Shown: positions 1-64,000 of the stretch, piece by piece
How positions within the stretch are numbered: position 1 is the first letter of the stretch
Layout of the letters: every line of letters begins with the position of its first letter
Source of the DNA: Dinochytrium kinnereticum
Taxonomy: Eukaryota; Chytridiomycota; Chytridiomycetes; Chytridiales; Chytridiaceae
Reading direction: 5' to 3'
Assembly: GCA_027604005.1 (NCBI GenBank)
Contig: JADGJT010000048.1
Span: forward strand, 1-64,000
DNA length: 64,000 nt
The notes under the pieces: generated by a model
Databases searched by the model: none
Seen by the model: the letters and a program-made list of their open reading frames with translations, nothing else
What the model was told of the DNA's origin: nothing
Made by a program: the position numbers and the translations under genes

Positions 1-1149
1 TTTTACTAAGTAATAAAAGTAGTCTTATAAGTATCTTTGTAACTCTTCCCGACCCTAGTGTTCTGTCTCTCTCTCCTACTAAGTTTGACCTTGACTTAGT
101 GAATAGTTTATTGTTTCACCCCCAACAAGGGTGTTTTCGAGAACGTTTAGCAACCTTGGCGACGGCCCGGATGCGGAGACACTCGCAATGGGAATATTGT
201 TCTCTGCTGTTTTCGTATTCATTCAATTTTGCACTTTCCTGTACGGGCGGCGTGGATAGGCGCGATCTTGCATTTTGGGAAGGATGGGGTTGCACCTTGA
301 ACGGCGCCCAGACGAAGTTGGTTCATCTGGTACGGCTAGTACAGAGGCTCTTTTACGAGCGGATCTGGGTCCCGCGGTGTAAGGCCACCGCGGAGTTTTG
401 GGACGAGGAGGCTAAGGAGGACGAAGCCTGGACGACCTTCATGGACGATCTCCTTGGCCGGACGGCAGGGACGGGGGGGGTTTCGGAGGAGCGGGAAGGC
501 TGTTCACCCCGGCCCGCTCTCTCGGCGAATCGTCGGACACGCCCCCGCCTTTCTTCCAAGGTGGGGTGCGCCGCTCGAGCGAGGTCTTCAGGCGGGGCGG
601 CTGGCTCGTCCCGATCAGCACGGGCCAAAGTCTCCTGGCGCCAACAAGTTCACGATAATTGGGCCTCGGCACACGCTCAGTGGCGGCTGGGGTACCAACT
701 GGGCCACCGACTACCGGCGGGTATTGCTCACCTTCCCAAGCGTGCTCGGACCTCCAGGACCGTAGGGCCGGTTGAACACGCGCGAGGAGTTACTGGGCTG
801 GCGGAGGGGAACAGGGCGGGAGTTTCCCCTGAGCTTCGCCCGAGTGAGACGAGCAGGGGCAAGGCCGGGCCTTCAACGCGGGGGGTTTCATCTTCTGTTT
901 CTTTTCTTCCTCTTTCTACTCTTTCTCTCTCTTCTCTTTCTTCTTCTTCCTCTTCTTCTTTGTCGGTTTCTTCATCTAGTTGTGTTTCAAAAAGGATTGG
1001 TTAGCCACCCTTTGGCCGGCTAGCTTGCTAGCTTGAATTGGGTGGGATGGTTAGGTGGGACTTATCTCATCGCTGTTTCATGTCGGTTTGTCCTTTCTAT
1101 GTAAAGCCAAAATCGGCGCAATCCAATAATAAATAAATAAAAAAAAATA
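1..1149 (+). mobile_element. LINE-like non-LTR retrotransposon, 3' end
   Basis: An open frame from 99 to 1004 contains a segment (about residues 70-110, with LVRLVQRLFYERIWVPRCKA) that resembles the extreme C-terminus of fungal LINE reverse-transcriptase ORFs, where an IW-PRC motif follows the RT domain; this resemblance is from memory. After it comes a GC-rich stretch, a strongly pyrimidine-biased tract (890-985) and an A-rich tail of AATAAATAAATAAAAAAAAAT type at about 1124-1149. The tail abuts interrupted copia coding sequence, which fits target-primed insertion on the plus strand. No RT catalytic region is inside the window, so the element is either 5'-truncated or continues leftwards. 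The class is inferred from the tail and position more than from a domain. Confidence 0.55.
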
Positions 1150-2577
1150 GATAGATGGCCCATGCGACGATGCCAGGTGAGTGAATCGTTTAAGGCGGAG
1201 CTTTTGGTTCCATGGGCGAGGTGAGATGAGGCTTGATTGGGCTGATCGAGGTAGTAGAGCTTAGACTCTCCTAGTCGAAATGTTGCGACTGGATTCCCGG
1301 AACCTCCGATCTTGAGTCTGTATTCATCATTCACTGGATGAAGTGTCAGCCCGTTAGCTGATGCTGCTGACAGCGAGATGAGATTCTTGGACAGATGAGG
1401 GACGAAGAGAACATTGCGGAGCAGAACGGTTTGAGTCCGCTTGCCCTGCATCACCTCAAGCTCGACATCTCCCACCCCTTCTACCAAGATCCCTTCATCG
1501 TGCTCTGCCGTCGTCAGCCGACTCTTGGAGTCTCGAAAACGTTTCATCCAGGATCTCTCAAACGTCATGTAATGCATGACGCCAGAGTCGAGGATCCATC
1601 GATGGTCTCTCAACGATCTTTCGGTTTTCTTAGGTTCGGCCTTGGCAAGGAAGGCAATGGTGCTGCTTGACGCATGGTAAGCTGACTTCTTTCCCTTTCC
1701 CTTCAATTTCTTGGACCTTCTCCCCCCACGCTGACGATTCCTTCCACCTCCCCTATCCACCAATTCATCGGATCCCTGATCCTTTCTTTCCGCCCTACAA
1801 TCCCTTGCGTATTGCCCCTTCTTTCCACAGTTGAAGCATTTAAACTCGCTACCCCTCCCTTCCTTCTTTCCACCAGCTCCCCTATTTCCAGATCCTCCCT
1901 TAACCACACCCTTTCCTTTCTTAAAGGTGTTGTACGCCTCGGCGTCTCCCGTTAAGGCGTCTTCGCGAACTTTCAGTTTTTCTTCGTGGTCGAGGAGTCT
2001 GGAGACTACCTTAGTGTAGTCCTTGATGATTTTGTCATCAGTCTCGATGGTGGCGACCGCAACATCGTAGATCTCTGGGAGCTTGGTGAGCAGGTAGGCA
2101 ATGTGTTGTTCTTCTGTAACGTCTTCCCCTGCAGCTTTTAGCTGACCGACTGTCAAGGCCAATTCGCCGATGAACTCGTGAATGCACTGCCCGTCCTTCA
2201 TTCTGAGTCGCGTGATTTTCCTGGTGAGTGCGTTCCTGTTGGTTGTGACTTGCGTTCGAACGCTTCTACTAAGGTGTCCCATGCCTGCTTAGCTGACCAT
2301 TCTTCCTTGATCAAGTGTAGGTATGCATCGGTGATATGGTACTCAATCCTGAACTTGGCTTTGGCGTTGGAATCCAAGTCCTCGACACGATGTGCCGCTC
2401 GGATGCCTTCTGACATGACCCTCCAAAGCTTCTTCCCTTTCAGGTAAGAGGTCATCCTTCTCTTCCACACGTTGAAGTTCTCCCCATTGAACTTTGTCGG
2501 CTTGCTTGAGTCCTCGCTGTCGGATTCACCCTTGGCCATGTTGATCTTGAACTCAGGTGAAGTGCTACCACTGTTGA
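1150..2577 (-). pseudogene. Ty1/copia gag-pol remnant (interrupted, frameshifted)
   Basis: Read on the minus strand from a start near 2539 (MAKGESDSEDS), the frame shows a copia-type Gag (WKRRMTSYL, AWDTLVEAFE), a CCHC-like zinc knuckle near 1810-1850 (CFNCGKKGQYARDC, whose fourth ligand spacing looks altered), the aspartic protease start (WILDSG, near 1585) and the GAG-pre-integrase motif LTWHRRMGHLS, which ends at about 1150 where a LINE tail begins. Integrase and reverse transcriptase are absent from the window. Gag changes frame near 2250, between the frames ending at 2198 and starting at 2282, and the expected DSG-A context is altered. The copy cannot make a complete Gag-Pol and is a dead remnant. 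Confidence 0.85.
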
Positions 2578-3385
2578 AACCGATGCCGACGAGCTCTGAA
2601 TGGGATGTAGGAGGACTCAAGACTTTTCTTAATAAAACTCGTGGCCTTTTATTATTCTTTAGTTTTTCTTTTATAGGTGTTAAACAAAATTAAAGTTCTC
2701 CAATAAGAAAATGCCAAAACATCAGGAGATGAGAAAGACACGCGCACACACTTAACGCGTAAAATCCAAGACGCGACGCGTCACAAACACATATAGAAAT
2801 AAACTCAATAAGACTGAATGGCGCGTAAACAAACATTGAAACTTAAAAGTAAGCAAACTAAAACTAAACTGAAACAGATAAGGAAGGGGACGAGTGAACA
2901 CTTGGACACCTGGGAAAGCTGGAAGGCTGGTGCTAGAGGGTTCATGACAGTTACCGTCACTGTGGCTTCTTATTGAAGAGGATCTGGGAATATCCCGCAA
3001 CCATCTGTATCACCGTGACCTTTGTGTAGCAGGAATATCTTTTGCCAGATATTCTACTCTTTATTTTCGGCTACGAGTCGGAGGTCTCCAGGCATTTCAT
3101 CTCTCTTTTGCTGAGCGGGGGGGAGGCCAACAGATAAGTAGTGAGAGCCTTACGCCCGTTTGTCTGGGAAGCATGAAGCAATGTAGAGATAAAAGGAATT
3201 TATAAGCGGGGCGTGCCAACGGATATGTAGCGAGAGCCTTATATTTGCTTGTCTCGGAAGCATAAAGCAATGTGGAGATACAAGCAATTTATAAGCAGGG
3301 GGTGCCAGCAGTTAAGTAGTGAAAGCCTTATACTCATTCGTCTCGGAAGCATAAAATAAATGCATAGAAGTTGTATCAGTCAACA
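2578..3385 (-). repeat. Probable copia 5' LTR
   Basis: On the minus strand this interval starts TGTTGACTGA and ends GGTTTCAACA, giving the TGTTG...CAACA termini typical of LTRs, and it ends about 40 bp before the Gag start codon. Just inside the element, GTGGTAGC could be a primer-binding site of the initiator-methionine half-tRNA class, although the match is only partial. The interval contains three tandem 89-bp repeats in the U3-like part and several TATAAG/TATAAATT boxes. The second LTR is not in the window, so the boundaries cannot be checked by LTR-LTR comparison. Confidence 0.5.
3126..3360. repeat. 89-bp tandem repeat inside the LTR, about 2.6 copies
   Basis: The motif GCCAACAGATAAGTAGTGAG recurs at 3126, 3215 and 3304 with a few substitutions, giving an exact 89-bp period. 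Each unit also carries a CTCGGAAGCATAAAGCAATG-type block and an AATTTATAAGC block. It lies in the upstream (U3) half of the LTR, where duplicated enhancer units are common in retroelements. Confidence 0.8.
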
Positions 3386-4339
3386 TGGACTATTTACAAG
3401 CCGTCCGCGGACGTTCCAGCCTCCATGCTGGTTAAAGGGCATTTCATTCTACACCTTACTAGGCCAAACCTCTCATCGCCTCCAGACAAGGCAAGTCGTC
3501 TTGGTGTCTCCCACACCTCAGGCTCCTTCGGCTTGCAAATACTTTTGAACTCTTGCCTCAAAGTAAAAACACTTTTCACGTTAAAGGCAAAGGGATTGAA
3601 ACAAGAGACAAAAAAAAAAAAAAAAGAAGTAAAAAGAACCAGAACCAGCATAAAATTTAATTGGATGAACCTGAGGCCTTACACATGGCGTCAACAAAAA
3701 AAAGGTCCTTATCACTAAGTTCAGAGCAGACGTGGAAAAAAAAAGAGAAAGAGAGTGAGAGAACCACCCCCCTCCCGAAACTCCGCATGAATTCATCGTG
3801 GAATATCATTGTCGAAGAACTCCCTTCCTTACAGCAGAAAGAAAAAGAGACGGGAAGGAGAGAGAAAGACTTTAAAAAAAATTTATAATAATTATAAAAA
3901 GGAAGAGCAAAGAACCTGTTGAAGGAGAAAGAAAAAAAAAGGCAAGGGAAGACAAAAGAAAAAAACCCACAATTCGCATCAGTCAAAAAAAAAAAATAGA
4001 TATAAGCCAGAGACTATAGATAAAGAGGCAGAGAGTGAGAGAGTGAGAGAGCATCAGGACCTCTTTAAGTTGCTACATCCCAAAAAAAAAACAAGGTTAA
4101 TGAAAAGGCAGCTGAATAAAAAGGAGATAGAAAGCGCAGGCGCCTCTTCCTATACGTAATTGTCTTACTTCCCATCGACAGTTATTCAATAAAGAAAATT
4201 GAATCAATCGGCACCCCTTTTTTTTTTCACTTCTTCGTGTCCTCCCTAAATCAACAAAACAGGAACAGCAGAGAAAAACAAAATTAAATAAAAAGAATAA
4301 AATCCAAAAACAGAAAAAAAAGGGAAATTGAAAAAAGGC
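3386..4339. other. Intergenic, A/G-rich low-complexity stretch
   Basis: No convincing coding sequence. The plus strand is strongly purine-biased with many A-runs (for example near 3610, 3740 and 3985) and GAGAGTGAGAG tracts at 4030-4050. It lies downstream of the PAF-acetylhydrolase gene. Open frames here have skewed composition and no recognisable domain. Confidence 0.6.
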
Positions 4340-6240
4340 TCACCAAGTCTCCGGAATATCCTTCAAAAGCCTCTCCCAAGCCTCCTCCCCAAAAATCACC
4401 CGCTCCTTTCCTCCTCCCTCCCCCTTCAACGAAACTCCCATCCCCCACTCCTCACCATCCATCGCCCTATCCTCCACGTCACCGCAAAGACAGCCCTCCC
4501 TCAGCCCCGCAGCAACCCCGGACCTTCCCTCCAAGACAATGCCCAACCACCCGCCAACAATCTTATCGTAAGAATCCTTAACGTCAGTCGGAGAAGCCTC
4601 TCCTGCGACTTTCATGAGCTTCATAAGACGAGGGGAGAGGGAAGGGAAGTCCGAGACGTCTTGATGTTTCGTGGAGAGGACGAGGGCAAAGGTTGTTTGG
4701 GGAGCGGGCGGTGAGGTGTCGATAAGGGTGCGGTAGGATTGGATGTTGTCACGCCAGTGGAAGAACTTTTTTTGTGATGAGTTAAGTTGGATAAAAAGGG
4801 GATAAGTCATCCAGAAAATGTCAAAAAAAGAGCTATCCTTCTCATCAGAAATTTAAATATCAAAAGCAAGCGTCCAACAACACCAAGACACATATCTCTC
4901 CTAAAACAATGTTGAAACAAAATCCCCTCACCTGAGCTTGAACCGACAAAACCGGCACCTTCACCCCCCTCTCTCTATCTACAGCAAACATCCAAGGGTC
5001 CAGCACAACCCCAGCTCTAAACTTCCCCACATCCTCCTGCAAGACCTTGAGCGCCGTGGCGCCACCAAAACTATGTCCAGCCATCACCACATTTTCCAAA
5101 TCCAATCTCCCCAAAAATTCCGGCAAGAAGGGCACGGCCAAAGGATTGGGCGCTTTACCAGAAGTTTGGAGCGATTGGATAAATGTGTAAGCTGAGAGAA
5201 TCTCATTGTGGCGTTGCTGGAGTTGGGTTTTGCGAAGACGCTTGAGGTAGGTGTCGTTCGTCTCGTTGGGGAGCATTTGGGACGGGTGTGGGTTTATGTA
5301 GGTAACGGGGGTGGTGTAGTTGTTAAAGGCTGTGGCGGAGGCGCTGCCGTCACGGTGCTTTAAAATGCATAATTTTTATCATAAGAAAAAAATAAATTTA
5401 ACCCACACTTCTGTCAGAGAGAAAGGAAAGATAAAAAAGGCAGTGGTTCAAAAAATGAACAACGGCGATAGGCACCAACCTCGACAGCAACGACCACGAA
5501 CCCTCTGGACGCTAACCCGCCCACAAAAGAGCTATAAGTCGTCCTCATGCCTGCAAGACCATGGCTGAATATCACCACGGGAAGTTGATGCGGAAGTTCA
5601 GAGGCAGATGACGGGGAGATGAGGGGAGCGTTTAAGAATGCAGGCATCTTCACGTTCTTGAGAACAGCGTTCAGGATTGTTTTTGAGAGGAAGCGGGGGG
5701 CTTGAACAAAGTCACCATAGCCTGTTTTTAAGTTAGAAGCGGTGTTAGGAAATATACTTGAAGAAACAAATGAATCATGTAAAACGAGTGAGGTCTCGCT
5801 TTTGAGCGTCAGAGCGATCTTTCATCTGCTCGCGTGGAATGCTTGGACATTGTCGGTTGCCTGGTCTGTATCCGGCAAAAAAAAAGGGAATCCTCAAAGC
5901 TAAAGAGATTCATAGAGTTTTCCTCAAACCTATCGCTTCGCTCTGCTCGATCTACACTTAAACACCACCCACCTCCCCACTCCCAGAAGAGAATTTTAAA
6001 AGCAAGTTGAAACTCACCCATCACATAGAACTTATCAGGTCCAGGCAACCACCTCGCCCTCTCCCCCCTTCCCACAACCTCACAAGGATAGAAAACCGCG
6101 GCCAACAATCCCTCCTTCATCTCCTCCGACTTCTCCAACTCCACATGGCAGACTCCCACATTGTATGGGCCAGGGTAAGAAGGGAGCGCGTGGGATCCTT
6201 TCTTTATCTTCTTTGATGAGGCGGTCGAGGGGCGTGGTGA
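4340..6240 (-). CDS. PAF-acetylhydrolase / phospholipase A2 group VII-like hydrolase
   Basis: Four coding blocks on the minus strand assemble into the PAF-AH II family (alpha/beta hydrolases that remove short or oxidised sn-2 acyl groups from phospholipids). Block 1 (about 6240-6017) has PSYPGPYNVGVCHVELE, the family's N-terminal Pro-Gly-Pro-Tyr signature, and ends KFYVMG before a GTGAGT donor. Block 2 (about 5725-5482) has VVIFSHGLAGMRTTYSSF and ASRGFVVVAVE. Block 3 (about 5365-4934) starts HRDGSASAT and has the nucleophile elbow GHSFGGAT and LDPWMF, the usual Ser and Asp of the triad. Block 4 (about 4790-4340) has TKHQDVSDF with the likely catalytic His. The stop is at 4340. The N-terminus is unclear: the upstream frame (to about 6740) is Thr/Ser/Pro-rich and in a different phase, so the true start and any secretion signal are unresolved. 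Confidence 0.85.
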
Positions 6241-6699
6241 GGACGACAGGGTTGTTGATGCTTGGAGGGACGATACTGAGGAGGTTGTTGAGGAGGTTGT
6301 GTCGGGATCGTCTGGAAGGAGGGGGTGGGCAGGATCTGGGTGGTGTGTGCAAGTAGGGGTTGAGCATAGGGCGTTCTGGAAGCAAGGCGGTACCTGGTTC
6401 GCCCATTGCGCTGACGGGGGCGGGCGGAACAGAGTCCTCCAGCAGCATCTGATCGGAGGGGTCGCTGGTGTGCGTGGTGGTGGTGGTGTCGGTGGTGTCG
6501 GTGGTGATGCCCATTATCACTGCACTTGTTCTTATTGTCAAAAGAGCAGCAATCACTGTGGGTATGCAGTTGCCGTCAATAATCCCTCCCTCATCGATCG
6601 CCTCGCAGGTTGAGCGCGGTGAGGTTGATGAGAGGTGTGAAATCAGCGATGGGAGGGATGGGTGCGCCTGTGCTTGTTTGTTTGTGTAGCCTTTCGGGT

Positions 6700-6785
6700 G
6701 AATTGAGCAAACTAAAGTATATACTGTATACGTATGCATTACCTATATTGATACCAAAAGTATATACTATATGCATATTCATCCC
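6700..6785. repeat. AT-rich GTATATAC direct repeats
   Basis: Two similar blocks, GTATATACTGTATACGTATG and GTATATACTATATGCAT, stand about 45 bp apart in an AT-rich pocket between two minus-strand genes. The region could hold promoter elements or be a small repeat relic; nothing further can be read from it. Confidence 0.3.
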
Positions 6786-6879
6786 CAATGATGTATTGAT
6801 AATTCATTATTACTGAAAATATCTTTTGAAATATTTCAAATGTTTAATAAATATCTCATTTCACACACGCGTCAGTCAG

Positions 6880-7851
6880 TCAGTGGAAAGCAAGCCCTGT
6901 GAACAGCGACGACGACCGCGGCGGCAGCGAGCTCATCTTCAGGGGTTTCTTCACGTCCACCACAGGCACCGACGACGATGCGGTGGGCGGCGTGGGCAGC
7001 TTCTTTCTCGGCCGAATGGGGGTTGGCTTTGGTGCGGCTGCAGGGGTGGAGGGCAAACTAGGCGGATCCGCGCGTAACAAAACACTGGCCGTCACCTTCA
7101 GCTTCAAAGGCGGTAAAGGCGTCATCAACTTTTCCTCCTCTGGATCCTTCTTCTTTTTTGGGGAATGGGCGGTCAAGGGTTGGGACATGCTTGCCACACC
7201 TTCCAAAGCTAAGCTCGAAAATGATGATGGCAACTCGTCGGTTGGAGTCTGTGAATCATCGAATGATGGAGGAGGTGGAGGAGGGATGCTGATTCTTTTA
7301 GGGGCCTTCTTTTCGGGTGGTGAGAGAAAGTGTTGTGGTGTTGGTGCTGGACGGTGGTAAAGGGCGGCTGCTGATGATGGCATGGCGCTTCCACATCTTG
7401 GTGGAGCGACACGTTTGTTGGGCGATAAAGATGATGCAGGGGCGGAGAAGGTCGAGAATGAGGAAACTGGAGATGCCACCAACTCCTCCTCACCCATCAA
7501 TATGGGAGGAGTGGTTAACTTGAATAAAATGGCTGGGCTGGGTCCAGATCCATCCTCTGGCTGTCCAGAGACGTCCAGGGAAAGGCTGAAGTTGCGGAGA
7601 AGTTCGGCGTTGATGTGGTCTTCTGAAATGAGGTCATTGCTGTCGTTGTCGCTGTCAGTGGATGTGATGATTGCTGTGAATGGTGTTGAGGATGAGGCTG
7701 GTGGGAGGAGAGGGCGTTGGAATGGAGGAAAAGGATTGTGCTTTGCCGCCGGCATCTGCGGAGGTTCTTGGGGTTGAGGGGAAGTGAGAGGTAGCATTCG
7801 TAGCTGTTCTGATGAGGATGCCGGTGCAGCGAGGTATAATTCAGGAGACAT
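6880..7851 (-). CDS. Hypothetical Pro/Ser-rich disordered protein
   Basis: A single open frame of about 323 residues if the start is the ATG at 7851 (MSPELYLAAPASSSEQ). An extension to 8019 is possible but encodes a Lys/Ile-rich stretch of non-coding character. The protein is rich in Pro and Ser and contains a polyproline run (IPPPPPPSF), an acidic patch (STDSDNDSND), basic clusters (PKKKKDPEEEKL, RPRKKLPTPP) that could be nuclear-localisation signals, and many SP/TP dipeptides typical of CDK or MAPK substrates. No folded domain is recognised. Codon-level continuity over nearly 1 kb and a biased but protein-like composition support it being real; its function is unknown. Confidence 0.5.
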   Translation of the reverse strand: MSPELYLAAPASSSEQLRMLPLTSPQPQEPPQMPAAKHNPFPPFQRPLLPPASSSTPFTAIITSTDSDNDSNDLISEDHINAELLRNFSLSLDVSGQPEDGSGPSPAILFKLTTPPILMGEEELVASPVSSFSTFSAPASSLSPNKRVAPPRCGSAMPSSAAALYHRPAPTPQHFLSPPEKKAPKRISIPPPPPPSFDDSQTPTDELPSSFSSLALEGVASMSQPLTAHSPKKKKDPEEEKLMTPLPPLKLKVTASVLLRADPPSLPSTPAAAPKPTPIRPRKKLPTPPTASSSVPVVDVKKPLKMSSLPPRSSSLFTGLAFH

Positions 7852-9683
7852 GCGCAGGGAGGAGTGTGAATTCCTTATCACATAGAACTTTATTCTTTTT
7901 TTTTTTCGTTGCTTATGTCTTTTGGAAAGGATAGCATCATTTTCAATATCAGCAGCAGGGTGTTTCTTAATTATCAGCAAGAAAAGGAAGGAAATATGAC
8001 ACTGTTCTACGCAAGGCAATTATTGTTCAGATCCTTCCCTTTTTGCAATTGATTCCAAAATAAAAAATAAACGAATTTCATTTCCTCAAGGCAGGAAACT
8101 GTACACACAAGCTTAAAAAAAAAACAACGATTAATGGGCTGAGCATGAGCTCACTGGCTCTATCCAGGCAATAAGCAGAAGGTGCCTCCTTGTTTTGGAG
8201 CGCTGCAGGGTATGAGTTCCAGCAGAATCGAAGCTATTCATTCTTGACCCCTTTCAGAGTGGTTGTGAACACTGCTTGCTCTCCCGTCATGTGTTCCATC
8301 ATCCTTTAGAGGTTTGCGGATATTGTTTTTACGTTTTTAATCCGAAATATGCCTTGACTATTGCAATAGTCGACATCATTCAGTGGCTTGTGCCTTCAAC
8401 TTCCAAATGAGAATATCTTGATGAATAAATGTTGATAAGCGAAAGATTCCTTTCTCATTTATTATTCAATAATAATGAAAAAAGTATTTACAGCCCACTC
8501 GCCGACAGCCATCCAACATCCTTCCCACTGCAAAAAAAGATAGAAATATCCACCCTCCTCACACCCACATCCCAAAAACAAAGCCTGAAGGCCAGGCCAA
8601 ATGCTCTTCCAATCTCACTTTTCAAAGGCAAAGCAGGAAGTACCTGCCGAAACCAATTGATGAATGAAACTAAACCATATTACAAACAAACAACATCTTC
8701 CCAATTAACTTCTAAACTGCCGTCTCACTGCAGCAACCTCCAAGCCACCCACCATCCCATCAAACTTCAAACCCTGCAAGCAAGCAGCGTTTCACTTTTT
8801 CATTATCGTCCCACAACACTGCAAAGATTCCCCGCGATGGCTGGCTGGCGAGCGATTGAAGACAAACCTGAGATCCAAATAATTGACTTGAAGCGCAAAA
8901 AGAACAGAAAGACCACTCCACCAAACTATCATCTCAAAGCCTCGTCCTAAACCATCCTCCCTTGACATGTTCGCTCAAAACTCCACTACCAACCCCCATA
9001 TTCACTGCCAAAAAAACCCCTCACCTCCAAATGAGAGCGTGTTGTTTGGTCCAGCAACCTCTCATCTTATTCTTCCCTCTCCTTCCGCAGAGATAAAAAT
9101 CGAGCACGGCGATATGGCTACTGTGGGATTTAACGACGTTTCCAGAAGGGGGAGGCAGGCTTGATGCGGACGGTGTAGAAGGGTGGCGGGGTAGCCATGA
9201 AGGAAAGGGATGTTTCGATATGCACGAGGATTAAAGATGGGCTCTTCGCTCCTAATCTGTCATCTCGAAACCAGATCTCTGAGGAGAGTTAGGCGCATTA
9301 CAAAAACGTTTGTCTTGGTGCGGTGAAGGCGGATTGGAAATGTTTCTTCACTGGCACATTCGTAAATTGTAAATGATCCAAGACAAAGAACAACAGCAAC
9401 TGGAGGTAAAGAATCATGGAAACAAACGGGTAAGTCAGAGAGGTGTTTCAGATGAGGAGGTGTATTGGTGTGTGATTCTGCTGATTACTCTGCAGGTGCC
9501 AGGCAAAATAGCAAGCGTTTCGTTCCCCTCATCTCCTCCAGCTCACATCCTTCAGGCCAATAATTAATTGTGTATAACTTCATAAAAATAAAGCAAAATC
9601 AATTGTTGCATTAACAACATCTCGTTGACAAGGAAGCAAAACCAAACCACCATCACAGCCTCGTCGACGCACCTCCCGCAACG
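7852..9683. other. Intergenic, no gene recognised
   Basis: About 1.8 kb between the divergent disordered-protein gene and the WD40 gene. Plus-strand open frames at 8429-8950 and 8967-9164 are A/C-rich and have no domain or clear splice context. The stretch may hold promoters and long 5' leaders for both genes. Confidence 0.5.
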
Positions 9684-12600
9684 ATGGCCATGGAATTCAA
9701 ACATCAAATACAGGACGCGCATTCCAAGCCGATACTGTGCAGCCAGTTCAACCCGTTCAGGAGGGAGTTGTATACCGCTGGTGAAGGTGTGTGTGGGATG
9801 ATGGTTGCACCTTGTCGTAACAGAAAAATCTATGGATGTGATAGACGCTACTATAAGGGTTTGGGAGGGCGATTCGGGGAAATTACTTAATACACTTACC
9901 GAGCATATTGGATGGGTTACTACGTTATTGTTTTGGTTTGGCTACTTTTTTTTTTCCACCCTTTTTTTTTTTTTTTTTTGCTTTTTTGAAGGGAAATTGT
10001 TCTCTTTTGTTTTATTGTTGTTGTAGATGTGCGGAGATATATCAGCTAAATGATTGTTTGATTATAAGCAAGGAGCTTAAAATTCTTTTTTCGGGGTCGG
10101 TTGATGGGCTTATCATTGCTTGGGGACCAAGTGGGAAGACGATTCAGAAGATTGAGGTTTGCTAAGTTTTCTTCAAATATTATTTTATCGTTCTGTTGAC
10201 TTTCATATCTGTTTCTATTCACTTTTACTGTTACATATCATGATTCTCGTGGGGTGTTGCCTCTTTTTTCCCGTAATCACCATTGGTTGTTGTTTTTTTT
10301 TATTGTGGGCATTTCCAATTTCACTCGATAAAGGGAAGGAAGAAAGAAAAAGAAAAACCTTCGAGTCAGCACCCTAAACGCGCAGTCAATAATCCCACAC
10401 CTACTTTCTCTCTCAAATCCTTTTCCTCCCCAAAAATCATTCTCTCCAACAACGGAAAAAAAAACAAAAAAACAGACCAACACCCCAATCTACTGTCTAG
10501 CCTTCAACTCTCGCCGGCAGCAACTCCTTGTGGGGCATAACAAAAAGGTGCGAGTTTTCCAAACCATATCAGGTGAAGACGGGCATAACACGACCGACGT
10601 TCTTGAAGCTCGGTCTATGACCTGTTCTGAGCACAGTGATATCGTTAGTTGCATGGTGTCGTGTGAAGGGCGATTTTATTCAGCAGGGTATGGTTTTGTT
10701 TGTTTTTATTTGAAATGAGTTAATGGAGGAAAGAGAATACCCCGGTTTTTCTTTTGGCTAATGAGTTTTTCTTGTTTTGTTTTGTTTTTTTGTTTTTTGT
10801 TTTTTTTTTGGGGGTTGGGGGTGGGTGGAGTAGATATGATCGCAAACTTGTCATATACGATGTACCTCATCATGGAGATTTGAAGCTACGAATGTCGAAC
10901 TGCATCACAAATGCCCACGACGCCGCCATCTCTTGCATGGTTTTTGGAAAAGACGCAGATAACAGTTGGTACGTTCATATCCTTTTGCAAACAACCATTA
11001 ACGAAAACGACCTTTAAGGCTTATCACCGGATCTTTTGATCGAGTGGTTAAACTTTGGTCACTTGATGGAAATCTGCTCCAGCGGTTTGATGGGTTTAGG
11101 TTAGGATGGGGTTTGCTTTTCTTTTCTTCTTTTTTTTGGTAGCTGAAATGAGGAGTGCTGACTGGATTATGAAAGTGATACTATTACATCTGTTTGCTAT
11201 GTGCTTCCTACACAGACTCTGTGGATCACGTCTAGCTCTCCATCACCGATCGTATATGACCCCCGAAGTGGAATAAATGTAAGAAAATTTTTTTCTTTAT
11301 AGTCCTCTTCCCCGATCAATTGAAAAGGCAACGTCTTCTATTCACTTGTTCCCCGAAGAAAAGTCATACTCTTTATAGATTTACTCTATTTTCCCGCCTT
11401 GAAAAATTGGGAAAACCGGAAAAGAAAAAACGACGGCCGTGTCGAACTCCTTAACTAACGTTGTCTTCTACCCTCTTCCCCCCACTCCTCCCCAAAAAAA
11501 TACATGACACCCCCGGTAGGTTTCTGACTTCGTCTCCACAAACGACGACCGCATCCATCAAAACAACAACACCCTCTGCTTCAAACACCTTCAATTCATA
11601 CCAGAAGTCAATGAAGTCATTGGAATCACCAACAGACGGTCGGCCGTTGTATGGAAATACAACCCGGTGGCTTCTGTGACCGTTTTGTCAGGGCACACGG
11701 ATGTGGTTGAAAAATTGGCGTTTAGTGAGTCTCTGCTTCCTTTTTCTAGCTTGGTGATGGAGGAGTGAGAGATATGGGTGACTCATTTGTTATTCTTTGA
11801 CTCTTTTTGGTTTTAAAGCGTTGAAGGAACCGCTGCTGATTTTTAGTGGGGGGAGTGATGGAATTATTAGAAAGTGGGAGCGGTTGCAGCTTAACTCGTT
11901 CATGTATAGGTCAGTGATGATATTCTTATCCCTATTTTACTTTCTACTTTCACATTTCTTGGGCTGTGGTCCTACAAAAAAGCCTCTTTAATGACCCCAT
12001 TCATCCTCTCCCGCACAACCAAATTAATCTGATTTCACAATCCTCAACCAACTAAAACAATATTCCCAGCCAAGAACCGCTTTTCCTCCCTAAAGAAGAA
12101 AAACAGGAAGCCGAAATACTCGCAAACTCCTTCTCCCGTAACCCCGAAGAGCGTCGCAAAAAGCAAGCAGCCCTTCACAGACGTGTCAGCGAGAAGCTTG
12201 ATTTCTGGAAACGCGGGTTGGATGAGGATCTTAAGAATCATGAGAATCAGGTTGAGTTGATGTCGGCGGATACGTTGAGGGCTTTTAGGAGAAAACAATT
12301 GAAATTGAAGACACAGCTGTTGAATCGGAAGGAGGGGGAGACAGGGAAGAGGTCACCTCCTCCTGGCGTAGTGGCAAAGGGAGGCGGTAGGCCTGGGGCG
12401 TTGAGTATGAGCTATTATGAGGATTTGGATTTGCTGGTTTCTGGGCACGAGGATAGTAAAATTCGTGGGTTATCTTTTCTCCGTCTTTTTTTTGTTTTGT
12501 TGGTTTTTTTCTTCTTCTTTGCATCAAACTGTTTGCTAACTGTCTTTTTTGGTTGGTCATGGGTTGCTTTCTGTGTTTTTTAGGCGTGTGGGGGTATAAT

Positions 12601-14541
12601 GAAGAGGCTGTGAAGTATGTCCCTGATGATGGGGACAAAGATAAGGATCAGTCTGAGGGACTTGCGAATGACAGTGTCACCAATCGGGTTGCTGGGATGA
12701 CGTTAAAATACACATTGTCGGATCACAAAGAGGCTGTTACGGGGGTAGTTTGTTTTTCCAGAGATGGATGCCATTGGATGGTGAGTATAGGGTTTTGAAT
12801 TGTTCTTTCTTTCACCTTTCATTCGCCTTCTATTGCTGAAGTTAGCTGAGGTTTCATCTTTCTTGAGTTTGGCAGCTGCCTTTTATGTGAAGAAATTCAA
12901 CTAAATATTCAATTCTTTTTCTTTCTTTCTCTACCATACGAAACAATTAAACTCATGGGAAACTCAAACGAAGCTTACAACGGGTTGGGACCGCCGTATC
13001 TGCATCTACGACCTAAAGCAAGCTAAACTCCATGACATGTTCCGCACAACCTTAACCTCTCTCACCTCTCCAATAACTCCTCAACCTTTTATTACAACTT
13101 CAGGAAAAGAGGAACTTGCAGCTGATGGAATCATTCTTGATTTGGAGTACTGCCATGATCGAAATGAATTTGGATACGCTTCCGCGGATAAGTTGGCTTA
13201 TATCAGGCGGTTTTCACCTAAAGGGGATGAGATGACGTTGCAGGCAGTGTTAATTGGACATGAGGCGGAGGTTACGCAGGTGAGGGGCTAAGTGAGGACC
13301 AATATTTTCCCTTCTTCTTCGTTTTTATCGGCTAGTAATTAATGGCTCTGTAGATCAAGTGGAATAGGGTTTATCAACAGTGGATTACGGGATCAGAGGA
13401 CCGGACGATAAGAGTTTGGGTGAGCCTCCTCCCCATTTTACGTACTTTAACTAAATTATCGTTTGAATTCAGGCTTCAGAAGGCCTTCCTCTCATCAAAG
13501 TCATCAACAATGATGGCCCTGTAACAGCTCTCTGCGTTGACGTGGTCAATGGATGCATTCTTACTGGGTCACAGGATAAGTGCATTAGGGTATTTGACCC
13601 TGAGAAGAAGGACGAGGTTGTCCAAAAGAATGCTGGACACTCGGATGAGGTTAGAGCGATTATTCATATTCCTGTTAGGAATCAGGTTGGTGTTGAATAC
13701 AGCTTATCTTTAAAAACGTTGTTGCACGTTTCTGCTCACCCGACGTTTAATTACTGTTTTATTTTGCTGTGGCGTAACGATAATTTGTGGCTTTCTCGTG
13801 GATATAGTACGTCTCGGCGTCTTGGGATAATACCGTTCGAATTTGGAATGGTATTCACTTTTCTACGTCTCTAGCTGCCATCTCACATAAACAAACCCCA
13901 CAAACTAACCCGTCTCTTCATTCCCCCTAACCAAGCTTACCTGAAGAAAGGTAATCAGCATTAAACCGGTCGAAAATGAGCCATAGATCTAACTCATGAT
14001 CACAAAAAACAGGACAACGGCGCATAACAACCAAAACGGCCTCAGCCTTTTACGCTAACCCCAATGTTGGCCTCTTTGATGACTCGGACGAAGCCAACCA
14101 CCAGGCCTTTGCAGAACTTAACCCTCTAATTGTTCCCAAACTACTGTCGAAACCCCTCTTTATCAAAGAATTGGTTGCTGAAAAACAACAAGTTGGAGAA
14201 GATAACAGCAATGCGGTGAGTAAACGTTTTGAATGAAGACATGCAATCAATTGTATATTTTAGCCTTTGTTTACTTGCTGCTTACAACATGTTTTGGGCA
14301 AACAGGTGGAGCAGAACCGGCTCGAGGAGGAGCTTAGAAGCACACTGAATGATTTGGAGTTTGCACTGAATGGAGAAGTGAGTCTTGTTGTCTTTTTCTC
14401 CGTGCTTGATCATTTTCGGTTGAGGAGATGGCGGCATGGGTGTTCGTTCACTCCCCCCTTATCGCTGACATGACATCCTCCGTGCAGAAAATGTCGAAAA
14501 AGAATCGAGGCAAAGGCGCAACCGGTCGGTCGAAGTGGTAA
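9684..14541 (+). CDS. Large multi-WD40-repeat protein
   Basis: A many-exon gene starting ATGGCCATGGAATTC and ending KSKW-TAA at 14539-14541. Recognisable WD units include DATIRVWEGDSGKLL (about 9850), LFSGSVDGLIIAWG (10090), GHNKKVRVFQ (10535), ITGSFDRVVKLWS (11030), FSGGSDGIIRKWE (11845), SGHEDSKIRVWG (split near 12460/12585), MVSIGWDRRICIYD (12780/12985), WITGSEDRTIRVWA (13380), LTGSQDKCIRVFD (13560) and VSASWDNTVRIWN (13805). That is enough for two propellers. Between them (about 12090-12300) lies a charged helical segment (RKKQAALHRRVSEKLDFW...). The C-terminus is a short coiled segment (VEQNRLEEELRSTLNDLE) with a basic end. I cannot assign an orthologue; scaffold is the default role. Introns are mostly short, but one near 10157-10474 is about 318 bp. 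Confidence 0.85.
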
Positions 14542-14572
14542 AAAAGAAAACCACCTAGGAGCTATTCCAGGC

Positions 14573-14991
14573 TCATGATTTCGGACTCTTCTCAACCAAA
14601 TCAGCGAAACCGAGGTTTGCTAGATCCTCTGGCGTCATGAGCCCTCTGTGCAAAGAAATAGACCAAGAAACCTCATCAGCGCCTCATCCACATGATAGCA
14701 GAATAGAATAATATAGAAACGAACTTGCTCATCCTGCATTCCAGGTAGATCTTTGATAGGACCCTGCATTGCGAGCTGTCGCCTCTGTTGAGCTTCATGC
14801 ACTTTATGTAGGGCTTGATCAGGTCCTTGCATTCCCCGGTGAGGTCCAGAGGGAAGCTTCCCTTCTCCGGAGGGACAGGGACGGAGAAGCGCTGCCAGCT
14901 GAATCGGGTCGCAGGGGAATGTGGTGTCAGTCGATGGGGTCGATCGCATTCACAGGGTGGGAAGGCAGACTGACCTGGATCCCAACGACAT
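14573..14991 (-). CDS. COX19: COX19, mitochondrial twin CX9C cytochrome c oxidase assembly factor
   Basis: Three exons assembled by eye give an 87-residue protein starting MSLGSSWQRFSVPVPPEKGS. It carries the Cox19 hallmark PEKGSFPLD, then the coiled-coil-helix domain with two CX9C pairs (C29/C39 and C50/C60: CKDLIKPYIKC and CRVLSKIYLEC), then RMSKGLMTPEDLANLGF, a strong match to the family C-terminus. Cox19 is imported by the Mia40 disulfide relay into the intermembrane space and works with Cox11 in copper delivery to COX. Exon 1 is only 17 nt (ATG at 14989-14991); the last intron splits the Lys codon. The stop (TGA) is at 14573, only 31 bp from the convergent WD40 gene. The start lies 34-184 bp from the divergent RPN3 start, depending on which RPN3 ATG is used. 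Confidence 0.93.
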
Positions 14992-15175
14992 TTCTGTATA
15001 CGTAAAATTTTGAAAAGGCAGAAATATGTCCATCACTGACGAAGAGAAGGCTCTGAGCCTGGCAGGTGGGCATCGACCGAGACTCCTCCGTCCCCGTGAA
15101 CAACCCCCACCCCCCCCAACTCCCAGTGCATTCAGTGGCAGCCTCACTGTCTAGCTGTCGCAATTCATCCCTGGA
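14992..15175. promoter_or_regulatory. Shared divergent promoter of COX19 and RPN3
   Basis: COX19 (minus) and RPN3 (plus) diverge from this interval. It has an AT-rich core (GTATACGTAAAATTTTG near 14996-15012) and a C-rich tract (15106-15124). An ATG at 15026 (MSITDEEKALSLA) could be an upstream first exon of RPN3, but no donor in its frame matches the phase of the next exon. Confidence 0.45.
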
Positions 15176-17376
15176 ATGGGTCGCGTCAACCCCTCACTTG
15201 AACTCGCTGACCCACAACCCATCACAGAAATCAAGCAGAATGTCCTCCTCTTGGAACGAGCCATCCAGGCCTCCGAATCAAGGTTCATCACCCGCGCTCT
15301 TCGCTCCACGGCGCCTATCCGAAAGAGATTGAGCTCAGAGTTGCTGCGGTCAGCCATCTCCGCTCACTTTCCAAAAGGTGAGTCTTGCCACGCGTCCATC
15401 TCTGTTTCTCCCTCTCTCTAACTGAAGGGGATCTTTTTTTGGTAGGAGCTGCGTTGAAAACAACTCTTTTGGGGCTTCTGGAGGTTTGTTGTTTGGTTCT
15501 GGTTGAGTTGGTTTGAAGCTTAGTTTGGTTGTTTTTGTTTTTCCCTTTAGGGCTCTGATTCTATGGATGTGGACAGTGAAGGGGCTGATGGAAAGGCTGT
15601 GAGTTCTACTATTCAATCTTGAAGAAACGAATGCTGACCATCAGTTTGAAGACTACCATTATCCCTGAAGTTGAGATGTATTTCGGATACCTCGTTTTGT
15701 TGTTGTTGCATGACAAGAAAGACGCTGAAAAGGTTTTGTTTTCCCTTTGGAATTAGGACAGTCTCTAAATTGGTTTTAGGGATTTAAGCTCTCCACCGAC
15801 CTGGTTGGAAAGATCCAGGCTCTCAACCGCCGTTCGATGGACCAGATTGCAGCCAAAATTTACTTCTACCTCGAGAGGTTCTATGAGCTGACCGGACGAC
15901 TTGCGGAGGCCAGGCCGTAAGTGTTTTTCCGGTTTTCTTTCTTGGTTACATGCACCCATTCTCCTTATTCTTTTCCTTTTCCTGTATGTTTTTTGGTTAC
16001 ATCTTAACAGCTTACATTTGTAGTATCCTACTGGCAGCCCAGCGTACTGCAACGCTTCGCCACGATGAGGAGACCCAAGCGACGATTTTGAATCTTCTCC
16101 TCCGCAACTATCTTCACTACAACCTTTATGACCAAGCCGATAAGCTAGTTTCGAAGGCTTCTTTCCCTGAGACCGCCGGGAATAACCAGCAAGCTCGTTA
16201 CCTGTATTACCTAGGTAAGAGAGAGGCTAAACATATTTCCTTCTATTACGCGGAGTTTTATTCACATCTTCGCGCTTTCTTTTTCTATTCTGTTATTATA
16301 GGTCGTATCAAGGCTATTCAGTTAGACTACACTGCTTCGCATATGCATCTTTTGCAAGCAATTCGCAAAGCGCCGCAGAACCCAAAGACTGCAGGATTCC
16401 AGCAAGCGGTTAGATCCATTTTTTTTTTTTTTTTTTGTTGTTTTACTTGAGATTGGTTGTGTTGAAACTCTCCTTTTCGCCGCCACTTCATTCTTGGATA
16501 GGTGAACAAGTTAGCGATTATTGTACAGCTTTTAACGGGAGAGATACCTGAGCGAAGCACTTTCAGACAGCCAACTTTGAGGAGGTCGCTCATGCCTTAC
16601 TTCCACATTACTCAAGGTCTGAATTATTAGTTTTTCCCACTCGTTCTTAGTTCCTGATTTTTCAATTGTTTTTTGCAGCCGTCCGTATCGGAGACTTGAC
16701 AAAGTTCCAGGAGACCCTGGCCAATTACGATTCGGTCTTCCGCGCTGATAAAACCTACACTTTAATTTTGCGGTACGTTTTTGTTAGTTATTTCGACGAT
16801 TTGCTTACTCCTTGCCTTTTTCTTTGCCTTTAAGTCTGCGCCACAACGTCATCAAGGCGGGAGTTAGGATGATCAGCCTTTCGTACTCGCGTATTTCCCT
16901 GCGTGACATTTGCGTGAAGCTCCAGCTTGACAGCGAGGAAGATGCTGAGTACATTGTCGCCAAGGTTTGATGACTGCTCTTTTACCGAATGCTAAACATG
17001 TTGTCCTTGTCGTGAAGGCTATTCGTGATGGTGTTATTGATGCCACTATTGACCATGAGAACGGGTACATGAAGTCAAAGGAAAATGTTGACATCTACTC
17101 AACAACCGAGCCTCAGAATGCTTTCCATCAGAGGATCACCTTCTGCCTCAACCTCCACAATGAGTCCGTGAAGGTAAGGATCACTGGAGACTTCACTTAA
17201 TCTGCAATTCTTACCTGGTCCGTTTTTCTCTCGTAAAGGCCATGCGATTCCCGTTCAGCTCCAACGGCAAAGACCTCGCTTCTGTCAACGCCATCCGGGA
17301 GGAGGAGCGCAAGCTTGCTAAGGAGATCATCGATGGCGAACTTGATGAGGAGGAGCCAGCAATGGACGACTATTGA
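15176..17376 (+). CDS. RPN3: 26S proteasome regulatory subunit RPN3 (PSMD3)
   Basis: About ten exons encode a protein that matches Rpn3 over its length: [15 protein letters not shown] and [10 protein letters not shown] at the N-terminus, then [48 protein letters not shown] and [17 protein letters not shown]. The C-terminal PCI domain has [36 protein letters not shown] and [15 protein letters not shown], followed by [15 protein letters not shown] and an acidic end. Rpn3 is a lid subunit of the 19S particle, with a PCI module in the lid horseshoe. An acidic insert ([13 protein letters not shown], near 15550) is unremarkable. The stop is TGA at 17374. The start at 15176 ([12 protein letters not shown]) is the first ATG in phase; an upstream first exon at 15026 is possible. 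Confidence 0.93.
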
Positions 17377-17432
17377 GATGAATATCAACTCAATACAATA
17401 AAATATAAGTGTAACACTGCAGCACCACCTGG

Positions 17433-20400
17433 ATGTGGGTGAGTACTGGTGGACTCAAGTGAGTCCAGCCGGCACATCACGCTTAACCATCGCTCCGTTC
17501 ATCAGGACATCTTCTCGGTCCAATGCCTGGTGGACAACCTGCCGCTTCGGATCGAAACATTCTGCTCGTCTGGTACTGATATTGTCGTGCTGGAGAAAGC
17601 TCACCAACCTCATCCTTTATTTCATGGCCCCAAAGACAAGAGGCTCCTCATCGGAACAGCAGACGGCTCTCTCCTCCTATATCACCTTCAAGATGGCCCG
17701 ACCTTCAATATCCAGCTCCTCGAAACTCGCAAAGGGTTCTCCAAGAAACCCATACTCCAGATTGCAGTCTTCAAGGACTCGTTCCTCTGCTTAACAGGTC
17801 ACTTAGTGGTTCTTAAAATCTTCCGGCATCTGACGTTTTGTTTTATCTTACATTACAGATGGCGAAGTGAACTCTTATGACCTTTCGTCCCTCTCGATGA
17901 ACATCCATATACCCAAATCGAAGGGGGCGACATTGTTTGCTGTTCTTGAGTCGAGAGGCCCCGCGTCTGAGCCGCTGCTATGTATTGTCGTGAAGCGAAA
18001 AGTTATTCTATTCCGATATGGGGGCGGGACATGGATGGAGTATGGGGTGCGGCTTATTTTTTATCTTGTTTGACGATGCATGGTGGATTCGCATTGACTT
18101 AGAATTTCGCCTTCCTCTTTGCATTAGGAGCTGAACCTTCCTGACAGAGCGAAAACTTTGAAATGGATAGATGAGACACGAATAGCATTTGCTATTACGA
18201 AAGGATACTATTTTGTAAACACTGTTACGGGGTCGGTGGTGGAGTTGTTGAGTTTTGGGGGGTCGCTCGTTTCGACTTTAGGGGGAATTGGGGGAGCTGC
18301 TAAGCAGAATCGGCTTATCATAACACCTTTGGATAATCGACAGCTTTTGTTAAGCAAGGATGGTATGCACTTTTACCATTGTTTTAAGCTCGGAATCTCA
18401 CGCATTTTTAGCCGCTGGTGTTTTTGTCAATAATGACGGGTCACCATTGATTGAGAGGGACTTGGAGTGGTCAGGGACTCCAGAGGATGTTTGTGAGTTT
18501 TAATTGACCGTTTCATTTTTCGGTTTATAATGTAATCCCTGGGTATATTTTGGTGTTAGACTTTGCTCCGCCGTATGTCGTGGCAATGATTGGAAGTTTT
18601 GTGGAGATTCGGAGCTTGAAGTCTGGTGCTATTGTACAGAAGATTGATTTGCCCGAATGCCGCATTATGGCTTCAACGTCATTTCTTTACATTGCTAGCT
18701 CTTCCTCCGTTTGGAGACTTTTGCCGCTTGATTTTGAGGATCAGGTGTGTGCTTATTCTAGCATCTTCTATCATTTCATTTGACCCCGAATCGGATTATG
18801 GGATTTGATTAATCATTCTATAGATAGAGCAGTTGATCTCCTCAAGTAGATTTATTGAGGCTCAGCGCTTGATTGAGGAGCTAGTTTTCACCACAGAGGA
18901 AGAAAAGGTTTGTTTATTTGGAATTTGGATTTCAATGTAAACTCAACCTCCTGTTGGACATAGACTGCCAACATTATTAGAGTTCGGGGTCTTTACGCAC
19001 ATCACCTATTCACCTACCAAAAAAAATACGAGGAGGCTGTTTCTATGCTCGCAGAGCTGAAGGCATCTCCAATTGACGTCATTAATCTCTACCCTCAATT
19101 TTCTCTTCTTGGCCCGTCAGAAGAGGTCGTAGAAGGTATGTTTTCCCCCCTTTCTTCCCTAACCTTCTCTCCCTTCCCTCCTAACCGCATGAACTAACTA
19201 CCTCATATTAGATCGAGTCGCGCTTCATGCTCTCCTCCACTACCTGACAAATCAGCGAGTCATACTGTCCAAGCTTCGCGACTTTCAGGCTCCATCTGCG
19301 TCGAAAACTAAACCGGCTTATAGCTCTGCAGAGAGCAACTCGTCGAATTCAATCTGGTCCGGGTCTGTAGATGGGTACCCGGACGGATATAATATGAGGT
19401 TTCCGAGCGTTGATGATACCCTTTACCTGTCTGAGGTGGTGGATACGACCTTGTTAAAGGTTTATCTCGCCATTAATGATGCGCTTGTTGGACCCCTCGT
19501 TCGGATAAAGAACTTTTGCAACCTGGCGGAATGTGAAGGGATTCTGCTGTCTCATAAGGTGAGAAGTTTGCTTGTGGGCTGGAGATCTGAGATTTTGCTT
19601 GCAGAAATATCGAGAATTGACGGACCTTTACTTTGGAAAAGGGGAACATGAGAAAGCCCTGTCTTTCTTGCTAGAGTAAGTAACTCGTCGGCCACACTGC
19701 CTTTAACGGCTATTTTAGTCGTGCAAAGGCAGATGATGATAATATCAAGCCTCTAGTGGCGTATTTGATGCGATTAGATCTTGCCTCGAACCTTCAAAGA
19801 ATATTCACCTTCTCGGAATGGGTGTTGAAAGTTAAGCCTGAATCTGGTTTGGAGGTAACTTGCCCATCTTGCTGCTTGCTATATCTTACACCTTTCTAGA
19901 TTTTTATAAATAGATACGAGGAGGTAAGCAGTTCTTCTTCCTTTTTTTGAGAGAATAGGTCTAACGGAGAGACAGATTCCGATAAAGATTCACCAAGATA
20001 TTTTGGACTTTTTGGAAAAGATATCGTTGCGAGTTGAGGCAATATATCTTGAACATATGGTCGATGAGATTAAGATCGAGGCTCCAGAGTTTCATGATCG
20101 GCTCGCTCTTAATTACCTCCAAACGATAATGCGTGATCTTGTCGTTGTTGGACGAATGGATGGTTTGTTTAACCGTTTCTTATTGATGCTTATTCATCCT
20201 CTTTTGACTTACCTTTTGCTTCTCCCGTCCTTTTACAACCAGGAAGCGACAATCTGGTTGGCCTTCGTGACAAACTCTCTCGCTTCCTCAATTCCTCTAA
20301 GGCCTTCAGAGCGGATCGAATTCTTCCTTTCTTTCCAGATGATGGTATTGTATCGATATCTTAAATGCGGCTAACTTGTCCTTAGCTCTTTATGAAGAGA

Positions 20401-21171
20401 GAGCGATTCTGTTAGGTAGATTGGCGAGGCATCGAGAGGCTCTTGGGATCTACATCAAAACTCTAGGAGATCTTGATGCTGCCGAGAGGTATTTTTTGAA
20501 TTTCTGCCTCACTATTCGTTTGTGTTAACAGGCTCAGGTACTGCGATATCTATGACTCCCCAGCTCTGGCAGGTCTCGATAGCGTTTATCTCGTGCTTCT
20601 TGATGTACTTTTGCAGCAGTTGAAAATCAATAGTGTGGACGAGACAGATATTGTATCCTATTTGAAGCGATACTCGACGAAGATTGACCCTGCCTACGTA
20701 AAGGATCCTTTTTTGTCTTATTCTTTAATTGATTATTGGTTTCCTTCTAGGCTTTTATGATGCTCCCCAGCAAGATGAACTTAATAGATATCATCACGTT
20801 CTGCAGAAGCTCACTTCAGAGCGTTCTCTGGCAAAAAGATTCCACGAGAATACAAGAAAGTCTTGCGAAAGCAGACCATCTGGAGGTACGGCAGATGTGC
20901 CTACATAGACTCTAAATATTCTCGTACAGGCTCAATCCAAAAAAATTGAGCTCCACTCCCGCCGCATAACTGTTACGGAGGACAGGATGTGTCCAAGGTT
21001 TGTGAAGTTTGATGTTGATCGGGCTTTTTTTATATTTTATTTTGTCTTTTGCTAACGGTTCTGTTGAAAAATAGGTGCTTACGACGGGTGGGAAACAGCG
21101 TTTTCGCATCGTACCCCAATGGTGCCATTGTCCATGTCTTTTGTCAATCGCGGGAGATTAAGGGCATTTAA
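17433..21171 (+). CDS. VAM6: VPS39/VAM6, HOPS vacuolar tethering subunit
   Basis: About 18-20 exons. The start ATG-TGG at 17433 is followed directly by a GTGAGT donor and a 67-nt intron, giving MW-DIFSVQCLVDNLPLRIE. The N-terminal CNH-type propeller follows (RLLIGTADGSLLLY, KTLKWIDETRIAFA). The middle has clathrin-heavy-chain-like helical repeats (EQLISSSRFIEAQRLIEELV, YRELTDLYFGKGEHEKAL, YEERAILLGRLARHREALGIY). The C-terminal zinc module has CPRC...VHVFC. This is the standard Vps39/Vam6 layout. In the HOPS complex it binds the Rab7 homologue Ypt7 and drives fusion at the vacuole. The start lies 56 bp after the RPN3 stop. The stop (TAA, 21169) lies inside a 30-bp tandem duplication, so the last residues (SREIKGI) may be recent. 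Confidence 0.92.
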
Positions 21172-21206
21172 ACAAATCGCGGGGATTAAGGGCATTTTTA
21201 AAAATC
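21147..21206. repeat. 30-bp tandem duplication across the VPS39 stop
   Basis: The block TCGCGGGAGATTAAGGGCATTT at 21147 is repeated with one base missing at 21177 (TCGCGGGGATTAAGGGCATTT). The VPS39 stop codon lies at the end of the first copy. Confidence 0.7.
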
Positions 21207-21440
21207 CATTGCAATATAATACATCGGATTCCTTAAAGCAAAGAAAAACGCGTGAAAAAGGATCTGGGGGGAGGTGCTGTTTTGCCGGCGTCCGAAATAA
21301 AAAGGAAAAAAAAAAAAATGGAACAAGAAAAGGGGAAACAGAAGAAGAGAATCTAGAGTGACTTCGCCTGCTTGTGGCTCCAGGTACCAGAAGTTCAAAT
21401 ACATTATAACTAAGTCCAGCAAGACTCATCGGTCAAGCTT

Positions 21441-23040
<1,600 letters not shown>

Positions 23041-23132
23041 CGTCGTCTCGATTTCAACTGCTAAAGAATGGGGGAAAACTTGCAAAATTCCTTTCTTGTG
23101 CGATTTTTGGGAATGACTTTGAGCTTTTGCGA

Positions 23133-24782
23133 ATGAACGAATTTGTTGGGACGTTCAAGGCGACCGTCGAGCAGCAGGATGGATTCTTTCTCGCCGAGCT
23201 GGTCAACCCTTCTCCGTCGAACGAGGATGCGCAGTATCTTGTCTCGAACTTGAGGCCGGGGTCGCAGTCCCTGGCGGCTTACGAAAGCCAACTGCCGCCG
23301 GGATACGCTCGTTTCCTCAAGGCATACATTGATTTCATCCTCGCCCCGCAGCAGAATCGATTCCCGGCGCTCTCTCATCTTCTAAAGTGCTTTTAATGTC
23401 GTTACGAATCAAAACTTACGCAGTCCAGCGCGTTCATTGGCGTCTACACTCAAGAATGGCAAATACCTGTTTTGCATGTGTTATGCTGCGAATTAGTCAA
23501 TCTGGCCATCGCTGTAATTCTTGATTTGGGTAGTTTCTTGGAAATAACATGACTAAGGTGGATGAAGTTGCAAAAGAAACGGGTCGAAAGTCGGATAAAT
23601 GCGTTCAAACACTGAACCAGTTTTTGGCCTGTAGTGCTCGCGTTGCAGGAGACAGGTAAATTCTCGTTTAAAGCGACTATATGTAATGCTTAAAGGGGTA
23701 CTGGCGGCTCGAAATACGGATATTTTGCCATTGCGAATGCATGCTTTCGAATATCGTTAAAGGTTTAATAAGCATGGTTATACTCGTCTAATTCCTGTTT
23801 CAGATACATGAGATAAACATGTGCTCGAAAGTCCTCGATCAAGTTCAGAATCTTTTCTCCTCCGGACTGACGATGGAGGATTTTCCCAGACCCCATATGA
23901 TCACGTATAGTTTCTATAACGGCGTGCTAAAGATGATTTACCACGAGTTTCGAGCTGTAGGTTATTGCAGCCTAAAAGAAATGCGCATATTCAGATCAGT
24001 AATGACTCATTATCCCTTCTATTTTGTTCCCATTTGCAGGCAGAGAATAGCCTTACTTACGCTTGGCGCCATTGCCCCCCATCTTATTTCAAGAGAAAAA
24101 GGTATAAAGATAGCTCACCAAAATTTGTTCTTAAGGAATTGAACAGGATCATTCTCATTCACCTAATCATGTCGAGATTGGTTCTAGGTAGATTGCCGTC
24201 GCGAGAGTTACTTCAAATGTATCGCTTAGAATCTGCTTTTGGTGATATTGTTATGTCGATTCAAAAAGGCAATCTTTTGGGATTGAAGCGGGCGATTAGT
24301 TATCGAGAGAATTGGCTTCGAAGGCACAGGTTTCTTACAATTGCACGGTATCGACTCAACATTGTGTTGCTGCGAAATCTTTTCCGGAAGATTCATCTTT
24401 TGGGTGAGAAGCCTTCACTTTTATTTTAAAACTTTTTTTTTTGTTTTGGAAGTAGTGATTTTTGTTTTAAAACTACTCTCTTCTTTTTTTCTCTCTTTTG
24501 AACAGTTCCTGGACCAATGTCTTTCTTCTCGATATGGAGAGCATGCCGAATTTCTGGGTTTGACGACTTCACAATGGAAGATGCGGAATGCATGTCGCAG
24601 TCATTGATCGATCATGTAAGATTCAATATGCTTAACTCATTATTTAACGTGTAAAAGGGTTTTATCAAGGGATATCTTTCACACGGCAAGAAGGCAATGT
24701 AATTCTTCATTTTCAATTACAGTCCTTTTAATCAGTTACTAGAATTCTGTCAAAAGAAAATCCATTTCCTAAAATAGTTTAA
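23133..24782 (+). CDS. THP1: PCI-domain protein, Thp1/PCID2-like (TREX-2)
   Basis: Exons run from MNEFVGTFKATVEQQDG (ATG at 23133) to LSKENPFPKIV-stop (TAA at 24780). Matches to the PCID2/Thp1 family include TLNQFLACSARVAGDR, SKVLDQVQNLF, AENSLTYAWRHCPPSYFKRK, the PCI region (MSRLVLGRLPSRELLQMY, FGDIVMSIQKGNLLGLKRAI, YRLNIVLLRNLFRKIHLL), then MEDAECMSQSLIDHGFIKGYLSHGKKA and the typical SKENPFP end. In TREX-2 this subunit pairs with Sem1/Dss1 and binds nucleic acid to couple transcription with mRNA export. CSN12 is a related alternative. A frame that continues past the last donor near 24620 is intronic. Confidence 0.85.
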
Positions 24783-25225
24783 ATATACCCCAACCCCACA
24801 TAGTTAAGAAATAATAATAATAATAACACCAAAATAAGAGATTGCTTTGTAAATAATTATTCAGCTATCTTTAATATTTCTGATAGATGTGTATTCTTAA
24901 GATAATGTACCTCGCTTGCTGTTTAATGACCTCTAGAACCGTCTCTTTGACGTAACCACCATGTAAAATAATAATGACAAGAGTGGAATGGGGTAAGGTG
25001 TAAAATGATACACGAAAAAGTAATCAGTCTCAAACCCCAGGATATTTAAACAAGAAACAAAATCACAGAAAGAAAAAAAAAGGTAGAAGAAAGTGTCCAA
25101 TATCCTCATCAACAATCACCCAGAGAAAGAAGCAACCCCAACATAATCCTATCGGCCGGGGAAGAAGGCAACGAAAGAAAATAGAAAATAAAAATAAAAG
25201 CAATCTTCCTAGATAAACCCACGCC
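24783..25225. other. Intergenic between convergent genes
   Basis: AT-rich, with an AATAATAATAATAATAA microsatellite near 24808-24826 and short A-runs. No gene seen; it holds the 3' ends of the PCI gene and the bestrophin gene. Confidence 0.6.
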
Positions 25226-27197
25226 TCAAGTACTTTCAACAGTCGAGATCGTGTTTGATAGATCCGGAGTGTCCAACACAAACTTCTCCTCCGCGATATC
25301 ATCTTGCACGTCCTTCAGGAAGGATCGGTAGTCAAAGTGCTCCTCTTCAAGCGTTTCGGGGCGTCGCGTGCGAATAAGGTCGTCCACTTCTCTTTTCATC
25401 CCTTCACAGTAACGATCAAGAGGGAGGTCGTTTGGGTCATAGCTAATGTGTTTGTTTGGATTGGTTATGTTTTTAGGATAAAGAGGGGGATAAATGGGAG
25501 GGTTAAAAACGACTTGAAGACAATGTAAAGAAGAAGGCATGGAATTAGCTGGACACAATAATAATCAACAAGCCTCCGGATTTTCGGAGATGAGCAAATA
25601 GAAACAAACAAAGTCGCATTATTGAGAGAGAAAAAGATAGAGGGGCCCGTTAATCTAAAAACGATAGGAACTTACCCAAAAGGATTCTCAATCTCCAACC
25701 CCAAATTCTCAATCCCAAACAACACAAAAGAAACCAGCATCATACAAGGCGTAACATACCACCCCAAACCAGCCATAACCTGAAACGGCAAAAACAAACA
25801 ATAAAGCACCAACACCTGTCTCAGATGGAGACCATAAGCATGCGGAATCCTCGTGGACAAGATCCTGTCCATCCCCGTGATGTTCTCTACAATGGCATTC
25901 ATGAGAGCGTGAAGTGAGGCTGACATGGCTGGTGAGATTTCATCCTTTCTTTGCTTTGAGGCGTTGAAGACGGACAGTTGATTCACGATCGTCAGGGGGA
26001 GCGAGGTGCAACCGCAGCGGAAATCGGAGTGGTGGCGGTTGGGCATGTCGGGGTTTTGAGAGGGAAGAAGGGGTTGTGTTTCATGAATTGGGGTCGGGGG
26101 GAGTGAGGTGTCCATCTGGTATATTTTATCTTTGTGGTTAGGGCCTCTTTTTTCATTTTCTGGGGGATTATTTGCCAGTTGACTTTAACTTACTCGATTC
26201 TTCTTCTTGATTGGAAAACAAGAGTGTTCAATTCCGGGAAGAAGGCCGTGAAGATCCTGATAAAACATTCCATGCTCTCCCCTAAGCTCATGTTTGATGG
26301 AAAAGGCGAGACCCGCAATGAGCTTCAAAGAAGCGACTTTTTGAGCTCGTTGACATGGTGTCTTCTCATCAACGTAGAGCCAGATGACTCGCCTTTTTTT
26401 TTAAGTTGTCGTTGTTGTTGTTATGGTTAGACGATTTAGAGACATTGGGTGATAGGCCACAAAACAAAAAAAACGATTAAAAAAACATGCGAATCAGGGG
26501 AGTCATTACCCCATGTTCCGGAGATTCGTTGTGAGAGAAGACCATTGCTTTCGGCCTTCCCAAAAACGATCATAAGATTGGTTTGTCCTAAGGTGATGAG
26601 TTAGTCATGAAAAAAAAAAAAAGGATAAGGTTGGCAGTTTTGGAGATGGTGAAGATTCCAAATGTGAGATGGATGTGGAGGGTGAAACTTAAGCGGCAAG
26701 ATTGTGTTGACTATGGGGTCGCGAAAAAAACATTCGTGATCAACTGAAAGTCACATTTACAAACCTGAAAGCAAGCAACGTCCCCACAACTCCCGTTGTG
26801 ATTGATACAAGGTGGGTCGGCGTAACGAACCAAGACGGGTAACCCAATAACTGTCTCCCGCAAGCAAGCAAAAGATAATAAAAAACCAAACATGAGCATT
26901 CGAACAAAAAAAAGGAAAAAAAAAACCAACCCAAACCCCCAAACCCAACCAAACCAAACCAAAACGATCCACCACTGACCTGATAAACCAAATAAATCAA
27001 CGTTCCATAAGCTCCAAAAAACACCACCTGCGGATAAGTCGACCAAAGCACCGACCCCCGAATGGAAAAGATGGATTTCTCTTCTGCTCCATGAGATTAG
27101 AATTGGTGTTGTATTTCGGAGGGGAAGCCATTAAATGCTGACCTTCTTCAAAGCGGCAGTGCTTGGGGAGGTTGTTGAGCGCTCTGGCGAAGATCAT
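25226..27197 (-). CDS. Bestrophin/UPF0187-family chloride channel
   Basis: Spliced minus-strand exons start MIFARALNNLPKHCRFEE (ATG at 27195-27197). After an intron of about 70 nt they read EKSIFSIRGSVLWSTYPQVV, a conserved N-terminal helix. Next comes the bestrophin signature RTNQSYDRFWEGRKQW (about 26590-26545), then VIWLYVDEKTPCQRAQK, a cytosolic stretch with FRCGCTSLPL, and the paired helices (GLHLRQVLVLYCLFLPF and PCMMLVSFVLFGIENLGLEIENPFG). The last exon has YDPNDLPLDRYCEGMKREVDDL, the conserved Asp-rich region after the last helix. The stop is TGA at 25226. The family forms pentameric anion channels; fungal members are probably in plasma or vacuolar membrane. Eight or so exons are A/T-rich at their borders. 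Confidence 0.88.
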
Positions 27198-28087
27198 GTT
27201 GAAAGAGGATGGGGGTGTCGGTGGGGAGACGTTTTCTTTGAGGTGGCGCCTGGGGAATGGTTGGTGTGACTGAATGGGAGTTGGTGTTTTTGTTTGATGT
27301 TTTTCAACCGACCCGAAGGAGGACGCGTTGCCTCGTTAGATGACGGGCATCGAATGGAGGCTGTGTGAGGGGTGATGGTGGCGACGTGGACGGAGAAATG
27401 AGCGGGTGCTGGTGTGGATTGAGGTTGATACACTGCTCATGATGTTCCTGTCAAAGACGGAAAGAAACCGTCGAACATTATTACTCGTTTGTGAACGGCT
27501 CTTGTGTCTTCGTTATGTAAGTACAACTACTACAACGATCGAGGTGGCAATGATGCCTGCTGCAAGGTACAACCAAATAGTAGATGATTGGAATCCCTCG
27601 CAGACCCAATAAATAACCAAAAAAAGAGCAGTTGTCGTGTGTCGTCCGAATTTCACCGATTGTCTGCTCAAAAAATGCCGCGATTTTACTCTCGAAGTTC
27701 TGCTGGAGTAAGAGAAATGAAATGGAAGACTGAGACGGACATCCCCTCATGATAATATTCTTACAGCTCGCAGCGATGATGAGACTTGCCACATAAACAC
27801 AGGGAGAGAGAGCTAACGGGACTTTACCAAAATCAAGCAAAAATAATGAGACTTGCCACATTAGCACAGGTGAAAAGACTTTCCCAAAATCACAGAGCAG
27901 TCAAACTCAAAAACTCTGTTCAACGTTCATTAGTCATGGCTGTTTCTGGCACTGGGCGCCAAGGGAGTTGGTTGGCTGTTTCAAAGACGCCGCGCCATAC
28001 GCTGTGCGACTGTGTAGCGTCGTGCAGCATGCTCGGCCGCACCTGTCATGCGGTCAACGGTAAAGCGCCGAAAGCTGAACACTCTCG
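27198..28087. other. Intergenic between bestrophin and secreted-protein genes
   Basis: Holds divergent promoters. A minus-strand open frame at 27481-27867 (128 codons) encodes two hydrophobic stretches (YLLGLRGIPIIYYLVV and others) but has no family match I recognise and no supporting splice structure. A 67-bp imperfect direct duplication sits at 27776-27905. Confidence 0.45.
27776..27905. repeat. 67-bp imperfect direct duplication
   Basis: GAGACTTGCCACATAAACAC at 27781 and GAGACTTGCCACATTAGCAC at 27848 are followed in each copy by ACTTTNCCAAAATCA, so the whole unit of about 67 bp is duplicated with some divergence. Confidence 0.65.
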
Positions 28088-28095
28088 TATAAAAA
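28088..28095 (+). promoter_or_regulatory. TATA box upstream of secreted-protein gene
   Basis: TATAAAAA lies 115 bp before the ATG at 28203, followed by a C/A-rich leader, the layout of a highly expressed fungal gene. Inferred from sequence and spacing only. Confidence 0.5.
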
Positions 28096-28202
28096 GAGGT
28101 GTTCAGCAAATCAACAAAACATCTCACCTGTAGAATACCCTGCAACTCCCCTGCAACTCCCCCTACGCTAACCGTTAAAGAACAAGAACTACTACAAGAG
28201 CC

Positions 28203-29153
28203 ATGCACTTCTCAACCATCATCGCTCTCGCCCTCACCCTCTCTTCAACAACCCTAGCAGTCCCCCTGCTCGATCGTCGACAAGCCGTCTCCTTCGCCTC
28301 CGTCGATATTACCCGCCAACCTGGTGACGGTGCAGCGGCCCTCACTGCCGCTGGCGCCATCTGCCGCAACACCGACAGCCCCGCCAGCCTTGAAGCCAAG
28401 CGCCGTGCAGCCGAGGATGCAGAGACTGGACTGTTTAACCCTGCGATCGCCGCAGCAGGCGATGCAGCGACCCGGGCCGCGATTCAGTGCCAGAAGGACC
28501 GAAACAAGGTGTTCAAGAACCACTGCCAGCTGGTCAAGGCTCAGCTTCAGAACGATGCGGCGCAGATTGCGGAGAACACCAAGCAGGTGGACAAGAACAC
28601 TGCCGATGTGACGACCAGGTGTGCCAACGTTGACACCTCGAGGTTTATCGGGTCCAACGGTGGAGCCGTCGGTGCTCCGGCTCCAAAGGCCCCCGCCCCT
28701 AAGGCCCCCGCCCCCAAGGCTGCTGCTCCCAAGGCTGCTGCCCCCAAGGCCCCTGCCCCGAAAGCCCCTGCACCAAAGGCCGGAGCCATTTCATTTGCTT
28801 CCATCGACATATCGAAGAGCGGTGGTAACGGTGCTGCAGCTCTCGCGGCCGCGTCCTCCGTCTGTCCCAACACGGACAGCCCCGCAACCCTCGAAGCCAA
28901 ACGTCGCGTCGCTGAAGATGCTGAAAAGACCAGGTTCAACCCCGCGATCGCGGCCGCTGGAAACGCTGCCACCAAAGCCGCGATTCAATGCCAGAAGGAC
29001 CGTAACAAGGTGCTGAAGAACCACTGTCAGCTCGTGAAGGCTCAGCTTCAGAATGATGCTGCTCAGATCGCGGAGAACACGAAGCAGCTTAACAAGAACA
29101 CTGGGGATGTGACGACAAAGTGTGCTGGTGTCAATACCGCGCTGTTTATTTGA
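28203..29153 (+). CDS. Secreted protein with two Cys-containing repeats and an Ala-Pro-Lys linker
   Basis: An intronless 316-residue protein. Residues 1-19 form a signal peptide (MHFSTIIALALTLSSTTLA), followed by LLDRRQ, a probable Kex2 site. Two domains of about 120 residues (about 29-148 and 195-316) are roughly 80% identical to each other; each has four cysteines (IC, QCQ, HCQ, RC/KC) and the core FNPAIAAAG...QCQKDRNKV.KNHCQLVKAQLQ. They are joined by a PKAPAPKAPAPKAAAPK-type linker. The core resembles a family of small secreted proteins I recall from basidiomycetes (FNPAI-AA-...KNKVLK), usually single-domain. Predicted mostly helical. A role at the cell surface or in host or substrate contact is only a guess. 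A TATA box lies 115 bp upstream. Confidence 0.85.
   Translation: MHFSTIIALALTLSSTTLAVPLLDRRQAVSFASVDITRQPGDGAAALTAAGAICRNTDSPASLEAKRRAAEDAETGLFNPAIAAAGDAATRAAIQCQKDRNKVFKNHCQLVKAQLQNDAAQIAENTKQVDKNTADVTTRCANVDTSRFIGSNGGAVGAPAPKAPAPKAPAPKAAAPKAAAPKAPAPKAPAPKAGAISFASIDISKSGGNGAAALAAASSVCPNTDSPATLEAKRRVAEDAEKTRFNPAIAAAGNAATKAAIQCQKDRNKVLKNHCQLVKAQLQNDAAQIAENTKQLNKNTGDVTTKCAGVNTALFI
28674..28785 (+). repeat. 15-bp-unit coding repeat (Ala-Pro-Lys linker)
   Basis: Units of the type GCCCCCGCCCCTAAG are repeated about seven times, encoding AP(K)A-rich pentads between the two domains of the secreted protein. Units differ at third positions, so the array is not brand new. Confidence 0.8.
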
Positions 29154-29903
29154 GAGGCGTCGCTTTCTGTTTTATTTCTTACTTTTTTTTTTTGTCTGGA
29201 TCGTTTCTACATTCTAAGCATTTGCATTTTCATGACCACCTTTACACACGCACATTCCAAAAAAAGAAATACGTTTTAGGATTCATTGAGAAACTGTTGT
29301 TACGTATTTGTTATCGTTTTGATGTTGATTCATTATTCCCAGCCGTCGTTCATAAAAGACTGACTATACAACAAAGTCCACTTGAAATGCTTCTTTGAGG
29401 TGTGACAGATTGATACAATGGCGTGGGGCAGGCTACTGCAGCCGCTGGCTTGCTAAAACAGCGTTCACAATAACGAGGTGACAAGGTCCGATGTACTCAA
29501 ACCTCATTGGCTGGGAAGGAAAGAGGGTTCTCTCAGCTCTGTGGCCTGTGCTTTCAATATTAATTAATTAATCGAATTGAATAATTCACGTGGTTTGAAT
29601 GGGCAAATTTGCTTGCACGACCATGACAAGTGTGGGTCGCACAGATTCATAGAGGAAAAGTTTATTGAAATGAAGACGTTGCACAGGCACTCCTCGGCTG
29701 TGTAGCAGTGGTACAGATGTGTGTGACGGCAAAGACAGTTAGTAGCTCAGACACTACCACAGTCGCTGATCGTTGAAACGCAATATTCACATGGCACAGA
29801 GAAGATTCCATCGCATTCATTCATTCATTGATTATTACTCATTCATTCATCATTGCTCATTAATTATTCACTGCAAGAAATGGCACTCACTCAAATGCAC
29901 TTT

Positions 29904-29999
29904 CTTATTCACATCCACTTGAGGGGGGATGCACTCTTATTCACATCCACTTGAGGGGGATTGCATTCTTATTCACATCCACTTGAGGGACGCTGGAAA
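29904..29999 (+). repeat. 32-bp tandem repeat, three copies
   Basis: CTTATTCACATCCACTTGAG starts at 29904, 29936 and 29968, an exact 32-bp period, with spacer differences GGGGATGCACT, GGGGATTGCATT and GGACGCTGG. There is no repeat-spacer alternation. Confidence 0.85.
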
Positions 30000-30280
30000 T
30001 ATCACACCATGAATATCTCCCGCTGGCTGGTGCAAGATCTCGCGCAAGCTGCCCGAATATTCTCATTATCTCTTTCCTTTTGCAGCTGTTTGCACCACCA
30101 GCAAGGAGCAGTATCTACTTTCCACCGCTGCACACTGCTCCTTCACACTTTGTGGTCGAACACAATTTCTGCACACTTCTGCTGCTGCCCGCAACCGCAT
30201 CGCACACCCCATCGCTCTGCATCGCTCGCTGCCTCCTGCTCTCGCAAGGCGACACGCTTCACCCCCTCGACGCAGTGTAG

Positions 30281-30400
30281 CCCCCCCCCCCCCCCCCCCC
30301 CCCACCGCGGCGACCGCGGATGGGGCGGGCCGCAACCCGCGGCGGCGGCGGTGGGGGCAGTGGGGGGGTGGGGTTTGTTAAATAGAGCGGNNNNNNNNNN
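30281..30400. repeat. Poly-C(23) and G-run segment beside a sequence gap
   Basis: Twenty-three C in a row (30281-30303) are followed by GC-rich sequence with G-runs on the plus strand (GTGGGGGCAGTGGGGGGGTGGGG, 30351-30373) and then ten N (30391-30400). This is hard-to-sequence DNA that could form i-motif or G-quadruplex structures. Confidence 0.8.
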
Positions 30401-30589
30401 ACCCCTCCCTCCCCCTTCCTCTGCATCCTCTGATCGAGCTCCCGTCATCCGTCGTCGTCGTCGTTGTCGCATGTGGCTGCTTGGTCTTTGAAAAAGAGAG
30501 CGAGAGAGAGGCTGCCAAAAAACGAATACACCAAGACGGACGTGCTCTTGAACGATAGATTTATAGACGCATAGAGAGAGAGAGACCGA

Positions 30590-32938
30590 ATGCTTACGGT
30601 CAGCATGCACCAGCACCACCACACTCCCCATAGCGGTGTATCCTCTGCTCCTGTATTTCAGCAGCAGCAGCACCAGGAGCAGCAGCAGCAGCAATCATAC
30701 GGCTATAATGCCTTCCCAGCATCCTACTCCTACCATCACCAGCAGCCGCAACAACAGCATAACTCCACGGTTGGAGCTGGAAGCTTGCAGGAAGGTCAAG
30801 GGGAAGGAGGCGGGTTGCAGAGGGGGTCGTTCCATAGAGAGGAGCAAGAGGCTGGAGGACACATGGAGGGGGGCATGATGATCTCATATCCCGCCAACAG
30901 CGCGACGTCAGCCTCCACCAACTCCCCCAACAATGAATGGATGATGATGGCCGCGCACCATCCTCCCCCTTCATCCACATCAACATCACCCACCTCTGTG
31001 GGATCCGATGCCATCATGCTAATGAATGCCGGGGCCAGTGCGAATGCAGAACCTCACCATGGTAGCATGATGGCCATGATGGCCACGGCGTCTCATTCGT
31101 ACCAGCACATGGATGCTTTTGGGAACCCGTCCAACCCCTCTTCGACCCCTCAGTACCCGTCCCCACCTTCTTTTCCGTCAACGCTGGTTATGCCTCAACA
31201 GCAACAGCAACCGCATCTTCATTCATTCACTCAAATGCCCTCCCCGCATGACCCGTCCTCCTACCAGCATCAACAACCCGGCCTTCCTCGGATGATGCAT
31301 AATGGGACGGCTTGGGCTGCCAGTCCTCCTTCACAACCGTTCTCCCCAATGATGCTTCATCAAGCACCACCATCTCATCACCACCAGATCACCGTCAGTA
31401 CAACCATTGCCCCGCACCTCCCACCGCCACCACCTCCATCCACCCATATTCATCACCCTCCTCCTCACCAGATTCAAGGAGCGCCAACCTTTACAAATCA
31501 CCATCATCTTCCCTCTTCAGCGTTTCCAAACCCCCCTTCCCTTACCATCCCCACAGCACAAATGATGGGGCCCACAAAAGCTCTCTTGCACCGCCATGAG
31601 ATGCCTTCGAGAACGCCACCACTTCTCGCGTCACCTTTACCCTCACCTATTCCATCCACCTTGCCCTCGTCGGCTTTCATTCCGTCCGCTTCTTCATCAT
31701 CGTCTGCTTCATCCTTCATCCCTCCCCATCCTTCGACCTTCTCAAATCAATCATCAGCAACAACAACACCGCCATCCCCTTGGCCTCCTCGCATCATCCC
31801 AACCCAACCATCCACCTACTTTCCAGAAGACCACCCGCTCTTCCAACCCTGCGTATCAGACGCATCCTCTCCACCTTCATCGACAACCCCTCTCTCTCCC
31901 GTTGCAAACACTCATCAACCCCATCCGGCAGCTCAGCAAATCCCAACAACCTCTCCAACCCTCATCTTCCCGCACCCATTCTCATCATCCCATCACCACC
32001 ACAACCCACAGACGTCATGGCCAAAGACCACCATTTCTCCGACGCCTTCGTCAGCGGTCACTCAGACTGTTGATGAGGAGTCCTTCACGTTTGCCTTGAT
32101 GGCGTCTGAGCCTTCGTTTTTGGATGCTGATGGGAGGGTGAGAGATGTGGGGGCGAGCAACGGTGAACGAGAGTGGGGAGGAGATGAGGCTTGTGAGGGT
32201 GAGCTGTTTGGCGCGTCTGTTGTAGGGGTTGGAAGTGACGAGGTTGTCGTCGAGGAAGAGCGGGACGATGAATCGACTACGAAGAGGCAGCTACGATCTT
32301 CAAGCAGGGCCAAGAGAAAGGCTGGGGCCGACCGACAACGATCTGGAAAACGCGTCAACAGTAGCATGGATGAAGAGGGGTATGACGACGATAACGAAAA
32401 CGATGACTCCCAATCCGTCAAACTCGAAGCAACCTCCACCTCTCCCTCCCCGTCCCCACCCACAAAACGAAAACGCCCCACCCAATCCTCCCAAAAGAAA
32501 CCAACCCAACCTCACGCGACAACCTCCCAAGAACGCACCACCCGCCACCCTCGCCACTTTGCCTGCCCCCATCCAATCTCCCCGTCAACCCCCAACCTTC
32601 CCTGCCCCAAGCGATTCACGCGCCGCTCCAACCTCGACGCTCACATTCGCAGCGCGCACACCCATCATCGACCATTCACGTGCTCCGAGTGTCCGTTGGC
32701 GTTTGCACGCGCCCATGACCTGCAGAGACATCGGAGGAGCGTGCATTGCTTGGATAAGGTCTCTGCTGGTGGGGAGGGGGAGGGGGTTGAGGGGGGGAAG
32801 CGATATGCTTGTGAGTGGTGTGGGGTTCGGTTTGCTAGGAGTGATGCGAGGTTGAGGCATTTGAAGGTTGAGGAGAGGAGGAGGAGGGGGGGTGGGGGTG
32901 GGAAGGAGGGGGATGGGGAGGAGGAGGAGGTTGAGTAG
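30590..32938 (+). CDS. C2H2 zinc-finger transcription factor, Gln/His/Pro-rich
   Basis: An intronless frame of 782 codons from ATG at 30590 to TAG at 32936. The first 500 residues are low-complexity (Gln, His, Pro, Ser, Met), a typical activation or condensate region. An acidic part (about 500-560) is followed by basic clusters (RQLRSSSRAKRKAG, KRKRPTQSSQKK) that may serve as nuclear signals. Three C-terminal fingers follow: finger 1 (FACPH...LPCPKRF...HIRSAH) has 12 residues between its cysteines instead of 2-4; finger 2 (FTCSECPLAFARAHDLQRH) is canonical; finger 3 (YACEWCGVRFARSDARLRH) lacks a clear second His. The protein ends in Gly/Glu/Arg-rich repeats. This is a DNA-binding regulator; its targets are unknown. 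The N gap is 190 bp upstream, so an upstream exon cannot be excluded. Confidence 0.85.
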   Translation: MLTVSMHQHHHTPHSGVSSAPVFQQQQHQEQQQQQSYGYNAFPASYSYHHQQPQQQHNSTVGAGSLQEGQGEGGGLQRGSFHREEQEAGGHMEGGMMISYPANSATSASTNSPNNEWMMMAAHHPPPSSTSTSPTSVGSDAIMLMNAGASANAEPHHGSMMAMMATASHSYQHMDAFGNPSNPSSTPQYPSPPSFPSTLVMPQQQQQPHLHSFTQMPSPHDPSSYQHQQPGLPRMMHNGTAWAASPPSQPFSPMMLHQAPPSHHHQITVSTTIAPHLPPPPPPSTHIHHPPPHQIQGAPTFTNHHHLPSSAFPNPPSLTIPTAQMMGPTKALLHRHEMPSRTPPLLASPLPSPIPSTLPSSAFIPSASSSSSASSFIPPHPSTFSNQSSATTTPPSPWPPRIIPTQPSTYFPEDHPLFQPCVSDASSPPSSTTPLSPVANTHQPHPAAQQIPTTSPTLIFPHPFSSSHHHHNPQTSWPKTTISPTPSSAVTQTVDEESFTFALMASEPSFLDADGRVRDVGASNGEREWGGDEACEGELFGASVVGVGSDEVVVEEERDDESTTKRQLRSSSRAKRKAGADRQRSGKRVNSSMDEEGYDDDNENDDSQSVKLEATSTSPSPSPPTKRKRPTQSSQKKPTQPHATTSQERTTRHPRHFACPHPISPSTPNLPCPKRFTRRSNLDAHIRSAHTHHRPFTCSECPLAFARAHDLQRHRRSVHCLDKVSAGGEGEGVEGGKRYACEWCGVRFARSDARLRHLKVEERRRRGGGGGKEGDGEEEEVE

Positions 32939-34720
32939 TGAAGTTGTTGTTTGTTGCATATCGATCGTTGGGGCTGTTATTGGGATACTTACTTTTTTTT
33001 TTCCCCCCCCTGTTGTTTCTTGTTTTCTTTTTGTTTCTTTCCTCCTTTTTCGTCCTTTTCTTCCTTTTCTTTTCTTTTCTTTTTTGCAGCTGCTGGTGTT
33101 GTTTTTTTCTCTTGTTTTTCAGGGTATTGAATGAAGCCCTTTCGGTTCTCTTTTCTCTTTTTTTTTTCTTTCTTTTTTCATTGTGAGATAGAGTAGTTGG
33201 AATGGCTGCTGTGAGGTCAGAAGCGATGAATCTATTTCTACTTGAAGATAGCAGGAGGGGCGGAGTAGACATATTGTTATTAATCTTAGACTCTTTTATT
33301 TGTTTTCCTTTCAATGGAAGCTTCCTCCTCTCCCCCCCCCCCCTCGCCCCTCATCCTCAATTGAAACGCGAAAGCTGCCTTTTCTGGATCTTGTGTGTGC
33401 CCTTTTCCCCTTTCTTCTCGCTCTGTATTCGCTTGTTTATACGCGCTGTTTGTTGGGTTTGGAGGGTGTGTTTTTATAGTATTAATTTTTTTTTTGTGTT
33501 GGCTTTCTGGGGAAGCTTTGGCTTGAATTTATAACGTACATACATCTTTGTTTTTTACATATAATGAACTTCAGGTTCTGGTTCTTGGTTGTTTTTTTTG
33601 TTTTTTTTTTTGGGTTGCTGTCTGGTCCTTTGTTTCCTCGTCAAATGTCTGCTGGCTGCTTCCGTTGAGGGGAAGGATTACCTTTTTTTTTCTTCTCTCA
33701 CTTTCCTCTTCATTTTATCTATATTTTGAGAGCTAAAATAAGAGAGAGAGCAAAAAAAAAAAAAAAAGAAAAAAAAGAAGAGGTGCTGTGGTTGACTTGA
33801 TATTCATTGGTTTTTTGAATGTGTTTGGAGATTTTTCTCCCATCTTGTCCATACTGGAAGATTCGTGGGCTCACCCTGAGCAGAGCATGTAACGTAATGA
33901 GTATTGTTGAGACCATCACTCGTCAATATGCCAGCGAAAACACGTCACTCCATACCCTTCACACACTTCTGCTTTCGGTGGACACACTCAATCACAGATT
34001 GCTACCTTTTTCAATCGTTGCTGTATTGGTATTCCGTCAATGAGACATCGAGGATCAAACACTGAGTTGTTTTATTTTTTTTTCGTTTTATTTTATTTTT
34101 TTTTCACAAAACATGTTGCGCCCTTTTTATTCCTAACTATTGAGTTTTCCCCATCTTCGAAAAGCGATGGAACATTTAAAACAAGCAAGAAGGGAGGCAC
34201 ATCGTTAGAACACCCAAAAGTTTGACCAACAATAATAAAATAAAAGAAAGAAAGAAAAAGAAAAGAAAAAGAAAAGAGAGAGCAAACATCATATTATGGT
34301 AAAAAGAAGGGGAAGAAGGATAAAGGTAACAATGAAGGTCCCAAAAAAGAAACCATTTTAAATCATTGAAAATGGTTTAAAAGTGAGAGAGAAACACCGA
34401 AAAAAATAAGAACAAACAAGCGTGACGAATGAATAAGGAAAGAACTCTTCACAAAATGGGAAAAGACGTGGTGGGAATAAATGAAGCAGTATACCAATAA
34501 ATGGCAAGCACACTATCGAAAAGTATGTAAAAGGAAAAGTGACCAGAAGGAACTAGCCACTTCAAAAGACGAAAAAAGAAGAAAGGACGAACAACATCGC
34601 ACGCAATAAACCAAAAAGTAAAACCAGACCATAGCCTTAACACCATGAACAAAGAAGGAAAAGAAAGGCAAGTCCTCATTTCTTTACACCCCGTTCTTAC
34701 TGGAAAATAAAACAAAAGAA
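32939..34720. other. Intergenic, T-rich then A-rich
   Basis: No gene recognised. The left part is pyrimidine-rich with many T-runs (3' flank of the plus-strand C2H2 gene); the right part (34230-34460) is A/G-rich (3' flank of the minus-strand membrane-protein gene). Open frames here are simple-sequence artefacts rich in Phe/Leu or Lys. Confidence 0.55.
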
Positions 34721-36100
34721 TTAACCAATCCTCTGCGTCCTCAATGCAGCTGCGGCCCTCCTCCTAGCAATATTCCTCTGTCTAATAAAGAACAACGCCG
34801 CGAGTGGTGCAATGATTACCATCGGCACAAGAATAATCGCCGCAACTGCTCCTCCAGACAACCCACCACCCCCACTCCCTCCATTGGCTGGCGGAGGAGG
34901 AACGACAGTTGGATCCTGATAAACAATAGGAGAATTCGCCGAGCCGGCAATGAACACCTTTTCCACATCCATCTGACAAATCCTCGGCACATAAAACCCG
35001 CTTGGAAGAATCGTCTTCCATGTGATCTTCAGCTGAGCGACGCTGGCAAGGTTCTTCGAAACACCGTTCGTGGTGTTGGGAGTGAAGAGATCGAACCGGT
35101 GGTCCACTGTCACATTTTTGAAGATCGTGTAGTTTGAGTTCTGGGAGAACGAGTTCGGGGAGTAGTCTGGGCCGCGAGCAAGCTCGATGGGGGCGACTGT
35201 GAAATTTTCAGGAGCGTTTGCGGGGACAGGCGGGGTAATGGTTAAGGTCGGGAAGATGGAGATGCTGTTGATATTCTTTTGACCTGTTTTCGATTATTGC
35301 TTCAATTAGATATTGGAGGGAGAAGTTTGTCGGGAATATCGGTTGAAAGTTTTAACAAGAATAAATACATGTTGAAGAAAGAAATAAAAAGACCAAAAAG
35401 GTAATCAAAGGAAAAACACGAGCAGAAGAGAACAACAAACCGTCAAACTCAAAGCTGAAGTCTCCATACAAGACTGAAATCTGGAACCACAGAAATGCTA
35501 CCAGTTACCTTATTGCACAAGAAAATAACAAGACAAGACCAAATGCGTACCATATCAATCTTGTATCCTGTTCCGGCCTTATCACTCCAGTCAAAGAGCA
35601 AGCTTATTTGAAAAAAAACCAGACTGATGTCAGAGAATGTAGTTGGGCAATAATGGGAGCAGCTGGCTTAGCAAATGAGTCACAAACCTCTCCTCCCCGC
35701 ACACATCATTCACAGGATCTCCTAATCACCAATTAATGCAACCGATTTTAAACGATTAGATCAAGTAATCATTGCTGCCGAGCAACAAAAAAAAGTGTAA
35801 AAAATACCCACTCGGATACGAAACCCATCGGGTAGGTCCTGGAGTAGTGGAATACAGATCATACTTGACCTGCTCAGCATTACAGATGCCTCCCCTGCAC
35901 CTCACTGATACCACCAGACAAAGCAAAAACAACAGTTCATGTCAGCATGCAAGACAGTGGCACCAACTCCCAAATCTTAACCCCACCTGAGATATCATCA
36001 AAGGATGATGCGGTGACCCTTGACTTCCTGCTGATATCCGTATCGCGGTAGTCTCCCATGGATGATGATGTGATTCCTGTGCAATTAAGCGGTCCAAAGG
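34721..36100 (-). CDS. Type I single-pass membrane protein with extracellular Cys pairs
   Basis: Several exons on the minus strand read toward 34721. Assembled blocks: SFGPLNCTGITSSS, DDISVRCRGGICNAEQVKYD, GDPVNDVCGEE, LLFDWSDKAGTGYKIDM, ISVLYGDFSFEFDG, INSISIFPTLTITPPVP, and a long last exon with N-glycosylation sites (NYTIF, NVTVD, NTTNG), MDVEKVFIAG, a Pro/Gly hinge, one hydrophobic helix (GAVAAIILVPMVIIAPLAALFF) and a short Arg-rich tail (RQRNIARRRAAAALRTQ). The outline is an ectodomain-TM-cytosolic tail protein of the fungal surface. I do not recognise the family. The 5' end (signal peptide exon) could not be placed; candidates lie up to about 36375. Confidence 0.6.
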
Positions 36101-37115
36101 ATGTGCTAGTGGCGTCGATTCCAAGAATAGATTGACGGAGAGCGAGTCAATGAAGGGGGTTGCGAGAATCGCCGAGTGAATGTGGAGAGGACGCTGGTGA
36201 ATTGGCTTATGCCGATGATCTCTGTGGAGTGAGGATGGGATGCAATCGTCGGTCGCCGATGCTGTCTTGGTGATGGGTAAGAAAGTTGATGCCAGAGAAA
36301 TTTTTGCAGGTTCGAGAGTGTTCGATGGGCAAGCGGCTTCAGGTGGAAAGAGCTCAGGATCTGGAGGGGCGACACCAGCAGCAGCTCACCTTTGATCCTG
36401 CGTCAGATGGTTGCTGGAGATGAATGGCCTCTCAGAAACTAACTTCCCGAAGTTCCACTTCGATTTTGAAACGGGCTTAAGGAGGAGTTTTGCAGCCACC
36501 CCAAACTTCAAAAAGACGTGGCTTTCGAAACAGACAAAAGCGATGACACTTGAGACGTTTAGAACGCTGATGAAGCCGAGCCAACTGAATTCACGAGTGA
36601 GTTGGCGATTCGTGACGCCACAAGGTTTTGAGCCCAAAAAAAGAAACCCCTGAAATGTGCTGTCCGAATGAGTGTCCGAACGCGAGTGTGAATCCATTGA
36701 CGCGAACACACTGTCAATCCCAATACTAATCACACTTGGTATCATTACGCTCAGGCCCTTTAATGCACGCAATGACCAAATGATATTGCTAAGTCTATAT
36801 GAAACTTCACAAGAGAAAAAGTTAAGAGACACATTAGCAAATTGCAGATATTATAGATATCAGATCCTCGTGCGAGGGAAAAAAGAACACCTGAAATTCA
36901 AGTAGGGGCTCAATAAAGATTTGAAAAGGTACATGAAGAAGTGACTTTGTCATATGATTCAACCAAGCGCTCTGAATCGCTTGATCAAGAGCACATTGTC
37001 GGAAGCCTCATCAGTATCGCCGTCGAATCGGAAAAGAAGCGTGACTATGCATGGTTTGCTTTCTGGTTTGAACTCACGCGCTCGTGATCTGTGACTTGCA
37101 AGGGATAAACATTTG
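36101..37115. other. Intergenic or unresolved 5' exon region
   Basis: May contain the first exon(s) of the type I membrane protein. A minus-strand open frame at 36386-36832 (148 codons) shows a hydrophobic stretch but no recognised family and was not accepted as a gene. Confidence 0.4.
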
Positions 37116-38096
37116 TTAGGCAACCTCAGGCTTCAGCTCGAGATTCGGCGCTGGCGCCTTCTCACTGTCCTTTCTATTGATAGGGTGGTAATTCACTGCA
37201 AAGCTCCCAGAGCGAAGTTGCTGTGCTGGTTTTAAATCTTCCTCGTCCTGCTTCCTGTTGGTCTTTGTCTTTATGCTTGATTCTCTTGAGACAGGCACCA
37301 TCTTACCAGAGGTTGCCGGGCTAGCGTGCTGACGTGTTCCAAGCTCCTGAGAGACCCTGCTCCTAAGGCCTGTGCAGTACTTGACATGAAGGATGAGGAG
37401 GTTGAAGCCGTTGGCGAGGCCAGCCGCCATAGAGAAGATCCATGGTGTTGTAACAAAGGAGACGATGACGATAAAGATGCCGTCAAGGATGATAGCCATA
37501 ACAAAGGCCATTCCATCTTGAAAGAGAAACACTTTGACTATCCCGTCCATCTGAAATGTCTTGTGTTCTTTACTATCCTTCTTGAAGAGAAAATAAAGAA
37601 TCGCCAGGTTACCGATGTTGTAAAAGAGCAGAATAAGCTTTTCAGCAAGTAACGCGTAGAAGGGGTACCCTGTCGCGCAAAGCCCCAACGAATTTGTGAT
37701 GTCGTAGTAGAAGAACAGAAGCACGATAAGAGATATCGCTCTGATGGCGAAAAGACTGTAGGAAAGTATCCTCGGTATCAGGTCCCGGTGGGATAAAATC
37801 CTCATCTTGTTGCTCTGATACACTTCCAAGCAGATCTGAGACAGGTAGGAAAAGACATAGATCGATACGGCTCGCCCTTTACACGGTGCCTTCACAAGAT
37901 CTATCACAATGGCTGCAACGTTGAATCCGAGGAGAAATGTTGCCGAGATTATAGGAAGAATAGCTCCTCTCCGATTGATAAAGTTCATCAGGATCCCACA
38001 AGTAATGATGACGGCAAACGAATACCCGACGCAAATAGATCTCATTGCATTGGCGACAATGTTGTTGGATGTGTAAATGAGATCCGTTGAAGACAT
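37116..38096 (-). CDS. Seven-helix membrane protein, paralogue A
   Basis: An intronless 326-residue protein starting MSSTDLIYTSNNIVANAMRS. Seven hydrophobic segments can be counted at about residues 17-40, 45-68, 77-98, 109-132, 140-170, 188-215 and 218-240, then a polar tail of about 80 residues (many Lys, Ser and Pro) that would be cytosolic in a GPCR-like topology. Conserved motifs shared with the neighbouring paralogue include GILMNFIN.RGAILPIISA, IDLVKAPCKGRAV and SFVTTPWIFSMAAGLANGFNLL. No DRY or NPxxY motif is seen. A receptor or sensor role is plausible from topology only; it may belong to a lineage-specific fungal family. Confidence 0.75.
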   Translation of the reverse strand: MSSTDLIYTSNNIVANAMRSICVGYSFAVIITCGILMNFINRRGAILPIISATFLLGFNVAAIVIDLVKAPCKGRAVSIYVFSYLSQICLEVYQSNKMRILSHRDLIPRILSYSLFAIRAISLIVLLFFYYDITNSLGLCATGYPFYALLAEKLILLFYNIGNLAILYFLFKKDSKEHKTFQMDGIVKVFLFQDGMAFVMAIILDGIFIVIVSFVTTPWIFSMAAGLANGFNLLILHVKYCTGLRSRVSQELGTRQHASPATSGKMVPVSRESSIKTKTNRKQDEEDLKPAQQLRSGSFAVNYHPINRKDSEKAPAPNLELKPEVA

Positions 38097-38883
38097 GGCG
38101 ACTGTCTTTCATCCCCTCCTCCGAAATTGCGCAGTTCCTTTGTTCACAGCTTGGAAGGATGCCTCCTGCGATGGTACGTAGGGTACGTTGAAAAATCGCG
38201 AGCAACCATCTCGTGGTGATGTACCTTAAACCACCTCGTTTATTGCAGTGCCATGGATTTACTGCAGGGCATGTTTATCTGGGCGAAACAATAGCGCATG
38301 TTCCGGCTTAGTCAAGGAAGATGCATCGAGGAGCGAGGGAGCTACATCATTCACCTTCGCTTTGGACATGAGAATCTTTGGAAATCCAGGATCACCCCTC
38401 TTTTAAGATGTTATCTGAATTGCATAGATGGATGAAGCAGGAACAATACATCGAGCATATTGGCGCCAGCTGTGGACCCACTCATACGCGCATATCTTAG
38501 ATGGTGCGGATCGTTCGTCCATCGATTACTACACAGCTTTCAAGGTCGCATCTCAAGTTCTGAACGAATGTGTTAACCAACCGAGAGTTGTGCAGTTAGG
38601 CTAGCTTCCCCGACATTCATCGCATCAATGTGGGTACTTTCCAGCTGCAGCATTGAGAAATAAGGCAGCATGGAATTTCTTAATGAGCCATGAAGGAAAA
38701 GAGCCAATGCCGGGAGAAGAAGGGGCAATCTGTTTTTTTAATGGGCATTTCTAGGGAGTTGAACCAAATGTCTGATGACCCATTGGACGTAATGGTTGTT
38801 AAGTTCATATCCATTATGTACATTAATAAATCTATCAGCTCGCTAGGGCTAAAACATCAATCAACGCATTCCACCGCGCACTC
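38097..38883. other. Spacer between the seven-helix paralogues
   Basis: No gene seen. Probably the promoter of paralogue A (start at 38096) and the 3' flank of paralogue B. Confidence 0.55.
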
Positions 38884-39792
38884 CTAAGACTTGAGGGCGG
38901 CGGGAGCTTTGATCCCGGACGAAACTTTTCCACCGTTCATACTGCGACTGCCGCCTAATCCCGCAGCTGTAGCTGAAGACTTGATACTCTGCCCTCCCTT
39001 CCTTTGCAAGAATGATCCCCCTGAGCTTGTCTGATTTTCAAAGGCCAAAACTCTGGTCTTGAGACTGGTGCAGTACTTGACGTGAAGAATAAGAAGATTG
39101 AAACCGTTCGCGAGCCCAGCGGCCATTGAAAAGATCCATGGAGTGGTGACGAAGGAGACGATGAAGATGTAGATGCCGTCGAGGATGATAGCCATGATGA
39201 ATGCCATGCCATCTTGAAAGAGAAAAATGTTCAATACGCCGGAGAACTTGAAACCGCCGTTTTCCCTCTGACTCTTTTGGATAAGGTAGAAAAGAAGCCC
39301 CAGGTTGCCAAAGTTATAGAAGAGCAGTATAACTTTTTCAGATAGGAGGGCGTGGAAAGGGAACACGGTTGCGCACAGTCCTACGGCATTCGCCCTGTCC
39401 GAATAGTAAAAAAGAAGAACGACCAGCGATACGGCACGGAATGAAAACAAGGCGAACGCTGAATACTTGATGATGGGTTCACGATTTGCCAGGATCCTCA
39501 TCTTGTTCGTTTGATATATTTCCAGGCATATCTGCGATATGTAGCAACACACGTAAATTCCTACTGCGCGTCCTTTACACGGCGCTTTTACAAGATCAAT
39601 GACGACAGCACCGATGTTGAATCCCATAAGAAAAAAGGCTGAGATTATTGGAAGGATGGCACCGCGCTTGTTGATAAAGTTCATAAGGATTCCGCAGGTG
39701 ATGAGAACAGAGAAGGAATATCCGATGCAGATAGACCGCATAGCGTTGGCGATGATATTGTTTGCAGAGTACATCAGCTCAGTCGATGCCAT
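38884..39792 (-). CDS. Seven-helix membrane protein, paralogue B
   Basis: An intronless 302-residue paralogue of the gene 790 bp downstream, same strand. Core helices align without gaps to paralogue A from NNIIANAMRSICIGYSF through ILHVKYCTSL, at roughly 65-70% identity by eye; the C-terminal tails (here Gly/Ser-rich, GGSFLQRKGGQSIKSS) are unrelated in sequence. The pattern, conserved membrane core with free-evolving tails, suggests shared ligand or partner in the membrane and different cytosolic regulation. It probably arose by tandem duplication. Confidence 0.75.
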   Translation of the reverse strand: MASTELMYSANNIIANAMRSICIGYSFSVLITCGILMNFINKRGAILPIISAFFLMGFNIGAVVIDLVKAPCKGRAVGIYVCCYISQICLEIYQTNKMRILANREPIIKYSAFALFSFRAVSLVVLLFYYSDRANAVGLCATVFPFHALLSEKVILLFYNFGNLGLLFYLIQKSQRENGGFKFSGVLNIFLFQDGMAFIMAIILDGIYIFIVSFVTTPWIFSMAAGLANGFNLLILHVKYCTSLKTRVLAFENQTSSGGSFLQRKGGQSIKSSATAAGLGGSRSMNGGKVSSGIKAPAALKS

Positions 39793-40440
39793 GGCTAGAA
39801 AATTAAGGGGCTGTGCTTACAAGAAACAGACGAATCGCTTGTTTTAAGCACCGAAAGCATTGAGAGCGCAAGCACTCAAGTCGAGATCAACAAACTGGTC
39901 CGGGAAGAGAACAGGAAAGGCCCTGCAGATGGACGGTTGTTCCATTCAATTGTGCAGATCATGCGCACATCTACACAGTATCTAATCTGGACCAGCATTC
40001 TTCCAGTTATGTTCCTCCACCATTTGCTGCTGCCCTGGCGCCAACTGTGGCGATCGCTCAGGAGCCAAAATGTACAGAGGAATATGCATCGGGGTCCGTC
40101 AGGTCCATCGTTTTTCAGGCTTCTCGACGTTGCGGCTGGTAGATTTACGTTCCATTATTCTCAAGCGCCGTGCAATCGTATTAGTGTTTTCACGTGTAGT
40201 GCTGGGTGTTTTTGACCCTGGAATGCAGAGTTGCCTTGTCAACGTTCCAAACGGGTTTTCAGCGCGTCCCCGTCCAGACGATTATTGCTGAAAGGACCAG
40301 GCAATGCAGAGCCCTTCAGTGACCCTCAGCGTACCCCTCATCAGCATCCTCGACTGTTACGATGGGCCATAAAGACCGTATCGCCAAAGCTGCATAGCTA
40401 AGCGCGCCTCTCACAACTACACTTCAGCTACCACACCAAA
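39793..40440. other. Divergent promoter region, paralogue B / chitinase
   Basis: No gene recognised. The short open frame at 39937-40215 has no family resemblance. The region probably holds promoters for the minus-strand receptor-like gene and the plus-strand chitinase. Confidence 0.5.
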
Positions 40441-42700
40441 ATGCGGGAATCCTGGGCCGTCATGAGGGCCGCATGCTTACTCCTCTACATTACCATTCTA
40501 GCGGGCTCATGCGAGGCCACGCATCCTCCTCTAGGATACGTTGTAAGGCAACCGAAAAGTTTGGTCAAAAGGCAGTCATGGCTCAAGAAGCGAAGTGCAC
40601 CAGTCCCTCCGAGCATGCGGATGGGACCTCAGAATATGGATCGAGCGTCAGCGCCTACATCGACGGAATCGTCTTCCCAGCCCACTGGATTGCAATTGAT
40701 GAGGCAAGCGGCGTCTGATGGTGTTTGCACTGCAGGGCTGGAGAATCAGTTCATTTGTTACGGCCCTTCTACACTGAGGAGGTGTTTAGCCAGTGGTAAG
40801 GAGATTCGCTACATATCTGAGCAATTGATATCGACCTGAGCTGATTTTCCTGATGGCATTGAGTGGAGCGGCTAACACACCATTTCTGTTGTTGCTAGGT
40901 CCGGTTGATTTCGCATGCCCTCCCGCAACGTTTTGCTGTCTTAAGGATGGCGTCCCGGGCTGTCGGCATGGTGCCGACTGTGGGATCCCCTCTGTTCCGT
41001 CTAATCCCGAACCGAATCCTCTCCCTGCACCTCTACCCAGCCCAAACGATCCTCCGGTGGAAGCACCGGTCCCAGCATCACCAGCTGATCCTCCTTCTGC
41101 GCCGGTAACCGAATCGCCATACCCTCCCCCACCACCAACGCAGGTTGCTCCAGAGCAGCCTAATGTGCCGACCCCAACACCCACTTATCAATCTCCGCAG
41201 TCGACTGTGCCGTCGGTGCCCCCAAGATATGGCTACTGCGACGGGGCGTCCCCCGTTCGCATAGGATACGTGGCTTCATGGTGAGTTGACACAGTTCTGC
41301 TTGCGCCTTCAAGTTGAGGGTTGTAGATGAGATTATAACATGCATCCTGTGACTCACGACGCTGGTTTCAAACCTTTAAAATATTGCAGGGCTCAGTATC
41401 GAGAAGGAGGATGCAGCTTTAACCCGGCCAAGATAGACGCAAAAAAGTGGAACTACCTGTTCTATGCGTTTGCTCAGATTGATGCTGTGACATCTGCACT
41501 TGTCTTTCCCGAGGAGGAGTCGCCATACCTTGCTCAAGTCGCCGAGTCCACTGTCCCAATGGTACTCTCGGTGGGTGGATGGGGTCACCATCTGAACTTT
41601 GCCCCGGTCGCGGCGGATCCGAGACGACAGCAGGTGTTTTCGGACTCACTTTTGGCGCTGATGGCTCGTTATGGATTCGTTGGGATTGATATTGTGAGCG
41701 TTTCGGTTATTTTGCTTACTCGAGAGCTCTTCTCCTGTTTTGAAAGTAAGGCAAAAATACTAATTCTCGTTTTGTATAGGATTGGGAGTTCCCAACAGAA
41801 GAGGAGAAACAAAACTTTGGGACTTGGCTTGCGCAGCTTCGAGGTGCGCTGGGACCTGAGCGGATTATTGCGGTCTCGGTCCCTCTGACGCCCACTGTGT
41901 TTCAGTATCCAATAGATGCGATTGCAGCCTATGCTGACTTTACGAATTTGGTATGGTTTTCCTTACACTTTAAGAATCTCATTATCCTTTTCCGAAACTT
42001 CCCCCTAACATAATATTCTATTTCGAAAAGATGGGATACGATGAGAACGGCGACTGGAGCCCTGTATCGGGACCAAATTCAGGCAACACGGCGATTGGCA
42101 ACACCATCTCCGGAATTCTCGAAACTGGTTTCCCATCAAGGAAGCTCATCCTCGGGATGGCTCTTTACGGTCGGTCCTTCCGGTTGACGACGGAACCCGC
42201 TGCCACGCAACCAACACTGCCCACAACACCCACTCAGCCAACCCTTCCAGCTGAGTTAACCGTTGGCGCCAACAACCAGGCAGCCACCAACCCTGCTTGC
42301 CCGGGTTTGGGTTATGGGTGTCCGTTTTTGAAAGGCGCTGCTGTGCAGGGTCAGTGTAGCCGGTCCCCCGGATTGTTGTTTATGAATGAGATTTATACAC
42401 TGGCGGGGAGGCATGGGATTATGAGGGATGGGGCCACGGGGACTTCTTGGATTCTCACTCCTGCGAATGATTTGGTGACGTTTGACACTATAGAGGATTT
42501 TAGGTACGTGGCAGAAACCTTTTCTTTTCTTCTTGTTGATAATGGGTTTTCAATTTTCTCTTTGATTTCCTCGTCCCTTTATTCTAACCTAGACTTATAA
42601 CTGTAGGGTAAAAGATGCCATGGCTGCTGAGAAATGTTTGGGCGGAGCTTTCATGTGGTCCCTTGATCAGGACCCTGACCAGATGTCCATTCCTTGGTGA
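40441..42700 (+). CDS. Secreted GH18 chitinase with N-terminal Cys-rich module
   Basis: About seven exons; start MRESWAVMRAACLLLYITIL (signal peptide) at 40441, stop TGA at 42698. Layout: signal peptide; Ser/Thr-rich spacer; an eight-Cys module (DGVCTAGLENQFICYG ... CPPATFCCLKDGVPGC) like fungal chitin-binding modules of the CBM19 sort; Pro-rich linker (40985-41220); GH18 barrel with IGYVASW (strand 1), NYLFYAFA (strand 2), MVLSVGGWG (SxGG), FVGIDI-DWEFP (the DxxDxDxE strand, split by an intron near 41694-41778), MGYD (MxYD) and ILGMALYGRSF, ending CLGGAFMWSLDQD. The catalytic Glu and the two nearer Asp are present, but the first Asp of DxxDxDxE is Val. It hydrolyses chitin or remodels the cell wall. 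Confidence 0.9.
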
Positions 42701-43551
42701 TGGAATAGACTCTCGACTTTACTGACGCGACTTTCTTCTTTCTTTGGGAATTTTCAACCCGATCTCTCTATGCACGACTCGCGTCTTTGGCCTGTGCTCT
42801 TTTGCAGCATTTATTCTTCATTTATTTGCAGCTTTTATCGAATACAATATCTACTACTTTTTTCATTAGTTGACACTGATCTTGTGTGCCGCTTGAGGGG
42901 TTCGCTCCAGTCTTACTTTCTCGCTATCTTTCTACTTTTCCTGCTATATTTTTATCTTCTGGGCAATTGTTTTCACATCATGATGATTTTCCAAGCGTTC
43001 ATTTGTATTAGGTTTTTTTGTGGTGGTTTGCTTTTTTATTTGAAAAGCCGGGACTCCTTTTTTTGTTATTGTTCGGCTTTGGGGTTACTTAAATGGCTGT
43101 GGGTTGTATGGTTCTGTGAGAAACCTGTGCTTCTTGTAACCCTTCTGTAAATTACGAAGAAAAGACCCATTGTTTTGGATTTCATGTCGTGTTTAAAAAG
43201 CTTTTTTTTTATTTAGTCGTGTCTAAACTTCAAGAAGGAAACGAAGAAAAAAAAGACGCGAGCAACAAGCAAACAAATCACAGTGAGATTAAAAAAAAAG
43301 GGGTAGGCGTTAAGCCACAAACAACAGAAGCCTAACCGAAACCAACAGAAAAAAAAAGGAAATGAGACAATTTACCCACAACATCACACAGTGGAGTTTA
43401 TGGAAGTAACGATAAGAAAAGAAAGGAGAGAAAAAGAAAAAAACAAAGAAACACAGTATTAAGTCCCAAAATAAAAGAAAAGATGTCGCATTAAAATGCG
43501 AGACGGGAGAATGAAAGTACCGAAAACCCGGTAATTAACAGGTGGCGCCAC
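42701..43551. other. Intergenic between convergent genes
   Basis: T-rich on the left and A-rich on the right, as expected for two convergent 3' flanks. Open frames such as 42770-43150 are Phe/Leu-rich artefacts. No gene seen. Confidence 0.6.
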
Positions 43552-46484
43552 TCAGTCGTCTTCCTCCTCAGCTGTTTGGAACCACTCAATGAGCGGTTCA
43601 CACCTCTTCTTAACTCCCTCGCTGATGACTGAGCCTTGGCACCACCTCATAAAGGAGTCCTCCTCCACAAGATCAGCATCGTACAAGCTCTTGAAGACCA
43701 CTGCGGCCTTTTTGAGGAGCCCAGCGCTTCGCTGCATAGCCTTATCCCAGGCTTTTAGAAAGGCGATCTGATCGGACGCCGACCGAATGTACTAAAAGGA
43801 TGAGGCAAAAAAGGAGGATTAGATGGCAAAGAAGGACAAATTTAAAATACTGACCTGCTGGAAAAACTTGACCCTAGCCTGGAACTTGGCCACGGTGAAA
43901 TCATCATCGAAAAGCGAAGGAAGGAGCACATTGAAGAGTTGCTGCTTGGTCAAATCATGCTTGAACTCGATCCTCGTAATCTCCTTCGTTTCCTCTGTGA
44001 TCGTCCTCCCACCCTCCGGGGCTGACTTGAAGTATTTGAAAAGCTCTGTGACGAGGGTTTCCTCTAGCTTTGAGTACTTTGCCGTTGGGACCGACGAGGT
44101 GGCTGGGAGAGAGGAAGGCGTTGTTGCGGGGCTCCCACCGCTTGTGGCAGAGGCGTCAACGGAGGCGGGAGTGAGAGCTGGGGAGCCGGTTATTGAAGAA
44201 GGGTTTGCGGGGCCAGTGTCTGAAGTGCCTTGGCTGTGAATTTTCATTTTGATGTTAGATGCATGAAACGTACCGAGATCTTTAGATCAATGACAAAGAA
44301 GGGAGGGACCAATGAACCAACGATGAGTAATATTGCTTACGTCACGTTCATAGGAGCGTCAATCTCCACTACCCTGAGGTTCTTCTTTCCCGTCTGACAG
44401 AAAAAGCGAGGAGACAGCGATAATCATCATCGAATGAAAATGGCACCGGAGGAATAGAATTATAAAAGCAAATAATTAGAGGTAATTCCAAAAGCTTAAC
44501 AACAAAACACAGAGCTTACCTTATCCCTATCATTCATGAGATCCTTCAAAGAAATGTTATCATTCTTCTTCCCTCCAGCCTTAACAACCTTCACCGCCCC
44601 ATTCAAAGCGCCAGGTGGCAGCGGGTTCGACACAGTAGTATGGGACGGTCCCTCGTCCTTAGCCTCATCAGTTTGAGCAACAAAAGCAACAGGGGTGGGA
44701 CGAGTCCTAAGCTCCTCGGGGGAATGAGCAAAGTTGCAACGAGGACCGTACTGACAGAAATTCTCTTTCACGAATCGTTCACAGAGACGGGTCTTGTAGA
44801 GAGGATTTTCGGGGCCCTCGTTCTTTTGGTCCTGTTCGCCACCAAAGGTTGCGCGATCACGGAGCTCGGGCTATTAGAGATGATCAGATTGTGTCAAGTG
44901 GGTTTCTTTAGGAAAGACATTCGTCTTGTCCAAATTCGACAAAGAAAATAAAAAGCTCAAAAAAACGAGAGAATAAACCCTACCGTTCCGTGAGCAAAAG
45001 TACATCTTGAACCGTAAGGACAGGCGCCCTCGGTCTCAAACCTCTCACAAAGTCTCGTCTTGTAAAGAGGGTTATCGGCTACCGAACCCCCAGCCTCATC
45101 ACCCTTCCCACCCCCATAAGCAGCAGCAGCCGCAATCTGAGCAGGAGTAACTACGGCCCCAGTCCTCCAATTAACTTTTGACCCATTGGGAGCAAACACC
45201 AATCTCCTCTCCACACTCTTTTCAGAGGCACCAGCGAGGGGCCCGCCACCCCGTGAGACAACGTTCCCATCTTCACCAATTGATAGCGACATTGATCTTC
45301 CTCCATTCTTGCTGGCACCATTTGAAGGCGTAGCGCCTCCAACCCCTGCAACGCCGTAAGAGGCCTGGCTGCCGCGCCCTCCTGTAGGATGATCCCGGCG
45401 ACCTCTTCCAACCGTCGGTTCATCCAGTTCGTCATTACCGGCACGGCCTCTATGACCATTAGCATTACGGCGACGGTCGCTTCCTGCCGACCCGGGGTTA
45501 CGTCTGTCGCCTGAAGCCTGACTCGTCATATGCTGGCCTTGCGGACCCTGGGACTTGTCCATGCTGTTTGGCGACGCGCTTAAGCCAGGTAGTGAGCCTT
45601 GACGGACTACCGATGGCATGAGAGCGGGAGCACGTGTTTTGAGCTCTTCGATGTAGGTGTTGGCCTGGCGAAGAGCGTCTTGCATGTTTTTGTACATAAC
45701 TTTGTCAATTGCCTGGGTTTCAAATGATTGAGTCAGCGTTTATGAAGAAGACTCATTAACAAGGAGGGAATGGCGATGCCGTTCTGGCCGATATCTAACC
45801 TGTTGAAGGGGAAGCCATGCCATGTTTAACCCAACAAGGCCGCTGGGAATAATCCGCTCGCGAGAGGCGATGGAAGCCACAAAGAAAGCTACATGTTTAG
45901 GGGTAGTTCCTGACAAGTACTATCGACAAAAGTAATGTATGTATCAGTGAGGATTTTAAAATCCAGACGAAATAGCCGAAATAAGAGCATGTGCTTTCAT
46001 ATCAAAAAATAAACACCTTAATTTCGATACGGAAAGATGAGTCAGAGATGAGAATGCTTTTTGCGGAAAGACCGGTGATGTTGATTATTTCTCGGAGGGC
46101 ACACCTTGAAAGAAGAGGTGCTTGGTTTAAATATTTGATTGTCGAAGACGAAAAAAGGATTTGTATAAAAGAAGTAGATGACTCACTTGACCTCGTCTTC
46201 GTTTCCAATAACTTTTCCTTTGGGGGGAGCCCAATGGCGTTTACCGGAAAATGAGTCGTTTATTAAATAAAACTCGGTGGATCGCTTCCAAACGCATTAG
46301 GATTACATTCAAAAAAATAAAACAAAATTTGGAGAAAGCGTATTGTAAACTCACCTGGATCCGATACAAAATAATACCTGCAGGCAAAAATGGTCATTCG
46401 TGATTAGCTTAAGAGTCAAATCAAAAATGAAGAACGAAGCTCGGGATGTTAGAGTTACTCACCAGCATATCTTCCACCCTCCAT
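43552..46484 (-). CDS. Nudix (degenerate) - CCCH - CCCH - W2/eIF5C fusion protein
   Basis: Spliced from MEGGRYAGIILYRIQ (ATG at 46482-46484; a 23-nt micro-exon near 46376) to the stop at 43552. Residues about 5-145 match the NUDT2-type Nudix fold: KRHWAPPKGKV, then YLSGTTPKHVAFF, MAWLPLQQAIDK and ALRQANTYIEEL. The Nudix box ends REIINITGL, so the two metal-binding Glu of REUxEExGU are Asn and Ile. A disordered Gly/Arg/Ser region follows, then two TTP-style fingers (C-x8-C-x5-C-x3-H) each led by LYKTRLCERF (about 45070-44990 and 44795-44720). After a linker, a W2/eIF5C domain has KYSKLEETLV, FLKAWDKAM, EEDSFMRWC and the acidic end PLIEWFQTAEEEDD. The splice phases of all the Nudix joints agree. 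CCCH fingers bind AU-rich RNA and W2 binds eIF2beta/eIF3-type partners, so a translational regulator is inferred. Confidence 0.88.
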
Positions 46485-47968
46485 TCAATATCCCTCTCGG
46501 GAGTTAATTATTAATTAAGGGAAACGGCGACACGGAAAGGATGAAATCAATAAGTTGCGTCTCTCGTCTGGCCCAGGCGAGTCTGCATGAATGAGGTCAA
46601 GACAGGTGCAAGAGAATAGATAGTCAGGAAGTTTCATGAAAAACAGAGGTGCCAAAGATCTACTGGGGAAGTGCAGGGAAGCGGATCCACGATCCTTTCT
46701 GCCATCACACTGAAGGTCCTCTTTATGATAATCTGCTAAGAATCTTCCGAGGTCGCCATTTCCTTTCATCAACTGCATCTGACGATGACTATCTACTGTA
46801 AGCTGGAGGCAGGAGGGCGAGGGAGAGACTAGGCGGTTGAGAGGTCGAATGCCGATGATCAAGGCCATCATATAGCGCCTTAATTGATAAGACAATGTCG
46901 GGGCCTGCCGTGACCTCTTCCCTTCAACTTGCTGATTACAAAGGCCCCACCCATCCATCAAGATGACCGTTGAGACATATCCCCACAAACCAAAGCTAGG
47001 CAAGCTCCATCCAGGAATAGCATCCCATCAGAGGTCCTTAGCATATATGAGGATGTCGCCGTGACAGCTATGCGTATTCTGATGCGGCGATGCGCAGGTG
47101 CAGGGTGGGGGAGGTGCCAGTTGCTCATCAACTCACTGTGGTGTGTGGTCAAGTTTACAACTGTTTCGAGATTTTTCGTCTTCCTTTTTTTTGGGGAATG
47201 CAGGGAATGGATCGCCACTCTGGCCCCTGCTGCAAGGCACAGACAGACACTGCACAGTCACGGGCAGCTACTGGCAGCTCGCCTTCGGGCAATGAAGCTG
47301 CTGCAGTGTTTGATAAAGACGGCTTTGGAGCACGGGCGGCTTGACGCCGTCCAGGCTCAGAACACATTCCCAACACTTCTAAGGGCCTATGTACATCCTC
47401 CTCGCGTTGAGGCAGCTTCAAAATAACATTGACTGATAGTAATCCCCCGTCGCGTCGCTCACCCCTGTGTTTCCCGGTTCTCATCCTCCCCTTCTGGACC
47501 TTGTCGTGGCCTGGGGAAATGCAGCCGCATCAGCTGCCATGCGGAATCGCAGCGTGAGCACTGGTGCTTCGAGGAGGATGAGCGGCAGGCTGCTGAGGCG
47601 TCATGTCCTTTGGTCGCTCCTCATCCCTTGCTTGTTCGCCTCGCGGTTCCGTCAGGATCCATCGATCCATGTGCTGCTTGACTCGGCCACAAACCCCACA
47701 CACTAGGCCCAGCTTTGCGGAAGCAGCCGCTGACCCGCCGGTGCCTTCCCGCTCGCATTAAGGTTTGGGCGGTGCCGGGTGCCAGGGCCCTGGATTTGCC
47801 AAATCCAAATCCCAATTTGAGGCTCCGATCAACAAAAAAAAAAAAAAAAAAAAAAAAAGCAAGCGCTAAGCAGGGCAAATCAGAAGATCTCAACCACACA
47901 GCCCGCGCTGCTGCAAACCAACCAACCTACAAGGCAGGCTGCGTTGCGTGGTGAAGGCATCGGATACC
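46485..47968. other. Divergent promoter region with poly-A tract
   Basis: No gene accepted. The minus-strand open frame at 46515-47003 and several at 47061-47706 have no recognised domain. A 24-base A run stands at 47833-47856. The region separates the Nudix-CCCH-W2 gene from the disordered protein gene. Confidence 0.5.
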
Positions 47969-50316
47969 ATGTCAGCGACGCACACTGCTGCTGCCGACAA
48001 CGCCGTCGTCCCTGCCGTCGTGCTGAACGAGCAGCAGAATGCCCCAAGCAGGTTCAAGACCAGGGCTGCTGCCCGGCTCCCCAGCCGCATCAACATTCCG
48101 TCCATCTCCATCTCATCCTATCCGTCGCCGTCTGCCCCGCAGTCCACCGTCATCTCACGGCAACGGTCCGCCAATGCCCCTCCGTTGCCCCCTTCGCCTC
48201 TGAGACAGGTGTCAAGCGTTGGTGGGGATGGTAAAGCTGGGCAGGCTGTGCCATCGCCATCTTCCTCCTCGTCAGCCACCCCGACAACACAGACCATCTT
48301 TCTTCTGGACAATGAGGCCCATTCCACTCTTCGGCCATCATCCAGTCAAGCAGTTCTCACAGATTCGTCTTGGTGGGGCAGCCGACCGCATTCACCTGCG
48401 GTCTCATCTGGCGTACACTTGAACCGCTCTTCGTCTCCGCTTACTCCAGATGTTTTTTCCCCTAACCTCCCCCCGTCGCCCATTCCCTCCACTCCGAGCC
48501 CGACCACTGCGGTCATGCCGAATGCCCCGCATTCATTTCTGCCACCAACCTCAGCCTCGCCAACATCACCATCCTCATCGACCTTTGCCTTACCTCTAAA
48601 CAAGAAAAGGTCGAACCTCAACTTTAGCTTTCGTCTGCCATACTCCCCTTCGCATGCATTATCACCGTCGCCCCTTCCCGATGCAATCTCTCCTTGGCCG
48701 TCCTCAAGGAGATCCAAGCATTTTGACGAAGAACATCATGGTGTTGCTCAAGAGACTTCACCCACCTCACCCCGACCACATTCCGAGGTACTGAAGCGGA
48801 TTGTTTCAAAGGCCAGTGGCCTTTTTTTACGAAAGTTTCGGAGCCAGCAGGTTCTTTCCAACGATTTAAAGCACCACAAGAACTCCCAGTACACCCTGGC
48901 AGCGAATGGATCCAAGGTCTCCAAACCATCCGATCACGTTCATGAAAGCACATCAAGCCCCCACTATCGAAATTCATTTTCAGGTTCTCTACCCTGCATT
49001 GCTGTTCCCTCTCCTGTGAACGGGAAGATTGAATGGGATGATCTCAAATGGGAATCTGATAGTCTGCCCATTTCGCCACGCACCACGTCGCTTATTGACA
49101 GCCGAGTCCGCTCCGGAGAGGCTTTAGAGGAGGAAAGCTTTATTGAGTTCCATAGGCATCGAGATAGAAACCATTTTGCTTCATCGGAGCTTTTGCCATC
49201 CGTATCATCTTCAACGGCCGCTCTAAGTGTTCCGTTTGGCACCCCGTTACCTATGGAAAGAAAAGATGATAAGGACGGGGAGAACTTGTATTTTCATCCC
49301 TCCGCCACCTCTTCTGAACACCGTCAGGCGGAGAAAAATGTAAGCAATGTTATCAAGATTTCAGATAGTGGTTTAAGCTCATGCTGGAGAAATTCCTGTC
49401 ATTGCTTGGCCTGTGAGCAGGTCCGGGCTTACCTTGAGGTGAGAAGGCTTCGCAATTATCCCTCTCTATTACTTGACATTAACGGTCTATTTTATAGGTG
49501 GCCACACAGCGTGAAAATAGACTCAGGACCCTTCGATCCCATTCTGCCATTTCGACTGTTGATAGATTGAAAAGCTACACATTCCCTATACTAGTCCCTC
49601 ACAATTCCTTAACGCCGGAGTTGGCTTCAGTCACTGACATCTGCGATATTACGCGCGCTGCCGACACTGGAAGCAATATCCTTGAGTCTCTCAGCCGCAG
49701 CCCTGGGGTTGAGAATACGCCTGTCGCCGCTACTACAGAAGGCTGGTCATCTTACGCTGATCCGAAGCTTGCATTGGACTTTAGCTGGAAAGAGGCATGC
49801 TCTCCTGGGTGGGAGTTGCCACAGTTACGGCGTGGTCGGTCTATATCGGCCAGCACAGCAGTATTGTCTACCCAGACCCAGTCGGAGCAAGCACGATCAT
49901 CGCGGGACGAAGATAGGATAGGGCTCATGTCTACGGCTTCTCATGAGACGGTTCTTTCTCCTCTACACAACCTCTCTATTATCAATCTGCCGCAGAGGCC
50001 ATGCCATTCAACCTCCATGGTTACGCCTCTTTATGCCATGTCCTCACCTTCATCCTTAGACACCGCTCTGGCAACAACTGCATGGATACAGCCGGCCCCA
50101 GGGATACCTATGTCGACATTACCAAATGTATGCGGGCTATCCGATTCAATGCATTCAACGAGCAATTCAACATTACCTGCTCAGCGCCCTTCATCCTCTC
50201 GCTGTCGATCTGAATCATGGTCTGGAGTGGCACGTTCAGGGTGGATCGGTAACAATGCGACTTTCGGTTGGGGGCTCTTACGACCCCCTTTCAAGGAAAG
50301 CAGAGGACAAAAGTGA
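47969..50316 (+). CDS. Ser/Pro-rich disordered protein with a Cys cluster
   Basis: Two exons: 47969-49440 and from 49498 (intron GTGAGAAGG...TTTATAG), about 760 residues in all, ending GRGQK-type SRGQK-stop at 50316. The start ATG-TCA-GCG at 47969 is preferred over an in-frame GTG 21 nt upstream. Nearly all of the protein is Ser/Pro/Thr-rich with many SP sites (for example PLTPDVFSPNLPPSPIPSTPSP), plus a basic part (SEVLKRIVSKASGLFLRKF). Just before the intron is a tight cluster CWRNSCHCLACEQ followed by VRAYLEVATQRENRLRTLRSH, a short amphipathic helix. This could be a small zinc or redox site at the only ordered part. No family recognised; a phosphorylation-regulated scaffold or cell-polarity factor is one guess. 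Confidence 0.65.
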
Positions 50317-50806
50317 AGATTCTTAAAAAAACTTTGGCAAGCACGGATTGGAGCGAGCCTCTCTTTAGGGGTCCATGCTTCTGCAAGTTGCCGTGGATGC
50401 TATAATATAACTGTACCATTGTGAAATGATTCACAGCACCTTTAACTCTGTCCCCAATGACTTTAAGTTCCCTTGAGATAACATAACCAAAGTCTGTTTC
50501 GACCAAAATTGCAAGGATCACCCTGCTGATGAGAAATGGATCGCAAGTGGTTCCAACTGTGTGGCGAGAATACTCTCCTGGCGTTGTTACGGCATTTGAC
50601 AATGGCTAAGGCTGACGATCCCGATCATCCTCTGAATGAGATTTGCAATAAGCCGTGGCTTTGTTCAGCTTCAAAACCCCACGAATGATGGAACTGTTGG
50701 AAACGACTTTCGCCAGTGTAGAAAAGCGTTAAAGGGTGAGCTGGGGAAAAGAACACGTCTTTTTAGCTTGCACATTTCCCAGCTCTGACTGACTGACTGA
50801 AAAAAG
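50317..50806. other. Intergenic, nothing recognised
   Basis: Spacer between two plus-strand genes; holds the 3' end of the disordered protein and the promoter of the membrane protein. A minus-strand frame at 50291-50602 has no domain. Confidence 0.5.
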
Positions 50807-52977
50807 ATGGAAAGGGAAACGGTGAACTCCAGCCTGCTAAAGCCATCGTCTGAATTCAATGCCCCGACAGCAAGCAAGGACTCAGCTGGAGCATCGGGCT
50901 TTGCCAGGCGGATGGCAGGTGGATTGCGATCGTATCTCAGCTCGGCTTCCATTCGAATGAGATCAAAGGGGGATGAAAATGACGATGAGGAGAATGAGAG
51001 GCTTGACAAGAGAAATGGTGATGATGATGAGAACGGTTTGGCTCCCAAACGCATGGCAGCTAGACCAGGGATGACTTCGAGTATATCAATCGGGATGTCA
51101 AGATGGCCCCACGCGAGGGAGTTGAGTGAGACATTTGGTTTAAAGATGCGATACGTTTCATCCATCTTGGCTGTGGCCTGTCTGAATGGTGTTCTCATCA
51201 TATTTGCTTTGCTCCTGGCAAAGGGGGCCACCATCAAGCTGTCGCCCACCATGGTGCATTATGCGGGTGGTGTCATTCTCGAGCTCGTATTGCTTCTCAC
51301 CAATTCTATGACCGTTTTCGCTGTCGACCTCGGCGTCAGTATCTTTCTCGCCATCATGCTCACATCAAGAGGGTACAGTATGGCCGCTTGTGGGTTCATG
51401 CAAACCGCTCCGTTTATGCGACTCTCCTTCACCAACGAGCTCTCTTTAAATTCACCCTGCAGAAAGACCCTCGAAAGAGTAGCGTTCACTTGGATTCTTC
51501 TCGAGTCGCTCAAGCTCGTCTCTCCGCTTGGCGCCACCGGCTTGGACGCGAAACAGGTCCGCGTTGTCTCCTCGACGTCAAACTGTATTGTCTTTGATGG
51601 CACTTCCCTGAGGGACAGGAACTTCCCTACCTTCTGGAGCGCCGCGGGAGTCGCCGAGTTCATCTACGGCACTGCATTAGGGTGTATGCGATCAGAATTC
51701 CCTTGCACTGATGAGGGGTCTGAGTTTGTGTTTGGGCCCCAGCTTAGTGGTGTTATAGGAGATGGGGATACCATCGTTGGAAGTGGCTATCATATGTGGA
51801 TCACGTCTCATTGCACCTGCCACAATGTCACCAGTCCTGATGTTGTGCGATCTGGTGTTCTGACTGCAACAGATGTTGCGGCCATCATGCCGGTCCTTAA
51901 CCAGTCAAATCACTTTGTGATGCTCTCTTCAAATGTGACTAGCTCTCCAGCTTCAAACACTGTATCGTTTTCAATTATCCCGGGGAATATCAGAACTTGC
52001 GGTGGTCTTCGTGCAGAGGTTATGCCAGTCTGCTACACTGAGATTAAGAACCTCAGCGACGTCACAGTTGTTAGCACCTTTTTAACTGATGGTAAAGCCA
52101 CTTCTGCCATACCCAAAGCACTATAATAACTATTGCTTCAGGTACCACGGCTTCCATCGCTCTTGTTGACTCTCAGGTTCGCGAGTTCTTAGGAACCCAA
52201 TTAACCCACACGTCGGTAATGGGAACCGTCATGTCGAGCATCATGACACCAGGCAAACCGTACGTTCTAACGGGAGCCGTCCCAGGGATGATCAATGCTA
52301 TCCTTTATTGGACCAGCTCCGACCTGATCGGCGTTGATCCCACTCTTCAGGATGCGGGAATTGAGACGATGGTCAGCATCTTATTGAGGGCAGGAATTCA
52401 GAGGAACTTTAAAACACGTGGAAGTTCTTGCCCAAAACAGCAAGCCGTCTCCGACACATCTTTTGTCATCCTTCGTGATTGGAGCGTTCAGAGCATTTTG
52501 GTCACGGCTGCGATCCAAGTGAGTTGGGAATAAGAAAGAAGAAATCCATCCATGCTAATCAAATTCCGATTTCGATTTTAGACGGGAATGTCAGTCATAG
52601 CCTTGCTCTTGTCCCTCCTGTGGCTCTTTAGGTCGTCCCCTATCCTTCCAGCCTTGCAGGCAATCAGAAACCCGTCTTTCTTTATGACCCTGCTTGGTGA
52701 CTCCCCGTTTGGTATCAACCTGCAGGGGACAGGTAATGCGCCGAGACACGTTATCTGGCAGAATTTGGACCTTGTGGTGAAAATTGGTGAAAACGTTGAG
52801 ACTTTGGATGAGAATGTTGGTCGCATCAAAATGGAGAGGTATGTTTTTGCTTATTTCAGGTTTATGTTATTTGACATTATGGTTTGGTCTGAGGTTTCAT
52901 ATCTGACTTTGTATTGTTTCATGCGTTTTAGGGCGAAGCTGGTGAGAGCATTAAAAAATGGAAGAATTTACGCTTGA
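50807..52977 (+). CDS. Multi-spanning membrane protein with large extracellular loop
   Basis: Four exons (breaks near 52095-52140, 52525-52581 and 52838-52931), about 660 residues, from MERETVNSSLLKP to KNGRIYA-stop (TGA at 52975). The N-terminus is cytosolic-like and charged (KGDENDDEENERLDKRNGDD). Two or three helices follow (SILAVACLNGVLIIFALLLA, GGVILELVLLLTN, VDLGVSIFLAIML). Next is a luminal or extracellular domain of about 350 residues with N-glycosylation sequons (NVTSPD, NQSNHF, NLSDVT) and cysteines (CHCTCHN-like HCTCHN, IRTCGG). One helix (VIALLLSLLWLF) and a short cytosolic tail close the protein. I recognise no family. The outline fits fungal surface sensors or orphan transport-related proteins. 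Confidence 0.7.
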
Positions 52978-53113
52978 TGGGTTCTCCACATTTCTCGACA
53001 CTTTGTACAATAATTATTGACTTACTCAATCACTTATTTATTTCTATTTATTATAATAAATAACCTCCTTGGTGGCAATGAATAATTTGAAACTTGATGA
53101 TAGAGTACATCTC

Positions 53114-56100
53114 TTATGGCACCATCACTTGCCAGAGGGCACCGCTGACTCGGTTCACGGTTAATGCGGCTTGTCCCTCATTCTTCTTAAAGTTGAGGAC
53201 ATTCTTCTTGCCACCGACATTGAAAGGCGTCCTATAGAAAAGAGCAGAGAATCAGACGAGGAATTATGCATCCGAAACCACAATTTCGGGGAAGAGTGAA
53301 GAATTCTTGTGTCAAGACAGAACAAATCCACTCACTGAAGTCCAATATCAATTCTTATCGCCTTCCCACCCCCCTTTCCAACAAGCCCCAACTTGCTCAC
53401 AAACTCAATCTCGAACCCGTCGCACCTTACTACAATATCCCCCTTTGACTTTCTGCCAGTATTTGAGAAAAGGTGGAACACTATAATCCCATCTGCTAGG
53501 GACGATAGCGAGACATCCACAATCTCTTGCAGAGGAACTGTCTCCTTTGATGAGAGATTCTTGCTATTTAGTAAATGGAGTGTGGTTGGCGTCAAGGCTA
53601 AGATACGAGGTGCGTCTTTGCTTGGGTTGTGCCGGTGTAGCTTGACACAATTGACCGAGGTTAGAAGGGGCTCTGAGTTGCATAAATTGAATATTTATTA
53701 TTGATTTTGGTTAATTGGGTTGGTTTGCGAGAGTTGAACAACAAACCTCCGTTAGATATTTGCCGCCATTTTGAAGCATCTGAGGTTGTAAGCCCCGCTC
53801 TGTCAGTGACAAACCCAACCTTTGTACTATTTTCGATACATTAGTACATATAAGAGAAACAATATAGCCAACTAACCTTAACGCGTAGCTCTCTTTTCCC
53901 TTAAAAATATCAAAAGCCATCACTTTCCATCTCATGTAATCTCTCCTTTCATCGCCGAGGGATTTTCTGTAATTGCGTGCAAGAATCCTATCATATGTGA
54001 CCCTAAGCGTCTCAGCCAACATCTTCATGCCCCTCCCGCCAGGAGTTTTCGGCCATTTCATCGTTCGCCAATGTGGACCTGCCGCCTCCATGCGCTCTTT
54101 CAATGTAGCTAAGTAGCGGAGATTCCTGTGACGTCGCCAGTTACGCTGGATCACCGTAGCTGCGTATTTGGGAATCCGGATGCGTTTATGCTTGACAAAT
54201 TTGCGAGCCTAGTGGAGAAGGAGATTAGCACTTAGGATGGTGATTTTTGGACCCTAACCTGTCTTCCTCTGGCAAGTTTTTGGAAGAGGATAGCGCCCTT
54301 TTTCATTGCGATGTAATGATTTTCATGCTAGATTGGGATTTGAGTGAGGAGTTAATAAAAAACATCACAATTTTTATGTATTATAAAGTCTCTACCTGGT
54401 GCCTTCTGATATTCGCTTGAAGTTTAATCATCAGCAAACGAGTCCTTAAAAAGTTTGAGCGATGTTTGTAGGCTAGCCAGCGAGCTCGAATTCTCGTTGC
54501 CAAACGATGTTTCGCCTGGTTTCTTGCATTTTCAAGGCTTACAAGCTATATGATAATTACTAAAATATTAGAAAAGGCATCAATCTACCGTGGACGGATT
54601 CCTAATGAAAACTTTTGTCTTTCCGATCCTCCACTCGCTGGGTGCAATTTTGAGGGCCCCCAAGACTGCTTTAATTCCCTCAATGACTAAATCGGAATCA
54701 CCCGAAACTGGGTCACCATTCCACTTTGGCCAAGTCAACGGAGAGAGCATTTTGAATCTATCCAGGAATTTGCCATACTTTTGTCTATAACAGAATCCTG
54801 ACCTTCGAACTCGTATGCTCTCCTGAAGCCCCAGATATCGGATTTGGTGAAGCACGAGGTCAGGCTCAAACATGCCAGACTTTTTGGAAGCGTTTGGTTT
54901 GAGACAACGGATGTAGTGGGGATTCTTGCTCATTAATAACTCAATGAGAGATGACATTGATGCCTTCATAAGGTTGTGTTATTTGGGTTGTCGCGATATC
55001 AGAGAAAGTATTACCTTGAACTGCGATCCCAAAGTCTCTGGACGCTTTGAAGAGATACTGATAGAATTATCCTCTACGCCAGTATTCGTAGCCCCATACA
55101 TCTCCCGAACTATGGGTCTGGAACTGGTAGATGCCAAGTTAAGAAGGTCTCGATACAAAAGGTCCTTGTTTTTCTCCAAAAACCCATCAACACAGTATGA
55201 TACGTCGCCAGCATAATGATGGATAAGAAAAACATCTGGTGGAAGGCGAGATGTACGAGGGTTCTTTTCCCGAGAATCAAAGTGCTTGTGGCTTGCAACA
55301 ATCCCATTCAACTTAGAGAGGAAGGTGGTATCGGTGTTTTCGCTCATAGTGCATTCGTCATCCAGCACGGCCAGAATTCCAGTTCGTTTCTTAAATGAAT
55401 TGTTAGGGAGAGAACTTAAGGAAGACATACAGATTCAATCAAGTCGCAGATGACCGCGTTATTGAAGTACTTAATTTCCGTCCATTCGATTCCCTTTTAT
55501 TCATTAAGCATGGGAGTAATTTCATGAGAGATTTCCCCACCTCTTTGGCGTACTCTTCTTGTTCAAGTTTCAAAGTCAACTCGATAAAGAGTTGCTGAAG
55601 CTTTTCGTTGCAATAATTGATCATTAACTGCTCGAATCCATTCCGTTGCATAATCTCAAATCCATAAATCTTTTTTGAAATAAGTTAGCTTTCCCATAAC
55701 TCTCTAATCAATTCATTACATCAAGGACCCCAATCACATTTCGTCTAATGGTTTTATCAGACTTTGAATTGATGTGATCGTTAATCTTTTTCACGAGCCA
55801 ACTGAATAGACGGCCATACAGGGATTTTGCTAGAGCATCTCTAGCGAATACAGCCTGTAAGCAAGTTTTAAGTTCAACTCGTTGGTGACTTTCTGAACAA
55901 ATAGAGGAAAACGAAAGCACATTTACCTGTTCTGGGCTCAGGGGGACAGAGATAACTTTTTTCGTTGCAGGATCATTAATTGATCTGTATGTTAATCCTT
56001 TAGCAAATTCTTCGGTCGGCATCCCTAATAAAGATGCAACCCGAGGGAGAACTAATCGTGAAGGTTAAAATTCAGCAAACCCCCAACTATGTCAGCAACC

Positions 56101-57430
56101 TTCATTGTTTAAAACACTGCTCCCCGCAACCCCAACAGTATCCGTTGCATTGACCCATCCAGGGTTAGATTCGTCAAATCTAACATTCCCCAAATGCAAA
56201 ATTGCTCCAACAACCCGCCAAACCTCGCTCCTTTCACTTTCGTTGATCCCTAGCAACTCTAAACTTTCAATCGTCTGCTTGAATGCCTTCGAATCTGTTA
56301 AGGTTCGGGTGCCACCTTCTGAATCATCTGGTGATGTGACGGTCACGACAACTGGGCTGGTAGCTGAGTCGCGAATCTCTCGGGGTGTTCCAGAAATATT
56401 CTGCGACTGTGGAATTTGCGGAATAAGATAGGAATAATCCTTTACTTGAGTGGTGAGGCTAAGGGATTCTAAAAAAAATGGTATGTTATTGCTGGTCCAC
56501 GGGAAAAGAACATACGTAATTCATCAGCATTTAATCCCGACAAAAGCTGATAGAATATATGAAAAGAACGCTCTTTTTCAGGGACCGCCACCACTCTGGA
56601 TTTTTCAAGCAAATCTAAACGACTTTTAAGGGTTTTGGTTCCAACACTGATAACATACATGTTGTAATTTTTCCTCCAATTGGTTTACCGCGAAAGTCGA
56701 ACTGCAGGTCCATATACTTCCCCTAATTCAATCTGGTCAATTGCGTATCGAACCGTGAACATTGATATACAAATCGTGAAGAATTATCGTTTTTTGTCGT
56801 CTTGGCGTTTCCAAAGGCTTCCAGAACCGGATTGCAATTAAGGAGCTGGTCTCGAACCTTTTCGACACCCTCGGCTTGTCGACTTACAGCAGCGATATAT
56901 CTCATTAAGATCTTAGACGCTTCAGTCTTCCCAGCACCTGATACAACCAGCAAGAAAAGTGTCATGTCAATCCGGAAAAGCCCATCTCTTGTCCTAACCT
57001 GATTCTCCAGTGATTATGACGCATTGATCCCTGTCGCGATCCTTCATGTCACGGAACGCAGAATCCGCAAGGGCAAAACTTCAGCATGTTAAAGGTTCTG
57101 TCTTACATACAATAGCACATACATGTGAGGGGACATCTCATATATATTACTGCCTTGGTATTTTCGAACCCATTTATCGGTGTAAATATCGATGGGTTTG
57201 TATGGGTTCATGGCAACAACAACATTTCCGATGAAGGTCTTTAAAGAAACCATGGTAAGGAGACGGTTTCCACCGACAGATATTGAGAAAACAACACGGC
57301 TTGAGATACGAGCACTCACATAAATGCTATCATTTGCGAATCTGACACGGAGGTTCTCACAAACGCTCTCCTCCGTGATTTCGTCAAGGAGCACAAAATC
57401 CTCAACACCAACGGGGGCATCCGTGGCCAT
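53114..57430 (-). CDS. Class I myosin, short-tailed
   Basis: About 18 exons, starting [20 protein letters not shown] at 57430 and ending WQVMVP-stop (TAA at 53114). Motor motifs: [14 protein letters not shown]-loop [12 protein letters not shown] (split by an intron near 57000), [16 protein letters not shown] (switch I), LDVM-IYGFE (switch II region, split), [26 protein letters not shown], and actin-binding/relay [11 protein letters not shown] and [18 protein letters not shown]. Two or three IQ-like segments follow ([29 protein letters not shown]), then a TH1 lipid-binding tail ([20 protein letters not shown]) of basic character. There is no SH3 or acidic domain, unlike Myo3/Myo5 of yeasts, so it is the short-tail type. 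It links actin to membranes in endocytosis. The TEDS position is Lys. Confidence 0.93.
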
Positions 57431-57781
57431 CGTTTAAGCGGACTTTTGCTTAACGCACTCTTTTGCAATTTAACTCGAAGATACTTGCGTAGAGCTTCTA
57501 AAGAGACCGTAACTGCATGCCTAACCACGTTGCGCAGATGTTTGATTGAGGTAATTGGAACAAAGGCAAGCACGCTGCCCAATCATTCAGCTTTAATTCA
57601 GTTTCCCCATCTCTGGACGGTATATTTCAGACGGTATATTCATGCCCACAGCACTCAGCGCAAAAGTAAGAGCGCTTGCGGATGTGGTGCCCGTCAGATG
57701 TTTATAAGCCCTTGGGTGGTCGGGGATAAAGCTTAGAAGAGTCCGAAAGTGACAAGAAATTCAGACCCACTTCCCCACCAT
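57431..57781. promoter_or_regulatory. Divergent promoter region, myosin I / C5orf34-like
   Basis: A 351-bp spacer between divergent starts. No gene accepted; the open frame at 57446-57736 has no domain. A repeated GACGGTATATTTCAG/GACGGTATATTCATG pair stands at 57617 and 57632. Confidence 0.5.
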
Positions 57782-59872
57782 ATGAACCGTCGTCTTTACC
57801 TCTTCACGGATGGATCCGCTCTTGGTCTGTTTGGCCCTATTAAAGGCGAAAAAAGGCCAGACATTCCCTTTGACAGAGGTGCATCCGAGGACTGCTACCT
57901 CGCCTGCCACCTATCTCCGTCGGCATCCATTCTAGTGGTCGAAACCATCGCAGACCCATCGCCTCAAACGTCATCCGCATTGGAGGCTGTTAGGTTGGAT
58001 GAGAGCCGGGTCCCAGAGCGCTATGCATCGACTATTCGGGACATCAAAGCAATGCATGAGGGGATGCTGAAGGGAAGTGGGAGGATTAAGAGGGAACGAT
58101 TCCTCACCTCACAGGCACCTGAGAGATACTGGGGCTTTGTAGAGTTTCTTTTGGCGTTTCGGAATACTTACGGCGGTGGCATTGGAAATCCTTATATTCC
58201 TTGCCGAAGTATTTCAATGGATGATAGGAAAAAGGCCATGACAGTGAGAGCTCCCTAAAAGCCTTGTATATTTATTTCTGAATAAGTTAGATGTCATCAC
58301 CAGCTGAAAGCGCCCGATGGCCTATTCCTAAACGACCGCTTTCCGCAGAACAGACTTTTCAATCTCTGAAGGAATTTATCCACCATGACGACGACCTACG
58401 CCGAACCATCGTTTCCATTGACCAGTCGGTCAAGCTGCGGCTTGAGAGGAACGGACAGACGTTCTCAGTGCAATACCCTGTGGCCATCGAAGATGTCGAT
58501 GAATTGGTTGAGCAGGCGAAAATAAAGCTTGCGCGGTCGGCTGGTGATAGCCGTGGTCGGAGGAAGGGGCCTTTTGTATATATATGGATTGAGCAGATAT
58601 TTTCGGTATATGATCCCCCATCATGTTGGAAATACCCATTGGAGCTTGTATTGGGACGAATTGGAGAGGAGGAATTGATGGTTCGCTTTGTTCTTCTTAA
58701 ATCCCTACTTACTAATATCTGTTCTCCATCTTATTAGGATTTGGCGACGACGACTGGGTACTTGGTTGCATCGAGTTACGTAGTCACACCTCTCCCTCAA
58801 GCGAACTTAAAAAACTCCCCATCAGACTCATCCAATGCCCAGTTCGACCCAAATGTGGATGAGATATTGCATCCTCTCACACCCAAGCCACTAAAGATGT
58901 TCTGGAACAACAGGGCAATGTTCAGGATCATACCAATCATCGACGAAACCACCAAACATCACGGTAACCCTCCTTTTTTACGGGCCTTTCGATGACGTTC
59001 CTTCTAATGCTGGGTTGTCTTTTGGTTGCCTTTTTGAAGATTTTGATGTGGAGGCTGTTCTCCATTGTGACGGAACGGTTGTCCGATCTTCTGATGGGTT
59101 TGAATTCATCACAGTAACGACTGCCAATCATGATTTACTTCAGGACGGGGATATGTACCCTGCTTCCGAATCGCCTGATAATGTATCCAATTTCACAACT
59201 GGGCAAAAGTGGAGCTTCTCTATAAAACCAAGTGTCTAACCGTTCTCAATAGATATAACCTGACCGACCTCAAGACCACCATGCTAAAACTTTACCACAA
59301 CGCCTGCCACACTCTCGCTGAGAGGCCGACTCATCTCGAGCCGCCTGAAGAAAAGGATCCTGCCCCTTCTTCGCCTTCGTCGATCTCTAATCAAACTTTT
59401 GAGATTTCGGGAGTGGGAGTATTTGACGTGTTTTACGATCATAATGTCCGCGCTACATTTGAGGATGGGGCGGTCGTGGAGGTCACGAAAGCTCGGGAGT
59501 TGGTGCCCTTCTGCCTTTGCTCTAGAGGGATGCATGTTGTATGGGGGGTTGATAAGGTCGTGGATGTTATTGGGGCGGATGGAGAGAGGCTCTTGTTAAG
59601 AATGTCTAGGCCTATCGGTTATGAGGAGTGAGTTTAATATTTGTTTTTGTTTTTTCTTTCTACTTTCTTGATTTGCTATGACTTAATTGCTCACCTTGCC
59701 TTGCAGACATATGTCTTATCTTGTTCAGTTCATCCACTGGCATTTTGGGGGGGCGTCCTCGGAAGATCTTTCAAGGCGGGAAGAGCAGGAGAGACTTCTC
59801 ACGAGAACTAGAGAGGCGATCCGGAAGGGCCAACAATTTCTAGCCTCCTTTCAACCCCGTGAAAAATCTTAA
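57782..59872 (+). CDS. C5orf34-like protein
   Basis: Exons run from MNRRLYLFTDGSALGLFG to FQPREKS-stop (59872). The apparent stop at 58256-58258 lies in a 47-nt intron (GTGAGA...AAGTTAG), so the first two blocks are one gene. Resemblance to human C5orf34, recalled from memory, is clearest at VYIWIEQIFSV...WKYPLELVL near residue 250 and in paired short beta units (VEAVLHCDGTVVRSSDGFEF; VFDVFYDHNVRATFEDGAVVEV), plus a C-terminal YLVQFIHWHF. These beta units look like two repeats of the same small fold (FxDG signature), also in the N-terminal FTDGSAL. Biochemical function of the family is unknown, though the human gene is expressed in dividing tissue. Intron borders near 58735, 58970-59035 and 59225-59251 are approximate. 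Confidence 0.7.
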
Positions 59873-59941
59873 GCCGCAACGGCATTATGCATTTGTAAAT
59901 ACCAAACAATTTATTATAAAACATTATCAATAAAAATGGCT

Positions 59942-61869
59942 TTAGCTACTTCTCGAGCTCCTCGACCGTGATGAATCAGATCTCGACCTAGAGTACCGCG
60001 AGGACCGTCTCCTATTCGACCGGGACCGAGACCTCGACCACGACCTAGACTTTGACCGCGACCTGGATCTGCCCCTCCGCACTCTCGATCGAGATCTAGA
60101 CCTCGACCGTGATCTCGACCGAGAAAGAGACTCTGAAGGAGTGCGACGACGACGACGGTAAGACCGATCACTGCTGATACTCCTGCTTCGCCTCTTGTCC
60201 CGAGAAGTTTTGGAGGCATGGCTTTCCCTCCTTCCATTGCCCACCTGCTTTACTTCAGCAGGCTCTTTTGGTTGATCACCAGGGGTCGCCTTCACTGGCT
60301 CATCCCTCCTATCACGCCTGCCCCTTTCCTGTTCGTCTAAATCGCGCTCATCTACCATCTTCCCAAGGCGTTGCAAAATGTCCTTGGGGGCGGCGGAGCG
60401 ATCCTCTTGGCGCCGATTAGTGTCGACGGGGGGGCGGTAACTTCTTCCGGAGTATCTATCCTCCCCACCGTAGTTTCCACCGCGGAATCTATCTCCTCCT
60501 CCGAAGCCTCCCCCGCCTCGGAACGAGCCAAAATCAGATCCATAGCGCTTTAAAAAGGGGAGGAGAGCAGAACAAAATCAATCAGAACGGAAAACAGTTA
60601 ACTTTTGTTTTCAGAATTCTTAGAAGGAAAACTCACCATATTTCCACGCCCTTTCACGATACGGCCCTTGCTATCTTCCCTTCGGATAGGTTCGGCTTCC
60701 ACTTCCACTTCCTTCTTCTCGACAGGCACGATAGGTTCCTTAGGGAGCCTCCAGCTATAATCCCGATCTAAAAACCTATTCTCCGGAATCTTCAAGCGCG
60801 GATCATCGAATCCTGGCAGCACTTCCTCCTCCTCCTCGATCTCCGCTTCCCCTTCCTCTAATCCTTCCTCCTCTTCACTTCCAGATTCTCCCCCTTTCTT
60901 GCTTTTCTTATCCTTCTTGCTCTTCTTGCTCTTCTTGGACTTTTTGCTCTTCTTCTCTTTCTTCTCCTTCTTCTCTTTCTTCTTCTTCTTTTTCTTCTTC
61001 TTTTCCGAATCCGAATCCGAGCTGGAACTAGATGCATCCGAACTTTCCTCTTCTCTCTTTCGCTTAGTGTCGGAGTCAACAGGTGGGGCTGCGGGCTGCT
61101 GTGCACGAGGAGCCTGAGCCTTGATAAGCTCACCGCAGTTCGAAATCAAGACCGGCTCATGAGGTTTGTCGTTTCCGTCTACCGCCAGGAGCTCCATCTT
61201 TCTGAACACGTCGGCACCGGAGATGAGGCGTCCAAAGACAACATGCTTCCCGTCTTTTTTTTTGGTTGGAGTTTTGAAGATGGGGATGAGTTAAGAGTTA
61301 GCCAAAAAAAATGATTTTTTGTCTCAGAGTATTCATTGGTATGGTACTCACTTAAATGTGGAGTTGGGACGGCGGTGATGAAGAACTGGGATCCGTTTGT
61401 CGCTGGGCCCTTGTTTGCCATGGATAAAAGATGCGGTGCATCATGCTTCCTCTTAAAAGATTCGTCCGGGAAAGGTCCACCGTAAATACTCTCACCGCCC
61501 GTTCCATCCCCCCTCGTAAAGTCTCCTCCCTGAATCATAAAGTCTTACGGAAAACTCATATTAGAACACGACCCCAAGAATCGCTGCCCACCTTTAATGA
61601 TTCGATGGAACGGACACCCCTTGTAAGAGAGCGGGACACCCGACTTCTTGGACTTGCCCTTCTCACCAGTACAAAGTGCTCTACGATAATTATGGATGGC
61701 TTCAATGAGCATTTATCGTCCCGCAATGCCGTGTCTATTACCTAAAATTCTCAACCGTCTTCGGCACCTCATCGCGGAACAGCTCAAACACCATCCTCCC
61801 AGCCTGCTGCTTTTCGGCCCCCGTCCCGATGGTTACGTCGAAGAAGCATCGAGGATTGTACGCAGCCAT
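59942..61869 (-). CDS. SR-cyclophilin (PPIG/CYP-RS type peptidyl-prolyl isomerase)
   Basis: Spliced from [20 protein letters not shown] (61869) to the stop at 59942. The cyclophilin domain shows [51 protein letters not shown] and [13 protein letters not shown], with the active-site FHRII, QFFIT and the GxNGSQ loop all intact. The next region is Ser- and acid-rich, with a long Lys tract (60890-61010, SEKKKKKK... and [10 protein letters not shown] repeats), an acidic block, and a motif [15 protein letters not shown]. The C-terminus is a long RS domain (SRSRSRS repeats, 59942-60130) typical of splicing-associated cyclophilins that act on SR proteins and Pol II CTD. One intron near 61260-61350 is A/T-rich. 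It starts 79 bp from the divergent VMA21 start. Confidence 0.93.
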
Positions 61870-61948
61870 GCTTTCGAGCAGTCCTCGTTGAGGTCAGTTG
61901 GGATGTCCTCTGACCACAAAAAAAAAAAAAAAAATACTTTTCAGCAAA

Positions 61949-62413
61949 ATGAGCGAGTCCGAGACCATGAGACTTCGGAAGACGGCAACGACGACGGCCG
62001 TCGCTGGCGAACCCGTCAAGCCAAAGGCCAAGTCCCCAGCATTGAAGCGTGCGGAATTTGCAAAGTGAGCCTATTTGCCTGCTTGCTTTATTGGTTTAAT
62101 TCTCCTCTAACCGCAGATATCATCATCCCTCGAAATAGGGGGACGTATCTCAAGCTGGCATTCTTTAGCATCCTGATGTTCACTCTACCCATCGGCAGCT
62201 TCTTCTACACGCAAAAATACATCTTTGGGGGTGAGGCGAATGAGCACCTGCTCCACCTATATATGTTTCTCTAACCGAACACCTTCTTCAGGAAACTCCA
62301 CCTACAGCGCGATCGTTGCGGCCGTTGCTGCTAATATTGTGCTTATCGCTTACATCTTTGTTGCCTTCCTGGAGGGCGAGGAGGACGGGGCCGTCGCGAA
62401 GAAGAGCTCCTGA
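61949..62413 (+). CDS. VMA21: VMA21, V-ATPase assembly factor
   Basis: Three exons assemble to 109 residues: MSESETMRLRKTATTTAV..., then two membrane helices (about 42-63, LKLAFFSILMFTLPIGSFFY, and 75-95, SAIVAAVAANIVLIAYIFVAF), ending AVAKKSS. Vma21 is an ER membrane chaperone for assembly of the V-ATPase Vo sector. The final KKSS is a good di-lysine (KKxx) retrieval signal, as in yeast Vma21. Intron 1 acceptor is best read as GAAATAG-G (giving EFAK-GTYLKL); an upstream CAG (at 62117) gives a wrong phase. Intron 2 is GTGAGG...CTTCAG. It diverges from the SR-cyclophilin with 79 bp between starts. Confidence 0.88.
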
Positions 62414-62487
62414 AAGTCCCAAATTTGTTCCTTTTCAAACCGCTGTCCACCTCACCTCTGTACATAAAGAAAGCAGCGCTTGAATGA

Positions 62488-62985
62488 ATGAAGAGATCCT
62501 TTCCTTACTCAACCGACGACGACGACGTTGAACCGTCTCGCGTGAAAGAGCGCACCGCGCGCCGGCATCCAGGCGACCGTGCGGCGGTAGGCGATGGTAT
62601 TGAGCAGCAGCTCATTCACCACCGAGCAACTATGATGTTGCTGGGAACCTCTTCCGCGGGTGGTGATGGCATTGGCATGTGCCCGCTCTGCCGAAACGAT
62701 CTCTTGGAGGATAAGGGTCGTCTCGCATGCGAACGGTGCAGCTACGTTGTCGACATTGGGTTTGACGGCATCAACGTGCTGACCGGCAAGACCATGGTGT
62801 TGGAGATCCTATCCTTTCATAGGTACACTTTTTGTGAATGCCATCGTATTGATACAGCTTCTGGCCGACACAGCTCTCAGTGCTACGCATCCCCAACGCT
62901 GAACGTCAGGTCACTTCTGGAGAACGAGAGCTCATTTTTCACAGTCGAATGCCACATATGCGGGCTGTGTGAGATAGCATTGTGA
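62488..62985 (+). CDS. RPAIN-like zinc-finger protein (RPA-interacting)
   Basis: An intronless frame of 165 codons starting MKRSFPYSTDDDDVEPS, 74 bp after the VMA21 stop. The C-terminal half matches the RPA-interacting protein zinc module: CPLCRNDLLEDKGRLACERC (CxxC-x14-CxxC), SSQCYASPTLNVR and the end VECHICGLCEIAL. In animals RPAIN (RIPalpha) carries replication protein A into the nucleus. The N-terminal part here is charged (DDDDVEPSRVKERTARR), with a basic run that fits importin binding. Some sequence between the zinc ligands (TFCECHRIDTASGRH) is longer than in the animal protein as I recall it. Confidence 0.75.
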   Translation: MKRSFPYSTDDDDVEPSRVKERTARRHPGDRAAVGDGIEQQLIHHRATMMLLGTSSAGGDGIGMCPLCRNDLLEDKGRLACERCSYVVDIGFDGINVLTGKTMVLEILSFHRYTFCECHRIDTASGRHSSQCYASPTLNVRSLLENESSFFTVECHICGLCEIAL

Positions 62986-63147
62986 CCAGACAAGAACGTT
63001 GCCCCAACTTCCCCAGCTCCCTTGACCCTTCACCCTGCACAGGAGTCGCATGTGCTGAAATGACAACAAAAAAAAAAAAAGGAAAAGACTGATAGAACAT
63101 GCAAACGTAACTTTAAGGCAACATCAGCCCCTATACTTCAATTATGA

Positions 63148-64000
63148 TCAAAACGCAGACCGGTTCCTCAAATCCTCAATCTTCTTTGCCACCTCCGCGA
63201 CAGTCCTATCCATCTCTTCCGCAACGCCCCTCCTCCTCTCCACAGGCAAGAGGTTAAAGAATTCACACATGTCACCGTCAATCACATTCTTCACCGGAAT
63301 GTAATAACTCCTGTACGATAGATGATCACGACCGCATAAGGGAGGGTTATCCTGTCTCATCTGCATCTCGAGGCTCTGGAAAAAGTCCACATCGTCCTTG
63401 GAGATAAACGGAATGAGCACCCCGATGCGGCCCAAAAACGTCGTGTAGACCAGAACTTCTCTGCCCCCAGCGACCAAGCAGGCTTTTTGAAGAGAAGTGA
63501 TGGTCTCGCCAACATGGAATTCACAAACCCGTGAAATCTTTTTTGCCATCGTTGGTGGAAACAGAAACCGCGTCAGAAAGACTGTTTTTCAAATCCGAAA
63601 AAAAAAAACTCAAACCTTGTGAGGCGCGCCATGCAGGTAGCCCTTCTCAAAAAGTAGCTTATTTCCGGAAGGGTCGTCATCAACATCTTGTGAGATCTCG
63701 CTAGCAAGTCTGCCAACAAATATGTTCCCAAACTTGTCCCCGCCAGCAACGGTATCATAATCTAACATCAGGGTGGACGTAATCCATCGCACTTGAGTAT
63801 CATCGGCAAAGATATAAATCTTGTTGTCCTGCGGGATGTATACGCAGTAATGAACAGAATCTTGCACATCCCCCACAATGATACGGTGGCCCTGCGTGTG
63901 CAATGTGACAATGGCGTTTGGGAAAATCTTGAACAAGAAAAAATAGAATAGCTCAGCATCAGGTAATCCGAAAAAATAAAAAAATAAAAAAAATTAAGGC
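63148..64000 (-). CDS. RSE1: SF3B3/RSE1 splicing factor, C-terminal part
   Basis: The minus-strand gene continues past the right edge; this is its 3' end. An exon (63936 to about 63616) reads [56 protein letters not shown] and [14 protein letters not shown]; after an intron (about 63615-63545) the last exon has [57 protein letters not shown], and ends [18 protein letters not shown] at 63148. These are hallmarks of SF3B3/Rse1 (CPSF_A C-terminal domain, third propeller and helical end). SF3B3 is part of the U2 snRNP SF3b complex that recognises the branch site. Only about 230 residues of a protein of about 1200 are in the window. Confidence 0.95.

Follow-up and report, generated by a model that had tools for sequence, protein, structure and literature searches.

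The locus described here raised the question of whether a fungus joins a Nudix fold, two CCCH fingers and a W2 domain in one polypeptide, and what such a protein might do. It lies in a stretch of 64,000 nt of Dinochytrium kinnereticum DNA (the window). The fusion is real, is apparently old and has already been catalogued.

A single spliced gene for three modules

The coding region of 10 exons (Table 1) kept an unbroken frame across nine introns, all of them GT-AG (9/9), and a TGA stood in frame immediately 5' of the ATG. The 700-aa product was collinear, end to end, with its aligned relative from Phlyctochytrium planicorne (P0002). Six of the introns, with lengths that are not multiples of three, would break the frame if retained; introns 5, 7 and 9, which are multiples of three, would bring in 1, 4 and 2 in-frame stops, respectively, if read through. 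All nine introns are therefore required.

An acceptor at 46272 was dropped for one 12 nt upstream, at 46284, which gives back the RSTE present in P. planicorne. The abandoned 696-aa model was the query of the Pfam scan, the PDB comparison and the first protein database search.

Table 1. Positions of the gene and its features in the window
Feature	Position	Strand	Remarks
Whole coding region, 10 exons	43552..46484	-	700 aa, stop included in last exon
Exons 1-3	46484-46463, 46377-46355, 46284-46187	-
Exons 4-6	46104-46017, 45919-45800, 45712-44984	-
Exons 7-10	44870-44520, 44393-44341, 44233-43855, 43791-43552	-
NUDT2-type Nudix domain, aa 1-144	45632..46484	-	Exons 1-5, first part of exon 6
Degenerate Nudix box, aa 38-60	46068..46218	-	Split by intron 46186-46105
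CCCH finger 1 (CX8CX5CX3H), aa 339-358	44990..45049	-	Lead-in LYKTRLC; Pfam, TTP/TIS11d match
CCCH finger 2, aa 390-409	44724..44783	-	Lead-in LYKTRLC; 31 residues past finger 1; Pfam
HEAT/W2 domain (eIF5C type), aa 550-700	43555..44070	-	Pfam W2 part about 43773-43555

The domain search suggested in an earlier note on this DNA found zf-CCCH twice (2.7e-19) and W2 (4.1e-14) above the Pfam cut-off. The NUDIX match (E 0.0022, 18.4 bits) fell under its cut-off of 21.1 bits here and exceeded it in relatives (P0002, 27.7; P0013, 32.5; P0070, 27.8 bits).

Identity between the D. kinnereticum and P. planicorne proteins was 123/144 (85%) in the Nudix part, 27/31 and 30/34 in the finger regions and 107/149 in HEAT/W2, and dropped to 55/156 and 36/100 (35-36%) in the two long linkers. 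Chance domain matches were ruled out by this concentration of conservation in the three modules. In particular, the Nudix match is not due to chance, because the 85% identity extends over 144 aa.

The earlier note had read these modules in this order from a spliced model at 46484-43552, and both coordinates and order were correct. Its more detailed assignments also held: the Nudix part as NUDT2-like (NUDT2 was matched in the PDB at E 4.7e-12), the two CX8CX5CX3H fingers with TTP-style lead-ins, and the acidic/aromatic end of W2.

One chain versus two genes

Finger 1 is encoded in the same exon (exon 6) as the final helix of the Nudix fold, with no stop between them. The same chain was found in P0013, P0016, P0018, P0019 and P0029, whose ORFs almost fill contigs of 2.0-2.5 kb. 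Examples from the jgi/lgn source were 673 aa on 2022 bases and 678 aa on 2180 bases; contigs barely longer than the ORF would fit spliced transcripts. A single chain, as against two transcripts, was thus backed by exon 6 and by the chains of other species, that is, by comparison rather than by RNA.

The best database match, HDU67_007560 of D. kinnereticum (P0001, 578 aa), was 100% identical over the common part. It starts with MYKNMQ, at an internal Met of exon 6, and lacks 122 residues that make up almost all of the Nudix domain. Judged by sequence comparison, it is a wrongly begun gene model.

Two genes, or a truncated protein starting inside exon 6 as P0001 does, are very improbable and were rejected: such a start would leave only the final helix of the Nudix fold; exons 1-5 keep the frame and, together with the beginning of exon 6, show 85% identity to P0002; and other species have complete chains.

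Distribution and history of the family

The family alignment had 108 rows, 107 database proteins and the D. kinnereticum protein (P0078 was left out); the rows are not independent, P0001 being the same gene and several genera having been sampled many times. By coverage rules, the Nudix domain, two fingers and W2 were all present in 84 of the 108, so that the architecture recurs in other early-diverging fungi, where the earlier note had proposed to look for it. The remaining rows were without the Nudix domain alone (10), W2 alone (7), both (4), the second finger by pattern (2), or the Nudix domain and second finger (1). Some of the incomplete rows are marked partial, and P0001 is the wrongly begun one.

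Named members came from chytrids, Quaeritorhiza, Glomeromycota, Mucoromycota, Mortierellomycota, Coemansia and Dispira, with the phyla assigned by us. Several matches of the word-limited searches came without an organism name; all the named ones were fungal except P0078, an algal protein with CCCH and ankyrin and without Nudix or W2. No Dikarya occurred among the named matches of searches limited to candidates sharing 5-letter words, which may miss relatives in Dikarya, Blastocladiomycota or animals. With the family in several early-diverging lineages and no Dikarya so named, model yeasts may never have revealed it.

The first database search scored the 7994 candidates that had the most words in common with the query and matched 78. 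Searching with the Nudix region of P0010 matched 57 of 193 candidates; by our reading of the output, every one had zf-CCCH and 55 had Pfam NUDIX. The W2 region of P0002 matched 4 of 379, all family members.

A rapid tree built from 58 selected rows, midpoint-rooted and without bootstraps, grouped them by phylum, with five changes for six groups, the minimum possible. Glomeromycota, Mucoromycota, Mortierellomycota and Kickxello/Zoopagomycota were each confined to one side of a branch. Chytridiomycota took two changes, since the lone Monoblepharidomycete row falls among them. The long Dispira and Coemansia branches were flagged as a possible false joining. Because the tree follows the fungal phyla, the fusion seems to be old and to have been passed down vertically in early-diverging fungi.

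Two short conserved stretches were seen outside the modules. The residues LVFAPNGSK (aa 288-296), in an otherwise variable linker, were near-identical in Dinochytrium, Phlyctochytrium and Quaeritorhiza. A motif near aa 484-488, between finger 2 and HEAT, often W-M-x-V-V-E-L, was found by pattern in 47/108 rows and is a possible partner-binding peptide.

Loss of metal ligands and retention of ligand-site residues in the Nudix domain

The Nudix fold was backed by the predicted structure of the P. planicorne relative. The Foldseek and VIA lists held chiefly Nudix chains; eIF5 was absent among the matches listed, so these were uninformative on W2.

Family positions are named after their equivalents in the C. 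elegans Ap4A hydrolase (E55, E56, Y76). The D. kinnereticum box reads REIINITGL, not a complete metal-binding REUxEE, and its residues N56 and I57 occupy the positions equivalent to E55 and E56. The E56 equivalent, the second Glu of EE, was Glu or Asp in 0/90 rows with an ungapped box (the other 18 of the 108 are without one). Where all four acidic positions were aligned (91 rows), 38 lacked just one and 53 lacked two or three; D. kinnereticum has lost three. Singly, the E55 equivalent was E or D in 83/93 rows and the E103 equivalent in 67/98, and the glutamates of GX5E and RE were kept in 89/89 and 62/93.

Three residues that we take to be substrate contacts in the C. elegans enzyme, K36, K83 and H31, had their equivalents kept in 87/89, 95/97 and 79/87 rows. 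By eye, K81 was not retained (T in D. kinnereticum, often R in relatives). The equivalent of Y76, the tyrosine for ApnA specificity (PMC5389931), was kept in 93/94.

The importance of the missing glutamate is indicated by DHNTPase, in which the second Glu of EE (Glu60) is a ligand of two metals; the three metal glutamates of that enzyme are reported to superpose on those of Ap4A hydrolase (PMC5526541). NUDT21/CFIm25, whose box is given as RLX2EIXGR (PMC5389931), has the Glu-to-Ile change at the same place as the D. kinnereticum protein. It binds RNA, and also Ap4A at the RNA site with a Kd of 2.4 uM (PMC4856261). On the other hand, NUDT21 belongs to PF13869 and is mostly single-domain, without CCCH or W2, and PF13869 was not among the Pfam matches of the D. 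kinnereticum protein at E up to 1.

Since the E56 equivalent is lost family-wide, whereas nearly all rows retain two of the lysines and the tyrosine for specificity, the comparison suggests a pseudo-Nudix binding domain in the fashion of NUDT21/CFIm25, and the Nudix part of the family is probably not a working hydrolase. Hydrolysis may persist in some species, because 38/91 rows lack only one acidic position. The family shares with NUDT2, the asymmetrical Ap4A hydrolase, its fold (as modelled for P0002) and the specificity tyrosine, and differs from it in its four catalytic acidic residues, of which between one and three are absent, and in the fusion to CCCH and W2. The name 'bis(5'-nucleosyl)-tetraphosphatase' carried by some family genes in databases is probably wrong, and the family cautions against such hydrolase names.

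The CCCH fingers

The PDB comparison of the D. kinnereticum protein matched TTP and TIS11d. As in TTP/ZFP36/TIS11d, there are two CX8CX5CX3H fingers with YKTxLC lead-ins. By pattern, two fingers were present in 105/108 rows, and both YKT lead-ins in 64/108 (custom pattern).

The TTP spacing of 18 residues between the fingers, as counted for TIS11d in 1rgo, was not found in D. kinnereticum, where the spacer is 31; it ranged from 25 to 119 across the 105 rows. TTP-like binding of a single continuous AU-rich site is doubtful, because the spacer is long and the lead-ins match in only 64/108. By analogy with TTP, the individual fingers are likely to bind in its manner, and AU-rich RNA would be their target.

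The HEAT/W2 domain

The eight best PDB matches to W2 were all eIF5 (C-terminal domain), and no 5MP chain was among the PDB matches to this part. Against the other fetched loci of the genome, the family W2 profile gave 44.8 bits with 5MP, 23.9 with L005 and 19.7 with eIF2B-epsilon, a comparison that took in no eIF5 W2, the genome's eIF5 having been recognized by its N-terminal domain PF01873 (C149). The genome's own 5MP (L001, on C45) carries PF25504.

The acidic/aromatic C-terminus was present in D. kinnereticum and, by pattern, in 90/108 rows; a crude pattern found acidic box 1 in 52/108. In its C-terminal HEAT/W2 domain with this end, the protein resembles 5MP/BZW and eIF5. By Pfam, it is without the HEAT domain PF25504 of 5MP and without the N-terminal PF01873 of eIF5. 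The 5MPs of several kingdoms are reported to bind eIF2 and to inhibit it (PMC4176352). By analogy, the W2 domain would contact eIF2 and eIF3.

Two further W2-like stretches were seen in the genome, each adjoining a long acidic ORF. One (L005 1423-1827, on C97) scored 29.5 against a 30-bit cut-off; the other (L004 1294-2136, on C28) scored 33.8 bits in one scan and was absent from a second. Pfam found no second domain of eIF5, 5MP or eIF2B-epsilon in either.

Previous description of the family

The earlier note knew of no described protein with this order of domains. That claim did not stand, and the family already has a name: Pasterny et al. 2025 (PMC12210691) described a fungal NUDIX 'subfamily A' of 84 proteins, 100% fungal, distantly related to NUDT2, most members having W2 and zf-CCCH. 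Within the literature covered, in which subscription papers were thinly represented, this was the sole description of the combination found. The D. kinnereticum protein also has a NUDT2-related Nudix domain, zf-CCCH and W2 in one chain, and by the domain content described, its family is almost certainly subfamily A.

According to the same paper, 51% of the residues of subfamily A are disordered, and the members are expressed in Glomero-, Mortierello- and Mucoromycota. They were treated as enzymes with a well-preserved box, into which Ap3A/Ap4A were docked, and every new subfamily was credited with at least two metal glutamates. The text sections on subfamily A give no domain order, no mechanism and no proposed function, and the terms 'inactive', 'pseudoenzyme' and 'translation initiation' are absent from the main text. 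The box motifs are set side by side in Fig. 4A of the paper, where the same Glu substitution may be visible. What is new here is the correction of the gene model and the finding that a metal ligand is lost throughout the family although residues of the ligand site are retained.

Proposed function and alternatives

The sequence and the model gave a NUDT2-type fold without one metal Glu, two TTP-like fingers carried on flexible linkers, and a HEAT/W2 domain that resembles those of eIF5/5MP and has an acidic/aromatic end. From these three separate resemblances we infer a mechanism. Our tentative preference is for a vertically inherited, single-chain, mRNA-tethered initiation regulator of the eIF5/5MP kind. 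The fingers would hold AU-rich mRNAs, and W2 would contact eIF2-beta and eIF3 and compete with eIF5, as 5MP does; this competition would lower or re-tune initiation on the finger-bound mRNAs. The Nudix domain would bind its ligand (RNA, Ap4A or a cap-like dinucleotide) without cutting it, and might thereby sense stress or position the protein on the message.

The earlier note had proposed a 'one-piece mRNA-to-initiation regulator'. The one-chain architecture was upheld and a regulator role fits the evidence, but the Nudix part is probably not a working hydrolase.

The Nudix domain might instead be a plain platform for RNA or protein, as in NUDT21 or, we presume, TIRR, with no nucleotide signal, leaving only an mRNA-bound initiation regulator. 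NUDT21 shares the Glu-to-Ile change and binds RNA, and the strong conservation of the Nudix part (85%, against 35-36% in the linkers) though catalysis looks lost would fit a platform. The ApnA tyrosine and two lysines, however, were kept in 98-99% of rows, seemingly beyond the needs of a scaffold, and we consider a plain platform somewhat unlikely.

Rather doubtful, too, is a W2 domain that acts as an activator, recruiting eIF2/eIF3 to the bound mRNAs, and not as an eIF5 competitor. eIF4G2/DAP5, which has a W2 domain, is described as promoting initiation on chosen mRNAs, and the retained acidic/aromatic C-terminus would suit such a role. This is opposed by the inhibition of eIF2 reported for 5MPs (PMC4176352).

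Also unlikely is a Nudix domain that has stayed catalytic and hydrolyses Ap3A/Ap4A (or caps), with the fingers and W2 delivering it to mRNAs or initiation complexes. Fold and specificity tyrosine are retained, as are the GX5E glutamate in every row scored and the RE, E55 and E103 positions in many. The docking published in PMC12210691 points the same way, as does the opinion stated there that two or more metal glutamates persist. Against this, the E56 equivalent was non-acidic in 90/90 ungapped boxes, and of the four acidic positions 53/91 rows had lost two or three, D. kinnereticum three.

Returning to the non-cutting Nudix domain in the regulator that we prefer, it could be a receptor rather than an enzyme. 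It would then provide a testable translation effector for the long-debated alarmone Ap4A and for dinucleotide caps, and show a route for placing an eIF5 mimic on chosen mRNAs. Ap4A is a product of aminoacyl-tRNA synthetases that often forms under stress. An alarmone-to-translation switch, in which the inactive Nudix domain as Ap4A receptor alters the grip of the TTP-like fingers on AU-rich mRNAs or of W2, as an eIF5 mimic, on eIF2 and so lowers initiation on chosen messages, is quite unlikely; if true, it would be a fungal effector linking Ap4A directly to initiation.

Related and neighbouring loci

A stretch of the C. elegans Ap4A hydrolase found no match in the D. kinnereticum genome; it missed even the Nudix-CCCH-W2 gene and is therefore uninformative. 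Searching with the Nudix part of the D. kinnereticum protein recovered four exons of its own gene and, on C516, a single weak stretch. Among the fetched loci, the family Nudix profile matched outside the gene only there (L021, C516:376-477; 22.0 bits), and the stretch adjoining this exon presumably resembles DCP2.

PF09830, which we take to be the Ap4A phosphorylase domain, and HIT domains were found elsewhere in the genome. Removal of Ap4A therefore need not depend on the Nudix-CCCH-W2 gene.

On C154 (L006, 26474-26786), two CCCH matches lie close by, one of them the top zf-CCCH score of the genome; this is perhaps a separate TTP-like protein.

In the window, a glycoside hydrolase family 18 (chitinase-like) gene of at least two pieces lies at 41331-42600 on the + strand. 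It is convergent with the Nudix-CCCH-W2 gene, and its end is about 1 kb away.
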